Source: Desulfosporosinus youngiae DSM 17734
GTDB taxonomy: Bacteria > Bacillota > Desulfitobacteriia > Desulfitobacteriales > Desulfitobacteriaceae
Reading direction: 5' to 3'
Assembly: GCF_000244895.1 (NCBI RefSeq)
Contig: NZ_CM001441.1
Span: 434,001 to 498,000, forward strand
DNA length: 64,000 nucleotides
Shown piece by piece: positions 1 to 64,000 of the stretch. The position numbers and the translations under genes are program-made. Every line of letters starts with the position of its first letter. The first letter of the stretch is position 1. The notes under the pieces are model-generated. The model was given only the letters and a program-made list of their open reading frames with translations. It made no database searches and had not been told where the DNA came from.

Positions 1-59
1 AGCCTTTAGGCTAAAGTAAACTTGTTCAACTAAAAGCTGAAACATCCAGGACATGGGTG

Positions 60-460
60 GTCACTCTGAAAAAGAAGACTCCTGTTTTTATCCTCTACTG
101 GTGCCGCGGCAGCGGCATGGACGGTTACTCTGAAAAAAGACCCGTAAGCAGGGCAGCTTCGTCCACAGAAGCGAACCCATGGCATGGAGAGGCGGTAAAA
201 GCCCACAAGACGGTGCGGGGAGACGGAGCCACGGGTTCACATCATGTACTACCCGGAGGTTTGGCACGAAAGTGTCCGGTGGACAGTTTCGCCGAAGCGG
301 CTATCTCCAAAGAATGCTTATCCGCTGAAGGCAGCTCCCGCACCGGCGAGTGGGCGAGCCTCGGAATGCTGCGTGAGCGGATGTGGTGAAGCTGCCTGAC
401 CCGAGAGCACTCTCGTTTTCACCCTCTGCTGGTGCTGCAACAGTGGCATGGGATCTACTT
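60..460. repeat. Composite intergenic repeat, copy A (H-M2-H)
   Basis: First of four copies of a dispersed element; the others start near 4205, 19793 and 44830. It is bounded by a short GC-rich box (H, about 86-140 and 416-455) containing TGGTGCYGCGGCAGCGGCAT-like sequence. Between the boxes lies module M2. M2 can fold: GGTGCGGG (212-219) pairs perfectly with CCCGCACC (337-344). Inside are GGCAC-GAAA-GTGTC (263-276) and GCCG-AAG-CGGC (291-301). The 110-codon reading frame across it is not conserved in the other copies and is probably not a gene. Confidence 0.85.
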
Positions 461-572
461 CACGAATAATCAATACTAAGACAACACTAAGACCTAAAAA
501 AGAACGCCCAAGTTAAAAAGACTTGGGTGTTCTTTCATACAATTTGAATAAACAGTGCCGGGGAGGTAGGAT

Positions 573-1274
573 TTGGTGGATAAAGATATAAAACTTATTA
601 TTGCTTGTGAGGCCTTCAAAGGTGAGCTGGAAGCCTTTAAAGATTCCATTACAGTCGATATTTTATGGATTGAGCAAGCTTTGCATAACCTCCCGGATAC
701 GCTGCATGAAAAAGTTCTGGAAAAGATTCAGGATGCCGAGACCTATTTGAATCCTGGGGATATGGTCCTCTTATTCCTGGGGAACTGTGGAGGGGCTCTA
801 AAAGGGATCTCTTCTCAAACCCTGACGCTTATCTATCCCAATGTCGATGATTGCATCCCGGTGATTTTAGGATCTATGGAAAGGTATAAGGCCATTCAGG
901 CGGAAAGAATAGGAACGTTTTATCTCAACAAAAACTGGATTGATGCCGGGGAAGATCCTTTGAATTCCAGTAAGAAATACATTGAAATGTATGGAGAGAA
1001 GAAGGGCTGGAAGGTTTCTAAGCTGATGTATAAAAACTATACTCATTTTACCTTGATTGATAATGGCTGCTACGAACTTGACAAATATCGTCTGCATGTG
1101 CATGAAGCATGTGAAAAATACGGTAAAATATATTCCGAGGAAAAAGGGGATCTTAAATTTGTAGAGGCAATTCTTAACAGACAGTGCAACATGGTGACTG
1201 TACTTCAGAACTCCCAAAGCGATGATCTTAAAGAGACCTACCAAAGCAGAAAGGCCTTTTTTCCGGAGACTTAA
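573..1274 (+). CDS. DUF1638 family protein (first of a pair)
   Basis: A 233-residue cytoplasmic protein without membrane segments. The N-terminal strand (IKLIIACEAFKGELEAF) and the later LLFLGNCGGALKGI segment are typical of DUF1638. The biochemical role of that family is unknown, but it often lies beside corrinoid-dependent methyltransferase genes. The start is either TTG at 573 or GTG at 576; GGGAGG at 561-566 serves both. A second DUF1638 gene follows after 39 bp, so the two are probably co-transcribed. A corrinoid protein gene lies 4 kb away on the opposite strand. The family call is by recognition; the link to methyl transfer is inference. Confidence 0.75.
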   Translation: MVDKDIKLIIACEAFKGELEAFKDSITVDILWIEQALHNLPDTLHEKVLEKIQDAETYLNPGDMVLLFLGNCGGALKGISSQTLTLIYPNVDDCIPVILGSMERYKAIQAERIGTFYLNKNWIDAGEDPLNSSKKYIEMYGEKKGWKVSKLMYKNYTHFTLIDNGCYELDKYRLHVHEACEKYGKIYSEEKGDLKFVEAILNRQCNMVTVLQNSQSDDLKETYQSRKAFFPET

Positions 1275-1313
1275 AAATCATAGGGTTTTCAAGTGTTATG
1301 GAGGATGATACAG

Positions 1314-1991
1314 ATGAAGATTAAGTTAATTGGCTGCCATTCGACCATGAATGAAGTCCGTGCTCAAGTGTCCGGTCAAGGGATTGATTGTGAATTCTTA
1401 GATTACAGTTTTCATGCTCAGCCTGAGAAGTTACATGCTAAACTCCAGGAGATAATCAATGAAAGTCAAGCTTATGATTTAATCATTCTGACCTACGGAC
1501 GGTGTTCCAATTCCATGGTTGGTTTGCTCTCTCCCCATGTGCCGCTCTTATTTCCGGCGACACACGACTGTATAGGCCTTATGTTAGGTTCGACAACCAG
1601 GCATATGGAATTATTTAAGGAGAATTCTCTTACCTATTATTTCAGCCAGGGATGGTTGGACTATGGGCGTACTCCTTTGGCAGAGTACTACGAATATGAG
1701 ACACAGTTTGGGGAGAAGAAAGCGCGTAAACTGATCAAGATGTTGTATGGAAGATATCAAAAGGCTGTCTTTATAAAAACACCTGGCATTAACGACCCTG
1801 AACGATATCAAAAGAAAGTTCGGGAAATTGCGGATTTCTTTGGCTGGGAGGTTGGAGAAATCGAGGGGGATATAAGTCTTCTCAGCTCAGTTGTCAGAGG
1901 AATTAAGGTACCGGAATCCATCTATATCGAGGCAGGGCAAGTAATTACTTTAGAACTATTAGCCGGAGGACGGCAGAAAAACAACGATTAA
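1314..1991 (+). CDS. DUF1638 family protein (second of a pair)
   Basis: About 225 residues, a diverged paralogue of the preceding gene. The shared signatures are an N-terminal IKLIGCHST strand, LIILTYGRCSNSMVGL in place of LLFLGNCGGALKGI, and the D-C-I pattern of the following loop (HDCIGLMLGS versus DDCIPVILGS). A reading frame is open from a GTG at 1293, but GGAGG at 1300-1304 sits 9 bp before ATG 1314, so I use 1314. Function is unknown. Two divergent DUF1638 copies in tandem may form a heteromer or act on different partners; that is speculation. Confidence 0.75.
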   Translation: MKIKLIGCHSTMNEVRAQVSGQGIDCEFLDYSFHAQPEKLHAKLQEIINESQAYDLIILTYGRCSNSMVGLLSPHVPLLFPATHDCIGLMLGSTTRHMELFKENSLTYYFSQGWLDYGRTPLAEYYEYETQFGEKKARKLIKMLYGRYQKAVFIKTPGINDPERYQKKVREIADFFGWEVGEIEGDISLLSSVVRGIKVPESIYIEAGQVITLELLAGGRQKNND

Positions 1992-2155
1992 CCCAAATCG
2001 AGTTGTTAAAAGGTGAAGGCGGGCGGAGATCTTTGCTTCCTAAGCTGAAAGCCCATAGTAGCTTAAAAATAGGCTGGTTCCTGATATTGATCAGAAAAAA
2101 TTAAGACAGTAGGAAATTTAGCCCATGAGGGGCGATGCTTCGGGGAGTGAGAATT

Positions 2156-4123
2156 ATGAAGGCAAGAAGATTAACATTTATTTCGCTGGTATGCATCATA
2201 CTAAACTTGATATTCTTTTCCTTAATAAGAACGTATCAGGATCTTAGCCTTCTAATATTTGTAGTTACACAACTTCTGATTGTGATTACAATAGTTGTTG
2301 GATATGGAACATCATTTAGGCATAATAAAACCGATAACGGCCTAAAAGTTATCGATGATTTGATAAACGGAAATCTTGCAAATGCTGAACGGACTATCAA
2401 TGAGGGTGAACTTGAAAGGAAACTGGCTGAATACCTGAGTGATATAAGACGTGTGATATCAGAAATATATGGTGTTGCAAGAATTGCCAGTAGTACAGGA
2501 ATTTACTTAACCAAAGATATTAATAATATATCCCAAGCTACCGATAATATTGCGAGTACCGTAAATTATATGGCACAGGGGAATTCTGAAGTTGCAAATT
2601 CAGTAGTGAAGGCCTCCGAAAACATGACAAAGATATATCACTATGTGGCAGGCCTGAAAGATCAGATAGACTTAATAAACGAAAGCTCAAAGACGACAAT
2701 GCATACAGTTGACGAGGGGAATAATGCTTTAAAAATACAAGGCCAAACCTTAATTGAAACTATCGAATCCTTTAAGAAGGCTGGCAGTGTTATCAGCGAC
2801 CTGAAAAAGATGGCCTTTGAGATCAATTCAATTGTTGATACTATTTCCAATATATCAAGCCAGATAAACCTGCTTGCGTTAAATGCCGCTATTGAAGCAG
2901 CACGTGCAGGTGAAGCTGGCAGAGGCTTTACTGTAGTTGCAAGTGAAGTAAAAAAACTGGCCGAAGAATCTAATAGCGCTGCCACAAAAGTAAGAGGGTT
3001 AATTCAAAATGTAACCATTGGCATTGATAAATCCGTAGAAGTGATAAATATCAATAATATTGCCGTAACAGAGCAAGAAATACATTTAAAAAATACGGAA
3101 AGTGCCTTTGAGAATATTAATACAGCCATGAATACTGTTGAGGGAGAGATACATGAAATATTTGCTAAAATCAACGAACTTACTGTCTTTACAGAAAGTG
3201 TAAGTACAGATATAGAAAGCATATCGTCAGTATGTGAAGAATCGGCCGCCAGTTCGGAAGAGATTAGTGCAACTATGCTTGATAATGCTAATTCCATGGG
3301 TAATATAACGGAAAGATTCAGTGAATTAACAAAGAAAATAGAGGTGATTTCTGATCAACTAGAAAAATACAAATATGTTAAGATCGCTTACAATGAGTAC
3401 TTGGAATCAAACTTCCAACTAGAAGTGCTAAAAGAAATGATAAAACAAAAACTTGGCTTAGCCGCCGAAGGGATACTGGTGAATAACCAGGAAATATTCA
3501 GAATGGTGGCTGAAGGCAAAGCGGATTTTTCCACTGCACCAATGCTGCCTTCCTGTGAGGGCTTAGAAATAGAGTATAGGGGCCGGTTGGAGAACTTAGG
3601 TTCTAACTTGGATGGGTGTAAATTGGGTTTAATCGTTCCATCATATGTTGAGATTAATAGTATAAGCGAAATGAAAGGCAGTGCGCCTAGATTCAAAAAC
3701 AAGATATATTCCCTTCAAAGGCGTACAAATCTGGGGCGAATGGCCGGAGAGGCCCTGGAATCTTACGAAATATATGGCTATACCATAGAATATGATGAGG
3801 AAAATATCATGTTGGAAGCCTTGCATAAAGCTATAGCGAAGAAAGAATGGATTATAATTACAGGCTGGCAGCCCCATTATATGTTTAGTGTATATGATTT
3901 GAAATATCTTCAAGACCCCAAAAAGGTATTTGGCAGTGAAGATCATTGTGCTACCTTAGTTAAACAAGGGTTAAAAGAAGAAAACATGGAATTATATCAG
4001 CTGATTAAGGATTTCAAACTGGATATGACGGCCGTAAATAAGGCATTATGGGAAATAAATAAAGGAACAAGTATTAAGGATGCAGCTCAAAGCTATTTGA
4101 ATTCCCTGACAAAGAAAGATTAA
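2156..4123 (+). CDS. Methyl-accepting chemotaxis protein with C-terminal OpuAC-like domain
   Basis: About 655 residues. Two hydrophobic helices near the N terminus (about residues 5-27 and 33-55) are separated by only a few residues, so there is no extracellular sensor domain. A long coiled-coil MCP signalling region follows, with the hairpin tip motif around [18 protein letters not shown]. The last 250 residues resemble the glycine-betaine/proline-betaine binding domain OpuAC ([18 protein letters not shown] is characteristic), so ligand sensing would be cytoplasmic. ATG 2156 is preferred over 2135 because GGGGAGTGAG precedes it. A strong terminator follows the gene. The corrinoid protein nearby makes betaine or a related methylated amine a plausible ligand (inference). 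Confidence 0.85.
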
Positions 4124-4146
4124 AAAAGGGATTAAAGAGTATAGAA

Positions 4147-4179
4147 AGAACTACTCTCGCGGGAAGAGTAGTTCTTTTT
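4147..4179 (+). terminator. Rho-independent terminator of the chemoreceptor gene
   Basis: A perfect 11-bp stem (AGAACTACTCT with AGAGTAGTTCT) and a 7-base loop, followed by a T run. It lies 24 bp after the stop codon. Confidence 0.9.
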
Positions 4180-4204
4180 GGTTAATAAGAATACAATCTT
4201 ATAT

Positions 4205-5016
4205 CTATTTTGAAGAAGAAGACTCTCATTTTTATCCTCTGCTGGTGCCGCAGTAGCGGCATGGCAGGCTTACTCTGAAAAAAGCCTCCTGGGTTAGACA
4301 GGAGGTCGGTTCTACTGCCTGGCTCTGGGGCGGAGCGCTTTTCAGATGTGTTAACCCGTGCGAAGACGGTGTCTTCGGTCTGCACGCGTCTGCGAGTTCC
4401 GCCGCTGGCTCGCTGGACGGTTCGCGAGCGCGTCCGAACCTCCTGGGTATTTCTGGCCGCATGCTATGCCATCCATGGCGCATGCGGCACTAGGAACATC
4501 GTGTTCCGTCGCATGTGAACCTGCGGCGCGCTACGGGGACGCGAACCGTCTGCGCTCGCCTTAGCGCGGCTCCACTGACGCATCCGCTTAGCAGACAAGC
4601 GCTCCTTCAGCCAGTTTGTTGGGAATGTAAGCAGAACTTTGGGGGGAGGCTGGTAAGGCTTCGTGGAATCTTTTTCATCTTCTGATGGTGCTGCGGCAGC
4701 AGCATAGGCGGCTACCCTGAAAAACCTCAAAGACATGCAGAAAAATCCCCAAACCCGCAAGCAGGGCAGATTCGTCCACAGAAGCGAACCCATTGCATGG
4801 AGAGGCGGTAAAAGCCCACAAGACGGTGCGGGGAGACGGAGCCACGGGTTCACATCAGGTATTACCCGGAGGTTTGGCGAAGTCCCGCACCGGCGAGTAG
4901 GCGAGCCTCGGAGTGCTGCGGTAAGCGGATGTGGGCGAAGCTGACCGACCCGAGCGACCCCATTTTCATCCTCTACTGGTGCTGCGGCAGTGGCATGGGT
5001 GTCTACTCCGAAAAAA
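4205..5016. repeat. Composite intergenic repeat, copy B (H-M1-H-M2-H)
   Basis: The longest form with copy C. Box H occurs three times (about 4229, 4668 and 4962). It delimits M1 (about 4285-4665, shared with copy C) and M2 (about 4735-4960, shared with all copies). M1 here holds an extra stretch around 4465-4510 that is absent from copy C. M2 keeps the closing stem (4825-4832 with 4884-4891) but has lost about 70 bp of the internal arm. The element ends just before the stop codon of the corrinoid protein gene and lies between convergent genes. Open frames here are not conserved between copies. Confidence 0.85.
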
Positions 5017-5022
5017 GCTTAT

Positions 5023-5682
5023 TTATGAGCCGATCCGTTTTGACCCCAATAATTTGGTTAAGTTCTCCTTTAAAAATCCGTAAAATTCAAAAGCATCTTC
5101 AAAGGTATAGTCTGCTCCAATTTCCTTGGCAAAAGCATCCGTTATCGGCGCTCCGCCGACGATTATTTTAATCCCGCTGCGCAATCCTTGAGCTTCCAAT
5201 TCGGCAATCACATCTTTCATAACCGACATGGTTGTGGTTAATAAGGCCGAGATCATTAAAATATTAGGTTTTTCCTTGCGGACGGCACTGGCAAATTTCT
5301 TAGGGGTAACATTTACCCCAAGATCAATAACTTTGGCCCCCGTCGACATGGCCATGGTTTTGACAATACCCAGTCCAATATCGTGTAAGTCCCCGGCAAC
5401 TGTCCCCAACACTATTTTGCCCAGCCCTTTTTTGGCCGGTGCAGTTAGAATTGGCTCAATGACAGAAAGGCCTGCATGCATTGAATGAGTTGCCATCAGA
5501 ACCTCCGGAACATTAACTTTTTCGGAGCGGTATTTATCAGCAATGAAATTTATACCGGTAATCAGTCCTTTTTCAAGAATGGAAGTCGCAGAATATCCTT
5601 GAGCTAAAGCTTGTTTACATAAATCGATTGTATCCTCAGATTCACCTTCAGCTATGGATTGGATAATATCGTCAAATATCAA
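5023..5682 (-). CDS. Corrinoid (B12-binding) methyl-carrier protein, MtbC/MttC-like
   Basis: A 219-residue protein. An N-terminal helical cap (about 1-85) precedes a Rossmann-like cobalamin-binding domain. The base-off motif DxHxxG is present as D98-L-H100-D-I-G103; later come SALLTTTM and a GGAPIT loop. Such proteins carry a methyl group on Co(I)/Co(III) between a substrate-specific methyltransferase and a tetrahydrofolate or CoM methyltransferase. No MttB/MtgB-type or MtaB-type partner is in the window, so the substrate cannot be read from context. It is downstream of, and probably co-transcribed with, the PocR/AraC regulator (11-bp gap). Confidence 0.9.
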   Translation of the reverse strand: MIFDDIIQSIAEGESEDTIDLCKQALAQGYSATSILEKGLITGINFIADKYRSEKVNVPEVLMATHSMHAGLSVIEPILTAPAKKGLGKIVLGTVAGDLHDIGLGIVKTMAMSTGAKVIDLGVNVTPKKFASAVRKEKPNILMISALLTTTMSVMKDVIAELEAQGLRSGIKIIVGGAPITDAFAKEIGADYTFEDAFEFYGFLKENLTKLLGSKRIGS

Positions 5683-5693
5683 TTGAATCGCCC

Positions 5694-6965
5694 CTAAAAT
5701 AAGCTATTTTTGTAGACCAAAGGAGTTACACCGATATATTTTCGGAAGATTTCAGCGAAATAACTTTGGTTTTTAAAGCCTACTGCTTTAGATACTTGTT
5801 CGACGCTAAATTCCGGCTTTTTCATCAGTTCTACCGCTTTTTCAACACGAACTCTGGTTAGGTAGTCGTTAAAGGTGCAATCTAATTCCAATCGGAATAG
5901 ACGGGACAGGTGGGAGGGACTAATAAACAGATGATCGGCGGTTGCTTTTAGTGTCAGCGGTTTGTGGTAATTTTCCATAATGAAGTTTCGGGCGTTATTG
6001 ACCAAACTAAGATGCTTTTTGTCAGCGAGTTTGAAAATTCCATCGAGGAACTCTTCTATGAGTTTATGGACTTTAAAAAAGAATTCTTCTATGCGTTCGA
6101 TGCGGTTAACCTCATTGTTAAAATCCTGAAGTTTAACCATAGCCTGTTCGGCATCAGCTCCCCCTTCGACGGCCGCTCTCGATGAGAGTGCAGCTAATTC
6201 AAGCACGCGGCTTTTTATAGTAGTTTTATCCCCGGCAGTTTTAGTTAAGAGGTCAGTCAGTAGGTTTTTCAAAGTACTCTCGGCCCTGGTTTTATCACCA
6301 AGCCGTATATAGCTTAAAAAACGCCGTTCATTCTTAAGATAGGTTGCATAGTCTGTAAACTCGGTGAGGTTTTTCTTTTTTCTGTTTTCGAGATCAGCTT
6401 TTATTTGCAGACGTTGTAAATGATAGGCATTTTCCTCCTCCATAATATGAAGGTTTCTTTTTACCAGATGATTTACAACAACAAAGAGCATATCTGCCGC
6501 AGCTTGAGATTGTTCAGGAGAGGTGATGGAAAGGCTGTTCACTTTTTGCTTTAATGTATCAAAATCCAGATTAGAATGGCTCTTTTTTAACTGGCGAAGA
6601 AAAAACTCATCCGGTTTCCATAATAACACTTGCCCGCAAATAATACTCCCTAAAAATACATTATCTATAATAATAGGAACAGCCCAGATCACAACTCCGG
6701 CATGGCAACGGAAGAAATAGGGTTCATTCCATTTGGCGGCTTCTAAGGTTGCTTCTTTATAAGATTCGATACACTTCTTTTCCTCTTTGCTATTACTGCG
6801 GATGAACTGACAAAAATCGCTTCTGCTTTGGTTACCCAATATGGTCAGTGTTTCTCCCTTTCTATTGACGGCTTCAATCCGTAAGCCTGTAGCCTTAGAG
6901 AAACTAGCGAGTATTTCTTCCAAGTATTTAGGATCGAGGAATTTTTCAATAGTTTCTTTAGACAT
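5694..6965 (-). CDS. AraC-family regulator with PocR sensory domain
   Basis: 423 residues. The N-terminal 170 match the PocR ligand-binding domain (YLEEILASFSKATGLRIEAV, then CQFIRSN, CIESY and FRCHAGVVIWAVPI, with conserved cysteines). A helical linker follows, and an AraC-type double helix-turn-helix ends the protein (about 320-420, HLSRLFRLE and QSYFAEIFRKYIGVTP). PocR domains sense small organic ligands or corrinoid-linked metabolites in several anaerobes. The corrinoid protein gene lies 11 bp downstream and is the obvious target. The start ATG at 6965 follows a GGAGACC site. Confidence 0.88.
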   Translation of the reverse strand: MSKETIEKFLDPKYLEEILASFSKATGLRIEAVNRKGETLTILGNQSRSDFCQFIRSNSKEEKKCIESYKEATLEAAKWNEPYFFRCHAGVVIWAVPIIIDNVFLGSIICGQVLLWKPDEFFLRQLKKSHSNLDFDTLKQKVNSLSITSPEQSQAAADMLFVVVNHLVKRNLHIMEEENAYHLQRLQIKADLENRKKKNLTEFTDYATYLKNERRFLSYIRLGDKTRAESTLKNLLTDLLTKTAGDKTTIKSRVLELAALSSRAAVEGGADAEQAMVKLQDFNNEVNRIERIEEFFFKVHKLIEEFLDGIFKLADKKHLSLVNNARNFIMENYHKPLTLKATADHLFISPSHLSRLFRLELDCTFNDYLTRVRVEKAVELMKKPEFSVEQVSKAVGFKNQSYFAEIFRKYIGVTPLVYKNSLF

Positions 6966-7147
6966 AGTGGTCTCCTCAATTTGTAGTTAAATGTAATAGT
7001 ATTCGAAAATAAAACATAGAATATTTAGTTTTATTTATTATTTCGATATAAGATCTGTAATTCCTTTAGATTATGCGATTTTTATACAAACTAAAAATTA
7101 TCAACGTATTTTTCCAGAGCTAAAAGCTGAGAAACATGTGTAAGGTT

Positions 7148-7180
7148 GAAGCCCGTAACAGGTCTTCCGTCACGGGCTTC
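7148..7180. terminator. Inverted repeat between the AraC and YggT genes
   Basis: A 9-bp stem (GAAGCCCGT with ACGGGCTTC) with a 15-base loop. It lies downstream of the YggT gene but its short T tract faces the plus strand, so its role as terminator of the minus-strand gene is uncertain. Confidence 0.5.
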
Positions 7181-7235
7181 TTTAAGCAATATTCAGTCTC
7201 ATAAGGTACGGTTCAAAGAGGCAAAATCCTATGGT

Positions 7236-7583
7236 CTAATGAATTCCTGTTGTCTGATGGGGCCTGCTGATTTCAATTAACTTAACGATACCCCAAGCCA
7301 GAACGGCATATACAATCATAGCAATAATGGTTGTCGGCTCTAAAACTGACTGGGCTTCAATCCCTTTTGTGACAGCCGCTCGAAAAATGCCGTTAAAAGG
7401 AGCTAAAAATGCTTGTGAGACAGAATAGATGAAGGACACAAAGGGGCTTTGAGGATTGGCGCCCAGAAGTTTGAACACAAGACGGAAGGCCAATAATACT
7501 TCTAAAACACCCAAAATATAGTAAACAATATTCTTTGCTTTCAACGTTTGCTGGTGAGTTTTTGGATCCGTAATTTCGTTCAT
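7236..7583 (-). CDS. YggT family membrane protein
   Basis: A 115-residue integral membrane protein with a helix near residues 22-45, a second hydrophobic segment (SPFVSFIYSVSQAFLAPFNGIF), and a C-terminal helix (TIIAMIVYAVLAWGIVKLIEI). The pattern, with P-F at the middle segment, fits the YggT/YlmG family. Members are linked to membrane organisation and cell division in other bacteria; the exact function is unknown. The start follows GGAGGG. It stands alone, with no operon partner. Confidence 0.8.
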   Translation of the reverse strand: MNEITDPKTHQQTLKAKNIVYYILGVLEVLLAFRLVFKLLGANPQSPFVSFIYSVSQAFLAPFNGIFRAAVTKGIEAQSVLEPTTIIAMIVYAVLAWGIVKLIEISRPHQTTGIH

Positions 7584-7834
7584 TGAAATCCCTCCATAAC
7601 TGAATTTTAAGTTATCTTTCCAAATTTCATAACGAACTATTACAGCTTAAGTCGATCATAAGTTGGTTTCCGATTAATCCTTCCCAAAATTAGTGCCGAA
7701 CATCGGATATTCGGCGGGAGATTTTTCATAGGTGATTTAGTCTAAAACCTTAGAGTGAAGCCGGAACGGTATGTACATATTTCTCATTGCAGATGAGCAA
7801 ACTTTCTTATAGTAATTACTAAAGGGGGATGGAA

Positions 7835-9766
7835 ATGTCTGAAACCATACTGGAAAAGACAGAAGGTCGAGTAAGTTATCATGACTCTGTAGAAGAAATG
7901 TTAGGAAGAATCAGGGAAGACGGGATGTCCAATTCCTTTGACCGTTGGACTGAGCAGGAGAAGATTCGCTGTAAGTTTTGTCTTCAAGGGTTAACTTGTC
8001 AACAGTGTGCTCAAGGTCCTTGCCGAATTAGTGAGAAGAGCGGGCAGGATAAAGGGGTTTGCGGAATCGGACCTGATGCTATGGCTATGAGAAAGCTGCT
8101 TCTGCAAAATATTATGGGAGCAGGAACCTATAGCCATCATGCTTATGAAGCCTTCAGAACCCTTAAAGCGACTGGAGAAGGAAAAACTCCATTTAAAATT
8201 ACGGATGTCAATAAACTTAAATGGATGTGTGAAAAACTTGGACTCGATACGAATCAGGATACTAACCAGATGGCCATACAATTAGCGGATCTGCTGAATG
8301 CTCAAATGAACATTGGCGTAGAAGAACCGAACCTCATGGTAGAAGCCTTTGCTCCGAAGAAACGAAAAAAGGTCTGGAAGGATCTACATATTTATCCGGC
8401 AGGAGCTGTTCATGAAGAGCAAAACGCTGTAGCGAGCTGCTTAACCAATGTGGATGGAGATTATGTCTCCTTGGCTCTTAAAGCCTTGCGCTTAGGACTG
8501 TCTACCATCTATAATGCCCAAATTGGCTTGGAAATGACTCAGGATATTTTATTTGGCACGCCTAAGCCACATGAAGTCAATGTGGATCTGGGGATCTTGG
8601 ACCCGGATTATATTAATATCGTGTTTAATGGTCACCAACCCTGGCCTGGCGTTGCAACCATTCAAAAAGCTAAAATCGCTGAAGTCCAAGAGCGGGCCAA
8701 AGCGGCTGGGGCGAAAGGGCTGAGAATTGTCGGTTCTATTGAAACGGGACAAGAATTGGTTCAGAGATTTCCCGTTGATGATGTTTTTGTAGGTTTAATG
8801 GGGAACTGGCTGACCATTGAGCCTTTGCTGGCGACCGGAGCGGTGGATGTCCTGGCTATGGATGAGAACTGTTCGCCGCCCGCTATCGATATGTACGCTG
8901 AGCAATACCAAATAACTCTGGTTGCAGTCAGCACAATCATTGGTCTGCCGGGACTTCAGCATAAGATTCCCTATCATCCGGCTGAAACGGATGCTATGGC
9001 AGACCGGCTTATTGAGCTGGGTATTGAAAACTTTAAGAAGAGAAAAGGGAAGATAACTCCAAAGGTCCCTCAAATTACCCAAAAGGCAATGGCAGGATTC
9101 TCCACTGAAGCAGTTCTGGAGGCTCTTGGCAACAAGCTGGACCCACTCGTCGATGTCATCTCCGCAGGAAAGATTCAAGGGGTCGTCGCCTTAGTGAGCT
9201 GCTCAACTATTAGGAATGGCCCGCAGGATTGGAACACGGTAAATCTGGCCAAAGAACTTATTAAAAGAGATATTTTGGTGGTTTCCGCGGGCTGCGGAAA
9301 TCATGCCTTGGAAGTTGCGGGAATGTGCAACATGGATGCCGTTAAAATGGCGGGCAAAGGGCTAAGTGAAATATGCGGCGCTTTGAAAATTCCTCCGGTC
9401 TTAAGCTTTGGAACGTGTACTGATACCGGAAGAATATCCATGCTTGTGACAGCACTTGCCGACCATCTGGACGTTGATGTGCCTCAATTACCGATTGCAG
9501 TAACTGCTCCGGAATGGATGGAGCAGAAAGCGACGATTGACGGTGTGTTTGCCGTGGCCTATGGAGCATATACACACTTATCTCCGACTCCCTTCGTAAC
9601 GGGTGCACCTCAACTGGTCAAGTTATTGACTCAAGATGTCGAAGGGCTGACCGGAGGGAAGGTCGCTCTGGGAGATGATCCCGTTGAAGTAGCCAATAAT
9701 ATTGAAGCCCATATTATGGCTAAACGAAAAGGGCTCGGTCTAAGCACGAACCAAGCAGCAAGGTGA
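7835..9766 (+). CDS. cooS: Anaerobic carbon-monoxide dehydrogenase catalytic subunit
   Basis: 643 residues, normal length for the monofunctional Ni-Fe CO dehydrogenase that oxidises CO to CO2. The N-terminal cysteines C46, C49, C55, C58, C63 and C76 supply clusters D and B. The downstream segments (MDENCSPP, LVSCSTIRNGP, SAGCGNHALEVAG, SFGTCTDTGR) carry ligands of the Ni-Fe-S C cluster. ATG 7835 is chosen over 7829 because AAGGGGG lies 6 bp upstream. No cooF or cooC is adjacent. The fhs gene follows about 200 bp downstream, tying CO or one-carbon oxidation to the Wood-Ljungdahl methyl branch. Nickel supply may come from the CooT and CbiMQO genes in this window. Confidence 0.96.
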   Translation: MSETILEKTEGRVSYHDSVEEMLGRIREDGMSNSFDRWTEQEKIRCKFCLQGLTCQQCAQGPCRISEKSGQDKGVCGIGPDAMAMRKLLLQNIMGAGTYSHHAYEAFRTLKATGEGKTPFKITDVNKLKWMCEKLGLDTNQDTNQMAIQLADLLNAQMNIGVEEPNLMVEAFAPKKRKKVWKDLHIYPAGAVHEEQNAVASCLTNVDGDYVSLALKALRLGLSTIYNAQIGLEMTQDILFGTPKPHEVNVDLGILDPDYINIVFNGHQPWPGVATIQKAKIAEVQERAKAAGAKGLRIVGSIETGQELVQRFPVDDVFVGLMGNWLTIEPLLATGAVDVLAMDENCSPPAIDMYAEQYQITLVAVSTIIGLPGLQHKIPYHPAETDAMADRLIELGIENFKKRKGKITPKVPQITQKAMAGFSTEAVLEALGNKLDPLVDVISAGKIQGVVALVSCSTIRNGPQDWNTVNLAKELIKRDILVVSAGCGNHALEVAGMCNMDAVKMAGKGLSEICGALKIPPVLSFGTCTDTGRISMLVTALADHLDVDVPQLPIAVTAPEWMEQKATIDGVFAVAYGAYTHLSPTPFVTGAPQLVKLLTQDVEGLTGGKVALGDDPVEVANNIEAHIMAKRKGLGLSTNQAAR

Positions 9767-9966
9767 ACAAGAATATCGAACTAAGGGAGATGATTAGCTC
9801 ATCTCTCTTAGTTCGTCGTCATCTATGCTTTCCAAGTTCAGTTATTTCTCTATCTGAACTAGAGGCTAAAGTAAGGATTATTGGTGCAAAAAGTACACAA
9901 ACTATGAAAGAGACTTTAACAGCAGTTAGGAGTTACCTGCAAAAAAGAAACCAGAAGGGAAGTTAA
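9763..9966 (+). CDS. Possible small protein between cooS and fhs
   Basis: A 67-codon frame starting with a GTG that overlaps the cooS stop (GTGA) and ending 4 bp before fhs. I recognise no family. Its first half is occupied by two hairpins (9778-9814 and 9835-9860), which argues for a regulatory spacer. Its second half ([20 protein letters not shown]) reads like protein. No clear ribosome binding site precedes the GTG apart from cooS coding sequence. Translational coupling is possible; equally it may be chance. Confidence 0.3.
9778..9814 (+). promoter_or_regulatory. Long hairpin between cooS and fhs
   Basis: A 16-bp stem with one G-U pair (GAACTAAGGGAGATGA with TCATCTCTCTTAGTTC) and a 5-base loop, 12 bp after the cooS stop. 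It has no T run, so it is more likely an mRNA stability or processing element than a terminator. A second hairpin (AGTTCAG/CTGAACT, 9835-9860) follows. Confidence 0.6.
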
Positions 9967-9970
9967 GAGC

Positions 9971-11641
9971 ATGAAAACTGATATCGAAATCGCCCAGGCA
10001 GCAGTTATGAAGCCAATCTTAGAGATTGCTAAAACCCTTGATTTGCAAGAAGATGAAGTGGAGTTATATGGCAAGTACAAAGCCAAGGTGAATTTGAGTG
10101 TTTGGAACCGCTTAAAGGATAAGCCTAATGGCAAGCTGATTTTAGTAACGGCTATCAATCCGACTCCTGCAGGAGAAGGTAAAACCACAACAACGGTGGG
10201 ATTAGGGCAAGCGCTTTCCAAAATGGGCAAAAAGGCTATGATTGCGGTACGCGAACCATCCCTTGGACCTTGTTTCGGAGTTAAGGGCGGAGCGGCCGGA
10301 GGCGGGTATGCTCAAGTTGTGCCCATGGAAGATATTAATCTTCACTTTACCGGGGATTTCCATGCAATTACGTCAGCTCATAGTCTTTTAGCCGCGATGT
10401 TGGATAATAGTATTCAGCAGGGAAACCCTCTGAATATCGATCCCCGTCAAGTTGTTTTCCGTCGCGTGGTAGATATGAATGATCGGGCCCTGCGCAATAT
10501 TGTTATAGGTTTGGGCGGCAAGATGGAAGGAGTTCCCCGCCAAAATGGCTATGATATTACTGTAGCCTCTGAAGTCATGGCAATCCTGTGTTTGGCCAGT
10601 GATCTAATGGATCTCAAAGAACGTTTTGGCAGGATTGTGGTAGCTTATACTTATGAAGGAAAGCCTGTAACCGCCCATGATTTAGAAGCTGAAGGGGCAA
10701 TGGCACTTCTAATGAAAGACGCCATTAAACCAAATCTGGTTCAAACCTTGGAAAATACGCCGGTATTTATTCATGGCGGCCCATTTGCGAATATTGCCCA
10801 TGGCTGCAACAGCATTATGGCAACGAAACTGGGCCTCAAGCTAGCGGATTATTTAGTTACAGAAGCCGGCTTTGGCGCCGACCTTGGAGCAGAAAAATTC
10901 TTTGATCTGAAGTGCCGCTTCGGTGGCTTGAAACCGGAGGCTGTGGTGATTGTGGCAACGGTTCGGGCCTTAAAAATGAACGGCGGGGTAGCCAAAGATC
11001 AATTGGGAAATGAAGACTTAGAGGCTTTGGCACGGGGTGTGGTCAACCTGGAGAAACATATCGAAAACATGGCCAAATTTGGGGTTCCGGCAGTTGTCGC
11101 GATTAACCGGTTCCCAACGGATACAGAAGCGGAGTTGAACCTGGTGCGGGACAGGTGTCAGCAATTAGGCGCGGAGGTAGCGCTTTCCGAAGTATTTACG
11201 CGGGGCGGAGAAGGCGGCGTGGAGCTTGCTGAAACCGTACTTTCCACACTGGAACGCAAAGTATCCAACTTCAGGGTTCTTTATGAATTAGAGCTGTCCA
11301 TTGAGGAGAAAATCGGCAGAATAGCTAAAGAAATTTATGGGGCGGACGGAGTTAACTTTGATAAAACGGCTCAAGCTTCCATAAAGAAATATGTCGAGTT
11401 GGGGTATGGCAATTTGCCAATCTGCATGGCCAAAACACAATACTCTCTCACAGACGATGCCGCTCGATTAGGGCGGCCGACGGATTTCACGATCACCGTC
11501 CGGGAAGTTCGTCTTTCGGCCGGAGCGGGATTCCTGGTTGCAATTACCGGTGCAATTATGACCATGCCGGGACTGCCGAAACGGCCTGCAGCAACGAGAA
11601 TGGATATTGATGCAGAAGGAAGAATCACGGGATTGTTCTAA
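9971..11641 (+). CDS. fhs: Formate-tetrahydrofolate ligase
   Basis: 556 residues, full length. It catalyses ATP-dependent formation of 10-formyl-THF from formate, the entry step of the Wood-Ljungdahl methyl branch. The P-loop [19 protein letters not shown] lies near residue 60. [20 protein letters not shown] and the C-terminal [11 protein letters not shown] are family signatures. ATG 9971 follows GAAGGGAAG. It sits in the same orientation as cooS and is probably co-transcribed through the hairpin region. A bidirectional terminator follows. Confidence 0.97.
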
Positions 11642-11670
11642 GCAGAACTGCGAAAAGGTGCATAAAAAGA

Positions 11671-11706
11671 AACAAAGTTGTCCGATGTCCGGACAACTTT
11701 GTTTTT
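11671..11706. terminator. Bidirectional terminator between fhs and metA
   Basis: A 13-bp perfect stem (ACAAAGTTGTCCG/CGGACAACTTTGT) with T-rich tails on both strands, between the convergent ends of fhs and metA. Confidence 0.9.
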
Positions 11707-11727
11707 AAAGCTTGATAAACTTGTTAT

Positions 11728-12657
11728 TCAGCGGGCACCCAGGTCATAGGGAGTTTCTTGATAGACGTAGTAATTCAGCCAGTTTTGAAAAAGAAGATTA
11801 GTATGGGAGCGCCAGTTGTGAATGGGTCTTCGGGTTGGATCATCATTTGGGAAATAGCTTTTGGGAAGAGCAATGGAAAGCCCTTTAGAGATGTCCCGGT
11901 CATATTCTTCTTTCAAGGTTAATGTATCGTATTCAGAATGTCCTGTTACAAAGACTTGTCGTCCATCCTTGGATACGACAATGTAAATGCCGGCTTCGTC
12001 CGACTCTGATAAAATCTCTAATTCAGGGTGTTTTTCAAGGTCGGAGTGCTTAATTTCCGTGTGGCGGGAATGGGGAACATAAAATTCATCGTCAAACCCT
12101 CTGAGAAGCTGCATCCCATTTAAACCGCTCTTATTAACATTGTGTTTGAAGATACCAAACATTTTCTCAGGGAGAGGGTATTTAGGAATCCCATAATGAT
12201 GATAAAGACCTGCTTGTGCTCCCCAGCAAATGTGAAGTGTGGAGGTTACGTGGGTTTTTGTCCAAGCTAAGATGCTTTTAAACTCTTCCCAATAGGTGAC
12301 TTCCTCAAATTCCAAGTGTTCAACCGGTGCTCCGGTTATAATCATACCGTCAAACTTTTGGTTTTCGATATCACTGAACCTTTTATAAAAGGAATCTAGG
12401 TGTTCTTGGGTTGTATTTTTAGATGTATGTGTGTCTATGCGCAAAAGCACAATATCAACTTGCAAGGGGGAATTGCCGAGCAGTCTTAAAAGCTGTGTTT
12501 CCGTGGTTTCTTTGACGGGCATGAGATTGAGAATAACGATTTTTAAAGGACGAATGTCCTGGTGAAAGGCGCGTTCTTCCCCCATCACAAAAATGTTTTC
12601 TTGATGCAGTATATCCAGAGCGGGCAGATTTTCAGGTATTTTAATGGGCACTGGCAA
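11728..12657 (-). CDS. metA: Homoserine O-acetyltransferase (MetA type)
   Basis: 309 residues of the MetA glutamine-amidotransferase-like fold. The nucleophile is C144 in [10 protein letters not shown]. The residue that sets acyl specificity is E113 (TGAPVE). In characterised MetA enzymes, Glu at this place goes with acetyl-CoA and Gly with succinyl-CoA, so I call acetyltransferase despite the family's common succinyl name. This agrees with the upstream metY, which uses O-acetylhomoserine. It is the second gene of the metY-metA operon (64-bp gap, AAAGGAG before the start). Confidence 0.92.
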
Positions 12658-12721
12658 AACTCCTTTCCAGGTGTGAGGCTCGATGCAGGACAGATGAATT
12701 AAGTCTCGTTTGAGCTTGAGA

Positions 12722-14035
<1,314 letters not shown>

Positions 14036-14090
14036 TTAGTTGAGATACTGCTTGGGAAAACCGATGAGCCGGATCAAGGATGAAAAAGGT

Positions 14091-14126
14091 TTAAATAAAA
14101 ACGACTGCTTCAAGAGAAGCAGTCGT
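14091..14126 (-). terminator. Terminator of the SAM riboswitch
   Basis: On the minus strand a 10-bp stem (ACGACTGCTT/AAGCAGTCGT) precedes TTTTTATTT, between the aptamer and metY. It is the expression platform of the SAM riboswitch. Confidence 0.9.
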
Positions 14127-14143
14127 CATGTTATTTAACGCGC

Positions 14144-14252
14144 TACTCTCATCTCTCAGAACCTGGGGTTCTGCTGGAATTAGCACCTCATAGCTTACGC
14201 TATCGGTTGCCGGGCATCATAGGGCCAGTCCCTCCGCCGCTCTTGATAAGAG
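14144..14252 (-). promoter_or_regulatory. SAM-I riboswitch (S-box)
   Basis: The minus strand shows the S-box consensus: CTCTTATCAAGAG (start of P1), GGCGGAGGGACTGGCCC, ATGATGCCCGGCAACC, GGTGCTAATTCC, then closing GAGAGATGAGAG. It is followed by a terminator and metY-metA. Confidence 0.97.
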
Positions 14253-14291
14253 AAAATTTGATATTCTATTGTTTTACTTGGAATATAGCTT

Positions 14292-14320
14292 ACTATAAAA
14301 CAAATTTCTATCGATGTCAA
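14292..14320 (-). promoter_or_regulatory. Promoter of metY-metA
   Basis: On the minus strand TTGACA (14315-14320) and TATAGT (14292-14297) are spaced by 17 bp. They lie about 40 bp upstream of the SAM aptamer. Confidence 0.8.
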
Positions 14321-14535
14321 CGTGAAATTCCTGCTAAATTCTGGGTGTGACAGGGGGCGAAATTTAGAGTAAATGAGCTGAATATACCCCAGGAAAACCC
14401 TACAATGATGCTGATAAGGATATTGTCTGGAAAAATGGGGAAGATTGTAAGGAATAGGACGTTGTAGAATCCCAGGAAAAGCAGTATCATTATACAAACT
14501 ATGTTTGTTAAGAGATCCTAAATGAGGTGTAATCT

Positions 14536-15462
14536 GTGATTATAAATGATCCTTTAAAAATCTTTGTTACCATTGTTGAAAATAAGAATTCTTCTGATGC
14601 TGCAGAGGAACTTTACCTATCCCATCCTGATGTCAGTTTACAAATCCAAGGCTTAGAAGAAGAACTTGGCACAAAGTTGATTGATAACTCGTCAAACCAT
14701 TTGGAGCTCACCCAATCGGGTGAGATATATTATGAATACGCTAAGCAAATTTTGCAATTGCAAGATAAGGCTAAACAGGAAATTAAGAGAATCTCAAATG
14801 TGGTCACAGGAAATTTGAGAGTGGGGGCCAGCTATACAATTGGAGAATACATTTTGCCCTTTGTAGTGGCCGAATTTGCTGCTCAATATCCGAAAGTGGA
14901 AATTGAAACCTCGATTGCTAATACGAGAGAGATAATTCGAGGGGTACAGGCTAATCACTTAGACATTGCCCTTGTGGAAGGAGAAGTTGATCATTCGGAC
15001 ATCCTTGTCCGCCCTTTAATGGAGGATGAAATTATTTTATTAGTACCAAATCAACATCCTTTAGCAAGACTTCCGATTGTTACGTCTGAGCACCTTCAAG
15101 ACCAAGTATGGATTCTCAGAGAAAGCGGTTCCGGAACTCGTGCGTTTAGTGACAAGCTTTTCAAAGAATGGGGTATTCATGTCAGAAAGTCTTATATCTT
15201 TGGAAGTGGCCAAGCCATTAAGCAGGCTGTTACGGCTGGGTTAGGAATTGCCCTTGTCTCACGTTGGATTGTACGAAAGGAGCTCAATGCGAAAGAATTT
15301 AAGACGATCAGAATTAAGGGAAATCCCCTTACGCGTTCTTTTTACTTAATAGGACCGAAAAACCAGGAAACGTCCGAGGCCAGGGAAGTTTTTACGGAAC
15401 AACTCTTAACCTTGGAGTCTGCTACATGGAGAAAGCTGAGCAAAAAGGGAATCGCAATTTAG
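14536..15462 (+). CDS. LysR family transcriptional regulator
   Basis: 308 residues. The N-terminal winged helix-turn-helix spans about 1-65 (NSSDAAEELYLSHPDVSLQIQGLEEELGTKLID), and a LysR effector domain follows (VGASYTIGEYILPFVVAEFAAQYPKVEI). The architecture is like regulators of sulfur or carbon metabolism (CysL/CbbR group). The HTH deviates from consensus (HPDVSLQI for QPAVSXQI). It is divergent from the metY operon, but the SAM riboswitch already explains control there, so the target is unclear. GTG start after GAGGTG. Confidence 0.88.
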   Translation: MIINDPLKIFVTIVENKNSSDAAEELYLSHPDVSLQIQGLEEELGTKLIDNSSNHLELTQSGEIYYEYAKQILQLQDKAKQEIKRISNVVTGNLRVGASYTIGEYILPFVVAEFAAQYPKVEIETSIANTREIIRGVQANHLDIALVEGEVDHSDILVRPLMEDEIILLVPNQHPLARLPIVTSEHLQDQVWILRESGSGTRAFSDKLFKEWGIHVRKSYIFGSGQAIKQAVTAGLGIALVSRWIVRKELNAKEFKTIRIKGNPLTRSFYLIGPKNQETSEAREVFTEQLLTLESATWRKLSKKGIAI

Positions 15463-15561
15463 TAGCTGGAGTTAACCAACCGTTGTAACTTGTCTTGTGA
15501 AAGGGAGACTGTTTGTGGGGAAGAGGAATAACAGTTTATCCATGATCCCCACTAGAATTAT

Positions 15562-15954
15562 TTAAACATCAATATCTTGTATATCAACAGCATCATTACT
15601 TATTACCACTAATCCCGTCTCCCCTGTGAGCTCAGGATCATGAATTACCGTGTAGGATTTTTTCATTTTTCGGGCGAGTTTAAGGTACTTATCGGTAAAC
15701 TGAGGGCTTAAGCTGCCATTTATAAGCATTCTTGAGCTTTCCCTATGACTTAAGGCTTTTTCTATTTCGGGATAGATGGATTTCTCAGCAACTTGTTTTT
15801 TGGTTAAACGCCGGATTATGCGTTCGCGGAATTCTCCAAGATAGTTGATTTTTTCGTCGCGCTTTAATTCAGGTATACCGTGGATGCCAACAGCTACTCT
15901 TTGCATAGATGGATCCATATTGGCTAAAGTATCCGTTTTATGATCGGATTTCAT
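15562..15954 (-). CDS. YueI family protein (DUF1694)
   Basis: 130 residues. The segment YLGEFRERIIRRLTKKQV is the signature of the YueI/DUF1694 family, which is widespread in Firmicutes and of unknown function. No membrane segment or catalytic motif is evident. GGGAGG precedes the ATG. It is monocistronic, with intergenic space on both sides. Confidence 0.8.
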   Translation of the reverse strand: MKSDHKTDTLANMDPSMQRVAVGIHGIPELKRDEKINYLGEFRERIIRRLTKKQVAEKSIYPEIEKALSHRESSRMLINGSLSPQFTDKYLKLARKMKKSYTVIHDPELTGETGLVVISNDAVDIQDIDV

Positions 15955-16084
15955 AAAAGACCTCCCTTTGGGTTTACTAATGACTATTTATATAATTTAC
16001 CGTTATTTTAAGGATATGTATTGCGTAGACTAAGTCATTGGTTATCATAGGCAATGGCGATCTATTTCAGGCTAGAACGAGAGA

Positions 16085-16127
16085 CATAAAGAGCCGCGCT
16101 ATCTAGTATCTGGCGCGGCTCTTTATG
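16085..16127. terminator. Bidirectional terminator after the HAD gene
   Basis: A 15-bp perfect inverted repeat (CATAAAGAGCCGCGC with its complement, 13-base loop) immediately 3' of the HAD-family gene. Confidence 0.85.
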
Positions 16128-16141
16128 TATTCATCTGACCT

Positions 16142-16612
16142 TCAGAGTCTTAAGGTGGCCTGGAGACGTTTGGTCTCCAGGAGTAAACCGAAGGCATCTT
16201 CTATCTTATGAACAACTAGATCAGCGGATAGAAGAGCTTGGGTGGAGGCACCCTCGGAGCCGATGACTGCAATGCCTAAGCGCGCATGCTGAAGCATTAA
16301 TTGATCATTTGCTCCGTTTCCTATAGCTGCAACGTCTTGAGTTCCGAACTGTAAAATATAATCTGTTTTTTCCTTAACATGGTCTGTGCTTTCTAATACA
16401 TGTACCTTAACGGGTAAGCCTTCACATTGCTTTACCACGCTGCCGTAAGTATCGGCAGTAAGAATATGGATTTCCAGAAAAGGAGATAAACGCTTGATAT
16501 GATCCTTAACAGGTTCAAGCAGTTGCCCGTCTAAGGCTAAGGTTCCGTTGTAATCTAGGACCAGCACTTCAAGGTTCATAATTCCGCGGCCTGGAATAGC
16601 GGCTTGAATCAC
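16142..16612 (-). CDS. HAD-superfamily hydrolase-like protein
   Basis: 156 residues resembling the soluble hydrolase core of P-type ATPases. HAD motif I is LDYNGTLALDG (DxNGT), motif II is HILTADT, and motif IV is AIGNGANDQLML. There are no membrane segments, so this is a stand-alone phosphatase-like domain; similar orphan proteins occur in anaerobes. Substrate unknown. The GTG start at 16612 is preceded by AAGGAGG, which fits better than the internal ATG at 16579. Confidence 0.8.
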   Translation of the reverse strand: MIQAAIPGRGIMNLEVLVLDYNGTLALDGQLLEPVKDHIKRLSPFLEIHILTADTYGSVVKQCEGLPVKVHVLESTDHVKEKTDYILQFGTQDVAAIGNGANDQLMLQHARLGIAVIGSEGASTQALLSADLVVHKIEDAFGLLLETKRLQATLRL

Positions 16613-16834
16613 TGCGAGTTCCTCCTTAAATTATGTGATTTGTATATGAGAAATCATATCACTGTTGGCTGTGTATGTGTAGCCGTCCATCATTTATTGC
16701 GAAACAGAGATTTTAGCGGGTATAATTCCTGGTCCGTGGCCGGGAATTGTAGTTTGCTGTCTCTGCCTGCCCGGAGAAAAGGATAAGAATAGTTTAAGCA
16801 TTATCTCAGGAGGGGAGGCCGCCGTCTGGTTTCT

Positions 16835-16866
16835 GTTCAAATTCGGAATCGATTCCGAATTTGAAC
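16835..16866. repeat. 32-bp perfect palindrome, copy 1
   Basis: GTTCAAATTCGGAATC followed directly by its reverse complement. A second copy (28 bp perfect) is at 17512-17539 inside a decayed DUF3102 gene. The gene-free stretch 16613-17320 also holds a hairpin at 17057-17079 and an inverted repeat at 17128-17213, but no supported gene. Confidence 0.9.
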
Positions 16867-17056
16867 TGCCGTGGTTGGGGCCGGGCCGCAAAAAATCAAC
16901 GGCCATCGGCGGGCGGGGCATTTCCCGTCCGGCGGGCTTTAATACAGGGCGCGGATCATATAAATCGGTGGTTGTTGAATCCGATCAATTCACCGTCCCC
17001 TGACGAAATGATAGCCATTCATAATTTTCCCTTGGTTTGGATTTTGGCTGGATTTT

Positions 17057-17090
17057 GACTGGCCAAGCCTTGGCCGGTCTTTGTATCTTA
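17057..17090 (+). terminator. Possible terminator in gene-free stretch
   Basis: A 10-bp stem (GACTGGCCAA/TTGGCCGGTC, one G-U) with a 3-base loop and a weak T-rich tail. No intact gene precedes it. Confidence 0.5.
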
Positions 17091-17127
17091 TGCATCTTGT
17101 CCGGCAGGGGTTACCCTTATTCGGGAT

Positions 17128-17213
17128 ACTTGTGACAAAATAAGGGCAAGGCTGCGAAGTGCCTATGCTCTGTCTGATGCTCTTTACGGTCTTACCCTTA
17201 TTTTGTCACAAGT
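17128..17213. repeat. 19-bp perfect inverted repeat with 48-bp spacer
   Basis: ACTTGTGACAAAATAAGGG (17128-17146) is matched by its exact complement at 17195-17213. A partial extra copy (TTACCCTTATTCGGGATACT) lies just upstream. It could be the ends of a lost mobile element or a recombinase site. No transposase is present. Confidence 0.8.
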
Positions 17214-17320
17214 GAGGGCTTGAACACATAGGCTATGAGTAAGATTGTTCAAATCCGTCTTGTTTTATGGGAGCTTTTCCTCCGGAAAAGCTTATGAATA
17301 AACAGAGGAGCTCGAAAATC

Positions 17321-17637
17321 ATGGCCAACGGATTAACTGAGCGGAGGCCGCAGATTATCGAGGCCAAATTAACAGTATTAAAGATCAGACCGGCGGAAGG
17401 CTGCTTTACAGCTCAGTCGAGACGGGACGGAGTCTGACGGAGGCTAAATCCATGGTCAATCATGGAGAATGGGGAAAGCGGCTGGACAAGCTGACCGTCG
17501 CCCAGGGCGGTTCAAATTCGGAATCGATTCCGAATTTGAGCTACACCCAGGTGATTATCTTCCTGGGAATTCCCGAAAAGGGACGGGAGTCATTTATATG
17601 CATTGTAATGACTGAAAAGCCTAAAGCCAAAAAATGA
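17321..17637 (+). pseudogene. Decayed DUF3102-family gene
   Basis: It starts with ATG after AGAGGAG (MANGLTERRPQIIEAK). A one-base frameshift near 17362-17370 moves it into the frame reading SLTEAKSMVNHGEWGKRLDK and then SNSESIPNLSYTQVIIFLGI. Both segments are typical of DUF3102, a phage/mobile-element associated family. The middle helix-turn-helix portion (after LDKLTVAQGG) appears deleted. The gene is therefore broken in two ways. The second 28-bp palindrome falls within the coding sequence. Confidence 0.65.
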
Positions 17638-17728
17638 TTATTTAGAAATCTTGGTAATTCGGTGACAATATGGAATTAAAGAGGTAGAATATAGGGAGCA
17701 ATTCAAGCTAGCAGAACTGGAGGAAGTC

Positions 17729-18247
17729 ATGGAGCTTATTCTTATCATCATCGGAATCAATGTAGTCTATGTGTCTCTGTATACTTTGCGTATGATTCTG
17801 GTCATAAAAGGCCAGAGAATTTTGGCAGCGATCCTTTCTTTAGGTGAAGTGCTTATTTACATTATAGGATTGGGAATTGTTTTGAAAAATCTCGATAACC
17901 CCTGGAATGTCGCAGCATATTGCATCGGTTATGGCTTAGGGGTGTATATCGGTAGTCGAATTGAGGAATATTTAGCTTTAGGTTATGTAACGGTTCAAGT
18001 GACTGTGGATTGTGTCGAAAAAGAATTGCCTTCCAAACTACGTGGTTATGGGTATGGTGTCACTTCCTGGTTAGCCGATGGTAAAGATGGGCCGCGCCTA
18101 ATGATGCAGGTTTTGGCTAAGAGGAGTAATGAACGTAAGTTAAATGACATCCTTAATAAGCTTTGTCCAAAGGCTTTTGTTGTCTCCTATGAGCCGAAAA
18201 ATTTCAAAGGTGGATTTTGGATCAACCGAATTCCGCCTTTTAAATGA
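17729..18247 (+). CDS. UPF0316 (DUF2179) membrane protein
   Basis: 172 residues. Three N-terminal membrane helices (about 1-24, 30-54 and 58-82) are followed by a cytoplasmic DUF2179-like domain (QVTVDCVEKELPSKLRGYGYGVTSW). This is the UPF0316/YebE arrangement; related cytoplasmic domains may bind nucleotides, but function is unproven. The start follows ACTGGAGG. A hairpin terminator follows at 18403. Confidence 0.85.
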   Translation: MELILIIIGINVVYVSLYTLRMILVIKGQRILAAILSLGEVLIYIIGLGIVLKNLDNPWNVAAYCIGYGLGVYIGSRIEEYLALGYVTVQVTVDCVEKELPSKLRGYGYGVTSWLADGKDGPRLMMQVLAKRSNERKLNDILNKLCPKAFVVSYEPKNFKGGFWINRIPPFK

Positions 18248-18402
18248 TGTCCAACGAAGCTCATACGACAGCTTTGGTATACTGCCGGAGCAATTCACAG
18301 TTGATTGGCCAAGGCCTTTAAATGCCTCAAAGTATGTCCGGAAATGGCACGCCTTCACCTTTTGAAAAGGAGGCGGTCGCCATGGTTTGTCCTGTATTAG
18401 AT

Positions 18403-18434
18403 GACGGCCCCACTCTCTTGTGGAGCCGTTCTTT
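18403..18434 (+). terminator. Terminator after the UPF0316 gene
   Basis: A stem of ACGGC(C)CCAC with GTGG(A)GCCGT, loop TCTCTT, then TTCTTTAT. The gap 18248-18662 contains no convincing gene; short open frames there lack coding character. Confidence 0.6.
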
Positions 18435-18662
18435 ATATAGCAGGCTCAACGAGATGGATATTGCAAAGGGAGGAGTTGAATACAGGAGACTAAACTGCCT
18501 ATTGAGATAAGGTTTGGCTCCACGAAGCCATGGCTTCAGAATTATTAAAAGAGTTTAATAAGAACTTTTAAAAAGTATTTATAAATAAAGAAGGATTCAA
18601 ATAAGAGGGCGGAGAATATATGAAATTATAGATTGAGAAGTAATCTGATGGGAGTTGAGTTT

Positions 18663-19091
18663 ATGTTTAAAAAAATTTTGGTAGCAACAGACGCCTCGGA
18701 GTATTCTCGTCGAGCACTAAGAACCGCTTTAGAAATAGCACGGACATTTAATGCTGAGGTGGAACTTCTATTCGTTACGTATTTAAGGGAAGCATATTGG
18801 GGCTATAATGCTGTGTATGGTATTTTAGTTCCTCAGGAACAAATTGATGAAGCCGGAGAACTCGCCTTAGAAGCGACACTTGAGGGAATCGATTTAAGTG
18901 GTATTTCCTTGACCAAGAAAAAGGAACAGGGATATCCTGCAAGTGTGATTTTAGAAGTAATTGATAAGGAAAACATAGATTTAGTTGTCATGGGGAGCCA
19001 TGGTTACGGGCCTATCGCCGGTTCAGTGCTGGGAAGTGTGAGTCAGCGCGTCGTTCAGCGGGCGAAGTGCCCTGTTCTTATCGTGAAGTGA
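18663..19091 (+). CDS. Universal stress protein A family (copy 1)
   Basis: 142 residues with the UspA fold. It opens with FKKILVATDASEYSRRAL and ends with the ATP-binding motif MGSHGYGPIAGSVLGSVSQRV (G-2x-G-9x-G-S). It is likely a nucleotide-binding stress or energy-status protein. ATG 18663 follows GGGAGTTGAG and aligns with the start of the neighbouring paralogue, so the longer frame from 18633 is not used. The paralogue lies 200 bp downstream. Confidence 0.93.
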   Translation: MFKKILVATDASEYSRRALRTALEIARTFNAEVELLFVTYLREAYWGYNAVYGILVPQEQIDEAGELALEATLEGIDLSGISLTKKKEQGYPASVILEVIDKENIDLVVMGSHGYGPIAGSVLGSVSQRVVQRAKCPVLIVK

Positions 19092-19292
19092 AATAGACCT
19101 TGAATAGATAAAATTAATAGTAACAATTTAGATATGAATTGACTTCATAAAGGTAAAATGCTAATCTTCAGCCATAGGCAGTTATAACCAATTTTTACAA
19201 TCATTCGCCGGCGGATTTTCTAAGGCAGCGAAACTCACCGGCAGACAGACTATAGGAGTCCAATGATCTGAAAAAGTAGAGGAGGGTGAAGC

Positions 19293-19721
19293 ATGTTTAA
19301 AAAGATATTAGTGGCAACGGATGCTTCGGAGTACTCACGTCGAGCGTTAGAAACTGCTTTAGACCTGGCCCGGAAGTTTCAAGCTAAAATTGAACTTTTG
19401 TTTGTTGCATATACTCCGGATGCGTATTGGGGCTATAACTCAGCTTATACAATAGAAGTTACCTTAGAACAAATTGAAGAAAGAGGGCAGCTTACGTTAG
19501 AACAAACCCTAAAAGGAATCGATGTTAAAGATGTCCCCTTAGAGAGAAAAATCATGCAGGGACACCCATCGACCGTAATTTTAGAAGAAATTATTAATGA
19601 GAATATTGATTTAGTGGTCATGGGAAGTCATGGCTACGGGCCAATAGCTGGAGCAGTGTTGGGCAGTGTGAGCCAGCGAGTCCTTCGCAAAGCAAAGTGC
19701 CCCGTGCTTATCGTGAAGTGA
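19293..19721 (+). CDS. Universal stress protein A family (copy 2)
   Basis: 142 residues, the same length as copy 1 and closely similar to it throughout, indicating a tandem duplication. The ATP-binding motif is retained (MGSHGYGPIAGAVLGSVSQRV). Its own site GAGGAGGG precedes the ATG. The 200-bp spacer suggests each copy may have its own promoter. A hairpin follows the stop. Confidence 0.93.
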   Translation: MFKKILVATDASEYSRRALETALDLARKFQAKIELLFVAYTPDAYWGYNSAYTIEVTLEQIEERGQLTLEQTLKGIDVKDVPLERKIMQGHPSTVILEEIINENIDLVVMGSHGYGPIAGAVLGSVSQRVLRKAKCPVLIVK

Positions 19722-19744
19722 GCAAAATAATTTAGCTAAACGCA

Positions 19745-19784
19745 GAAATGGCTGTTGAACAAAATGTTCAACAGCCATTTCGTT
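19745..19784 (+). terminator. Hairpin after the second usp gene
   Basis: A 16-bp perfect stem (GAAATGGCTGTTGAAC/GTTCAACAGCCATTTC) with a 5-base loop. The tail is only moderately T-rich. Confidence 0.75.
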
Positions 19785-19792
19785 GTATTGCC

Positions 19793-20596
19793 ACCCTGAA
19801 AAAGAAGACTTCCGTTTCATCCTCTGCTGGTGCTGCGGCAGCGGCATGAAAGGCTACTCTACTATGAAAAAGCCTTCTGGGTTAGACAGGAGGTCGGTTC
19901 TACTGCCTGGCTCTGGGGCGGAGCGCTTGTCTGCACGCGTCTGCGAGTTCCGCCGCTGGCTCGCTGGACGGTTCGCGAGCGCGTCCGAACCTCTGGGTAT
20001 TTCTGCATGTGAACCTGCGGCGCGCTACGGGGACGCGAACCGTCTGCGCTCGCCTTAGCGCGGCTCCACTGACGCATCCGCTTAGCAGACAAGCGCTCCT
20101 TCAGCCAGTTTGTTGGGAATGTAAGCAGAACTTTGGGGGGGGGCTGGTAAGGCTTCGTGGAATCTTTTTCATCTTCTGATGGTGCTGCGTCAGCGGCATG
20201 GGCGGCTACCCTGAAAAAAGACCCGCAAGCAGGGCAGCTTCGTCCACAGAAGCGAACCCATTGCATGGAGAGGCGGTAAAAGCCCACAAGACGGTGCGGG
20301 GAAACGGAGCCACGGGTTCACATCAGGTATTACCCGGAGGTTTGGCACGAAAGTGTCCGGTGGACAGTTTCGCCGAAGCGGCCATCTCCAAAGAAGACTT
20401 ATCCGCTGAAGGTAGCTCCCGCACCGGCGAGTGGGCGAGGCTCGGAATGCTGCGGTACACGAAGACACTGTCTTCGCACGGATTACCCTTCTCGCAGACA
20501 CTGTCTTCGCACGAATTAACTAATCTTGCACGGATGTGGCGAAGCTGTCCGACCCGAACGGCTCCGTTTTCATCCTCTGCTGGTGCTGTACCAGCG
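19793..20596. repeat. Composite intergenic repeat, copy C (H-M1-H-M2-H)
   Basis: Same order as copy B: box H near 19815, 20165 and 20568, M1 at about 19868-20165, M2 at about 20215-20450 with the complete stem (20293-20300 with 20418-20425). Two extra copies of a GAAGACACTGTCTTCGCAC palindrome (20461-20479 and 20493-20512) are inserted near the end. The last H box is altered and stops at the 3' end of the next gene. It lies between convergent genes. Confidence 0.85.
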
Positions 20597-21097
20597 CTAA
20601 AACGGAAGGCCTATTCTTCGAATCAGGGCAAACCCTGCTCGTTTCGCGAGAGGAAGAAGTACTTTGCGTGCCAGCGGCAGACCAACACGCCGGGCGAGAG
20701 GAATTCCTACTTTGCGGGCCAAAGGAGGGCCAACTTGTTGCGCAATAGGAAGCCCTACTTTGCGGGCCAGGAGAGGTCCAAATTGATTCATGAGAGAAGG
20801 ACCGTATTGTTTTATGAGAAGTTCAGCTTGTTGCTGCCAGGGATTAGGAGGCACTGTCTTTACAGAAGAGGGTGGAAGTTGAGGTAAAGCAGTTTGCTGC
20901 TGATTAGACGATGCGGGCTGATTTACCGGTTGGGCTATAGGTTGAGCTATAGGCTGAACTACCGGCTTAGGCATTGATTGAGAAGCCGGTCCGGAATGTT
21001 GCTGTTGCCGTACAGGTTTAGTTTCCTGGCGCTGAATTGGCGAGAACCTGTTATATTGAGTCGGGGAGTAACCCCGTTGTCCCATCAACGATTTCAT
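20597..21097 (-). CDS. Gln/Pro-rich protein with C-terminal octapeptide repeats
   Basis: About 166 residues; family not recognised. The N-terminal half is low-complexity, rich in Gln, Pro and Ser (MPKPVVQPIAQPIAQPVN). The C-terminal 60 residues form about seven degenerate 8-residue repeats of the type GLPLARKV or GIPLARRV, basic and amphipathic. There is no signal peptide. ATG 21097 lies 6 bp from AAGGGGGC. The stop is immediately beside repeat copy C. The intact frame and good ribosome binding site support a real gene. A membrane- or nucleic-acid-associated role is possible but unproven. Confidence 0.6.
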   Translation of the reverse strand: MKSLMGQRGYSPTQYNRFSPIQRQETKPVRQQQHSGPASQSMPKPVVQPIAQPIAQPVNQPASSNQQQTALPQLPPSSVKTVPPNPWQQQAELLIKQYGPSLMNQFGPLLARKVGLPIAQQVGPPLARKVGIPLARRVGLPLARKVLLPLAKRAGFALIRRIGLPF

Positions 21098-21192
21098 GGG
21101 CAAGCCCCCTTATATAAATGTGAGTATCATTGGTTCATAATACACGGTATGCACCATATGGATTAATGTTCCACATAAGGATATAAATAACA

Positions 21193-22509
21193 TTAATCCA
21201 TTGGTCTGCCTTTTGTTTCTTCGCCAAGGATGATCACATTTAGGCTTGTCAGGACTAATACAGATGCAAACATAAGGAAAACAGCTTGAGAGGATAACTG
21301 ATAAGTCCCTATCATCACCCCGACAACGACTGGGGCCAGAATACCGCCGATCCTTCCAAATCCGGCAGCCCAACCGGATCCGGTGGCCCGGGCATGTGTT
21401 GGATAAAGTTCAGGGGTATAAGTATAGACAAGACCCCAAGCACCAAGGTTAAAGAAAGACATTAGAGAACCTAATACTAAGATGCTCTGAACATCCGTGC
21501 TTTGTCCGAAGAAATACGCGGAAATTGCTGTGCCCATAAGATAGACAGCCAGCGTCGGCTTTCGGCCAATCTTGTCAACTAAATATGCCGCACTAAAATA
21601 TCCGGGGATTTGAGCTAGCGTCATGGTCATAACATACTGAAAGCTCTTAGTTAAAGTAAATCCCTTCAGAGCTAATAGAGAAGGAAGCCAAGTGAAGATT
21701 CCATAATAGGAGAAAACTATACCGAACCAGAGGAGCCAGAGAAAAACCGTTCTTTTGATAAATTTGCTTGAAAAGAGTTCCGTTACCGCTATTTTAGACG
21801 GAGATTCCAAAGCCGGCTGCGAGCCTTGCTTGTCAGCGGCAGGTTGGACACCTGACTGAAGTTCAATATTACGGACAATCGCTTCTGCTTGAGCTGATTG
21901 GCCTTTTGAGGCTAAATAACGAGGTGATTCCGGAATAGCTTTCCATAGATAAAATACATAGAGGGCAGGAAGAGCACCTATGTAGAAGGCAGATTGCCAT
22001 CCTAACCAGGGAATGACGAGATACGAGACCAGAGCAGCCAATAGCCAGCCAATAGCCCAAAAGCTTTCCAAAAGAACGAGAAATTTGCCGCGGTGTTTGG
22101 CCGGAGAAAACTCACTTACCAGCGTTACGGCAACAGGAAGCTGACCGCCTAAACCGAAGCCAACTAAAAAACGAAAGACTAAGAGAGATTCAAAGCTCCA
22201 AGACAGGCCACACAACCCGGTGGACAAACTATAAATAATGAGTGTCGAGGCAAAAACCTTTTTGCGGCCGATAAGGTCCGCGATAGTCCCTGAGAGAATG
22301 GCTCCCAGCGCCATGCCGACAAGCCCGATACTTCCTATGGTGCCGACTTGTTCCGGACTGAGGTTCCAAGCCTTCATTAATACAGGAAGAACAAAGGAAA
22401 TAATACCAGTGTCCATGGAGTCAAACATCCAACCTAATCCGGCTGACATCAGCAATAGATAATGGAATTTGGATACCGGTAATGTTTCTAAGCGTTCTGT
22501 TAAAGTCAT
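21193..22509 (-). CDS. niaP: MFS transporter, NiaP-like (nicotinate/aromatic acid)
   Basis: 438 residues with 12 predicted membrane helices and a central cytoplasmic loop around residues 200-240. The MFS motif DLIGRKKVF and the segments GLGWMFDSMDTGIISF, RFLVGFGLGGQLPVAVTLVSEF, LLESFWAIGWL and SFFNLGAWGLVYTYTPELYPT closely resemble the Bacillus niacin transporter NiaP. Substrate assignment is by family resemblance; other small carboxylates are possible. It is monocistronic. Confidence 0.75.
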   Translation of the reverse strand: MTLTERLETLPVSKFHYLLLMSAGLGWMFDSMDTGIISFVLPVLMKAWNLSPEQVGTIGSIGLVGMALGAILSGTIADLIGRKKVFASTLIIYSLSTGLCGLSWSFESLLVFRFLVGFGLGGQLPVAVTLVSEFSPAKHRGKFLVLLESFWAIGWLLAALVSYLVIPWLGWQSAFYIGALPALYVFYLWKAIPESPRYLASKGQSAQAEAIVRNIELQSGVQPAADKQGSQPALESPSKIAVTELFSSKFIKRTVFLWLLWFGIVFSYYGIFTWLPSLLALKGFTLTKSFQYVMTMTLAQIPGYFSAAYLVDKIGRKPTLAVYLMGTAISAYFFGQSTDVQSILVLGSLMSFFNLGAWGLVYTYTPELYPTHARATGSGWAAGFGRIGGILAPVVVGVMIGTYQLSSQAVFLMFASVLVLTSLNVIILGEETKGRPMD

Positions 22510-22696
22510 CTCATTCGCGACCTTTCTCCAACGATAAACAAATTGCCCGCTCTGCTTGGGGGTTATCTCAGAAATATTGTAATATAATGTCTATTCGGCG
22601 TGCAAATTGAAATCCCTCTTAAGATAATGGATATAATTAACTTTTTGAGTTTTATGGTTAAAAAAGCAGAGTACATAGTGTAGATCCTCTAATTCA

Positions 22697-22741
22697 AATA
22701 AAAGGTTCTTAAAATCTTGGCGATTTTAAGAACCTTTTATT
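22697..22741. terminator. Terminator after ridA
   Basis: A 20-bp perfect inverted repeat (AATAAAAGGTTCTTAAAATC and its complement, loop TTGGC), directly downstream of ridA on the minus strand and upstream of niaP. Confidence 0.9.
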
Positions 22742-22763
22742 GATGTCTTAAGAGTATGTTCGA

Positions 22764-23144
22764 TTATTCGGCGAGAGCAATTGCTTCAATTTCGATAATA
22801 GCATCTTTAGGCAAACGCGCAACTTGTACAGCCGAACGGGCTGGCGGATTACTTGAGAAATATGTGGCGTAGACCGCATTCATTGCCGCAAAGTCATTCA
22901 TGTCTCTCAGAAAAACCACGGTTTTAACGACTTTGTCTATAGAAGAACCCGCAGATTCCAGGATTGCTTTAACGTTATCCAAGGATTGCTTGGTAGCTCC
23001 TTCGATGTCGGCAGCTAATTCTCCACTTTGAGTGTTGATGGGAAGCTGTCCTGACGTGAAAATTAGGTTTCCTACTTTAACCCCTTGGGAATAAGGTCCA
23101 ATGGCCGCAGGTGCATTTTGGGTACTGATCGTTTGTTTACTCAT
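22764..23144 (-). CDS. ridA: RidA family reactive intermediate deaminase
   Basis: 126 residues, standard length for the trimeric RidA/YjgF family, which hydrolyses reactive enamine/imine intermediates formed by PLP enzymes. Signatures are APAAIGPYSQGVKVGNLIFTSGQLPI near the N terminus, the substrate arginine in PPARSAVQVARLP, and the C-terminal IEIEAIA. GAGGAGG precedes the ATG. It is transcribed alone, with the IS element inserted upstream. Confidence 0.95.
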   Translation of the reverse strand: MSKQTISTQNAPAAIGPYSQGVKVGNLIFTSGQLPINTQSGELAADIEGATKQSLDNVKAILESAGSSIDKVVKTVVFLRDMNDFAAMNAVYATYFSSNPPARSAVQVARLPKDAIIEIEAIALAE

Positions 23145-23390
23145 GAGATTACCTCCTCGAATTGTTATGCATTGGCGCTGGTATTACGCTGCCATGACAA
23201 AACTAAACTTAAGTATACCTGATTTAGCTTAAATAAACCAAGCAAGATATTGGAATTCGGCGTACGAGCGTACAAGATTATTCTGCTCTGATTAAGCAGT
23301 TTTTATCAATTGCTTAAGGATTTTACCAGTATTTTAGGTCTATAAAAGGTGAATCCTAATTCTTGACTCAAAGATTTGAGAGGATTTTGC

Positions 23391-23442
23391 GGGGGTTTTT
23401 ATGAGGTCACTATCTTTATATCGGACCCGTTTGGTTTATAAT
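23391..23442. repeat. 52-bp direct repeat, left flank of the IS
   Basis: Identical to 25402-25453, with different bases on either side. The two copies bracket the insertion sequence exactly. It is most simply an unusually long target-site duplication. Confidence 0.9.
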
Positions 23443-25401
23443 CTCCTTTTTGACAGTTGAAAAATATAAAAAGCTTGAAAGTCCTGTATTTGCAAGGTGT
23501 TCAAGCTTTTTGGCATTCTAAAAAAGTGAGTAATCTTTTATTTCTTAGTCATGTTAAAAATTTTTTTCATTTGTGTTCTCTTAATAATCTCGTAATCTGT
23601 TCGAAAACCAAAAGTCTCATGCAGCGCATCTGTAAAATCAGTTCTTGTGTAGGTCGGTATATATCCCTCACCCTTGATCTCATAGAAATTCATTTCTCTC
23701 AATCCGTTGATGACTTCACTGCATGTAAACTTATTCCCTAGTTTCTTTTCCAATAATCGATAAATGATAAGGGACATAAAGCAGGTAGTAAAATGTGCTT
23801 TAATTCTATCCTCGCGACTTAAATATACCGGTCGCGCTTTAAACTCACTTTTCATGATCCGGAAACATTCTTCAATCTCCCAGCGCCGCTGGTTAATCCG
23901 GATGATTTCCTGAGCACTACCTTCGAGGTTCGTACAAACGGCATAAAATCCGTCATAGGCTTGTTCGGCAACGATGGTTTCGTTATTTAAGGCATAGAGT
24001 TCATTTTCAGCTATTTCGCCATCAGACGTACAGCTGGTTTTCTTAATAAAACGTTTATAGTCGTTCTGATGGCTTTTTGAAAGTTTCGTCGGATTCGAAT
24101 CGAGTAATTTCTGAGCACGTTCGATTTGTGAATGACGAATTTGGCGTTGATAATTTTTGTACTTGATGGAGTAAGTGACAATAAGTTTTTGTTCCAGGCC
24201 GTTTTCTTTAATCCAGCGTTCTTTGAAGAAGCATTTGTCTTTATAAGTTTCCTCGTCAAGCTTGGTGATATCATAAGTTTTATCATGATCTGCAAGATGC
24301 CAGCCTTTTGAGTCAAGAGACCATTCTTTTAAATGCTTTTTTAGTTTTTTAATCGATTGGGTCGTGATAAATGCGCGTTCACCTTCGTTGTTAAACTTTC
24401 TGTTCTTTTCAGAAGCCAGACCGGCATCTGTACAGACAACAAACTTGGAAAGTTTAAAATCGGAAAGTATTTTTTGCTCTAAGGGTTTAAGTGTAATCTG
24501 TTCATTCGTGTTGCCACTGTTGAGGTTAAAAGCAAGAGGAATGCCGTCTCCATCCATGAACAGCCCCATTTGGATGATAGGGTTCGGTCGATGCTCTTTT
24601 GAAGCGCCATACTGTTTAAGGCCGTCTTCTTGTTCGATTTCAAAGAAATAATTGGTGCAGTCATAATAAAGAATACCCGTGTTTCTCTTTGAAATTTTGA
24701 GGCTGTTAGTATAAAGAGAAGACTGGATGAAGTCCATTTCTTTGGAAATAACTTCTAGTGCTCTGTACACATGCTGCAATTCAAAGTCAGTTTGTTCAAT
24801 GAACTTTGAAGAATGCTTGTAGGTAGCGAGTTTGGAGGAAGGAAAAAGGATCCGTCCGTAAAGGAGCCGAGACAGTATAGCATTCAGGTCAAAAGAGAAC
24901 TTATATTTTTTCGATATATCAGCGGAAACCTTATGAAGGTTAAGATCGTGATAGATTTGCTGAAGAAAAAGATAACCGCCGTTAAAGAAACGTTGTTGAT
25001 CTTTGGAAATGACTTTGGATGGCGAATATTTAAGGATGACTTCACGTGATTGCTCTTTCTCTTTTTGGTTAAGTTCTTCTATGTATGATTTAGCCCATTC
25101 AATAGGGTCACGCCCATTTAATTTTTGTTGTAATTCAGCAAGCGTTCCTAACTTTTCAACAACTTTTGTGGAACGCCTGCCATTCTCGAAAACAGATTGT
25201 ATGACATAAAATGAAGTAGCATTTTTAGACTTGGATATACTAAGTCGCATAGTACGATCTCCTCCAATCCCTTATATTATAACACATTACGATAAATTAC
25301 TCACTACCTATTGGGGGGAATTTGACATTTTTTCAATGAAAAAAGCCCTGTTTTCAAGGCTTGTAGAATTTTCTATATTAAAGGCAAGTGTCAAAGACCC
25401 G
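23443..25401 (-). mobile_element. IS1634-family insertion sequence (about 1.96 kb)
   Basis: It carries one full-length transposase gene on the minus strand. The outer ends form imperfect inverted repeats: CTCCTTTTTGACAGTTG on the left against CGGGTCTTTGACACTTG (complement) on the right. A hairpin lies inside the left end (AAAAAGCTTGAA.../TTCAAGCTTTTT). The 52-bp direct repeats outside agree with the long target duplications known for IS1634. The element looks intact. Confidence 0.88.
23538..25250 (-). CDS. IS1634 family DDE transposase
   Basis: 570 residues, full length, no frameshift. The DDE residues are probably D in LYYDCTNYFFE, D in FVVCTDAGLASE, and E in the C-terminal RRWEIEECFRIMKSEFKARPVYL, which fits the IS4/IS1634 Y-R-E-K signature. 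It promotes cut-and-paste movement of its own element. The frame is undamaged, so the element may still be active. Confidence 0.93.
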   Translation of the reverse strand: MRLSISKSKNATSFYVIQSVFENGRRSTKVVEKLGTLAELQQKLNGRDPIEWAKSYIEELNQKEKEQSREVILKYSPSKVISKDQQRFFNGGYLFLQQIYHDLNLHKVSADISKKYKFSFDLNAILSRLLYGRILFPSSKLATYKHSSKFIEQTDFELQHVYRALEVISKEMDFIQSSLYTNSLKISKRNTGILYYDCTNYFFEIEQEDGLKQYGASKEHRPNPIIQMGLFMDGDGIPLAFNLNSGNTNEQITLKPLEQKILSDFKLSKFVVCTDAGLASEKNRKFNNEGERAFITTQSIKKLKKHLKEWSLDSKGWHLADHDKTYDITKLDEETYKDKCFFKERWIKENGLEQKLIVTYSIKYKNYQRQIRHSQIERAQKLLDSNPTKLSKSHQNDYKRFIKKTSCTSDGEIAENELYALNNETIVAEQAYDGFYAVCTNLEGSAQEIIRINQRRWEIEECFRIMKSEFKARPVYLSREDRIKAHFTTCFMSLIIYRLLEKKLGNKFTCSEVINGLREMNFYEIKGEGYIPTYTRTDFTDALHETFGFRTDYEIIKRTQMKKIFNMTKK

Positions 25402-25453
25402 GGGGGTTTTTATGAGGTCACTATCTTTATATCGGACCCGTTTGGTTTATAAT
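25402..25453. repeat. 52-bp direct repeat, right flank of the IS
   Basis: Exact second copy of 23391-23442. It ends about 90 bp before the AmmeMemoRadiSam gene, so the insertion split the intergenic region between that gene and ridA. Confidence 0.9.
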
Positions 25454-25547
25454 TATATTGGGATAAGTTAAGAGGTGCTATTTTAGCATATTAAGCAATA
25501 ATCAATTATCATATAAGACTTAATCAGGCCAAAAGGAAGTGTATATC

Positions 25548-26810
25548 ATGGGTTTGGTTTATTCCATATTTGTTCCCCATCCGCCCCTGCTAATTCCGGA
25601 GGTAGGCAGGGGAGAGGAGCGGAAATGTCAAGCGAGTGCAGATGCTTATGGGGAAGTTGCACGGAGAATAGCTCAAGCACAGGTTGAAACGGTCATCTTG
25701 GTTTCGCCTCATGCGCCTCTCATCAAGAAGGGCATGACTCTTGCAGTGGATAACACTCTTCAAGGAAACTTTGCTCAGTTTAGAGCGCCTCAGGTTAATT
25801 TGTCCTTTGAAAGTGATCCTGTGGTTATCGCACAATTTCAAAATCTCTCGGGGATTGTTACGATACAGGGCTCTATCGATCATGGTGCCTTTGTACCCCT
25901 CTATTTTTTGCAAAAAGCAGGGTGGAAAGGCAAGGTTGTTCTATTAGGGATGCCCCTGGAGCGTCCTGAGGATTATGGAGAGAGTTTAGGACAGATTCTT
26001 GAAGATTTACCTGGACGCTATGCCCTTGTGGCCAGCGGAGATCTCTCCCATCGCCTGAAGGAGGACGGACCGTATGGCTTCGATTCTGCAGGACCGGAAT
26101 TTGATCAATTTGTGGTGAAAACCCTGCAGAGGGATACAAAAAGAATCTCGGATTTGCCGGCTGACCTTGTCGAAAAAGCAGGGGAATGCGGGTACCGAAG
26201 TCTTCGCCTGGCGCTGGCGGCTAAAGAGGGAGCACCTGAAGTGCTTTCCTATGAAGGGCCATTTGGCGTAGGCTACCTGGTAGCGGATTTATACCATTCC
26301 TCACCCTTGCCCCAGTGGGCGCGGCGATGCCTGACAACCTATTTAGAAAAGGGAGAGCGGGGTTTGCTGGATCTGCCTGCCATGTCTGCCTCTGAATTCG
26401 CCGTGCGGAGGGGATGTTTTGTCACCCTAAAACAAGATGGGAATTTACGCGGGTGTATAGGAACAACCGAACCCTGGCAGGATAATTTAGCCTTGGAAAT
26501 CCGGCATAATGCGATTGCGGCAGGAACACAGGATCCACGTTTTCGCCCGGTTCGTGCCGAGGAATTAGATTCTATAAGCTTCACGGTGGATGTCCTTGGG
26601 GAACTCGAGAAGATTTCCGGACCTGAAGAGCTGGATCCTTGGCGGTATGGGGTTGTGGTTCGGCAAAGGGGAAGAAGCGGACTTTTACTCCCTCATCTGG
26701 AAGGGGTGGATACCGTAGCGGAACAAATCAGCATCGCAAAACAAAAGGCAGGTATCTTCGAGGGCGAAACAGAACTTTGGCGTTTTGAGGTTAAGAGACA
26801 CTATGAATAG
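25548..26810 (+). CDS. AmmeMemoRadiSam system protein: MEMO/LigB-AMMECR1 fusion
   Basis: About 420 residues. The N-terminal half is a MEMO1/class III extradiol-dioxygenase-like domain (FVPHPPLLIPEVG, VSPHAPL, DHGAFVPLYFL, VASGDLSHRL, with its metal-binding-type histidines). The C-terminal half is an AMMECR1 domain (GCFVTLKQDGNLRGCIGTTEPW). This fusion and the adjacent radical SAM gene define the AmmeMemoRadiSam system, whose reaction is not established. ATG 25548 follows AGGAAG. It overlaps the next gene by 8 bp. Confidence 0.92.
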   Translation: MGLVYSIFVPHPPLLIPEVGRGEERKCQASADAYGEVARRIAQAQVETVILVSPHAPLIKKGMTLAVDNTLQGNFAQFRAPQVNLSFESDPVVIAQFQNLSGIVTIQGSIDHGAFVPLYFLQKAGWKGKVVLLGMPLERPEDYGESLGQILEDLPGRYALVASGDLSHRLKEDGPYGFDSAGPEFDQFVVKTLQRDTKRISDLPADLVEKAGECGYRSLRLALAAKEGAPEVLSYEGPFGVGYLVADLYHSSPLPQWARRCLTTYLEKGERGLLDLPAMSASEFAVRRGCFVTLKQDGNLRGCIGTTEPWQDNLALEIRHNAIAAGTQDPRFRPVRAEELDSISFTVDVLGELEKISGPEELDPWRYGVVVRQRGRSGLLLPHLEGVDTVAEQISIAKQKAGIFEGETELWRFEVKRHYE

Positions 26811-27807
26811 ATGGGGGACGGTTCTTTTGTCTGAAAAGTCCTATATGGCCAGTTGTTTACTTTGTCCCCAACATTGTCAATTGCGGCATGGGCAGGCAGG
26901 TCGGTGTCAGGCCCGGGAAAACCGTGAGGGAGAGGTTGTATCCCGAACCTATGGTGAAGCGGCGGCTTGGAATATAGACCCAATCGAGAAGAAGCCTTTG
27001 TATCATTTCTATCCCGGCTCTTGGATATTCTCCGTGGGAGGCTTTGGCTGCAATCTTAGCTGTTCTTTTTGTCAAAATTATGAGATATCCCAGCAACATC
27101 AAGTCGGAAGAAAAGTCACGCCCGCCGAGCTTGGAAAGCTTGCCGGGCGTGAGCAGGAATCCATTGGGCTGTGTTTTACCTATTCAGAGCCGAGTGTGTG
27201 GTTTGAGATGATCCGAGATACTGCTCCTCTTGTGCGAGCTCAAGGGGGGCAGGTGGTTTTAGTGAGTAACGGAACGATTTCACCCCACTTTCTTGAGGAG
27301 CTGATTCCGTGGCTGGATGCGGTCAATATTGATATTAAAGCCTTCTCGGAGGAATTTTATCAACACTACTGCGGAAGCAAACTGGCTTGGGTTTTAGATA
27401 GTGTGGAGCGTTTGGCAGGGCGGGTTCATCTGGAAGTGACGACCCTTGTTATTCAAGGGGTTAATGATGATCCCCAAGAGATTACGGAGCTGGCGCGCTG
27501 GTTACGGCAGCTTAATGTTCCGCTGGCCTGGCATTTGAGTGCCTATCATCCGGCTTATCGGCTTGCCGTTCCGCCTACGGAGCGAAAGACGTTGGAACGG
27601 GCTTGGGATATAGCCAAAGAGTATTTGCCCTACGTGTATTTAGGGAATGTCAGGGGTGGAAGTACAACCTTTTGTCCTCAGTGCGGTGCAGCGGTGATTG
27701 AACGTGAACCTGTCCTGGTTAACCGCCTGGACCAAGGGTGCTGCCCTAAATGCGGAGAGGGTATTTTCGGTGTTGGGATGAGAAAGATTACAACAAGTAC
27801 ATTGTAG
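26803..27807 (+). CDS. AmmeMemoRadiSam system radical SAM enzyme
   Basis: 334 residues. The cluster motif CNLSCSFCQNY (CxxxCxxC) is near residue 80. An N-terminal cysteine cluster (CLLCPQHCQL, CQAREN) and a C-terminal zinc ribbon (CPQCGAA, CPKCGEG) are family features. Its role is probably protein or small-molecule modification together with the MEMO/AMMECR1 partner. ATG 26803 overlaps the upstream stop (ATGAATAG). Its last 20 bp overlap the convergent 3' end of nhaB copy 1. Confidence 0.92.
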   Translation: MNRWGTVLLSEKSYMASCLLCPQHCQLRHGQAGRCQARENREGEVVSRTYGEAAAWNIDPIEKKPLYHFYPGSWIFSVGGFGCNLSCSFCQNYEISQQHQVGRKVTPAELGKLAGREQESIGLCFTYSEPSVWFEMIRDTAPLVRAQGGQVVLVSNGTISPHFLEELIPWLDAVNIDIKAFSEEFYQHYCGSKLAWVLDSVERLAGRVHLEVTTLVIQGVNDDPQEITELARWLRQLNVPLAWHLSAYHPAYRLAVPPTERKTLERAWDIAKEYLPYVYLGNVRGGSTTFCPQCGAAVIEREPVLVNRLDQGCCPKCGEGIFGVGMRKITTSTL

Positions 27808-29317
27808 CCAGCACACCTGTAAGAGACATAACAATGGTATAAGGCAGAGCCAGTTTCACCATTTCCAGGTAAGACAGGCGAATCAGCGGAGCAAGCGCGG
27901 AGGTCAGCAGGAACAGGAACGCCGCCTGACCGTTTGGTGTAGCAACGGAAGGAGCGTTTGTCCCCATGTTGATTGCAACTGCCATCTTGTTGTAATGCTC
28001 CAGCGCAATGCCTCCGGCTTCAAAGGCTTTCTGGGTTTCGGACATATATACGGTAGCCACAAATACATTGTCACTGATTGCAGAAAGGACACCGTTTGCC
28101 GCAAAGAAAGCCACAAGCTGATTCTGGCCTTCCAGGCGCAGTACCCATTGAATGATCGGCGTGAACAGGTGCTGGTCATGAATAACCGCGACGATGGCGA
28201 AAAATACGATAAGCAGTGCAGTAAACGGCAGTGCCTCTTCAAAGGCATGACCGATGCGCCCTTCTTCAATAACCCCGTTGAAAGAGGTAAGCAGGATGAT
28301 AATCATCAGACCAATAATACCGACTTCCGCCAGGTGCAACGCCAGGGAGAAGATCAGCAGAACGCCGCATACAGCCATAATAATCAGGCGTACACGCCCG
28401 CGAGTATCCAGCGCAGCATCTTTGGCTTTGGTGTCGTCTTCCATGACTTTTCGAACAGAATCAGGAAGCTGATAGCCGTATCCCCAAAACTTGGTGACTT
28501 CAAGGGTGATGGCGGTCAGAAGACCGGCGATCAGTACCGGGATAGACACAGGTGCGCTGTTTAAAAAGAAATCAACGAAGTCCCATTTCATAATAGAGCC
28601 GATCAGCAGGTTCTGAGGCTCACCAACCAGTGTTGTTGCTCCGCCCAGGGCGGTACCCACGGCACCATGCATCATAAGATTGCGCAGAAAGCCACGAAAC
28701 TGATTTAAATCCTCCTGATATATGTCATCAACAATATGGTCGTGATTGATGTCATAGGTTTCGTATACTTTTTCGCTGGAAGCAAATTTGTGGAAAATGT
28801 TATAGAATCCATAGGCCACGGCAATAATCACTGCCGTTACGGTCAGCGCATCCAGAAAAGCGGAGAGAACCGCCCCCAGTATAGAGAACAGGAAGGCAAG
28901 GGCGACTTTAGAGCGTACTTTGGTAAGGATCTTGGTAAACAGGTACACAAGACCTTCTTTCATAAAATAAATCCCGGCAACCATGAACATCAGAAGCAGA
29001 ATAACCGGCAGGTTCAGTTCAACTTCGTGATAGATCGAATGCGGGTTAGTAAGCCCGATCACAACGGCTTCGATCGCCAAAAGTCCGCCTGCAGGGAGCG
29101 GATAACATTTCAGCGCCATGGCCAGGGTAAAAATAAATTCGACAATCAGAACCCACCCGGTAACGTACTTACCGAGAGTCAACATCAAAATAGGGTTCAA
29201 CACCAGGAAGGCAAGAATGGTTGTTTTGTACCAGTTGGGAGCGTGGCCCAGGAAATTTGCTCTGAATGCCTGTCCGATGCCCATCTGTTTCACTTGTCCG
29301 GTACCCGTCTGTTTCAT
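27788..29317 (-). CDS. nhaB: Na+/H+ antiporter NhaB, copy 1
   Basis: 509 residues with about 12 membrane helices. Signatures are FRANFLGHAPNWYKTTILAFL, the core EFIFTLAMALKCYPL, LLMFMVAGIYFMKEG and SAFLDALTVTAVIIAVAYGFY, as in enterobacterial NhaB. It exchanges internal Na+ for H+. ATG 29317 follows GGAGGAGTGT. It differs from copy 2 at about ten positions, mostly near the ends and around the IQWVLRLEGQNQ loop. A GEMM riboswitch and a 30-codon membrane peptide gene lie in its leader. NhaB is mainly known from Gammaproteobacteria, so transfer is possible. Confidence 0.93.
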   Translation of the reverse strand: MKQTGTGQVKQMGIGQAFRANFLGHAPNWYKTTILAFLVLNPILMLTLGKYVTGWVLIVEFIFTLAMALKCYPLPAGGLLAIEAVVIGLTNPHSIYHEVELNLPVILLLMFMVAGIYFMKEGLVYLFTKILTKVRSKVALAFLFSILGAVLSAFLDALTVTAVIIAVAYGFYNIFHKFASSEKVYETYDINHDHIVDDIYQEDLNQFRGFLRNLMMHGAVGTALGGATTLVGEPQNLLIGSIMKWDFVDFFLNSAPVSIPVLIAGLLTAITLEVTKFWGYGYQLPDSVRKVMEDDTKAKDAALDTRGRVRLIIMAVCGVLLIFSLALHLAEVGIIGLMIIILLTSFNGVIEEGRIGHAFEEALPFTALLIVFFAIVAVIHDQHLFTPIIQWVLRLEGQNQLVAFFAANGVLSAISDNVFVATVYMSETQKAFEAGGIALEHYNKMAVAINMGTNAPSVATPNGQAAFLFLLTSALAPLIRLSYLEMVKLALPYTIVMSLTGVLATMYLL

Positions 29318-29466
29318 ATGACACTCCTCCAAATTAGAAATTTTATTGTTGCTTAACAACATTGCGAATAGTCACAGGTCAGTCGCTTACTGTAGCATTC
29401 TGCCGGGTTGCCAGTTGACCGGCAATGGGGATGATTATAGGAACAATTAATAAAACGGTCGTGACG

Positions 29467-29559
29467 TTACCAAGACTGCAATGATTGACCTAGGGATTTT
29501 CTCTGTGATGATAAAAGAAAATAGCTGAATGAAAAGATAACGGCTAAGACAATAAGCAT
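29467..29559 (-). CDS. 30-residue membrane peptide in the nhaB leader
   Basis: ATG 29559 lies 7 bp after a perfect GGAGGTGT and just past the riboswitch terminator. The product is MLIVLAVIFSFSYFLLSS followed by QRKSLGQSLQSW: a single hydrophobic helix with a basic tail. It resembles in kind small transport-associated peptides such as KdpF. It precedes nhaB copy 1 by about 150 bp. An equivalent hydrophobic frame at the same place before copy 2 (31738-31800) lacks a standard start codon. The gene is not recognised; its reality rests on the ribosome binding site and position. Confidence 0.5.
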   Translation of the reverse strand: MLIVLAVIFSFSYFLLSSQRKSLGQSLQSW

Positions 29560-29589
29560 TTAATACACCTCCATATGATAGTTTAACAT

Positions 29590-29632
29590 TCCCAAAATAA
29601 AGGGAGAGCAGTCTTAAGATGACTACTCTCCC
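29590..29632 (-). terminator. Riboswitch terminator before the leader peptide
   Basis: Minus strand: GGGAGAGTAGTC paired with GACTGCTCTCCC (one G-U), then TTTATTTT. It directly follows the GEMM aptamer. Confidence 0.85.
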
Positions 29633-29649
29633 TGAGAAGTTCCTGCTTG

Positions 29650-29742
29650 TAATCTGGCGATCCTAGCCTAATTCCAATATGAATTAGCAGCCTTAGACCC
29701 ATGATTTTAGCGTCCTTCGCTTTCGCGAAGTTTACCCCAACC
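29650..29742 (-). promoter_or_regulatory. GEMM-I riboswitch (c-di-GMP class I) upstream of nhaB copy 1
   Basis: The minus strand reads GGGTAAACTTCGCGAAAGCG (stem with GAAA tetraloop), AAGGACGCTAAAATCATGGG, TCTAAGG, then GGCTAGGATCGCC. This matches the GEMM-I consensus (GGNAAAC, GAAA loop, GGACGC, CCTAAGG-like, TAGCCGGGTTGCC-like). A terminator follows, so it controls transcription of the peptide gene and nhaB. The ligand is probably c-di-GMP; cGAMP-specific variants exist. Confidence 0.85.
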
Positions 29743-29780
29743 GATTTTAAGAGTATTTAGTTGTACAATACTATTCAGGC

Positions 29781-31310
29781 TTACAACAGGTACATTGTAG
29801 CCAGCACACCTGTAAGAGACATAACGATGGTATAAGGCAGAGCCAGTTTCACCATTTCCAGGTAAGACAGGCGAATCAGCGGAGCAAGCGCGGAGGTCAG
29901 CAGGAACAGGAATGCTGCCTGACCGTTTGGTGTAGCAACGGAAGGGATGTTTGTACCCATGTTGATTGCAACTGCCATCTTGTTGTAATGCTCCAGCGCA
30001 ATGCCTCCGGCTTCAAAGGCTTTCTGGGTTTCGGTCATATATACGGTAGCCACAAATACGTTGTCACTGATTGCGGAAAGGACACCGTTTGCCGCAAAAA
30101 AAGCCACAAGCTGATCCTGTCCTTCCAGCTGTAATACCCAATGAACAATCGGAGTGAACAGATGCTGGTCATGAATAACCGCAACGATGGAGAAAAATAC
30201 GATAAGCAGTGCGGTAAACGGCATTGCTTCTTCAAAGGCATGACCGATGCGCCCTTCTTCAATAACCCCGTTGAAAGAGGTAAGCAGGATGATAATCATC
30301 AGACCAATAATACCGACTTCCGCCAGGTGCAACGCCAGGGAAAAGATCAGCAGAACGCCGCATACAGCCATAATAATCAGGCGTATACGTCCGCGAGTAT
30401 CCAGCGCGGCATCTTTGGCTTTGGTGTCGTCTTCCATGACCTTTCGAACAGAATCAGGAAGCTGATAGCCGTACCCCCAAAACTTGGTGACTTCAAGGGT
30501 GATGGCGGTCAGAAGACCGGCGATCAGCACCGGGATAGACACAGGTGCGCTGTTTAAAAAGAAATCAACGAAGTCCCATTTCATAATAGAGCCGATCAGC
30601 AGGTTCTGAGGCTCACCAACCAGTGTTGTTGCTCCGCCCAGGGCGGTACCCACGGCACCATGCATCATAAGATTGCGCAGAAAGCCACGAAACTGATTGA
30701 GATCTTCCTGATATATGTCATCAACAATATGGTCGTGATTGATGTCATAGGTTTCGTATACTTTTTCGCTGGAAGCAAATTTGTGGAAAATGTTATAGAA
30801 TCCATAGGCCACGGCAATAATCACTGCCGTTACGGTCAGCGCATCCAGAAAAGCGGAGAGAACCGCCCCCAGTATAGAGAACAGGAAGGCAAGGGCGACT
30901 TTAGAGCGTACTTTGGTAAGGATCTTGGTAAACAGGTACACAAGACCTTCTTTCATAAAATAAATCCCGGCAACCATGAACATCAGAAGCAGAATAACCG
31001 GCAGGTTCAGTTCAACTTCGTGATAGATCGAATGCGGGTTAGTAAGCCCGATCACAACGGCTTCGATCGCCAAAAGTCCGCCTGCAGGGAGCGGATAACA
31101 TTTCAGCGCCATGGCCAGGGTAAAAATAAATTCGACAATCAGAACCCACCCGGTAACGTACTTACCGAGAGTCAACATCAAAATAGGGTTCAACACCAGA
31201 AAAGCAAGAATGGTTGTTTTGTACCAGTTGGGAGCCTGGCCCAAAAAATTTGCTCTGAATGCCTGTCCGATGCCTATCTGTTTCACTTGTCCGGTACCCG
31301 TCTGTTTCAT
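29781..31310 (-). CDS. nhaB: Na+/H+ antiporter NhaB, copy 2
   Basis: 509 residues, nearly identical to copy 1. The middle of the gene is almost base-for-base the same (offset about 1993 bp), with differences clustered at both ends. That pattern suggests a recent tandem duplication or gene conversion. ATG 31310 follows GGAGGGGTG. About 75 bp immediately upstream are also shared with copy 1, containing a small TTGTTGCTTAACAACA hairpin. Function and topology are as for copy 1. It has its own sigma-A-like promoter and GEMM riboswitch far upstream (31895-32078). Confidence 0.93.
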   Translation of the reverse strand: MKQTGTGQVKQIGIGQAFRANFLGQAPNWYKTTILAFLVLNPILMLTLGKYVTGWVLIVEFIFTLAMALKCYPLPAGGLLAIEAVVIGLTNPHSIYHEVELNLPVILLLMFMVAGIYFMKEGLVYLFTKILTKVRSKVALAFLFSILGAVLSAFLDALTVTAVIIAVAYGFYNIFHKFASSEKVYETYDINHDHIVDDIYQEDLNQFRGFLRNLMMHGAVGTALGGATTLVGEPQNLLIGSIMKWDFVDFFLNSAPVSIPVLIAGLLTAITLEVTKFWGYGYQLPDSVRKVMEDDTKAKDAALDTRGRIRLIIMAVCGVLLIFSLALHLAEVGIIGLMIIILLTSFNGVIEEGRIGHAFEEAMPFTALLIVFFSIVAVIHDQHLFTPIVHWVLQLEGQDQLVAFFAANGVLSAISDNVFVATVYMTETQKAFEAGGIALEHYNKMAVAINMGTNIPSVATPNGQAAFLFLLTSALAPLIRLSYLEMVKLALPYTIVMSLTGVLATMYLL

Positions 31311-31737
31311 AAACACCCCTCCAGAATGAGAAATTTTATTGTTGCTTAACAACATTGTGAATAGTCACAGGTCAGTCGCTTACTGTAGCATTCTGCCGCG
31401 TTGCCATTGTTGTATTCAAGTACTGTTACTTAAACCTGCGTACGCTCCAGGCGAGCGTAGCCGGAAAAACTTGTTTGGATTAAAACTAAAAGTGTCGATT
31501 GATGGTTCCTAATGAGTAACCACCAGTAAAGACAACAATCCTGCTCCGCAAGAGCAGCTACTACGCAATGTAAGAATAAGTCCGCAGGTCAGTTTTAGAT
31601 CCACGGTGACCATCAGCCTGATCAAGATGTCCAAGAGTGTTCTAATTTGATGAATGGCAGTTTCTTGATCAAGAACTTCTAAGATAAGTAATAGTGATGT
31701 GCCGTAAACTGTAATCAATGCGCGGGAAAATTTCTCC
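31311..31737. other. Long leader between riboswitch terminator and nhaB copy 2
   Basis: About 430 bp without a convincing gene. It holds the leader block shared with copy 1 (31325-31400), a hairpin around 31440-31460 (GTACGCTC/GAGCGTAG) and another at 31540-31560 (CTGCTC/GAGCAG). An open frame at 31509-31718 has no ribosome binding site. Confidence 0.5.
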
Positions 31738-31800
31738 CTAATATGAAGAAATAACTAAGTTAATTAGAAAGATGCCGATAGAAAACCAGATTTGTATTAA
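31738..31800 (-). pseudogene. Counterpart of the nhaB leader peptide without a standard start
   Basis: After GGAGGTGTA (same place as in copy 1) the frame reads LIQIWFSIGIFLINLVISSY and stops. It is hydrophobic like the 30-residue peptide of copy 1, but only TTA or ATA codons are at the expected start. It is either a decayed copy or uses a rare start. Confidence 0.35.
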
Positions 31801-31837
31801 TACACCTCCGACAATTTAATTTTAATATCCTTCCCAA

Positions 31838-31873
31838 AACAAAAAGAGAGTAACCTAAAAAGACTGCTCTCCC
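31838..31873 (-). terminator. Riboswitch terminator upstream of nhaB copy 2
   Basis: Minus strand: GAGAG...CTCTC stem followed by TTTTTGTTTT. It is weaker than its counterpart at 29590 but in the same position relative to the aptamer. Confidence 0.6.
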
Positions 31874-31894
31874 CTGAGAAGTTCTTTGCTTGTA

Positions 31895-31994
31895 GCCTGG
31901 CGATCATAGCAAATTCGAAGTGCGTTGACAGCTTCCAATAGCCTTAGACCCATGACTTTAGCGCCCTTTGCTTTTACAAAGTTTACACCAACCG
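31895..31994 (-). promoter_or_regulatory. GEMM-I riboswitch upstream of nhaB copy 2
   Basis: Minus strand: GGTGTAAACTTTG, CAAAGGGCGCTAAAGTCATG, GGTCTAAGG, then GCTATGATCGCC. It shares these landmarks with the aptamer at 29650. The loop of the first stem is not a GNRA tetraloop, so binding may be weaker. Confidence 0.8.
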
Positions 31995-32049
31995 AACTTG
32001 AGTTATTTAAATTCTTACTCAATTAGAAAACTCACTCGAAATCATTGGT

Positions 32050-32078
32050 AGTATATCAATTAGGGGTAAAATCGTCAA
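32050..32078 (-). promoter_or_regulatory. Promoter of the nhaB copy 2 transcript
   Basis: Minus strand: TTGACG (32073-32078), 17 bp, TATACT (32050-32055), about 55 bp before the GEMM aptamer. Confidence 0.75.
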
Positions 32079-32239
32079 GTATAATTGATAGTATTTAATG
32101 AAATTGTTACGATAACAAAATTTTCTTAATTAAAAAAACTTATTATGGTGGATAAAAAGTAATTATTAATCAGATAATAGCGTTTGAAAGTGTGTTTTAA
32201 ACTCATTTTACTACTATATAAATAATAGGAGGTTTTAGA

Positions 32240-33064
32240 GTGTTTAAACATATTAAAGATATGGAATATACTGTTCATGTTGATCAGCCGGATCCCCGAT
32301 TTGCTGTTCTCTTACTGGAACAATTTGGCGGCGGTAATGGTGAACTTAAAGCAGCCATGCAATATTTCTCTCAAAGTTTAGGATGTAATGATCCGAGGAT
32401 TAGAGATTTATTGCAAGACATTGCAGCCGAAGAGTTAAGCCATTTAGAAATGGTGGGAGAGTGTCTCGGTATGCTGATTGGTCCGGTCGATAGCATTCCT
32501 AAAGACTTCGCTGCCAATCATATGGCTCTGCTCGGGGGCGGACCACTTTTAATTAATTCTGGTGGAGAGCCTTGGACTGCCAACTACGTAAATTCAACCG
32601 GAGACTTATATACGGATCTTTCCTCCAATGCCGGAGCAGAACTTCGGGCTAAGCTGATTTATGAGCGGCTTCTCCAACAAACGGATGATGCCGGGGTCAA
32701 AGACATGATTCGTTTCCTCCTCAGTCGTGAAGAATCACATAACTTCTCCTTTATGCAAGCCATTAATACTCTCCAGGGCAGCGGAGTCAATAAAGACTTC
32801 CGTGATTCGGACTTCTCTAAGAAATACATGAATATGTCCACAGGTCAGGGAGATAGCAGGGGGCCTTGGAACCAGGGAAATGGGTTCACCTATGAGGAAA
32901 ACCCCAACGAAAAGTATGGCGGGCCTGCACAGTATGGCAAAGATCCTCAACCCGCAGGTGCCAGGGAGGTACAACCAGGATATAATGACCATACACGAAA
33001 CAATCCACAGTATTCACAGCCGCAGCCACAACCAACGCCAGGTTCTACTCCCAACCAACACTAA
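32240..33064 (+). CDS. Manganese catalase family protein
   Basis: 274 residues. The ferritin-like four-helix domain carries the dimanganese ligands: ELKAAMQYFSQSL, EELSHLEMV, AELRAKLIYERLL and REESHNFSFM (E/H pattern). Such proteins disproportionate H2O2; related spore-coat CotJC proteins have the same fold. The last 70 residues are Pro/Gln/Asn-rich and disordered. AGGAGG precedes the GTG start. It is monocistronic, with a strong terminator. Confidence 0.92.
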   Translation: MFKHIKDMEYTVHVDQPDPRFAVLLLEQFGGGNGELKAAMQYFSQSLGCNDPRIRDLLQDIAAEELSHLEMVGECLGMLIGPVDSIPKDFAANHMALLGGGPLLINSGGEPWTANYVNSTGDLYTDLSSNAGAELRAKLIYERLLQQTDDAGVKDMIRFLLSREESHNFSFMQAINTLQGSGVNKDFRDSDFSKKYMNMSTGQGDSRGPWNQGNGFTYEENPNEKYGGPAQYGKDPQPAGAREVQPGYNDHTRNNPQYSQPQPQPTPGSTPNQH

Positions 33065-33082
33065 CTAATTGCCAAAGGTTTA

Positions 33083-33142
33083 TAATAAAGAGATAGAGAC
33101 TGCTGCGTAAATAATATCGCATCAGTCTCTATCTCTTTATTA
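33083..33142. terminator. Terminator after the Mn catalase gene
   Basis: A 20-bp perfect inverted repeat (TAATAAAGAGATAGAGACTG and its complement) around a 20-base loop. Confidence 0.9.
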
Positions 33143-33295
33143 GTAGAGGGTTTATTGTAATTACATGATCCATTTGTCTGATACTCACTCCTTCGAGTGA
33201 GAGCGGACCCCGCTTTAGACCTCCGTCACCGAAGTCCTGATGTTCAGCTTAAGCAATTTGTTAATGTGCATCGAGCGGTCATGAAGGAATCTAAT

Positions 33296-33895
33296 CTAAT
33301 CGTTATGACTATGCAAGTGCCTGGTATGTCTATGGGCATGATCATGATCATGGCTGGTCTGATTATCATCATGAGAAGTATGGTGGTGATGGTTGTGGCC
33401 ATGGTCGTGGTCGTGGGGAAGCCCAAGGGCATGGGCCACTATATGTTTACTTTCAGGAAGAGCGTCTAACCAGCCATTATTAGCGTCCTCTTTGCTGTCG
33501 AGGAAATGCATATAGGGCTTTATGTCAAGTAAGGGAGTCCCATTATAGGCATCAATTCCTGAAATGACAAGTTCATTGCCGCGGATTTCTTTAATCTGAA
33601 CAATACTAAGGCCAATGGGGTTGGGCCTTTTAGAAGAACGGCTGGCAAAGAGCCCGATTTCCTTTTCAGGAGCCCAGGGAGATCTTGTAAGAAGTTCTAT
33701 TGGCTGGGTCACTTCACTCAAATGATAAAGGACATAAATATAGTTGAAGGTGTTTAAGGTTTCCAGAGCACCTGCATACTCAGAATCCAATGTAATCCAA
33801 AAGTCACCAGGCGCATTAGGTATCGGTTGATGAGGGGTATTTAAGTCAAAATAGGGTGTGTGGATTGTTCCGATTGATTGAAACGTAATAGACAT
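33296..33895 (-). CDS. trmO: tRNA m6t6A37 methyltransferase (TrmO) with His-rich tail
   Basis: 199 residues. The first 155 are a TrmO/TsaA (YaeB) beta-barrel domain: FQSIGTIHTPY, YIYVLYHLSEV, LFASRSSKRPNPIGLSIVQI and VSGIDAYNGTPLLDIKPY. The family uses SAM to methylate t6A at tRNA position 37. The last 40 residues contain 17 histidines (HDHDHGHNHHHH), a tail typical of nickel or zinc handling proteins such as HypB or SlyD. A CooT gene is directly upstream, so a metal-storage function for the tail is plausible (inference). Confidence 0.88.
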   Translation of the reverse strand: MSITFQSIGTIHTPYFDLNTPHQPIPNAPGDFWITLDSEYAGALETLNTFNYIYVLYHLSEVTQPIELLTRSPWAPEKEIGLFASRSSKRPNPIGLSIVQIKEIRGNELVISGIDAYNGTPLLDIKPYMHFLDSKEDANNGWLDALPESKHIVAHALGLPHDHDHGHNHHHHTSHDDNQTSHDHDHAHRHTRHLHSHND

Positions 33896-33916
33896 ATAAT
33901 AGCCCCCTTCGTACAG

Positions 33917-34111
33917 TTACTTATGGATTTTTTCCAAGACAATACGGTGATTGAGAAGAGTCATGTCTTTGATCTTAGCTTGAATAAATTTCTGCATTCC
34001 AAAAATATCAATGAGCTTCAGGCCGTTTTCATAAGGTTCAATGATATCAACTGACTCCATGAACATTTCTTCGGTTTCTCCCTCTCTTAGATAGGCATTT
34101 GCTTCACACAT
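33917..34111 (-). CDS. cooT: CooT family nickel-binding protein (copy 1)
   Basis: 64 residues. The N terminus MCEANAYL, with the conserved metal-ligand cysteine at position 2, and the remainder (DIIEPYENGLKLIDIFGMQKFIQAKIKDMTLLNHRIVLE) match CooT. CooT binds Ni(II) and is tied to CO dehydrogenase maturation. A close paralogue lies at 45263. The start follows GAAGGAG. The leader contains the repeated ACCATGGAGGT-type hairpin (34138-34196). It is probably co-transcribed with trmO (21-bp gap). Confidence 0.87.
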   Translation of the reverse strand: MCEANAYLREGETEEMFMESVDIIEPYENGLKLIDIFGMQKFIQAKIKDMTLLNHRIVLEKIHK

Positions 34112-34137
34112 ATAGTTTGCTCCTTCTTTATTGTACT

Positions 34138-34196
34138 GAAAAAGGCCATAGAGATACCCTTATTTTTTCGGGGTAGACCTCCATGGCCTTTTTATG
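34138..34196 (-). promoter_or_regulatory. Metal-gene leader motif, copy 1 (before cooT)
   Basis: Minus strand: GGCCATGGAGGTCTACCC, a 10-base loop, then GGGTATCTCTATGGCC and TTTTT. The outer stem GGCCAT/ATGGCC, the middle GGAGG/TCTCT and the inner TACCC/GGGTA leave a 2-base TC bulge. The same core recurs at 45481, 45762, 46570 and 46859. Confidence 0.65.
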
Positions 34197-34297
34197 CACT
34201 ATTATTTTGGAAAAATCACTGCTAACCCTAAATCTATAGATAGGATAGTTAGTTATTCGACACCCGAAAAAGTTTTCCTGCATAGTTGAAAAAAACA

Positions 34298-34768
34298 TTA
34301 GACATCTTCACCATCATGAGCAGATGCCATTTTAAAGTTTTTGCAATCATGGCAATAACCATAGATCTCAAGCTTATGTCCTGTAATATCAAAATCTATT
34401 TTTCGTTTAAGCATTTGCTGCAGCTCGCCAATAGGACAGTCTTCAATCAATATTAACTTGTGGCAGCCTACGCATAAAAGATGGTGCTTATGCTCGTGGT
34501 GGTTGAATTCATATAGAGCTTTGCCATCATCGACTCGATTGGATTTAATGACTAAGTTCTTTGAGGCAAAGGTATCAAGAGTCCGATAGACAGTAGACAT
34601 ATCTATTGAAGAAGTTTTATCTTTTAAGGACATAAATATTTGTTCCGCTGTTTTTGGTGAGTCGGACTCTTCGAGGATTTCGAGAATAGCGGTCCTGTGC
34701 TTAGTATTCTTTATACCTTCTCTTTTAAGCAGTTCTTTATAGTTTATAGTTTTTTCCAACAAGATCAT
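34298..34768 (-). CDS. zur: Fur family regulator, Zur-like
   Basis: 156 residues. The N-terminal winged helix (TKHRTAILEILEESDSPKTAEQIF, DMSTVYRTLDTFASKNLV) is followed by a dimerisation domain with two CxxC zinc pairs (CVGCHKL and CHDCKNF) and HHEHKHHLLC. It is divergent from the zinc-type ABC transporter, so Zur is the likely specificity; PerR and Fur are alternatives. The intergenic region holds a candidate operator overlapping the transporter leader. Confidence 0.85.
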   Translation of the reverse strand: MILLEKTINYKELLKREGIKNTKHRTAILEILEESDSPKTAEQIFMSLKDKTSSIDMSTVYRTLDTFASKNLVIKSNRVDDGKALYEFNHHEHKHHLLCVGCHKLILIEDCPIGELQQMLKRKIDFDITGHKLEIYGYCHDCKNFKMASAHDGEDV

Positions 34769-34915
34769 TCCTTAATTCTTTAATATCCTGATTATGTTCA
34801 TTTTAATCCTTTTTAATATTTTAGCAATATTTCAGGGTGCTTATTTGTTGTGCTTTCTCTCAAAAAAGGTATCTAAAGCAAGCCTTTTTTGAGGGATTAA
34901 GAAGTAAATTAATGG

Positions 34916-34943
34916 TTTACAATTAGTAATAAACGAGTATAAT
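34916..34943 (+). promoter_or_regulatory. Promoter of the znuA-type operon
   Basis: TTTACA (34916-34921), 16 bp, TATAAT (34938-34943). The start of transcription would fall at the operator-like inverted repeat. Confidence 0.75.
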
Positions 34944-34956
34944 TTACATAAGATGC

Positions 34957-34977
34957 AAATGCAAGGCAGTTGCAATT
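34957..34977. promoter_or_regulatory. Candidate Zur operator
   Basis: An imperfect inverted repeat AAATGCAA-GGCAG-TTGCAATT just downstream of the -10 box (34938) and 18 bp before the znuA start. Position suits repression by the divergent Fur/Zur protein. It does not match the Bacillus Zur box closely. Confidence 0.5.
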
Positions 34978-34995
34978 AGAAAAGGGGATAGTTCT

Positions 34996-35919
34996 ATGCG
35001 TTCAAAGTCATTAAAGGTTCTTTGCTTGATGTTATTTAGTTTGCTGATATTAACCGGCTGCGGAGCAAACAACGAGTCTAAGACCACTGTTAGTCAGGCC
35101 GCAGATTCCCAGACCGGACGGACCGTCAATATAGCCACTTCCTTCTACCCGATGTATATTTTCACCTTAAATATTGCCAAGGATATCCCTAACGTTAATG
35201 TTGTGAACTTGACAAAGCCAACCACCGGATGCCTGCATGACTATGCCCCTACACCTGACGATATGAAGAATTTAGAGGGTGCTCAAATCCTGGTTATTAA
35301 TGGCGCGGGAATGGAATCCTTTATGGATAAAATTACGAGTCAAATGCCGGATCTGAAAATCCTTGAGTCCAGCAAAGGAATAGAGTTAATCAAAGGAGAC
35401 GGGGATGAAGGAGATAACCCTCATGTTTGGTTGAGTATAACGGATGCCATTACTCAAGTACAGACCATCGGAGATCAACTCGCGGTCCTTGATCCGGATA
35501 ATGCCCTCAAATATCAGGAAAATACCCAAACCTATATTGAAAAACTCGCGGCCTTAAGAACAAAAATGCATCAGACGCTAGATGGCGTTCAACAGCGTAA
35601 TATCGTTACTTTCCATGAGGCCTTCCCCTATTTCGCTAAAGAATTCAACTTGAACATTGCAGGAGTTATTGAACGTGAACCGGGCTCTGCCCCCAATGCT
35701 AAAGAATTGGGAGAAACTATCGAGAAGATTAAGGACTTGAAAATTACAGCTCTTTTTGCAGAACCACAATATCCTGTTAAAGCTGCTGAGACGATTGCCG
35801 GCGAGACGGGGGCGAAAGTATATACTCTTGATCCAATCGTAACGGGGCCAATGGAGGCAGACGCCTATCTTAATCTTATGGAAAGTAATCTCCTAACCCT
35901 GCAAGAGGCTTTAAGATGA
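34996..35919 (+). CDS. znuA: Metal ABC transporter substrate-binding lipoprotein (ZnuA-like)
   Basis: 307 residues. A signal peptide with lipobox LLILTGCGANN places the mature Cys near residue 22. The cluster A-I metal-binding fold follows: IATSFYPMYIFT, TTGCLHDYAPTPDDM (metal His), NPHVWLS (metal His), and EAFPYFAKEFNLNIAGV. It captures Zn2+ or Mn2+ outside the membrane for the ABC permease. First gene of a three-gene operon next to zur. Confidence 0.9.
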   Translation: MRSKSLKVLCLMLFSLLILTGCGANNESKTTVSQAADSQTGRTVNIATSFYPMYIFTLNIAKDIPNVNVVNLTKPTTGCLHDYAPTPDDMKNLEGAQILVINGAGMESFMDKITSQMPDLKILESSKGIELIKGDGDEGDNPHVWLSITDAITQVQTIGDQLAVLDPDNALKYQENTQTYIEKLAALRTKMHQTLDGVQQRNIVTFHEAFPYFAKEFNLNIAGVIEREPGSAPNAKELGETIEKIKDLKITALFAEPQYPVKAAETIAGETGAKVYTLDPIVTGPMEADAYLNLMESNLLTLQEALR

Positions 35920-36737
35920 GAAAACATCATAAATGCGCCAATTCTGAATGCAAAACCTGCGAATGCGGTTTATGTTGTACAAAAATCAATAATTTCGGGG
36001 TAAAACGCAGCGGCATAGATATATTAAAAAATGTCAATCTCCACATTCATTGTGGAGATTTGACGGCTATTATCGGACCTAACGGAGCGGGGAAAAGCAC
36101 GCTTCTTAAGGCTATTTTAGGGGAAATCTCCCATACAGGTGAACTCCAATTTCTTGATGCCCAAAATAATGGGACAACAAGACCGTCCATAGGATATGTT
36201 CCCCAAAAGCTCGATTTGGATTCCAGTTCCCCTACGAGTGTCCTGGATTTATTCGCTGCGGCACATACCAATATGCCAATCTGGTTTTCCTACCCTCAAA
36301 AGATGCGCGAACGTGTCCGGGAAAGCCTGGCGCGCACTCAAGGGGAGCATCTGATCAATAAACGGCTGGGGGAATTATCGGGCGGTGAGTTACAGAGAGT
36401 ATTATTAGCACTTGCCCTGGATCCAATTCCCCATCTTTTGCTGCTGGATGAACCCGTATCGGGCATTGATCAGAAAGGATTGGAATTGTTCTATGAAACA
36501 GTTTCGACCTTGCGAAAGAACTATGATTTGTCGATTATCTTAGTTTCCCATGATCTCAGTTTAGTTGCGGAGTATGCAGACCGGATAGCCTTTGTCAATA
36601 ATAAGACAATCGAATGCTGCGGGACTCCGCAGGAGGTCTTTACCAATACCAAAGTAATTCAAACATTCGGTTTAGATTGGTCTAATCGTTTCCGGCGGGA
36701 TGAAAAGGATAGGGTGGATAATGCACTTATGGTATAG
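35916..36737 (+). CDS. znuC: Metal ABC transporter ATPase with Cys-rich N terminus (ZnuC-like)
   Basis: 273 residues. Walker A is GPNGAGKST, the signature LGELSGGELQR, and Walker B LLLLDEPVSGID. Before the ATPase domain are 23 residues with six cysteines (C7, C12, C15, C17, C20 and C21) and a His pair, absent from usual ZnuC proteins. This could be a metal-sensing or delivery tail. ATGA-type overlap with znuA; overlap with the permease gene downstream. Confidence 0.9.
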   Translation: MRKHHKCANSECKTCECGLCCTKINNFGVKRSGIDILKNVNLHIHCGDLTAIIGPNGAGKSTLLKAILGEISHTGELQFLDAQNNGTTRPSIGYVPQKLDLDSSSPTSVLDLFAAAHTNMPIWFSYPQKMRERVRESLARTQGEHLINKRLGELSGGELQRVLLALALDPIPHLLLLDEPVSGIDQKGLELFYETVSTLRKNYDLSIILVSHDLSLVAEYADRIAFVNNKTIECCGTPQEVFTNTKVIQTFGLDWSNRFRRDEKDRVDNALMV

Positions 36738-37560
36738 CTTGGTCGATATATTGCTTCCTTTTGGCTGGTTACAGCATGGCTTTATGAAGAATGCCTTATT
36801 GGGCGTTTTGTTGGTAACTCCGATTTTCGGCTTGCTGGGAACCATGATTGTCAATAACAAGATGGCTTTCTTTTCTGATTCATTAGGTCACTCAGCTTTG
36901 ACCGGAATCGCCATCGGGGTTATCTTAGGTATTAAAAATCCCGTCTGGTCCATACTTTTCTTCTCTGTCTTGATTACTATTGCCATTTTAGTGGTTAAAG
37001 AGGCCAACACGGCTTCGACGGATACGATCATTGGCGTCTTTTCTTCAACCGCTGTGGCCCTGGGCCTGGTCATACTTTCCCATAATGGCGGTTTTAATAA
37101 ATACTCAGGGTATCTGATCGGGGATTTGTTAAGTATTAGTTCGACGGATTTACTGACACTTGGCATAGTATTCATACTGGTTATCTTATTATGGGTCGTA
37201 ATGTTCAATAAGCTTTTGCTGTCCAGTATGAACCCGTCTTTGGCTCGCAGCAGAGGGATCAAGGTTAAACTGTATGAATATCTATTTACGTTAATGATGG
37301 CGGTCATCGTAACAATTTCCATACAATGGGTAGGAATATTGATTATTAGTTCGCTGCTGATCATACCTGCCGCCGCTTCGCGGAATATCGCTAAAAATAT
37401 GAGGCAATATCATGTTTACTCAGTCTTAATAGCCCTTATTTCCGGGCTGTCAGGCTTAATCTTATCCTACTTTTGGGGAACAGCCACCGGGGCAACGATC
37501 GTATTGGTTACATCAGGATTTTTCGCGCTGACCTTTATCATGAAATTAAGATTGAGGTAA
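36721..37560 (+). CDS. znuB: Metal ABC transporter permease (ZnuB-like)
   Basis: About 279 residues with 7-9 membrane helices of the ABC-3 family (FSDSLGHSALTGIAIGVILG, then GILIISSLLIIPAAASRNIAK). It forms the channel for Zn2+ or Mn2+ uptake with the two preceding gene products. ATG 36721 (after GATAGGGTGG) overlaps the end of the ATPase gene; a start at 36700 is less likely. Last gene of the operon. Confidence 0.9.
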   Translation: MHLWYSLVDILLPFGWLQHGFMKNALLGVLLVTPIFGLLGTMIVNNKMAFFSDSLGHSALTGIAIGVILGIKNPVWSILFFSVLITIAILVVKEANTASTDTIIGVFSSTAVALGLVILSHNGGFNKYSGYLIGDLLSISSTDLLTLGIVFILVILLWVVMFNKLLLSSMNPSLARSRGIKVKLYEYLFTLMMAVIVTISIQWVGILIISSLLIIPAAASRNIAKNMRQYHVYSVLIALISGLSGLILSYFWGTATGATIVLVTSGFFALTFIMKLRLR

Positions 37561-37639
37561 GACACGCGCAAAACTTTATGGTTGACATACTTGGCTAAGA
37601 TAAGATACGATAACATTAAACTAACTAAATAATGGGATA

Positions 37640-37795
37640 AAGGTGCGAGTACTACGGTACAGCTTAAAAGGGAAGCAGGTAAAAGTCCTGCACGGTCCCG
37701 CCACTGTAATGGGGAGATGTTTCATATCAGGCCACTGGTCCATACCGGGAAGGCGTGAAGCATTAGTGAACCAAAGTCAGAAGACCTGCCTTTAT
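37640..37795 (+). promoter_or_regulatory. Cobalamin riboswitch upstream of nrdDG
   Basis: It shows the B12-box and flanking consensus: GGGAAGCAGGTAAAAGTCC, CGGTCCCGCCACTGTAA, CGGGAAGGCG and AGTCAGAAGACCTGCC. With the downstream terminator it should shut off the B12-independent reductase when cobalamin is abundant, favouring a class II (B12-dependent) enzyme encoded elsewhere. Confidence 0.96.
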
Positions 37796-37864
37796 TCGGG
37801 GAACCAATAACTCTACGAGCGATAGGGGGGTTCATTACTAAGTTGTATTCAGGGATATACACGA

Positions 37865-37896
37865 CCTCTTGGCGCTCATCGTCAAGGGGTTTTTTA
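37865..37896 (+). terminator. Terminator of the cobalamin riboswitch
   Basis: CCTCTTG (37865-37871) pairs with CAAGGGG (37883-37889), followed by a T run, 27 bp before nrdD. Confidence 0.85.
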
Positions 37897-37922
37897 ATTG
37901 GCAAAAAGGGAGGCCGTAACGG

Positions 37923-40010
37923 ATGATCACGGAAATTATTAAAAGAGACGGAAGGCTTGAACGGTTTAATTCTGAGAAGATAGTGCATGCCATTTTTAAA
38001 GCTGCCACGGCTTGCGGAGGATCGGATTATGAGCGTGCTGAGGAAATAGGCAGACAGGTTGTCGAGGCTTTACAAAGAAGTTATGGGGACAAGCAACCGG
38101 ATGTAGAGTCAATCCAAGACCTTGTTGAAAAGGTGCTTATCGAAAACGGACATGCCAAAACGGCGAAAGCCTTCATCCTTTATCGTCAGAAAAGGAAAAA
38201 CTCCCGTGAGATGGATGCTCTGATTGGAGCGACCATCGGCATGTTTTCCGACTACTTAGGAGACAGGGACTGGCAAATAAGTGAGAATGCCAATGCGCAA
38301 AAGAGTATTAATGGTTTAAACAATTATATACGGGAAATTTTCACGAAAAAGTATTGGCTTTACGAAATCTATCCTCAGGAAGTCCGGGAGGCGCATGAAA
38401 GCGGGGATTGTCACATCCATGACCTGGGTTTTTTCGGACCTTATTGTGCAGGCTGGGATTTGAGACAGCTCCTGCTGGATGGATTCGGAGGAGTGCCGGG
38501 CAAGGTGGAAAGCGGGCCGGCCAGGCATTTGCGATCCTTTCTTGGACAAATCGTCAATTCTACCTTTACAACCCAAGGGGAAACCGCCGGGGCCCAGGCT
38601 TGGTCAAGCTTTGACACCTTCTGTGCGCCATTTATACGGAAGGACAGGCTGACCTTTACCCAAGTCAAACAGTGTTTGCAGGAATTTGTGTTTAACATCA
38701 ATGTTCCCACGCGAGTCGGGTTTCAGTGCCCCTTTTCCAACCTTACCTTTGACATCCGGGTGCCTTCAACCTTGAAAGATGAAAATGTTATTATCGGCGG
38801 GAACTATACAGAGGATAAATATGGAGATTTTCAGGAAGAGCTGGATATGTTTAACTTGGCGTTCTGTGAAGTGATGCTGGAAGGAGATTCTAAGGGAAGA
38901 GTGTTTACCTTCCCAATCCCAACCCTTAATGTCACCGAAGACTTTGAGTGGGGAAGTCCTGTAACAGATGCCTTTATGAAAATTACGTGCAAGTATGGCA
39001 TTCCGTATTTCGCGAATTATGTCAACTCGGATTTGTCGCCCGAAGATGCCGTATCCATGTGCTGCCGCTTAAGGCTGGATACCGGCGAGCTTAGGAAAAG
39101 AGGCGGGGGCTTGTTTGGGAGCAATCCTCTGACCGGATCGATTGGTGTATTTACCATAAACCTCCCCAGATTAGGCTATCTGTCTAAAACAAAACAGGAA
39201 TTCAAGGAACGTCTCAAGCACATGGCAGAAATCGGGCGCACAGCCTTGGAAATCAAACGAAAAATTATTGAGCAGCAGTCAGATAAGGGCTTGTATCCTT
39301 ATTCATGCCATTATCTGAGGCATGCCAAGGAGCGGACCGGGAGGTATTGGCATAATCATTTCAGTACGATCGGGATCGTCGGAATGAATGAGGCATTACT
39401 GAATTTCATGGGAAAAGGAATTGAAACTGAAGAAGGCCGGGAGTTTTCGCTGAGTGTCATGAATTATTTAAGAGAGCTGCTGCTTAATTTTCAACAGGAG
39501 ACGGGAAACGTCTACAATTTAGAGGCGACACCGGCAGAGGGAACCTCCTACCGTCTGGCTATGCTGGATACCAAAAAATACGACTCAATCATTACAGCGG
39601 GTGATAAGGTTCCGTATTATTCCAACTCTACCCAACTCCCGGTGGGTTATACGGAAGATATTTTCGAAGTTTTGGAACTCCAGGATGAACTGCAGTCTCT
39701 ATACACCGGGGGAACAGTTCAACACCTTTATCTGGGAGAGGCAGTTGAGGACATTAATGTTTGTAAGCGGCTCATTCAAAAGACATTCACCCAATTTAAA
39801 ATCCCCTACATCTCAATTACTCCGACCTTCAGTATTTGCGAATCTCACGGATACATCAGCGGGGAACATTTCAGCTGCCCCGAATGTAGCGCCGAAACTG
39901 AAGTCTGGTCCAGGGTGACAGGATATCTTAGACCGGTTAAGAACTATAATCTTGGCAAGCAGGAGGAGTACACGCAGAGGAAACAATTTGTGATTTCGGA
40001 GGCGGTGTGA
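37923..40010 (+). CDS. nrdD: Anaerobic (class III) ribonucleoside-triphosphate reductase
   Basis: 695 residues. An N-terminal ATP-cone (ITEIIKRDGRLERFNSEKIVHAI, about 1-95) precedes the glycyl-radical barrel. The C-terminal zinc site has cysteines in SICESHGYISGEHFSCPEC, and the radical glycine is near residue 667 in RVTGYLRPV. It reduces ribonucleotides under strict anaerobiosis once activated by NrdG. GGGAGG precedes the ATG. It is controlled by the cobalamin riboswitch and overlaps nrdG. Confidence 0.96.
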   Translation: MITEIIKRDGRLERFNSEKIVHAIFKAATACGGSDYERAEEIGRQVVEALQRSYGDKQPDVESIQDLVEKVLIENGHAKTAKAFILYRQKRKNSREMDALIGATIGMFSDYLGDRDWQISENANAQKSINGLNNYIREIFTKKYWLYEIYPQEVREAHESGDCHIHDLGFFGPYCAGWDLRQLLLDGFGGVPGKVESGPARHLRSFLGQIVNSTFTTQGETAGAQAWSSFDTFCAPFIRKDRLTFTQVKQCLQEFVFNINVPTRVGFQCPFSNLTFDIRVPSTLKDENVIIGGNYTEDKYGDFQEELDMFNLAFCEVMLEGDSKGRVFTFPIPTLNVTEDFEWGSPVTDAFMKITCKYGIPYFANYVNSDLSPEDAVSMCCRLRLDTGELRKRGGGLFGSNPLTGSIGVFTINLPRLGYLSKTKQEFKERLKHMAEIGRTALEIKRKIIEQQSDKGLYPYSCHYLRHAKERTGRYWHNHFSTIGIVGMNEALLNFMGKGIETEEGREFSLSVMNYLRELLLNFQQETGNVYNLEATPAEGTSYRLAMLDTKKYDSIITAGDKVPYYSNSTQLPVGYTEDIFEVLELQDELQSLYTGGTVQHLYLGEAVEDINVCKRLIQKTFTQFKIPYISITPTFSICESHGYISGEHFSCPECSAETEVWSRVTGYLRPVKNYNLGKQEEYTQRKQFVISEAV

Positions 40011-40768
40011 TGAATATTGCAGGATTTGTGAAGACGTCATTCGTTGACTATCCAGGGAAGATAGCATCTGTGGTGTTTACTCAGGGCTGTAATTTAAGAT
40101 GTGGTTATTGTCACAACCTTAGTCTGCTTGATACGGATTACACTGCCAAGGGCATTCCGACCGAAGAACTATTCCAATGGCTTTCTAAACGAATAGGAAT
40201 GATTGATGCAGTGGTTGTAAGTGGCGGGGAGCCGACGCTGCAAAAGGATCTTTATGGTTTTATCGAAGGCTTGAAAGCAATGGATTTGCTTGTCAAGCTT
40301 GATACGAACGGAACGAATCCGGATAGTTTGAGAAGGCTGCTGGCGGATAATCTGCTGGATTTTATCGCTCTGGACTTAAAGGCTCCCCTTAGCAACTATG
40401 AAAGAATTACAAGGACAAAAGGGCTTAAGTTATCGTCAATTATAGAAAGTGTGGAAATCATTAAACATAGCGGACTTGCTTATGAATTCAGAACAACACT
40501 TTGCCCTGAACTAGAGGTGGAGGATATATCCAGTATTATCTCGGATTTTGAGATTGCTTCTAATTATGTTGTGCAGAGTTGCAGAAGCACGGAACTTAGA
40601 AAAGCAGCGAAGAATAAGCAGAATTTCAGAAGATTAACTCTATGCTTTAACAGAAATTCGATGTTATCTTTGCGAGGCTTTGGGGTTTCGGGCAATGACC
40701 AGCCTGCCGGGATTGGGAGCAGCTATCCGCCGCTCCATAGTGACCGCCCGGACATAATGTCACTTTGA
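40010..40768 (+). CDS. nrdG: Anaerobic ribonucleotide reductase activase (radical SAM)
   Basis: About 252 residues. The first ~200 form a radical SAM activase: FVKTSFVDYPGKIASVVFTQ and the cluster motif CNLRCGYCHN, then VVSGGEPTLQ. It makes the glycyl radical on NrdD. ATG 40010 overlaps the nrdD stop (TGATG), with GGAGGCGG upstream. After about residue 205 the frame becomes unusual (FNRNSMLSLRGFGV). The +1 frame there reads LYALTEIRCYLCEALGF, so the C terminus may be frameshifted. Confidence 0.88.
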   Translation: MNIAGFVKTSFVDYPGKIASVVFTQGCNLRCGYCHNLSLLDTDYTAKGIPTEELFQWLSKRIGMIDAVVVSGGEPTLQKDLYGFIEGLKAMDLLVKLDTNGTNPDSLRRLLADNLLDFIALDLKAPLSNYERITRTKGLKLSSIIESVEIIKHSGLAYEFRTTLCPELEVEDISSIISDFEIASNYVVQSCRSTELRKAAKNKQNFRRLTLCFNRNSMLSLRGFGVSGNDQPAGIGSSYPPLHSDRPDIMSL

Positions 40769-40827
40769 GGTGTCAGGGGAGTTGTTTTTAAATGCAGCTT
40801 GAATAAATTAGTGTAGGAGGGATCGTC

Positions 40828-41247
40828 ATGATTACTGCCACTGCTCATAGCTTAGAAAGTGTTGTTTCCAGACTGGGGTTAGACCCGCTTAAGGTAAGTT
40901 GTTTTATGGATCAGTGGTTGCTGACTGCCCACGAGGTCTCTTTCGAAGAAGCTAATGAAATAGCTTGTATATTAAACAAAAAGAAACGAGCCACCAAGTA
41001 TTACTTAGCACCGGATCCGGCACAAGAGGGTAATCAAGTCGTACTGATCGTCAGAAAAAATCGTGTAGTTACGATTCTCACTCAGATCACAAATTCGTTC
41101 TTCGGGGTTCCCGAGGCTATGACGGTGAATGGTTCACGTATGATCAGAACCCTTGGAGGCGATATGTATGAAGATAATGGCAATTGGGTCAGACAACTTA
41201 GAAGAAGACGAGAAAAGTACTTTTTTAAAAAGAAACAGAGATGTTAA
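40828..41247 (+). CDS. Hypothetical protein, 139 residues
   Basis: I do not recognise the family. The protein is soluble and basic at the C terminus (RQLRRRREKYFFKKKQR). A strand-rich middle (NQVVLIVRKNRVVTILTQI) resembles small Firmicute proteins that occur beside metal or toxin genes, but no motif is diagnostic. GTAGGAGGG precedes the ATG. A terminator-like hairpin follows. It lies between nrdDG and a DtxR-type regulator. Confidence 0.7.
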   Translation: MITATAHSLESVVSRLGLDPLKVSCFMDQWLLTAHEVSFEEANEIACILNKKKRATKYYLAPDPAQEGNQVVLIVRKNRVVTILTQITNSFFGVPEAMTVNGSRMIRTLGGDMYEDNGNWVRQLRRRREKYFFKKKQRC

Positions 41248-41285
41248 TAAGGTGATTCCAGCTTAAATTTTTCGTGCGGTTCTTA

Positions 41286-41330
41286 AAAACCATGAGGTTG
41301 ATTCGGAGGGTCAACTTCATGGTTTTTTGT
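41286..41330 (+). terminator. Terminator after the hypothetical gene
   Basis: AAAACCATGAGGTTGA pairs with GTCAACTTCATGGTTTT, then a T run. Its sequence resembles the metal-gene leader motif (ACCATG-rGGTTTGAC) but lacks the bulge. Confidence 0.8.
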
Positions 41331-41443
41331 TTGTCATGGTTTCGGATGAAAAGCTGAGTATTGACATATAGCTCATCTGAGTATATTTTACATATAAGTT
41401 AGAATGGTAAACTATAGTCTGTTTTTATAGAAAGGTGAAACCG

Positions 41444-41851
41444 GTGACGAAAGATACAATAATATTAACGCCTGCCTTAGAAGATTATCTTGAAGTGATC
41501 TTGGAGTTAGATGAAACCGAAAATGAAATCAGGGTAACCGATGTTGCTGAAAAGTTGAATATTGCTAAATCGACGGTTACTATCACACTTAATAAATTAA
41601 AGGGTTTAGGGCTGGTTACTCAGGAGAGCTATGGGCCCATCCTACTGACCCGGGCCGGTAAGCTATGTGCTGTAGACGTGAAAAATCGTCACCGGGTACT
41701 TAGAAAGTTCTTAGTAGAAGTGCTGGGAGTTGATTATCAGACAGCGGATAAAGATGCATGTTTGATGGAACATGTGGTAAGTCCGGTTACCATGAAAAGA
41801 ATGGCAGAATTTATTGTTAAGACTCAGGAAGCCATTGACTCCAAAAAATGA
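41444..41851 (+). CDS. DtxR/MntR family metal-dependent regulator
   Basis: About 135 residues. The winged helix (TPALEDYLEVILELDE, VTDVAEKLNIAKSTVTITLNKLKGLGLV) and the metal-binding dimerisation domain (RHRVLRKFLVEVLGVDYQTADKDACLMEHVVS) match MntR/IdeR-type repressors. No SH3 domain is present. GTG 41444 lies 6 bp after AAAGGTG. Followed by the feoA-feoB region, whose expression it may control together with Fur. Confidence 0.87.
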   Translation: MTKDTIILTPALEDYLEVILELDETENEIRVTDVAEKLNIAKSTVTITLNKLKGLGLVTQESYGPILLTRAGKLCAVDVKNRHRVLRKFLVEVLGVDYQTADKDACLMEHVVSPVTMKRMAEFIVKTQEAIDSKK

Positions 41852-41885
41852 TTCCAAAAACTATGTACGAAACTGTTAAATCGTA

Positions 41886-42092
41886 TTGACATTCATTATC
41901 AATAAGGTTAGAATTAAAGCAGATCATCAAAAGAGTGGTATTGACGATGTGTTATAGGATTGAGGATATCTTTAATCAAAAAGGACTTGCTTAACAAGGA
42001 TAATAAACTATAGGGTGGAAAGAGTTTGACAAAGAGATCGTAGATCTAAACCGGGGGTCGTTTAAAAAGAATAACTGATAACGATTATTAAA
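41886..42092 (+). promoter_or_regulatory. feoA upstream region with Fur-box-like sites
   Basis: Two AT-rich sites resemble the Fur box (GATAATGATTATCATTATC): TTGACATTCATTATCAATAA at 41886-41905, whose start doubles as a -35, and CTGATAACGATTATTAAA at 42075-42092. The stretch 41852-42179 has no gene. Confidence 0.55.
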
Positions 42093-42179
42093 ATCGGACA
42101 ATTTGCTGATTAAGACATTAAGTTAATTCCAGTTTGGTGAACATCAGAATTGCTCTAAATATAACATAAGGAGGTCAAT

Positions 42180-42395
42180 ATGATGGCATTATCAAAAGCA
42201 CGGTTAAATACCACCTATACTGTGAATAGTGTTAAGACTGATTATGATGATATTCGTGAATTCTTGTTTACGCTTGGATGTTATCCTGGGGAAAAGATAA
42301 CGATTATTTCAAAATTGGCCTCTAACTATATTGTTAACATCAAAGATGCAAGGTACAGTATAGACGAGGATTTAGCAAACGCAATTATGGTATAA
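42180..42395 (+). CDS. feoA: Ferrous iron transport protein A
   Basis: 71 residues, a small SH3-like FeoA domain (DIREFLFTLGCYPGEKITIISKLASNYIVNIKDARYSID). It assists FeoB in Fe2+ uptake, probably by binding its cytoplasmic face. AAGGAGG precedes the ATG (42180, or 42183). A hairpin follows (GCTCCCACTT/GGGAGTGGGAG). Confidence 0.88.
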   Translation: MMALSKARLNTTYTVNSVKTDYDDIREFLFTLGCYPGEKITIISKLASNYIVNIKDARYSIDEDLANAIMV

Positions 42396-42550
42396 ACTTA
42401 AGCGTGAGGCTCCCACTTCTGCAACCGGGAGTGGGAGTTCATAAGACTACTTAAAAATCATGGCTCCAGCGATAGGTGTTGCTGGAGACTTGATGTTAGT
42501 GTTAGTTGACAAAGTTCACTGGCACTACTTATAGAGAGAAACGTTAATCA

Positions 42551-42576
42551 AAAAGTTAGGCCAAGCTAACTTTTTT
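42551..42576 (+). terminator. Terminator-like hairpin between feoA and feoB
   Basis: AAAAGTTAG pairs with CTAACTTTT, followed by T residues, ending just before the feoB ribosome binding site. It may attenuate feoB or sequester its leader. Confidence 0.65.
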
Positions 42577-42589
42577 AAAGGAGGAGCAT

Positions 42590-44602
42590 ATGAAAATTGC
42601 ATTAGCGGGAAACCCCAATAGTGGGAAAACAACATTGTTTAATGCTATCACAGGTAAAACCGAACATGTAGGAAACTGGGCCGGGGTTACCGTGGAGAAA
42701 AAGGAAGGTAGTGTTAGACAGAACCTTAACCCAAGGAACGAAGATCTGGTTGTAGTAGACTTACCCGGCGCGTACTCCATGTCGCCGTACACCAGTGAAG
42801 AGTCCATAACCAGAGACTTCGTGCAAAACGAAAATCCTGATGTTATCATCAATATTGTCGACTCGACCAATTTAAGCAGAAGCTTGTTCTTTACTACACA
42901 ATTATTAGAACTGGGTATACCTGTTGTTGTCGCCCTCAATAAGAGTGATTTGACGGACAAAAAGGGAAACATTATTGATGTTCCGGCGTTGAGTGATGCA
43001 CTTAAGTGCCCTGTTGTTCTGACTGCAGCGACAAAATCATCAGGTAACGGCCTGCTTCAGCTGATAGATGCTGTAATAACCCTTGGTAAGTCAAACAAAA
43101 AGCAAATCCCTCCGAATATTAGCGGTGCCAAGAAAGCCTCAACCAAGGAAGAATTTGAAAAAGCGGATAAGAAACGATATGCCTTTGTAAATAATGTTGT
43201 TACGGAAGTTGAGAGAAGAAAAATAAGCTCGGAAAAGCAAACCCTGCAGGACAAGGTTGATAGGGTAATAGCTCACAAATGGCTGGGGATTCCGATTTTC
43301 GCGCTAATAATCTGGCTGGTGTTTTCAATCTCCCAGTCCTGGGTTGGACCGTGGCTGGCAGATACCTTCGTCGGATGGATAGACTTGTTTTATGAAAATG
43401 TAGCCTCACTGTTAGGCGAAGACGTGAATCCGGTTATTGGTACCTTGCTTCTTGATGGCATCATCGGCGGTGTGGGTGCAGTCATTGGATTCCTGCCACT
43501 GATCATGGTACTGTTTTTCTGCCTGGCACTATTGGAAGACTGCGGATATATGGCTCGTGTTGCTGTTGTTATGGACAGATTCTTTAAGAAAGTCGGCTTA
43601 TCCGGCAAATCGATTATACCGATGATTGTTGGTACCGGTTGTGGGATCCCCGGGATTATGTCAACAAGAACTATTAAAAATGAACGACAAAGACGTACCA
43701 CAGCGATGCTAACCCCATTTATGCCTTGCGGTGCAAAGCTTCCCATCATTGCCCTTTTCGCGGGTGTTTTCTTCGGTGACAATGCCTGGGTCGGAACATC
43801 AATGTATTTTCTGGGAATTATTGTAATCATTATAAGCGCCTTGATTATCAGGCAAATCACAGGAGACTTTTCCAGATCCTATTTCATCATGGAACTTCCT
43901 GAATACAGAATTCCGAGTATCAAGAGAGCAGCCATCTCCATGTTAATGAGAGCAAAAGCATTCATTATTAAAGCTGGTACAATTATTCTCCTTTGTAACG
44001 CCGCAGTACAAATCTTACAAACCTTCAACTGGCAATTCCAAGTTGTTGCGGAGAATGCGCCGGAGACAAGTATCTTAGCCAGCATTGCTTCACCCTTAGC
44101 GGTATTATTTATCCCACTTGGTTTTGGTCTGTGGCAGTTCGCAGCAGCAGCCGTAACAGGATTTATTGCCAAGGAAAATGTCGTCGGAACCCTAGCTGTT
44201 TGCTTTAGTATCACGAACTTTATCGATGTCGAAGAATTATCACTTGTCGGCGGCGGTGCAGAAGTAAGTACGATCTTTGGTATTACTGCAGTAGCCGGAC
44301 TTTCGTATCTGGTATTCAACCTTTTTACACCACCATGCTTTGCGGCAATAGGTGCCATGAACTCTGAAATGGAATCACGCAAATGGCTTTTCGGAGCTGT
44401 AAGTTTTCAGTTAGGTATGGGTTATACATTGGCGTTCTTTGTCTATCAGATAGGTACGCTAATAACGACCGGTTCATTAGGTTCAGGATTTATAGGGGGA
44501 TTAATTGCCGTAGCTCTAATAGTAACTTATATCGGTTATCTGATGAGAAAGGGCAGTAAAGGCAGACAAATATCTGCCGGAATGCAGTCGGTGAAAGCAT
44601 GA
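42590..44602 (+). CDS. feoB: Ferrous iron transport GTPase FeoB
   Basis: 670 residues. The N-terminal G domain shows G1 GNPNSGKTT, G2 near NWAGVTVE, G3 DLPGAYS and G4 NKSD. A GDI-like helical region follows and then about 10 membrane helices with the Gate motifs (GCGIPGIMSTRTIKN, MPCGAKLPI, PPCFAAIGAM). It imports Fe2+. AAGGAGG precedes the ATG. It overlaps the Cys-rich peptide gene. Fur boxes upstream of feoA suggest iron repression. Confidence 0.96.
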   Translation: MKIALAGNPNSGKTTLFNAITGKTEHVGNWAGVTVEKKEGSVRQNLNPRNEDLVVVDLPGAYSMSPYTSEESITRDFVQNENPDVIINIVDSTNLSRSLFFTTQLLELGIPVVVALNKSDLTDKKGNIIDVPALSDALKCPVVLTAATKSSGNGLLQLIDAVITLGKSNKKQIPPNISGAKKASTKEEFEKADKKRYAFVNNVVTEVERRKISSEKQTLQDKVDRVIAHKWLGIPIFALIIWLVFSISQSWVGPWLADTFVGWIDLFYENVASLLGEDVNPVIGTLLLDGIIGGVGAVIGFLPLIMVLFFCLALLEDCGYMARVAVVMDRFFKKVGLSGKSIIPMIVGTGCGIPGIMSTRTIKNERQRRTTAMLTPFMPCGAKLPIIALFAGVFFGDNAWVGTSMYFLGIIVIIISALIIRQITGDFSRSYFIMELPEYRIPSIKRAAISMLMRAKAFIIKAGTIILLCNAAVQILQTFNWQFQVVAENAPETSILASIASPLAVLFIPLGFGLWQFAAAAVTGFIAKENVVGTLAVCFSITNFIDVEELSLVGGGAEVSTIFGITAVAGLSYLVFNLFTPPCFAAIGAMNSEMESRKWLFGAVSFQLGMGYTLAFFVYQIGTLITTGSLGSGFIGGLIAVALIVTYIGYLMRKGSKGRQISAGMQSVKA

Positions 44603-44745
44603 GTACAGTCGATTTTATAGTTATTGGTGTAGTAGCCGGGCTGGTTGCCCTTGCTGTATATAAAATCGTCAAGGATAAAAAAAGGGGCGTAAAGTGCACC
44701 GGATGCAGCGGATGCTCTGGATGCTCCGATAATCACCAGCAATAA
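44599..44745 (+). CDS. FeoB-associated Cys-rich membrane peptide
   Basis: A 48-residue gene overlapping the feoB stop (ATGA). It has one membrane helix (about residues 5-22) and then KDKKRGVKCTGCSGCSGCS with C33, C36, C39 and C42. Peptides of this family accompany FeoB in many Firmicutes and may bind iron at the pore. A terminator follows. Confidence 0.88.
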   Translation: MSTVDFIVIGVVAGLVALAVYKIVKDKKRGVKCTGCSGCSGCSDNHQQ

Positions 44746-44751
44746 CAGCCC

Positions 44752-44792
44752 AAAACCTTCTCCGATGAGTTAATCATTGGAGAAGGTTTTTT
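44752..44792 (+). terminator. Terminator of the feo operon
   Basis: AAAACCTTCTCC pairs with GGAGAAGGTTTT, with an extra GATGA/TCATT pairing inside, then T residues. Confidence 0.9.
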
Positions 44793-44829
44793 AGTGTTCG
44801 CGTTGCTGACTACAGGATCAATGATGTAA

Positions 44830-45255
44830 GGGTGCCTCCTTTTTCATCCTCTGCTGGTGCCGCGGCAACGGCATGGGCGGCTTCTCTGAAAGATTAAAGA
44901 CCCTAAAAGACATGCAGAAGAATCCCCAGACCCGCAAGCAGGGCAGCTTCGGCCACAGAAGCGAACCCATTGCATGGAGAGGCGGTAAAAGCCCACAAGC
45001 CGGTGCGGGGAAACGGAGCCACGGGTTCACATCAGGTATTACCCGGAGGTTTGGCACGAAAGTGTCCGGTGGACAGTTTCGCCGAAGCGGCTATCTCTAA
45101 AGAAGACTTATCCGCTGAAGGTAGCTCCCGCACCGGCGAGTGGGCGAGCCTCGGAATGCTGCGGTGCGAAGACACTGTCTTCGCACGAATTAACTAATCT
45201 TGCACGGATGTGGCGAAGCTGCCCGACCAGAGCGACCCCCTTTTCATCCTCTCAT
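44830..45255. repeat. Composite intergenic repeat, copy D (H-M2-H)
   Basis: Box H at 44838-44895, complete M2 with closing stem (45002-45009 with 45127-45134), a GTGCGAAGACACTGTCTTCG palindrome at 45164-45186, and a truncated second H box at 45238-45255. It fills the space between the convergent feo and cooT genes. No supported gene lies inside. Confidence 0.85.
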
Positions 45256-45262
45256 GGAGATT

Positions 45263-45454
45263 CTAAGTCAGTTTCTCAAGAATAATACGATGATTGAGCA
45301 AAGTCATACCTTTAATTTTGGCTGGGACGAACAGTTGCCTGCCCATTATATCCATAAGATTCAGGCCGTTTTCACAGGGCACGATAGTATCAACGGATTC
45401 CATGATCATTACTTCATTTTCACCATCTTTGAGGTAAACATTAGACTCACACAT
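45263..45454 (-). CDS. cooT: CooT family nickel-binding protein (copy 2)
   Basis: 63 residues: MCESNVYLKDGENEVMIMESVDTIV, then GLNLMDIMGRQLFVPAKIKGMTLLNHRIILE. Close paralogue of the gene at 33917, with the Cys2 metal ligand conserved. ATG 45454 follows GAGGAGG; an upstream in-frame ATG at 45517 lies within the leader hairpin and is not used. The leader carries the same motif as copy 1. Confidence 0.87.
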   Translation of the reverse strand: MCESNVYLKDGENEVMIMESVDTIVPCENGLNLMDIMGRQLFVPAKIKGMTLLNHRIILEKLT

Positions 45455-45480
45455 TATACGAATCCTCCTCTTAAAATGAA

Positions 45481-45540
45481 AAAGATCATGAAAAACCTGA
45501 CCCGACTTAAATGTCACGTCAAGACCTCCATGGTCCTTTT
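45481..45540 (-). promoter_or_regulatory. Metal-gene leader motif, copy 2 (before cooT)
   Basis: Minus strand: AAAAAGGACCATGGAGGTCT, TGACGTGAC, a short loop, GTCGGGTCAG, then CATGATCTTTTT. The outer GACCATG/CATGATC has one mismatch. It is downstream-terminated like the other copies and lies 27 bp before cooT. Confidence 0.6.
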
Positions 45541-45761
45541 TACATTATGAAATAATAGATTATGGTGTATATTCTACATAAACTATATAATCCCTGCAAT
45601 GATTTTAAGAAAGGGTAAGAATTGTACACCCATCTGTCAGACCTTCCCATAGATTTAAGCCAAAGAATATTAAAAATGCAAACTGTATTTAAACGAAGCA
45701 GAAAAAGAAGGAATTATAAAGTTCATGTAGAAGTAGCAAATTAAGAAATAATGTAAAGATT

Positions 45762-45819
45762 AGACCATGGAGGTCTGGCTTCAATACGAAGCCAGCTTCG
45801 TGGTCTCTTTTTTTTAATG
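45762..45819 (+). promoter_or_regulatory. Metal-gene leader motif, copy 3 (before DUF3842)
   Basis: AGACCATGGAGGTCTGGCTT pairs, with the same GGAGG and TC bulge, to GAAGCCAGCTTCGTGGTCT, then TTTTTTTT. It lies about 120 bp before the DUF3842 gene. The gap 45541-45939 otherwise holds only a very short basic frame near 45625 that I cannot support. Confidence 0.65.
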
Positions 45820-45939
45820 AGATTGAGGGAGCGGGTGTAAAGATGGAGAAACAAGTTTAAATGAACTGGGAGGGTTTATAGAGTTTCGCGGACATAGTTG
45901 TCCAGGCAGGTTAATTTACAAAGGAATGAGGAGGTATTG

Positions 45940-46368
45940 ATGCGGATAGCAGTTATAGATGGACAGGGCGGCGGCATTGGCAAACATATTGTAGAGCAGT
46001 TACGCAAACAAATACCTGAATTAGATATCCTGGCACTGGGAACCAATGCGCTCGCTACCGGAGCAATGATGCGTGCCGGGGCGACAGAAGGTGCCTCGGG
46101 GGAGTCGGCGATTTGTCATAATGTAAATCGGGTAGATATTATTGTTGGAGCGATTTCTGTTATGATGGTCTATGGATTGCTGGGGGAAATAACTTCAGCA
46201 ATAGCAACGGCTGTTTCCGCCAGTAAAGCAGAAAAAATACTTATTCCGATACAGCGTGGAAACATTCATCTTGTGGGAGTCCCGCGTATCCCTCTGCCCC
46301 ATCAGATTGAGGCCCTGGTGAACGAAGTTAAGGAACGATTCAATGTGCTTTCCGCGCCGAAGGAGTAA
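45940..46368 (+). CDS. DUF3842 family protein
   Basis: 142 residues. It opens with MRIAVIDGQGGGIGKHIVEQLRK, a Rossmann-like nucleotide-binding turn, and continues with LGTNALATGAMMRAGA and the C-terminal IPIQRGNIHLVGVP. The family is of unknown function and is found mainly in Clostridia. ATG 45940 follows GAGGAGG. It carries the same leader motif as the nickel genes, so it may belong to nickel/cobalt metabolism (inference). Confidence 0.85.
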   Translation: MRIAVIDGQGGGIGKHIVEQLRKQIPELDILALGTNALATGAMMRAGATEGASGESAICHNVNRVDIIVGAISVMMVYGLLGEITSAIATAVSASKAEKILIPIQRGNIHLVGVPRIPLPHQIEALVNEVKERFNVLSAPKE

Positions 46369-46423
46369 CGGAACAGTGATAGAGGTACCTTTGAGACAAA
46401 TAAGATAAACTCATTTTAATCGG

Positions 46424-46472
46424 ACAGACCCAATGATATCCTGACGGTCAGATCAGAACATCATTGGGTCTG
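46424..46472 (+). terminator. Hairpin after the DUF3842 gene
   Basis: CAGACCCAATGAT pairs perfectly with ATCATTGGGTCTG. The tail has few T residues. Confidence 0.6.
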
Positions 46473-46569
46473 AAAGTGATTTTGAAGGGATTTTTGAACG
46501 CCGAATTCAGTACGTTCAAATTAAATCATCCGACAGGCAAAGATACCGTTACGCACCTCCTTTTGTAAA

Positions 46570-46632
46570 TAAAAGGACCATGGAAGTAATGCCCCAACAT
46601 TGTCAGGTCAAGACCTCCATGGTCTTTATCTT
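46570..46632 (-). promoter_or_regulatory. Metal-gene leader motif, copy 4 (orphan)
   Basis: Minus strand: AAGACCATGGAGGTCTTGAC, a longer loop, ACTTCCATGGTCCTTTT. GGAGGT/ACTTCC pair fully. Downstream is AAGGAGGTGCGTAACGG with no intact gene, so a decayed cooT-like locus is possible. The stretch 46369-46997 has no supported gene. Confidence 0.55.
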
Positions 46633-46833
46633 TAAGATCATTTATAGTTAAATTAAGTATTCTACATAAAGCTGAATATTCCTTCTCTAAATTAAAAAAA
46701 TTTCTCAATTGTTTAGAAAGGAAGGCAGGTAGTTTGTGACTAATTTATCTAAATAAATTTCTTAGGTTTGCAGGAAAATAATCAACGCCTATAGAATAGT
46801 TAATTATAGTTGGAATAATACGTATATTATAAA

Positions 46834-46909
46834 GCAAGACCATGAAGGTATTTGCATAAACCATGGAGGTTTGACTCATGAGGGTCAACTTTGTGGTTTT
46901 TTTTGTTGT
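46834..46909 (+). promoter_or_regulatory. Metal-gene leader motif, copy 5 (before cbiM)
   Basis: AAGACCATGAAGGT (46837-46850) is followed by the full hairpin ACCATGGAGGTTTGAC ... GGTCAACTTTGTGGT and TTTTTTTT (46861-46905). The upstream half-copy can pair CCATG with CATGG of the second, suggesting alternative folds. It lies about 90 bp before cbiM. Confidence 0.65.
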
Positions 46910-46997
46910 GAGGAAGGGAGTGAGTAACCTATTTTTAGAGAAATGACAGCTCCAAAATAGATAATGTTATGAAATGCTATAATAGGAGGAGATACTT

Positions 46998-48038
46998 ATG
47001 CATATGGCAGATGCTTTGATTTCGCCTGTAGTGGGGGGAACCATGTGGGTTGCAACCTCAGGTATTGCGGCGTATTCAATTAAGAAAATACAAACAGAGA
47101 TGGATGAAAAGAAGATTCCTTTGATGGGTGTGATGGGAGCTTTTATCTTTGCATCCCAGATGATCAATTTCACCATACCGGGAACAGGCTCCAGCGGCCA
47201 TCTGGGCGGCGGATTAATTCTTGCCGTATTGCTTGGACCGTATGCCGGCTTCTTGACCATGGCATCGGTCCTTACGATACAAGCCCTGTTTTTTGCCGAT
47301 GGAGGTCTGCTGGCCTTAGGAAGTAATATTTTCAACATGGGCTTTTTCACCTGTTTTATTGCCTACCCATTGATCTATAAAGTGCTCATGAAAAAGGGCT
47401 ATTCCACGAGGCGGATTGTCTTTGCTTCTGTACTCACGGCGGTGATCGGTCTTCAGATGGGTGCCTTCGGGGTTGTGCTGGAAACCCTCTTTTCTGGTAA
47501 GACCGAGCTGCCCTTTGGGACCTTTGTTTTATTAATGCAGCCAATTCATCTGGCAATTGGTGCAGTAGAAGGGCTTGTCACAGCCGCGGTAGTAACTTAT
47601 ATTTGGAACTCAAGGCCGGAAATTATCGAAAAGGCTGCCACAGGAGAAGCTATTGGTAATGTCTCGATAAAAAAGGTTGCTGCTGGAATGGTCGTCCTTG
47701 CGTTGATCACAGGGGCAGGGTTATCTTGGTTTGCCTCTTCTAATCCGGATGGTTTGGAATGGGCCATGATCAAGACAGCCGGTACAGCCGAATTGGAGGC
47801 GACAGGTACTCTGCACCAGCAATTATCGGACATACAGACTAAAACCTCCTTTTTGCCGGATTATTCCTTTAAGGCATCTGAAAATGAAATAGAGCAAGAG
47901 GCTGGAGAAGGCGGGGAAGCATGGCCGGCCGTAAGTGGAGGTACGACGACAGCCGGATTAGTTGGCGGTGGAATGACCCTTGTCCTGGCTGTTATCGTGG
48001 GGTTGGGTATCAATATGTTAAAGAAACGAAAGAAATAA
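46998..48038 (+). CDS. cbiM: ECF-type cobalt/nickel transporter substrate subunit CbiM (with CbiN-like tail)
   Basis: 346 residues. The N terminus MHMADALISPVVGG provides the metal-binding His2 of the CbiM/NikM family. Five to seven membrane helices follow (GTGSSGHLGGGLILAVLLGPYAGFLTM). The C-terminal 120 residues form a PDGLE/CbiN-like domain with two more helices, replacing a separate CbiN. It recognises Co2+ or Ni2+. GGAGGAG precedes the ATG. First gene of cbiMQO. Nickel specificity would suit the CO dehydrogenase and CooT genes. Confidence 0.93.
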   Translation: MHMADALISPVVGGTMWVATSGIAAYSIKKIQTEMDEKKIPLMGVMGAFIFASQMINFTIPGTGSSGHLGGGLILAVLLGPYAGFLTMASVLTIQALFFADGGLLALGSNIFNMGFFTCFIAYPLIYKVLMKKGYSTRRIVFASVLTAVIGLQMGAFGVVLETLFSGKTELPFGTFVLLMQPIHLAIGAVEGLVTAAVVTYIWNSRPEIIEKAATGEAIGNVSIKKVAAGMVVLALITGAGLSWFASSNPDGLEWAMIKTAGTAELEATGTLHQQLSDIQTKTSFLPDYSFKASENEIEQEAGEGGEAWPAVSGGTTTAGLVGGGMTLVLAVIVGLGINMLKKRKK

Positions 48039-48080
48039 GGCGATTGCCTATAACATTAAGATTTGGATTGGATGGTTGAT

Positions 48081-48890
48081 ATGTCAAACATCATGAATTC
48101 AATGTATAATATGCGGCTTCTTGATGATCTGGCCCGGCAGGAAACCGTGATACACAGACTGCATCCACTCATAAAACTATTAACCACAGTTGGTTTTTTG
48201 ACTGTGGTTGTCTCCTTTAATAGATATGATATTGGCGGCTTGCTTCCTTTGTTCTTATACCCGGTGATGGTCTTTAGTTTGGCGGAACTTCCAATCAAGC
48301 CAATCCTTTTAAGGATCTTGCTTGTTTCTCCGTTCATAATTGGCATAGGAATATTAAACCCTTTCTTTGACGATCAAATATTTAGGTTGGCTGGACGGGA
48401 AATCTCCAGAGGGTGGATCACGTTTTTGGCTATTATGTTAAAAGGCGGGCTGACCGTAACCGCCGCCCTGCTGCTGATTGCTACCACGGGAATGGACCGG
48501 CTGGGCGGAGCGTTAAGAATGTTGAAAATTCCCCGTATCTTTGTGGTTCAACTCCTCTTAACCTACCGGTATATTTCCGTATTAATGGAGGAGGTAGCAC
48601 GGACTTTAAGGGCGTATTCCCTGAGGGCGCCGGAACAAAAAGGGGTTCACCGCAGCGCTTGGGGATCATTAGCAGGGCAGTTGATCCTCAGGACGTTTGA
48701 CAGAGCCCAGCGTATTTATGAAGCAATGTGCTTAAGGGGCTTCGCAGGGGAGTACAATACGGGAAGCTTCAAAGAACTTAAAGTTTGGGATTTGGCTTAT
48801 TTAGCAGGGTGGGTGCTTTTCTTCGCTATCGCGAGGATTTACAATATCCCTATGTTAATCGGTTCATTGCTAACGGGAGTGATAAAATGA
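48081..48890 (+). CDS. cbiQ: ECF transporter T component CbiQ
   Basis: About 269 residues with 4-6 membrane helices. The coupling helices carry the T-component ARG/ARA-like motifs (SVLMEEVARTLRAYSLRAPEQKG and RTFDRAQRIYEAMCLRGF). It links the CbiM channel to the ATPase. The start is uncertain (ATG 48081, with 48063 and 48072 in frame); no strong ribosome binding site is visible. It overlaps cbiO by ATGA. Confidence 0.9.
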   Translation: MSNIMNSMYNMRLLDDLARQETVIHRLHPLIKLLTTVGFLTVVVSFNRYDIGGLLPLFLYPVMVFSLAELPIKPILLRILLVSPFIIGIGILNPFFDDQIFRLAGREISRGWITFLAIMLKGGLTVTAALLLIATTGMDRLGGALRMLKIPRIFVVQLLLTYRYISVLMEEVARTLRAYSLRAPEQKGVHRSAWGSLAGQLILRTFDRAQRIYEAMCLRGFAGEYNTGSFKELKVWDLAYLAGWVLFFAIARIYNIPMLIGSLLTGVIK

Positions 48891-49642
48891 GTCATCATAA
48901 ATTAGAGGTTAAGGATCTGCGTTTTAGTTACCCGGACAATCATGAGGCGGTTAAAGGGATGTCCTTTTGTATCCATCATGGAGAGTCTGTAGGTATCATT
49001 GGAGCGAACGGAGCAGGAAAATCCACGCTGTTAATGTTGTTGATGGGAGTACTTTTTCCAAGCCAGGGAGAAGTTTGTGTGGGAGATATCCATGTCACTA
49101 AAAAGACACTTCCGATGATTCGTCAAAGGTTAGGAATGGTTTTTCAGGATCCGGATGATCAGTTATTTATGAATACGGTCTATGATGATGTAGCCTTTGG
49201 GCCGCGGAACTATAAATTAGACGAAAAAGAAGTGGAAAAGCGCGTTCTTCATGCTTTGGAGGTGGTTGGAATCCCTCATTTAAAAGATCGCGCCCCTTTC
49301 AAGTTATCAGGCGGAGAAAAGCGAGCCGCAGCAATTGCCTCAGTACTTTCGATGCAGCCGGACATATTGATAATGGATGAACCTACCGCGGCTCTTGATC
49401 CAAAATCCAGACGCAGAGTTATGGAGTTGCTTAGGAGTTTTAGTCATACAAAAATTGTCACCAGTCATGATTTAGATATGATTTATGAGATGTGTGACAG
49501 GACCATTGTCATTAAAAAAGGGGAAATTGCGGCGGATGGGGTTACGTCAGAAATCCTGGTGAATGCGGAACTAATGGATGCCTGCGGCCTGGAAGTGCCC
49601 TTGGCCTTGCAGAACTGTCCTGTCTGCGGGAGCAAAAAATAA
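48887..49642 (+). CDS. cbiO: ECF transporter ATPase CbiO
   Basis: 251 residues. Walker A is GANGAGKST, the Q loop MVFQDPDDQLF, the signature LSGGEKRAAA and Walker B ILIMDEPTAALDP. It powers Co2+/Ni2+ uptake with CbiM and CbiQ. The start overlaps the cbiQ stop; the longer upstream frame overlaps cbiQ coding sequence. The C terminus ends in CPVCGSKK, a small extra cysteine pair. Confidence 0.93.
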   Translation: MSHHKLEVKDLRFSYPDNHEAVKGMSFCIHHGESVGIIGANGAGKSTLLMLLMGVLFPSQGEVCVGDIHVTKKTLPMIRQRLGMVFQDPDDQLFMNTVYDDVAFGPRNYKLDEKEVEKRVLHALEVVGIPHLKDRAPFKLSGGEKRAAAIASVLSMQPDILIMDEPTAALDPKSRRRVMELLRSFSHTKIVTSHDLDMIYEMCDRTIVIKKGEIAADGVTSEILVNAELMDACGLEVPLALQNCPVCGSKK

Positions 49643-49663
49643 TAGTTGAAATGCCCCTTGGCC

Positions 49664-50455
49664 TTACTTATAAATATCGGCAATGACTTTAGCAAGGGGG
49701 ATGAGGAGCACTTGTCCCATAAGAGTTCCTATCAGCTTAGCACTCATCAGCATAACCACAAGAGCTTTGACATCTTCATAAGGGCGATGTCCCCTCAAAG
49801 CCTGGTCTGTAATAATCGATGATTTGGGATCGATAAAAAGCATAAAGATAATGTTGGCAACAGTGGTGATGATTCCTGCTGAGGCTGAAGTTGCCAGGTG
49901 GTGCTGGGGAGGAACAAACAAAGTGGCATAATAGGCGGACATTACCCCAATGGTATAAATCCCAGTGACAAGAGTATTGAGAAGTATCAAATTCGTAGGA
50001 ATTTTAGTATAGGGCAGATGATTTACCATTTTTCTTGAAGGCAAGGTAAGACTTTCTTTAAAGCTCCGGAAGCTGCGGAATTTCAAAGCATAGATCACAA
50101 CGGATGGCACTGATCCTGTCCGTTCAAGTTTATTGACTGCTCTGCTGAAGCTTCTTAAAAAAGTAGGCGTTAGTATTATGCCGAAAAATGTCCCTGCGGT
50201 TGCTGCCAAAATGACTTTACGGATGCTAAGCAGAGGATCCAGGCTCTGACTAATTGAACTATCCATCAAACCGCCAATTAAAGGTGCCTGCAAGGTATGT
50301 GCAATCAGAGATATTAAGTAGAATAGGTTAAAAAGTGTCATCGATAAGGCGAATTGCTTGCTTTTAATGAAGTTAAGCCGTACAGAGTAAGCAAATGTAT
50401 CTATCATATGAATTACAAAGGTGAAAAAGAACAACTGGTATAGATTAAACGGCAC
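49664..50455 (-). CDS. amj: Amj-like lipid II flippase (DUF2837)
   Basis: 263 residues with about 6-8 membrane helices. The N terminus (LFFFTFVIHMIDTFAYSVRLNFIKSKQFALSMTLFN) matches the Amj/YdaH family, an alternate to MurJ for flipping lipid-linked peptidoglycan precursor. Its C terminus ends in KLIGTLMGQVLLIPLAKVIAD. Monocistronic and convergent with cbiO. The assignment is by family resemblance. Confidence 0.8.
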   Translation of the reverse strand: MPFNLYQLFFFTFVIHMIDTFAYSVRLNFIKSKQFALSMTLFNLFYLISLIAHTLQAPLIGGLMDSSISQSLDPLLSIRKVILAATAGTFFGIILTPTFLRSFSRAVNKLERTGSVPSVVIYALKFRSFRSFKESLTLPSRKMVNHLPYTKIPTNLILLNTLVTGIYTIGVMSAYYATLFVPPQHHLATSASAGIITTVANIIFMLFIDPKSSIITDQALRGHRPYEDVKALVVMLMSAKLIGTLMGQVLLIPLAKVIADIYK

Positions 50456-50682
50456 CTGCCCACCCCCATCCTTAATATGACTATGTTGGATAGGGGATAG
50501 AAATACTCAATTTCTTTTGGGGTGTTTAACTTTGCCCTGGAGGAAAAATGGTATCCGTGCTTTTTAAGGAGATTTCTTGAAAATCAGGTAAAAGAAATTA
50601 TTTGACTGGTTACATGTTTTTTTGTTTAAGGGGGAATTTATATAAGAGAATTTTACAAATGAATTTTGCGGAGGTGCTTTGT

Positions 50683-50895
50683 ATGCCAACCATTAACTTT
50701 GATGGACCTGTCTTAACAATCGATCAAAAAAGAAGTTTGATTCATGGAATGAGTCAGGCTGCTTCTCAAGCTTTAGGAATTCCTATGGCCGCCTTTACCG
50801 TAACCTTAGACGAGCACGAATATAGCAATATGGGTATCGGCGGGGAAGTCTTAACTGAAACGGCTTATTGGGAGAAGTATAAAGAGAGAGATTAA
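50683..50895 (+). CDS. 4-Oxalocrotonate tautomerase-like enzyme
   Basis: 70 residues. The protein begins M-PTINFDGPVLTIDQKRSLIHG; Pro2 becomes the catalytic N-terminal proline after Met removal, which fixes the start at 50683. The internal pattern ALGIPMAAFTVTLDEHEYSNMGIGG fits the tautomerase family. Reaction unknown. GGAGGTG precedes the ATG. Single gene. Confidence 0.9.
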   Translation: MPTINFDGPVLTIDQKRSLIHGMSQAASQALGIPMAAFTVTLDEHEYSNMGIGGEVLTETAYWEKYKERD

Positions 50896-51073
50896 GGATC
50901 AGGTTATTTACTATAATGTTACTTAGGCGACCTTTACAGGGTCGCTTTTTAGTATACAAATTTGTATAAAATTGTGATAAGATAATTCCTAATAAAGAAC
51001 AAATAAAAATTAGATAAAGACTCTGATACCAGAAACTATGATGAAGAGTAAAAGAGGAGAGAAGGTGGGTCCA

Positions 51074-52279
51074 ATGCCTGCGAAAAAAGAGGTAAAAACG
51101 GTTTTAGAGAAACGGGATTGGGGAAAACTGGGCACCTGGGCTAAAGAAAAAGAACATAAGAATGTCTATCGCCAATTTATGACAAGAATATATGTTAACG
51201 ACGGCCTTGAATTCTGGAGATCCGTGGAAGCCTTGGGGGTCTTTGCCCGGGAAATGGACCAGTATGATAAGAATTTTGCTGTGAATTTGGTGCGCCGCTA
51301 TTTTTGGATGCTTAACGACGAATCAGGAGGGACGGCGTGGAATGCCTCTCAGGCTATTGGAAGTCTTCTGGCTTATTGTCCAAAAACATGCGGACATTTT
51401 AATTGGATGCTCTCCGGATTGTTAATTGATGAAAGCTTAAGGGATGGTGCATTGTGGGGATTAGCTCAGCTCGCCCAAAAAGCTCCTCAATTAGTGGACC
51501 CCCTTGAAGAACGGATCAGGCCTTTCCTGGAGTCAGAGGAGCCCTTTGCTCGTGGTTTAGCAGCTCTGATCTATGCACTGATGCGGATTTCTGAGGATGA
51601 GTTTCCGCTCTATCGGGAAAATGGTCCGAAATGGAGTGTCTCAATTGAGCTTGATCAGCGACTTAAAAATGATCATGAGATAATCGAAGTGTACCAGGCG
51701 GGAGACCTGGTCAGGTATTCTGTTGGTGAACTTTGGACAGCACAAAGCCTAAGCTTTTGGACAGAACCTATTATGATCAAAGACCTAGAGGTTGAGGTTA
51801 CGGTCGCCTCAACTTCGGCAGGGCTGTGTTGGTTGGGGCTTGGTCCGTCAGCTGAGGAAGAGCAAGCTTTGCAGACCTGGGTGTCACGTCAATTTCCTAA
51901 ATCTTTTTTAATTCGCAAGCGCGAGCCCAATCAAGAGGTTATTCGCCAGCTGCAGGAGTATGTCAACGGCAAACGCCAGGAGTTCACGCTCCCCCTCCAT
52001 CAGATCGGAACCCCTTTTCAGCTTAAAGTATGGGAGGAACTGCTGCGCATACCTTATGGGCAGACACGCAGTTATGGGGATATTGCCATGAGTGTGGGCA
52101 ATCCGAAGGGACAGAGAGCAGTAGGCATGGCCAACAATCGCAATCCCATTGGGATTGTGGTTCCTTGTCATCGGGTCATTGGCAAAAGCGGCAGTTTGAC
52201 AGGGTATGCCGGCGGTTTGGATATAAAACAGAGACTTTTAGAGTTGGAAGGTTTGGGCTTAAAGGAAAACAGTCAGTAA
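51074..52279 (+). CDS. DVU0298-like HEAT-type domain fused to methylated-DNA-cysteine methyltransferase (Ogt)
   Basis: About 401 residues. The first ~200 resemble DVU0298-type HEAT-like repeats (WGKLGTWAKEKEHKNVYRQFM, DGALWGLAQLAQKAP). The C-terminal half is an O6-alkylguanine methyltransferase with RIPYGQTRSYGDIA and the acceptor cysteine in VVPCHRVIGKSG. It repairs alkylated guanine in DNA; the HEAT part could bind DNA or a partner. ATG 51074 is preferred, with GAGGAGAG before it. Confidence 0.85.
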   Translation: MPAKKEVKTVLEKRDWGKLGTWAKEKEHKNVYRQFMTRIYVNDGLEFWRSVEALGVFAREMDQYDKNFAVNLVRRYFWMLNDESGGTAWNASQAIGSLLAYCPKTCGHFNWMLSGLLIDESLRDGALWGLAQLAQKAPQLVDPLEERIRPFLESEEPFARGLAALIYALMRISEDEFPLYRENGPKWSVSIELDQRLKNDHEIIEVYQAGDLVRYSVGELWTAQSLSFWTEPIMIKDLEVEVTVASTSAGLCWLGLGPSAEEEQALQTWVSRQFPKSFLIRKREPNQEVIRQLQEYVNGKRQEFTLPLHQIGTPFQLKVWEELLRIPYGQTRSYGDIAMSVGNPKGQRAVGMANNRNPIGIVVPCHRVIGKSGSLTGYAGGLDIKQRLLELEGLGLKENSQ

Positions 52280-52417
52280 AAATTCTTTCTCTCAGTTATT
52301 TCTGAATCCAGATCACTGAATGTGGTCTGGATATTTGCATAGTTAGGATTTGCATATGGTATAATGGCTTAATTCGGGGAAAGTTTGATAAATTATGAAC
52401 GAAAGTGAGCGATATAA

Positions 52418-52798
52418 ATGGAAACGAAATCCCTTTTTACAGGAGTAGAGCATATTGGTATTAAAGCCTTGGAAATGGAAAAGGCTGTTCAGTTTTATAC
52501 AGAGGTTCTTGGCTTTAAGTTTTTACATCGAATTAAACCGGGAGAGGTAGAATTGGTTTTCCTGGAATTAGAGGGAACCGTCGTTGAGCTGGTGGAAGTA
52601 GCCGATGGTCAAACCTTTGAGGATGGGGTTGTCAATCACTTGGCGATCCGGGTGTCCGATATTTTCAAAGCGATTGAGCACTTAAAAAATCATCATGTAG
52701 AATTGACGGCGTCTGAGCCCATGTCATTAGGGGAGGGACGGTATAATTTCTTTTTCAGAGGTCCGAACGGAGAAAAACTTGAGCTATATCAAGGGTGA
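52418..52798 (+). CDS. VOC family (glyoxalase-like) protein
   Basis: 126 residues, a single vicinal-oxygen-chelate domain (GVEHIGIKALEMEKAVQFYTEVLGFKF, NHLAIRVSDIFKAIEHL, FFRGPNGEKLELYQ). The metal ligands H and E are in the usual positions. Possible role: isomerase, dioxygenase or resistance-type enzyme; substrate unknown. It is upstream of a radical SAM gene, gap about 90 bp. Confidence 0.88.
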   Translation: METKSLFTGVEHIGIKALEMEKAVQFYTEVLGFKFLHRIKPGEVELVFLELEGTVVELVEVADGQTFEDGVVNHLAIRVSDIFKAIEHLKNHHVELTASEPMSLGEGRYNFFFRGPNGEKLELYQG

Positions 52799-52889
52799 AC
52801 CAGGGATTGTCAAAAATGGAATCAGCCTTGCAATTCCTGACCTGTGTGGTAATATTATCCTGTAATGTCTTAAAGAATGGAAGCAAACT

Positions 52890-53807
52890 ATGTCAAAAAA
52901 ACGATATCATACCTTTAATGAACACTTGCGTAATCAGTTTGGGGAGAAAGTCTTTAAAGTCTCCTTGGACGCCGGTTTTACCTGCCCAAACCGGGATGGG
53001 ACTCTCGGCCGGAGCGGTTGCGTTTATTGCAGCGAGCGGGGATCTGGTGATTTCGCCGGAGACCAGAAGTTATCCCTTCATGATCAGTTTGTTGAAGTGG
53101 CGGAACGGATGAAGAAAAAATGGCCCAGCGCAAAGTATCTTGCTTATTTCCAAGCCTATACTAATACTTATGCCTCAGTGGAAAGGCTGCGTGAGGTTTA
53201 TGAAGAAGCTCTGGCAGAGGAGAATGTTATTGGATTGTCCATTTCAACCAGGCCGGATTGCTTGCCCGAAGATGTGCTGGATTACCTTGAGGAATTGAAT
53301 CAGCGAACCTATTTATGGGTAGAGCTGGGCTTGCAAAGCAGCCATGACCGAACGATGGAATGGATCGGACGAGGGCATGATTATGCCAGGTTTCTTCAGG
53401 GTCTTAAGCAATTGCGCTCCAGAGGAATACAAGTTTGCGTTCATATAATTTTAGGGCTGCCGGGAGAATCAAGAGCAGAGATGATGGAAACTGCGCAGGC
53501 AGTCGCTGATTTGCCGATTCAAGGGATTAAACTTCACTTGCTGCATGTGTTAAGGGGAACTCCTTTGGAGGAAATTTACAGGCAGGAACCCTTTGAGCTT
53601 ATGACGAAGGAAGACTATGTTGCCCTTGTTGCCGATATTCTGGAGATTTTACCACCAGAGGTGGTGATTCATCGTTTGACTGGAGATGGCCCGCCGGAAG
53701 ATCTTATTGGCCCCCTTTGGAGCCGCAAAAAGTGGGAGGTTCTCAATGCCATTGACGCTGAGTTAGAAAGCCGGGATACCTGGCAAGGAAAAAGGGTAAA
53801 AAAATAG
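52890..53807 (+). CDS. TIGR01212-type radical SAM protein (YtqA-like)
   Basis: 305 residues. The cluster cysteines lie in FTCPNRDGTLGRSGCVYCSERGSGDF. The remainder (YFQAYTNTYA, LSISTRPDCLPEDVLDYL, ELGLQSSHDRTMEWIGRGHDY, VHIILGLPGE) matches the YtqA/COG1242 family, close to the Elp3-type radical SAM domain. Function unproven. Last gene of the small plus-strand cluster. Start ATG 52890 with weak GGAAGC upstream. Confidence 0.9.
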   Translation: MSKKRYHTFNEHLRNQFGEKVFKVSLDAGFTCPNRDGTLGRSGCVYCSERGSGDFAGDQKLSLHDQFVEVAERMKKKWPSAKYLAYFQAYTNTYASVERLREVYEEALAEENVIGLSISTRPDCLPEDVLDYLEELNQRTYLWVELGLQSSHDRTMEWIGRGHDYARFLQGLKQLRSRGIQVCVHIILGLPGESRAEMMETAQAVADLPIQGIKLHLLHVLRGTPLEEIYRQEPFELMTKEDYVALVADILEILPPEVVIHRLTGDGPPEDLIGPLWSRKKWEVLNAIDAELESRDTWQGKRVKK

Positions 53808-53845
53808 CGACCCCGAAGGATCGCAAAATGGAGAAGGAGAAGTAG

Positions 53846-54028
53846 TTATGGCCTAAAAATAGGCCGTGGGGACAGTGTGTGAGACATGGATGAATAATAG
53901 TTGGTTTTAGGTTTTGGCTGAGCCGCCGGAAGTTTAAGGCCGGGTGATAAATCCAAGTAACGCTTAATATCTGAATTTGTTTGAATAATCCTTTGTGCTA
54001 TTTGTTCGTTATTAAGGCGTTCCTGCAT
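53846..54028 (-). CDS. Small hypothetical protein downstream of the aminomutase gene
   Basis: 60 residues with AAAAAGGAGGAGAG before the ATG, a very strong ribosome binding site. It starts 31 bp after the aminomutase stop and is likely co-transcribed. Sequence MQERLNNEQIAQRIIQTNSD, then a Pro-rich basic tail (PAAQPKPKTNYYSS). Family not recognised. Its place in a c-di-AMP-controlled transcript makes it worth noting. Confidence 0.6.
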   Translation of the reverse strand: MQERLNNEQIAQRIIQTNSDIKRYLDLSPGLKLPAAQPKPKTNYYSSMSHTLSPRPIFRP

Positions 54029-54059
54029 GTTACACTCTCCTCCTTTTTAAGAACTTCTG

Positions 54060-55310
54060 TCAGGGAGTCTCGTACTGGACAAGCTTTCCTTCCCAAGTAC
54101 GCAAAATGGCTTTGTTTTCATCCAGGGACATAAGGTATTGAGGTAAAATGGGTGTCTTGCCTCCGCCTTTAGGGGCATTTATAATATAGGTAGGCACCGC
54201 AAGTCCGGAAGTATGCCCGCGTAACTGTTCCATAACGGCAAGTCCTTCTTGGACCCGGGGAACAAAATGGCGTGTTCCTTTGACGTTCTTAGCATGAAAA
54301 ATATAGTAAGGGCGAACCCTGATTTTAAGAAGTTCCTGATTAAGTTTCTTCATAACCTCAGGCTGATGATTTATTCCTTTGAGCAGAACCGCTTGATTGC
54401 CTAAGACTACCCCGGCTGAAATAAGTTTATCAGCCGCTTTTTTAGCGTCTTCAGTGACCTCTTTGGGGTGGTTGAACTGGGTGTTAATATAAATGGGCGG
54501 ATATTTGGCCAGTACTGAACATAATTCATCTGTCACGCGCATGGGCAGAGTCACAGGAGCTCTGGTGCCAAGCCGCTTAATTTCTACGTGAGGAATAGCA
54601 TGAAGTTCACTCAGCAGCCAATCTAAGGTTAGATCGCTGAGCAGTAAGGCGTCTCCTCCGGTTATTAAAACGTCACGAATTTCAGGGTTTGCCCGAATAT
54701 AATCCAGTGCAGCTTTAAGCTGAGTTCGCGGCGAGTGGGTATCGGTTTCACCAATATTGCGTCTTCGCTGGCAGTGCCGGCAGTACATAGCGCACATGTT
54801 GGTGACGTTGATGATCAGGCGGTCCGGATATCTGCGGGTAATGCCGGGAGCAGGGGACGTGATTTTTTCTCCCATTGGGTCATCTTCTCCAAAGTCATCG
54901 GCCAGTTCAGCCAGTGTTGGCAAGCCTTGCAGCCGAATTGGGTCCAGAGAATCCGTATCACTCATTAAACTTAGATAATAAGGGGATACAGCCCAACGAA
55001 AGGTTTTGCCGACACGATTAATTTCTTCACATTGATCGGGGGTTAATCCGGGGAGCAGATCAATTAAGACATGAGGGTCTGTGATTCTATGGGTCATTTG
55101 CCAATGCCAATTTTCCCAGTCTTCAAGTGTTGCATTAAAATAGTTTAGAATACTTGTACGACGGGATCGGTAGACCTCCGAGAGTGACAATCCTGTCGGA
55201 ATTGTTTTAGAGGCTTGTAAATATGGGGCAACCAGTTTTTTAAGATCAACTGCTCGCTTCAAGGCATATTGCCGGAAGGTATCCGCACGTTCTTGGATTT
55301 CTACTGCCAT
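54060..55310 (-). CDS. eam: Glutamate 2,3-aminomutase (KamA family)
   Basis: 416 residues. Radical SAM cysteines C173, C177 and C180 (CAMYCRHC) and PLP-type PKGGGK (381-385) mark the lysine 2,3-aminomutase family. Two positions distinguish substrates: lysine enzymes have Asp at both, 37 residues apart; here they are K341 (FHAKNV) and N378 (IINAP), the pair reported for glutamate 2,3-aminomutase. It would make beta-glutamate, an osmolyte. ATG 55310 follows GGAGGA; the open frame upstream covers the riboswitch. Controlled by a c-di-AMP riboswitch. Confidence 0.82.
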   Translation of the reverse strand: MAVEIQERADTFRQYALKRAVDLKKLVAPYLQASKTIPTGLSLSEVYRSRRTSILNYFNATLEDWENWHWQMTHRITDPHVLIDLLPGLTPDQCEEINRVGKTFRWAVSPYYLSLMSDTDSLDPIRLQGLPTLAELADDFGEDDPMGEKITSPAPGITRRYPDRLIINVTNMCAMYCRHCQRRRNIGETDTHSPRTQLKAALDYIRANPEIRDVLITGGDALLLSDLTLDWLLSELHAIPHVEIKRLGTRAPVTLPMRVTDELCSVLAKYPPIYINTQFNHPKEVTEDAKKAADKLISAGVVLGNQAVLLKGINHQPEVMKKLNQELLKIRVRPYYIFHAKNVKGTRHFVPRVQEGLAVMEQLRGHTSGLAVPTYIINAPKGGGKTPILPQYLMSLDENKAILRTWEGKLVQYETP

Positions 55311-55395
55311 ATATCCTCCTCCTTTGTTTTCAAAGAGAATTCCGCTTGATGGCTGTTCTTCTCTTGAATTGTAAAGTATGTTGAATAATTTTTGA

Positions 55396-55434
55396 AAACA
55401 AAAAGAACCTATCAAAACAAATGAATCGGTTCCT
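55396..55434 (-). terminator. Terminator of the c-di-AMP riboswitch
   Basis: Minus strand: AGGAACC pairs with GGTTCTTTTTG, between the aptamer and the aminomutase gene. It provides transcription-off control. Confidence 0.8.
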
Positions 55435-55472
55435 AAAGAATAAACGTAAAATATCACGCTAACGTGTTTCAA

Positions 55473-55600
55473 CGCTTACGAGGTTAGCTGTCGGATTCGA
55501 GCTGAAAACTGCTCTACGCCAGTTGGCGATTCACCCCCAAAGTGGTTCCCCCGTTTTCCTTTAGGAAATTCAGCTAAGCATAATAATCACTTACGACTGA
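55473..55600 (-). promoter_or_regulatory. c-di-AMP riboswitch (ydaO-yuaA type)
   Basis: Minus strand carries the class consensus: GCTGAATTTCC, AACGGGGGAACCA, TGGGGGTGAATC, CTCGAATCCGACAGCTAACC, then CTCGTAAGCG. The aptamer precedes a terminator and the glutamate 2,3-aminomutase gene. Confidence 0.93.
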
Positions 55601-55607
55601 CAACCTT

Positions 55608-55636
55608 ATAATACCACCAGGGTTGTTACTTGTCAA
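55608..55636 (-). promoter_or_regulatory. Promoter of the eam transcript
   Basis: Minus strand: TTGACA (55631-55636), 17 bp, TATTAT (55608-55613), just upstream of the riboswitch. Confidence 0.85.
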
Positions 55637-55739
55637 GAGCATGATGTCACAGGGATTTGGCTATGTTATAATAGAATAGATTTTTTACGATCAAGAAGGT
55701 TTATTAATACTAGCGAATATAGATTAGGGGTTGAACACA

Positions 55740-56339
55740 TTGGAAAAAGCTCGGTATCAGGAAATTGCCATTGATATTGCTCACGCTATCATGATGGGAG
55801 AGTATCACGAGGGGGTTAAAATTCATGGTCGTTCGACGTTAGCAGGGCGGTATAATGTTTCTCCGGAAACTATTCGCCGGGCCATTGCAGTTCTGCAGAA
55901 TGTCGGTGTGGTTGTAGTAAGTCAGGGCGTAGGTATTACCGTAACCTCAAAGGCTATGGCCGAGAAATTTGTTAAATCCTTTGATCAAAAAGGAGAAATT
56001 CAGGTCTTCGTTGAAGATCTGAAAAAGCTCATGGATCAAAGGCGCGAAACGGATTTAAAGATTGAGAGCCATCTTAATAAATTCCTTGGTTATACTGAGC
56101 GCTTGATGTCCCGATGGATGGATGTGGGGGAGATTGAAATAGGAAAAACCTCTCCTGCTATTGGCAAGACGTTGAGGGAGTTAAAAGTTCGTGAGCGCAC
56201 AGGAACAACGATTGTTGCAGTGGTTAGAGACGGTTTTGAACAGTTTTCTCCGGACGCAAGCCTGGTCCTGCGCGGGGAAGATGTCCTCCTGGTGGCCGGC
56301 TCTGCGGAGGGCCAAGAGAAGTTAAGGTCTATTCTGTGA
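55740..56339 (+). CDS. BusR-like regulator: GntR-type HTH plus RCK_C (TrkA-C) domain
   Basis: About 199 residues. The N-terminal winged helix (YQEIAIDIAHAIMMGEYHEGVKIHGRSTLAGRYNVSPETIRRAI) is of the GntR type. The central coiled coil precedes a C-terminal RCK_C domain (IGKTSPAIGKTLRELKVRERTGTTIVAVVRDG). This is the layout of BusR, the c-di-AMP-binding repressor of osmolyte uptake. TTG 55740 follows AGGGG. Divergent from eam. The window contains no osmolyte transporter, so its target may be eam or a distant locus. Confidence 0.8.
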   Translation: MEKARYQEIAIDIAHAIMMGEYHEGVKIHGRSTLAGRYNVSPETIRRAIAVLQNVGVVVVSQGVGITVTSKAMAEKFVKSFDQKGEIQVFVEDLKKLMDQRRETDLKIESHLNKFLGYTERLMSRWMDVGEIEIGKTSPAIGKTLRELKVRERTGTTIVAVVRDGFEQFSPDASLVLRGEDVLLVAGSAEGQEKLRSIL

Positions 56340-56358
56340 TTTAGATGGGGTAAGCAAA

Positions 56359-56715
56359 ATGTATCCTGGGATTGATATTATTGAAATAGAACGAGTGGAG
56401 CAGGCCTTCAAACGTCAGCCTAAATTATTTGAGCGTCTTTTCACGATACGGGAACGGGAAGCTCTGATTGGCAAGGGTATCCAAAGTTATGCAGCACGGT
56501 TCGCCGCTAAAGAGGCCGTTCTAAAAACCTTGGGGGTAGGTTTACAGGGGTTAGCCTGGCATGATATAGAAATCCTAAGTAATCCAAAGGGTGAGCCGCT
56601 TGTTTATCTTAGCTCCAGAGCTATGGAACAAGTCCAGGCCAGAGGCGGATCTCATGTTCGAGTAAGTTTATCCCACAATCGGACTCAAGCGATGGCCTTT
56701 GCAATTTTAAGTTGA
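56359..56715 (+). CDS. acpS: Holo-[acyl-carrier-protein] synthase
   Basis: 118 residues, standard length. Motifs YPGIDIIEIERVEQA and AARFAAKEAVLKTLGVGL bind Mg2+ and CoA. It transfers phosphopantetheine to ACP. ATG 56359. First of an acpS-nnr-alr run (19-bp and 20-bp gaps), a common Firmicute order. Confidence 0.95.
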   Translation: MYPGIDIIEIERVEQAFKRQPKLFERLFTIREREALIGKGIQSYAARFAAKEAVLKTLGVGLQGLAWHDIEILSNPKGEPLVYLSSRAMEQVQARGGSHVRVSLSHNRTQAMAFAILS

Positions 56716-56743
56716 ATTTTGTGGATAAATCGAGGTGGGGAAA

Positions 56744-58315
56744 ATGCGTGTGGTCAACGCAGAACAGATGCGGCAGATTGAAGAAAAAGCCATTCATGAT
56801 TATGGTATTCCCAGTTTGCTCCTTATGGAAAATGCAGCCTGGGCAGTTGTCGAAGAAATCCGGCGTTGTCTCCCCAAGATAGGGAAGGAAGGGTTAAGCG
56901 GCCGTAAAGCAGTAATCCTGGTTGGAAAAGGAAATAACGGCGGAGATGGCCTGGCTGTTGCCCGGCATTTAGTATTTCAAGGGATGGATGTTACGGTCTT
57001 AGTATTTGCTCCCCTTGAGGAGTTAAAAGGTGACGCAGCTTTAAATTTACGGCTGTTTCAAGGAACTATGGGTAAATTGTTTGTCATTAAAGGGGAAAAA
57101 CAACGGCGTTTAACCCGTCTGGCCTTAGCTCAGGCAGACGTTGTTGTCGATGCACTTTTTGGAATAGGGATGCGGGGTGCTTTGCCGGGTTTGGTTGAAG
57201 AGTATGTAGATGAAGTCAACCGTACTCCGGGCTGGGTGGTGGCCATTGATATACCTAGTGGTGTTGAGGCGAATACCGGGAAAGTTTACCGAACCGCCGT
57301 TTGCGCTCAGACAACAGTAACTTTCGGTCTTCCTAAATGGGGTCTTTTTCTTGGTGAAGGACCGGAATATTGCGGACGGGTCGTCGTGGACCCGATTTCG
57401 ATTCCGGAATCTTACTTAATGGATGAAGGAATTTCCACGTTTGTATTAATGGATGATGATGTGCGCGGGCTGCTTCCTGTTCGTCATCTTAAAGGGCATA
57501 AGGGAACCCATGGCAAAGGAATTCTTGTGGCAGGATCTAAAGGGATGAGCGGGGCAGCAGCATTGGCGGGCCGGGGAGCATTGCGAAGCGGGATTGGACT
57601 TTTACAAATTGTTACTCCTGAGGGGATCGCTGAAGGGGTTGATAAAAGCGTCATTGAGGCGACTGTTTGGTCCGCTCCAGGAGAGGATAGCCTGAATGAA
57701 GAAGCTTGGCCTGTGATTTTAAGGCAAGCTGAGAAGGCTCAAGCGGTTGCCGTGGGTCCGGGCTTATCCCAGAATTCACAATTCAGGGCTGTCTTAGCAG
57801 AGATACTAAAAAATCTCAGCTGCCCGGTGGTTTTGGATGCGGATGCCCTGAATTTAGCAGGATCGGAACCAAGTTTGCTAAGCTTAAGAAATGGCCGGGG
57901 TCCGCTCATTCTTACTCCCCATCCGGGTGAAATGGCCCGGCTTTGTCAATGCAGTGTCGAGACTATCGAAGGTAATCGGTTGGACATGGCTGTGGCAAAA
58001 GCAGTGGAGTGGGAAGCAGTGGTTGTTTTAAAGGGCGCGGTAACCATTATTGCGTCACCGGACGGCCGGGCCTTTTTTAACCCAACCGGAAATCCCGGAC
58101 TGGGTACAGGGGGAACAGGGGATGTTCTTACGGGAAGTATTCTTGCTTGGCTGGCTCAAGGAGTCCCGCCCCTTGAAGCGGCGTGTTTAGGTGTATACCT
58201 GCATGGGAAAGCTGCGGATGAGTTGGCGGCTGAGTTTGGGTGGTCCGGATTTACGGCTGCAGAAGTCGCCGATCAGCTGCCTAAGGTTCGGCGTACCATA
58301 GAAGTAAGAGGTTAG
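56744..58315 (+). CDS. nnr: Bifunctional NAD(P)H-hydrate repair enzyme
   Basis: About 523 residues. The N-terminal half is the YjeF_N epimerase (VVNAEQMRQIEEKAIHDYGI, KGNNGGDGLAVARHL). The C-terminal half is the ADP/ATP-dependent dehydratase (KGTHGKGILVAGSKGMSGAA, DADALNLAG, NPGLGTGGTGDVLTG). It restores damaged NADH/NADPH hydrates. ATG 56744 follows GAGGTGGGG; the frame from 56735 starts inside the ribosome binding site. Confidence 0.95.
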   Translation: MRVVNAEQMRQIEEKAIHDYGIPSLLLMENAAWAVVEEIRRCLPKIGKEGLSGRKAVILVGKGNNGGDGLAVARHLVFQGMDVTVLVFAPLEELKGDAALNLRLFQGTMGKLFVIKGEKQRRLTRLALAQADVVVDALFGIGMRGALPGLVEEYVDEVNRTPGWVVAIDIPSGVEANTGKVYRTAVCAQTTVTFGLPKWGLFLGEGPEYCGRVVVDPISIPESYLMDEGISTFVLMDDDVRGLLPVRHLKGHKGTHGKGILVAGSKGMSGAAALAGRGALRSGIGLLQIVTPEGIAEGVDKSVIEATVWSAPGEDSLNEEAWPVILRQAEKAQAVAVGPGLSQNSQFRAVLAEILKNLSCPVVLDADALNLAGSEPSLLSLRNGRGPLILTPHPGEMARLCQCSVETIEGNRLDMAVAKAVEWEAVVVLKGAVTIIASPDGRAFFNPTGNPGLGTGGTGDVLTGSILAWLAQGVPPLEAACLGVYLHGKAADELAAEFGWSGFTAAEVADQLPKVRRTIEVRG

Positions 58316-58335
58316 AGATAAAGGAGGGGGAGACT

Positions 58336-59457
58336 ATGGGGATGAGACAGGTTTGGGCTGAAGTAAATCTTCAAACCCTAAGAGAGAATTTCTTCAAGCA
58401 TCAGACTTATACCCAAAGCGAAATAATGCCGATCGTTAAAGCCGATGCTTACGGTCATGGGGTGATTCCAGTGGTAAGAACCCTCATTGCCTGTGGTGCT
58501 CAGCGCTTTGGTGTTGCTCTCTTGCAGGAAGCTCTGGAAATTAAAGCAGTATTTCCTGAGGTTACAGTCATGGTTATTGGGGCTACCGGGACGGAAGATT
58601 CCGATACCTTAGTTAATGAAGAAATTATTCCCGCGGTTTTCCAATTAGCTCAGGCTCAGGCGCTCTCCGAGACGGCTGTGAGACTCAACCGGACAGCAAA
58701 AATTCATATAAAAGTGGATACAGGGATGGGACGAATCGGATATCGTGAAACTGACATTTCCGAAATTCTCCGAATTTCCCAGTTGCCAAATCTGTATATT
58801 GAAGGTATTTTTACACACTTCGCCACGGCGGACCAGAGAGATCTGGCCTTTGCCCGAAAGCAGCTGAAGTGTTTTGAAGATATCTACGAAAAGCTGAAGA
58901 TGATGGGGCTGACTATTCCGATTCGCCATGTGGCTAACAGTGCTGCGATCCTCCAATTTCCGGAATCTCATTTTGAGCTGGTTCGTCTGGGAATCAGTCT
59001 CTATGGACTTACTCCGTCTTCCCAAGTTGGCGGGAATGTGGGTTTAGAGCCGGTTATGTCCTGGAAAGCGAAAGTGTCCCATGTGAAAACGATCGGTACA
59101 GGGGAAACCGTAAGTTATGGACGGACGTTTCAAGCGGCCTACCCTACCCAAGTCGCCACTGTTCCGGTGGGTTATGCGGATGGACTGCGCAGAATTCTGT
59201 CCAATCAGGGTGAAATGCTGATCCGCGGAAGACGTTCGACGATCATCGGCCGGATCTGTATGGACCAGACCATGCTTGAAGTGACCAAGATCCCCGGAGT
59301 AAAGGTTGGGGATGTTGTAACCATTTTGGGAAAAGATGGAGGGGAACGGTTGACGGCGAGTGAAATGGCTGATTGGCTGGGAACCATTAACTATGAAGTG
59401 GTTTGTGGGATTTCCAATAGAGTTCCTCGTGTCTATATTGAGGCCAAGGAGGCATAA
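58336..59457 (+). CDS. alr: Alanine racemase
   Basis: 373 residues. The PLP lysine is in PIVKADAYGHG, the catalytic tyrosine in the C-terminal domain (SYGRTFQA), with RLGISLYGLTP and RRSTIIGRICMDQTMLEV. It makes D-alanine for peptidoglycan. AAAGGAGGGGGAG precedes the ATG. Third of the acpS-nnr-alr group; full length. Confidence 0.95.
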   Translation: MGMRQVWAEVNLQTLRENFFKHQTYTQSEIMPIVKADAYGHGVIPVVRTLIACGAQRFGVALLQEALEIKAVFPEVTVMVIGATGTEDSDTLVNEEIIPAVFQLAQAQALSETAVRLNRTAKIHIKVDTGMGRIGYRETDISEILRISQLPNLYIEGIFTHFATADQRDLAFARKQLKCFEDIYEKLKMMGLTIPIRHVANSAAILQFPESHFELVRLGISLYGLTPSSQVGGNVGLEPVMSWKAKVSHVKTIGTGETVSYGRTFQAAYPTQVATVPVGYADGLRRILSNQGEMLIRGRRSTIIGRICMDQTMLEVTKIPGVKVGDVVTILGKDGGERLTASEMADWLGTINYEVVCGISNRVPRVYIEAKEA

Positions 59458-59499
59458 AACCCCCGGCTGCCACATAAATAGTGGCAAGGGGGGAGTGCC

Positions 59500-59757
59500 A
59501 TGGCTATGTTTGATCTGACCACTTGGATAAGTTATGCTTTTTTTATACTGTGCTTGGTGCTTGGTTGGGGTGCTGCCGGAGCCCTTGATTATGAGGGTAT
59601 TCTGCATCGTTCCACATCCCGTTGGGGACGTTTGCTGCTCCGAATAGGTGTTACGCTGGTATTAGCCGAGGGATTTCGTCTTTTCTTAAGTTTTGTGATT
59701 GGGCCAATCCTTGATTTGGTGGTTAATAAAAGCATTAATGGCTTCAAGGCGTTTTGA
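59500..59757 (+). CDS. Small membrane protein, 85 residues
   Basis: Two predicted helices (about 8-30 and 44-72) separated by a loop (DYEGILHRSTSRWGRL). Family not recognised. GGGGGGAG precedes the ATG. A hairpin (TGCCAC/GTGGCA) lies between alr and this gene, so co-transcription is uncertain. A terminator follows. Confidence 0.65.
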   Translation: MAMFDLTTWISYAFFILCLVLGWGAAGALDYEGILHRSTSRWGRLLLRIGVTLVLAEGFRLFLSFVIGPILDLVVNKSINGFKAF

Positions 59758-59775
59758 TAGACTATAAATCAAATA

Positions 59776-59816
59776 GAAAAAGCCTTTACGGGTAGTTTGT
59801 CTCGTAAAGGCTTTTC
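59776..59816. terminator. Terminator after the small membrane protein gene
   Basis: AAAAGCCTTTACG pairs perfectly with CGTAAAGGCTTTT, with T residues on both strands. Confidence 0.9.
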
Positions 59817-59945
59817 TGATTTGATGATAAGTTTTCTTCGGTTTCCGGAGGGTTTTTATTAAGATAAGTTTGTTTTATAGGATTTTTGGTTGATAATACA
59901 TATAAGAATGCTACAATGGATGAGACAACGATTAAAGGAGTAAAT

Positions 59946-61352
59946 ATGAAGCGAACATGGCGTTTTTGGCTAGCCTTATGGGTGAGTAAGATAATAACTG
60001 TGGGGCTGTTAGTGACCGGGAAAAAAGGGACGACCTTACCGGGAAAGATTGCTCAGTGGATTGATCCCCAGATCATGCGCCGCTTGAGCAGGGCTTATAA
60101 TGAAGGAATTATTATGGTCACCGGGACTAATGGGAAGACGACAACCGCAAATTTACTGGCAAGTATTTTACGTCAAGCCGGGAAAAACTTTGCCTTTAAT
60201 CAGGCCGGGGCGAATCTGGTGACTGGAATTACAGGAGCCTTGATTCAGAATACGGGCTGGAACGGTTTAGCGCGGGCGAGGTTAGCTTTGCTGGAAGTGG
60301 ATGAAGCGACAGTTCCCAAGTTTTGCGAACAAGTATCTCCCGGTTTAGCCATTGTCACTAATTTTTTTCGTGATCAGCTTGACCGGTATGGAGAATTAGA
60401 TACAACCGTTCGGATGGTTAAAGAATCCCTTCCGCCGGAAACCGTCCTCGTGTTAAATGCGGATGATCCTTTGGTTGCTCAATTCGGCACCAATCATATG
60501 CAAACCATTTATTATGGGGTCGAGCGTACTCCGGACAGCCGGGAGGAGAGTCAGGAAACACGGGAAGCCAGATTTTGCCCTGAATGTGGTACGGCTCTGG
60601 ATTATTCCTTGTTTCATTATGGTCAATTGGGGATTTTCAAGTGTCCGGGGTGTGGGTTTCATCGCCCTGAGCCTAAACTATTGGCGACAGATGTCCGGCC
60701 CAGCGAAGGATTGCTTCTGTTTCAGGTTGACGGGGGTCCCTTTAGCATAGCTCTGCAAGGATACTATAATCTGTATAATGCCCTGGCAGCTTTCACAGCA
60801 GCCCGCGCCCTGGATGTGAATGAAGAGGTCATTGGCAAAGGACTCCGGATGTTTATCCCCCAAGCCGGCCGCATGGAACGTTTTCGTTTGCGGGAAGGGG
60901 AAATTACCTTAACCTTAGTCAAAAATCCCACAGGGTTTAATCAAGTCATTCAGACCATGATTGGCCTTGATAAGCCCTTAGGAATTTTAATCGGAATTAA
61001 TGATCTGGCCGCGGATGGAAGGGACATCTCCTGGCTTTGGGATGTAAATTTTGAACGATTAGGGGCCTGTGAGGCCCAAATACAGAAAGTGGTTTGCACA
61101 GGTTTGCGGGCAGAGGACATGGCTTTAAGGCTTAAGTATGCCGGAGTTCCGGTTGAGAAGCTTGTTTTAGAGCATAGTTTGGCCGGGGCTGTTGATCGTT
61201 TGCAAGCCAATAAGGCAGAGGATGAGGTTTGGTTTATGTTGCCGACTTATACTTTACTTTTCCCGTTTCGAGAGATCCTGGAAGACCGGCAAAGGAGTGC
61301 GGGGTTGTCAACTAGGGCAGCAAGGGATCGTGGAGAGGAGGCAAGGGCATGA
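59946..61352 (+). CDS. murT: Lipid II isoglutaminyl synthase subunit MurT
   Basis: About 468 residues. The Mur-ligase P-loop VTGTNGKTTTANLLAS sits near residue 60. A zinc knuckle (CPECGTAL ... CPGCGFHRPEP) and the C-terminal DUF1727 domain distinguish MurT from other Mur ligases. With GatD it amidates the D-glutamate of lipid II. ATG 59946 follows AAAGGAG; the frame from 59886 is not used. Overlaps gatD (ATGA). Confidence 0.95.
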   Translation: MKRTWRFWLALWVSKIITVGLLVTGKKGTTLPGKIAQWIDPQIMRRLSRAYNEGIIMVTGTNGKTTTANLLASILRQAGKNFAFNQAGANLVTGITGALIQNTGWNGLARARLALLEVDEATVPKFCEQVSPGLAIVTNFFRDQLDRYGELDTTVRMVKESLPPETVLVLNADDPLVAQFGTNHMQTIYYGVERTPDSREESQETREARFCPECGTALDYSLFHYGQLGIFKCPGCGFHRPEPKLLATDVRPSEGLLLFQVDGGPFSIALQGYYNLYNALAAFTAARALDVNEEVIGKGLRMFIPQAGRMERFRLREGEITLTLVKNPTGFNQVIQTMIGLDKPLGILIGINDLAADGRDISWLWDVNFERLGACEAQIQKVVCTGLRAEDMALRLKYAGVPVEKLVLEHSLAGAVDRLQANKAEDEVWFMLPTYTLLFPFREILEDRQRSAGLSTRAARDRGEEARA

Positions 61353-62101
61353 AACTGACTATTTGCCATTTGTATCCGGATTTACTCGACCTTTATGGAG
61401 ATAGAGGCAATATTATAGCCCTGGCAGCCCGCTGCCGGTGGCGGGGAATTGAACCGGTGATTAAACAAGCCTCCTTGGGTGAAGACTTGGATTTTATGGG
61501 TATGGATATTCTATTTATCGGCGGTGGTTCTGACCGGGAGCAAGGTCTGCTGGTTCAGGATCTGATGCGCCGGGAAAATGAACTTAGGACGGCCATTGAG
61601 AATGGGCTTGTCGTGCTTTTGATTTGCGGCGGTTATCAAATGTTAGGGAAATATTATCAAATGGCTAATGGAGAAAGAATTAATGGGTTAGGAATTTTAG
61701 ATGTTTGGACGATTGCCGGAGTTGAGCGTCTGATTGGCAATGTGGTTGTGCAGCTTGATGAGAGATTATCAGGTATTGATTCCAGTAAGTTCAAGACATT
61801 GGTTGGTTTTGAGAATCATTCGGGCCAAACTCATTTGGGTGAAGGGGTCAGCCCTTTGGGTAACGTCTTATTCGGTCATGGCAACAATGGCGGGGACGGC
61901 GGAGAAGGGGTGCGTTATCTTAACGTCTTCGGAACCTATTTGCACGGACCGCTGCTGCCTAAGAATCCGCATTTTGCCGATTTATTATTAGAATTAGCTA
62001 TGCAACGACGCGGCGCAGATACTTGTTTGCTGAAACTTGACGATCACTTGGAAGAAGCAGCCCATAAGGCCATGGTCAAACGATTATTAAAGCAAGCCTA
62101 A
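61349..62101 (+). CDS. gatD: Lipid II isoglutaminyl synthase glutaminase subunit GatD
   Basis: 250 residues. A CobB/CobQ-like glutamine amidotransferase with the nucleophile in LLICGGYQMLGKYYQ and the His of the triad in TYLHGPLLPKNPHFAD. It supplies ammonia to MurT. Overlaps murT, so translation is coupled. A palindromic hairpin (ATCAGTATATCA/TGATATACTGAT, 62132-62159) follows. Confidence 0.94.
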   Translation: MKLTICHLYPDLLDLYGDRGNIIALAARCRWRGIEPVIKQASLGEDLDFMGMDILFIGGGSDREQGLLVQDLMRRENELRTAIENGLVVLLICGGYQMLGKYYQMANGERINGLGILDVWTIAGVERLIGNVVVQLDERLSGIDSSKFKTLVGFENHSGQTHLGEGVSPLGNVLFGHGNNGGDGGEGVRYLNVFGTYLHGPLLPKNPHFADLLLELAMQRRGADTCLLKLDDHLEEAAHKAMVKRLLKQA

Positions 62102-62131
62102 AATCTAGGCGATAATTATGCTGGAATAAAA

Positions 62132-62159
62132 ATCAGTATATCATGAGTGATATACTGAT
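62132..62159 (+). terminator. Hairpin after gatD
   Basis: A perfect 12-bp stem and 4-base loop, without a T run. It is probably an end-of-transcript hairpin. Confidence 0.55.
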
Positions 62160-62281
62160 ATACTATCATTAATGAAGGATGCTTTCATTGAATTTGTCGT
62201 CACAATAACTTCTTGCCATAATTTACATGATGAAATGACCTTGTTTTCAGGGGGTTTAGGTTTATTTACCTATTGAATTCG

Positions 62282-62311
62282 TTGACACTTTTTTGGATTA
62301 CTGTCTATAAT
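62282..62311 (+). promoter_or_regulatory. Promoter of mazEF
   Basis: TTGACA (62282-62287), 18 bp, TATAAT (62306-62311), about 40 bp before the mazE start. Confidence 0.75.
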
Positions 62312-62349
62312 AGAGTATAGCTTTAGCTAAATGACTTGGGGGTGCTAAT

Positions 62350-62628
62350 GTGGCAGAAAGTAAGCGAATTATGATTAGTTTGCCTGAAAGTTTGCTTGCG
62401 GAGGTAGATGGGATCGTTACAGTTGAAAAGCGTAATCGCAGCGAATTTATTCGAGAAGCATTGAATAGCATCCTTCACGAGCGCCGGAAAAAAGGAATCC
62501 ATGAGCAGATGCGTAAGGGATACCTGGAGATGGCGCAACTGAATTTATCCATAGCCAGGGAGTTGTTTTCAACGGAACAAGAGGTATTAGAGTATTATGA
62601 AGAAACGATGGTGGCATATCAGAGATGA
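62350..62628 (+). CDS. mazE: MazE-type (EndoAI) ribbon-helix-helix antitoxin
   Basis: 92 residues. The ribbon-helix-helix [21 protein letters not shown], then [11 protein letters not shown], is typical of EndoAI/NdoAI. It binds its own promoter and neutralises the downstream toxin. GTG start after GGGGGTG. Overlaps the toxin gene by 4 bp. Downstream of alr in the same order as in many Bacilli. Confidence 0.9.
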
Positions 62629-62975
62629 TGATAAAACGCGGGGAAATCTATTATGCAGAGCTTAACCCCGTCGTCGGCTCAGAACAGGGAGGGACTCGTC
62701 CCGTCCTCGTCATTCAAAACGACATAGGGAATCAGTTTAGCCCGACGACGATTATTGCCGCGATCACTTCACAGATTGCGAAGGCGAAATTACCGACTCA
62801 TGTAGAAGTAAGAGCCAAACGAAGCGGGTTGGAACGGGATTCAGTCATCCTTACGGAGCAGATTCGGACGATTGATAAAAGTCGGCTTAAGGAAAAAGTA
62901 GCTGTTTTGGATGAAGAAGTCATGTTGAGGGTGGATCAAGCCATCGAAATCAGCCTAGGGCTTGCGGATATCTAA
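62625..62975 (+). CDS. mazF: MazF/NdoA endoribonuclease toxin
   Basis: 116 residues. [46 protein letters not shown] is close to Bacillus NdoA, and the active-site Arg/Thr are retained. It cleaves mRNA at short sequences; toxicity is held by the preceding antitoxin. ATG 62625 or 62628 after the overlap. Confidence 0.94.
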
Positions 62976-63078
62976 TTTACTATATAGTTTCGGAGAGGCA
63001 GCGTAGCGGAAGAGGATAGCCGACGCTGTTTTTTTGTACTATCTGAAAGTATAAACTTGCGTTATATACTGCAAGAAG

Positions 63079-63107
63079 GTTTAACCCGTGCGAAGACAGT
63101 GTCTTCG
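63079..63107. repeat. Isolated copy of the palindrome unit
   Basis: TTAACCCGTGCGAAGAC followed by AGTGTCTTCG. It matches part of module M1 in repeat copy B (from 4351) and the palindromes in copies C and D, here without the rest of the repeat. Confidence 0.75.
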
Positions 63108-63158
63108 TCTAAGCATAAGGGCAACCAACGGTTCGCCTCAATCGAGAGCATGCGTTTA

Positions 63159-63185
63159 AGGCTCGGCGAAGCCGGGTTTTCTTTA
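63159..63185 (+). terminator. Terminator downstream of mazEF
   Basis: GGCTCGGCGAAGCCGGGTTTTCTTT: a short GC stem followed by a T-rich tail. Confidence 0.6.
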
Positions 63186-63192
63186 TTTGGTC

Positions 63193-63346
63193 AAAAAAGA
63201 GAGAGACAACGATTGTAGTCTCTCTCTTTTACGGATTCATCTGCACACACGCCCGCTAACGATCAACGTTTACAAACGTGAGTTCCATAGCAGATGATGT
63301 CTCCGATTTGGTGTCGCGCCAATGCGCGATCTCAATGTCAGCTCGC
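63193..63346 (-). ncRNA. Candidate small RNA (or riboswitch-like leader)
   Basis: Minus strand has a -35 TTGACA (63375-63380), 17 bp and -10 TACACT (63352-63357), then about 150 bp of structured sequence without open frame. It includes CGCGC-ATTG-GCGCG, a long TCATCTGC/GCAGATGA stem and ACGTT-TGTA-AACGT, and ends in a 13-bp stem (AAAAGAGAGAGAC and complement, 63195-63230) followed by TTTTTT. No gene follows on that strand, so an independent RNA is likely. A plus-strand leader for the ABC gene cannot be excluded. I recognise no Rfam family. Confidence 0.45.
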
Positions 63347-63517
63347 CATTTAGTGTAGAACAAGTTCAGGATTTTGTCAACCCTCGCTAATCTATAGGGT
63401 ATTTTTTATTATCAAAATAGAGGAATTTTTCAGAAAAGAGAGAATAAATAATACATAACTGGCAGACTCTAGGGAATATTTTTGGGAGAAAACAGAAGTT
63501 ATGGAAGGAGAAGCCGC

Positions 63518-64000
63518 TTGATTCAATTAGAAGGGGTAAATAAACATTTTGGTCATTTGCATGTCTTGAAAGATATTAATCTAACGGTTAAGTCAGGAGA
63601 AAAATTGGTAGTCATTGGCCCTAGTGGATCAGGCAAGAGTACATTAATTCGGTGTATGAATCTTTTAGAAAAGCCGAGTTCCGGAAAGGTAACAGTGGAT
63701 GGGGTAGAAATTACTGCTCATAAAGCATCAGTCGCTAAAGTTCGTCAATCCGTTGCTATGGTCTTCCAACAATTTAACCTCTATCCCCATAAAACGGTAC
63801 TGGAAAATTTAACACTTGCACCTACGCTGATTAAAGGAGTATCTCAGGCGGAAGCCGCGAAAGATGGTATGGCTTTTCTGGAACGTGTAGGATTAAAAGA
63901 AAAAGCGGAAGTCTATCCGTCGCAGCTCTCCGGTGGGCAGCAACAACGTGTGGCCATTGCCCGGGCCTTGGCAATGCGCCCCAAAATCATGCTCTTTGAT
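63518..64000 (+). CDS. Amino acid ABC transporter ATPase (GlnQ-like), partial
   Basis: 161 codons up to the window edge; the gene continues beyond it. Walker A is GPSGSGKST, the Q loop VFQQFNLYPHKTVLEN, the signature LSGGQQQRVAIARAL; Walker B begins at IMLFD. It is the polar amino acid transporter type (GlnQ/GltL group). TTG 63518 lies 7 bp from GGAAGGAG. The permease and binding protein would be downstream. Confidence 0.9.
   Translation, partial: MIQLEGVNKHFGHLHVLKDINLTVKSGEKLVVIGPSGSGKSTLIRCMNLLEKPSSGKVTVDGVEITAHKASVAKVRQSVAMVFQQFNLYPHKTVLENLTLAPTLIKGVSQAEAAKDGMAFLERVGLKEKAEVYPSQLSGGQQQRVAIARALAMRPKIMLFD

Follow-up and report, generated by a model that had tools for sequence, protein, structure and literature searches.

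The window analysed here is a stretch of 64,000 nucleotides from Desulfosporosinus youngiae DSM 17734 (contig NZ_CM001441.1, positions 434,001 to 498,000), and forms part of a 5.66-Mb one-contig genome. Two divergent genes occupy the locus of interest: eam, encoding a predicted glutamate 2,3-aminomutase, and the gene of a BusR-like regulator. The region between them carries a c-di-AMP riboswitch, its intrinsic terminator and a predicted bipartite operator (Table 1). The eam gene likely starts at the ATG at 55310, which is preceded by AGGAGGA, rather than at the TTG of the 470-aa ORF. Judging from orthologues, the regulator gene probably starts at 55740 (TTG) rather than at 55731, from which the ORF can open.

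Table 1. Features of the eam locus (positions in the window; strand "." where neither is assigned).
Feature	Position	Strand	Basis
eam, predicted glutamate 2,3-aminomutase, 416 aa	54060..55310	-	TIGR04368, 2a5h alignment, residues
Intrinsic terminator of the riboswitch (AGGAACC...GGTTCTTTTT)	55400..55434	-	sequence; fold -9.7 kcal/mol
Terminator left side, predicted alternative pairing with aptamer 5' hairpin (antiterminator)	55430..55445, extent approximate	-	duplex energies
c-di-AMP riboswitch aptamer (ydaO type)	55458..55585	-	RF00379, 92.7 bits, gathering 38
Aptamer 5' hairpin, predicted antiterminator partner	about 55559-55570	-	
Predicted bipartite operator ACTGACAAC-N17-GTTGTTACT, over eam core promoter	55596..55630	.	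PWM, spacing test
Predicted -10 of eam promoter (TATTAT), within operator spacer	55608..55613	-	sequence
Predicted -35 of eam promoter (TTGACA), abutting operator	55631..55636	-	sequence
BusR-like regulator: winged helix (GntR), 57-residue helix, RCK_C/TrkA_C	55740..56339	+	Pfam, PDB match, AF2, Foldseek

The eam product scored 695.1 bits against the NCBIfam equivalog TIGR04368 'glutamate 2,3-aminomutase' (cut-off 650), and fell below the cut-offs of both the lysine model (456.8 bits, cut-off 525.4) and the arginine model (358.5, cut-off 600). When aligned to 2a5h, its K341 and N378 paired with the two Asp residues of lysine 2,3-aminomutase, D293 and D330, which we take to be the lysine-binding residues. 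The radical-SAM CxxxCxxC motif presumably begins at C173, with K385 as the presumed PLP lysine. The original prediction had noted the replacement of the two Asp residues and had proposed glutamate as the substrate; the alignment bears out the former, and the predicted substrate agrees with the curated model. A genuine ablA (TIGR03820, 631 bits), located beside ablB (TIGR03827, 212 bits, cut-off 205), was also present in the genome, and its product retains Asp at both substrate positions. The eam enzyme would convert glutamate to beta-glutamate, putatively a metabolically static osmolyte. In the text available from one study (PMC1224877), beta-glutamate is a static, salt-responsive osmolyte of methanogens, described also in a few bacteria. 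Since an aminomutase route was excluded there by NMR for the methanogens, its role is assigned here by analogy.

The match to RF00379 in the eam leader was full length (model positions 1-134, E 1.7e-20), and this aptamer and the terminator downstream of it confirm the ydaO-type riboswitch that had been read ahead of the aminomutase gene. Elements similar to the eam terminator were located in 19 other leaders. In the 20 aligned leaders, the aptamer 5' hairpin was able to form a duplex with the left terminator side, and the OFF state is therefore predicted at high c-di-AMP. Native duplexes (17 distinct pairs, with terminator arms found by motifs chosen by eye) averaged -13.7 kcal/mol, versus -11.95 kcal/mol for mismatched partners, and the native mean was reached by none of 20000 permutations, in which the kinship of the leaders was ignored. 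The alternative duplexes were weak in two leaders (L029, -7.4, and L011, -9.8 kcal/mol), and in another (L007) the minimum-energy fold differed from a simple terminator. Taken together, the terminator and the covarying alternative pairing indicate that the expression platform is coupled to the aptamer. A diadenylate cyclase domain (PF02457) is encoded in the same genome.

Upstream of the aptamer, the motif ACTAACAAC-N17-GTTGTTAGT or a close variant was detected in 29 of the 30 eam loci that were fetched, and the thirtieth (L009) carried a weak form of 15.2 bits. The half-site PWM was built from these 29 loci of family f1; 28 of the training sites were chosen automatically and one (L016) by eye, after the script had picked a different spacing. 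TTGAC precedes the operator in all 29. At eam itself, the -35 and -10 hexamers are 17 bp apart and are abutted or covered by the operator, so that a bound protein would be expected to hinder polymerase. In family f3, which was not used for the motif, N17 was the best among 22 spacings in all 15 loci (fewer than 15 independent cases, because L206-L209 are near-identical); scores ranged from 8.0 to 24.5, 13 of the 15 reaching at least 14.0 and the other two 8.0 and 11.8. Written as [G/A]AC-N23-GT[C/T], the operator had an invariant spacing wherever eam and a regulator occur together (47 loci). In the window, no site other than that at 55596-55630 reached 12 bits, and three genomes simulated from the window's dinucleotides contained 0, 1 and 1 sites of at least 17.5 bits and none of 20.

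The divergent gene product contains GntR and TrkA_C Pfam domains, and its best solved relatives, both by sequence and by fold, were BusR proteins. In the AF2 monomer model (pLDDT 83.8, pTM 0.45), a 57-residue helix lies between the winged helix and RCK_C, and a Foldseek comparison with the PDB placed BusR chains at all of ranks 1-13, with a loose whole-chain superposition (TMq 0.37-0.52). The BusR layout first proposed for this GntR-HTH/RCK_C protein was hence recovered by four approaches (Pfam, PDB sequence match, AF2 and Foldseek). Named Desulfosporosinus contigs carry regulators 80-95% identical to this one. In the text available from PMC8517857, BusR binds GAC-N22-GTC as a tetramer with c-di-AMP, contacts DNA through K36, R38, R53, K54, G70 and G72, and has a c-di-AMP pocket of 11 named residues. 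In an alignment inspected by eye, five of these six DNA-contact positions are kept or conservatively replaced in the regulator (R34, R49, R50 by K to R, G66 and G68), and K36 is replaced by H32. The pocket is poorly preserved: identity is limited to V158, T165 and I166, Leu is a conservative replacement of I153, and the remaining positions differ (G154 to R149, N157 to K152, W159 to R154, H160 to E155, A164 to T159, G180 to D175 and P181 to A176). W159 is the autoinhibition residue of BusR, and E155, which occupies the place of its phosphate-binding His, is invariant in 28 orthologues. When KtrA was taken as a second model (from the available text of PMC7288161), five of the nine positions common to both lists matched either protein, chiefly via R154. 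The regulator thus appears BusR-like in its architecture and predicted targets, and c-di-AMP is its presumed ligand, against which the pocket counts.

Among 82 genomes of the class, the regulator (counted at E<=1e-20, one match per genome) was detected in 57, eam in 50, and both in 47. The two genes were divergent neighbours in all 47 (in G031 the regulator is cut by a contig end). A site of at least 14 bits was found at 45 of these 47 eam promoters, 29 of them the training set, versus one of the three without a detected regulator (Fisher 0.014). The latter comprise G042 (76% complete), with a weak site of 15.2 bits, and G047 and G071, with none. In ten further genomes the regulator occurred without a TIGR04368 match over the cut-off; five of these had a site beside it (G012, G033, G034, G002 and G027, the last with a broken eam), and no site of 14 bits was found beside the regulator in the other five (G001, with 11.3 bits, G021, G036, G037 and G041). 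From 340 relatives 80 loci were retained, including 39 distant ones (L264 and L266-L303, 38-48% identity). These showed no good operator, the best scores being 14.8 (L287) and 13.4 (L286), and they lacked a close eam, although an aminomutase of 49% identity is present at L276.

The Rfam c-di-AMP riboswitch was detected at 21 of the 50 eam loci of the class. It occurred at 19 of the first 30 loci and at one (L093) of three further f1 loci (not at L094 or L092); in family f3 it was present at none of the 15 loci with a regulator, present at L219 and absent at L220. Of the 29 eam loci without the riboswitch, 28 retain the regulator. By this comparison the riboswitch is the variable layer at eam and the regulator the more conserved one. 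The protein, originally placed beside the aminomutase gene, is indeed its neighbour; its place in the locus is instead that of the more conserved layer, with a predicted operator on the promoter. The scanned loci, both in the window and in relatives, contained no Na+ riboswitch at or above the Rfam cut-off. The operator and the c-di-AMP riboswitch stand in tandem at eam, and the same arrangement was observed at ehuB of G004 (L156), at ablA of G040 (L078) and at a cassette in G013, G016 and G024. This genome has three more loci with a c-di-AMP riboswitch, and none of them has the operator.

In terms of a wider regulon, TRACAAC-N17-GTTGTYA occurred with zero mismatch at 47 sites in 32 of the 45 family genomes, compared with 5 sites for the reversed pattern. 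Of the 47, 39 were at osmolyte genes or the regulator: eam (20), the regulator without eam (2), ablA-type aminomutase genes (8, one with an internal stop, in G022), ehuB (2), opuA-type betaine/proline transporter genes (4), opuC-type genes (2: a ProV-subfamily ATPase at L155, and at L158 an OsmF-like binding protein that scores below its cut-off) and the trehalose-phosphate synthase/phosphatase genes otsAB (1). The others preceded an amino-acid ABC transporter with no assigned substrate, elsewhere divergent from ablA (3), or a c-di-AMP riboswitch cassette with no obvious osmolyte gene (3), and two were counted as unrelated (G006, among liv-type genes, and G017). In G015, where the contig has no ablA, two sites lie ahead of the transporter gene. 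Sites with two mismatches were at background genome-wide (58, versus 62 for the reversed control), and only perfect or orthologue-conserved sites were therefore used.

In this genome the operator was also present at ablAB and ehuB. All nine ehuB orthologues carried a site (two of them first found via the pattern), versus none of four paralogues; the site of the genome's own ehuB (17.6 bits, where simulated genomes reach 17.5) was counted because of this conservation. For the opuA-type ATPase, four of six close orthologues had a site (all four first found via the pattern) and none of seven distant ones; this genome gave no opuA-type match at E<=1e-120 among the 40 of 190 candidates scored. Among 40 ablA-like loci, a site of at least 14 bits was present at 16 of the 21 with an ablB match versus one of the 19 without (Fisher 4.7e-6, kinship of loci ignored). 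These loci are 40 of the 48 aminomutase places below the cut-off, G022:C21 and seven fragments or weak matches having been omitted. Of the five ablB-positive misses, four have weak ablB matches (25-29% identity) and the fifth (L066) lies at a contig edge. A DUF456 gene (G000:C1:411704, PWM 18.8) was considered as a fourth regulon member and rejected: of eight homologues in the genus, no copy but its own carries the site, which was thus treated as chance or private. The operator at eam, ablAB, ehuB and the osmolyte genes of relatives therefore predicts a BusR-type regulon for both synthesis and uptake.

We consider it probable that eam is doubly gated, by a BusR-like repressor and a c-di-AMP riboswitch, and that the same repressor serves other osmolyte genes. 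The BusR-like protein would bind the bipartite operator, with half-sites about three helical turns apart, over the -35 and -10 of eam, and would there block initiation. Transcripts still started would carry the riboswitch; at high c-di-AMP the aptamer would close, its 5' hairpin would release the left side of the terminator, and transcription would stop. A drop in c-di-AMP under salt stress would open both locks, and the enzyme could then convert glutamate to beta-glutamate. One repressor per genome would also serve ablAB (N-epsilon-acetyl-beta-lysine) and ehuB (ectoine uptake) and, in relatives, the opuA-type, opuC-type and otsAB genes. Sequence comparison establishes the family of the enzyme, the riboswitch, the covariation of aptamer and terminator and the conservation of the operator with the genes it marks; operator binding by this particular regulator, repression, its c-di-AMP ligand, the direction in which the system responds and the identity of the osmolyte are inferred.

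Three other readings were weighed against parts of this scheme. The inverted repeat could be no more than a promoter dyad conserved through common ancestry, for it overlaps the -10, abuts the -35 and is shared by related genomes; yet its arms lie outside the promoter hexamers, show strong conservation and are found again ahead of unrelated osmolyte genes, and few sites match the reversed pattern, leaving this the least probable of the readings considered. Hardly more credible is a catabolic role for the eam enzyme, with lysine or some other amino acid as its chief substrate. The parent family of the enzyme is that of lysine 2,3-aminomutase, and the analogy for its product comes from methanogens that do not use an aminomutase (PMC1224877), but the three model scores, K341/N378, the separate ablAB pair and an operator whose gene set consists of osmolyte genes all speak for glutamate. 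A different transcription factor might also read the operator, with the adjacent GntR/TrkA_C gene regulating something else; the pairing of regulator and operator comes from sequence comparison, and the ten class genomes that hold the regulator without a TIGR04368 match over the cut-off, G027 with its broken copy among them, include five with no site beside it. Nevertheless, the unbroken adjacency of regulator and eam, the perfect site retained beside the regulator in G012 and G033, which lack eam, and an operator geometry and opuA-type targets that fit the BusR paradigm make this very unlikely.

A two-signal gate deserves more attention, in which the regulator represses, its RCK_C senses ionic strength, K+ or another nucleotide, and the riboswitch alone reads c-di-AMP. 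Such a division would suit the identity of only three of 11 BusR pocket residues, the response of L. lactis BusR to ionic strength in vitro (as given in the available text of PMC10243994) and the many eam loci at which the regulator occurs with no riboswitch. However, BusR and KtrA both bind c-di-AMP despite differing from each other at several pocket positions, R154 of the regulator is invariant, as is reported for the KtrA Arg, and the stacking of riboswitch and operator in four gene contexts is expected if they read one signal. We therefore hold the two-signal gate to be possible, though rather unlikely. On balance we slightly favour the view that c-di-AMP is read twice per transcription unit, by the protein at initiation and by the RNA during elongation, with the protein as master osmolyte repressor of Desulfitobacteriales-type bacteria and the RNA layer coming and going at individual genes above a stable protein layer. 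Such a master repressor would cover the synthesis of beta-glutamate, N-epsilon-acetyl-beta-lysine and trehalose as well as the uptake of betaine and ectoine. Some loci have just the operator, others just the riboswitch and others both, a natural series in which to ask why two sensors should be stacked on one promoter.

The c-di-AMP osmolyte module is thus well supported and larger than first noted. The original prediction that c-di-AMP controls osmolyte synthesis is supported at eam by the riboswitch and terminator, such control being already known in kind from ablA (PMC9337991). In the available text of that source, a tandem Na+/c-di-AMP riboswitch on ablA was tested by in vitro transcription, and eam is named among the Na+-riboswitch genes. 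In the open-licence literature, as far as its texts were available and older riboswitch surveys aside, neither this regulon nor the stacking of a protein and a riboswitch was described, and nothing there matched the name glutamate 2,3-aminomutase. What appears to be new is the predicted breadth of the osmolyte regulon and the predicted double gating by protein plus RNA, the kind of control being already known.

Among known systems, RF00379 (ydaO/yuaA) is represented at eam by a complete aptamer well over the gathering score, in which no difference was found. The enzyme is the same as glutamate 2,3-aminomutase (TIGR04368) in sequence family and substrate residues, and differs in its regulatory setting and in the osmolyte role proposed for its product. 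The tandem riboswitch of ablA in Dehalobacter sp. CF (PMC9337991, available text) likewise places a c-di-AMP riboswitch and terminator, OFF with ligand, before an osmolyte-forming aminomutase; the second input there is a Na+ riboswitch, whereas in the present locus the gene is eam and its second input a repressor predicted to bind at the promoter. BusR of Streptococcus agalactiae and Lactococcus lactis, a c-di-AMP-dependent repressor of busA/opuA, shares with the regulator the GntR winged helix, the long helix and RCK_C. The predicted operator is similarly bipartite, with half-sites about three turns apart over a promoter, and opuA-type genes are among the predicted targets in relatives. In contrast to the BusR operator GAC-N22-GTC (PMC8517857), the spacer at eam is one base longer (N23), most of the pocket residues named in that text and the autoinhibition Trp are altered, and the regulator gene is divergent from eam. 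In the available texts, BusR represses a single betaine transporter, and the lactic acid bacteria in which it does so appear to be without the c-di-AMP riboswitch (PMC10243994). In Desulfosporosinus, Desulfitobacterium and relatives, a BusR-type protein is instead predicted to preside over a broad osmolyte regulon, extending to osmolyte synthesis (eam, ablAB and otsAB, with two beta-amino-acid osmolytes) and to ectoine uptake.

The predicted operator of the BusR-like regulator is common to the lysine 2,3-aminomutase gene (ablA) and an amino-acid ABC transporter gene adjoining it or close by, and partial copies of the latter adjoin ablA in 10 of the 40 ablA-like loci. This transporter may import an osmolyte or an osmolyte precursor. 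In three relatives' genomes, the operator forms a cassette with a c-di-AMP riboswitch (Rfam scores of 90.9-104.9 bits) and a terminator-like hairpin; the small genes 3' of it differ among the three loci, and none is obviously osmolyte-related. The cassette may be the remnant of a lost gene or an autonomously acting RNA. The top-scoring c-di-AMP riboswitch of the D. youngiae genome (L001) has, in the ORF list of its locus, no same-strand ORF of at least 100 aa within ~850 bases downstream. The window also carries riboswitches of other classes, including two of the c-di-GMP-I class spaced ~2 kb apart.

Riboswitches, cassettes and operator-bearing transporter genes
Feature	Location	Strand	Score (bits)
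c-di-AMP riboswitch	L001:1501-1650 (G000:C1:4031162-4031311)		96.7
Cassette	L162:2696-2940 (G013)		
Cassette	L164:2340-2564 (G016)		
Cassette	L167:1530-1770 (G024)		
Amino-acid ABC transporter gene, predicted operator	L171:1753-2526		
Amino-acid ABC transporter gene, predicted operator	L163:1383-2162		
c-di-GMP-I riboswitch	window 29645-29746	-	51.7
c-di-GMP-I riboswitch	window 31888-31997	-	37.9
Cobalamin riboswitch	window 37624-37807	+	
SAM riboswitch	window 14146-14252	-	

More distant GntR/TrkA_C homologues (38-48% identity; loci L264 and L266-L303) occur in Desulfotomaculum-like and Syntrophomonas-like Clostridia. Several of them carry a KtrA-like 'FRAR' stretch in the RCK_C domain.
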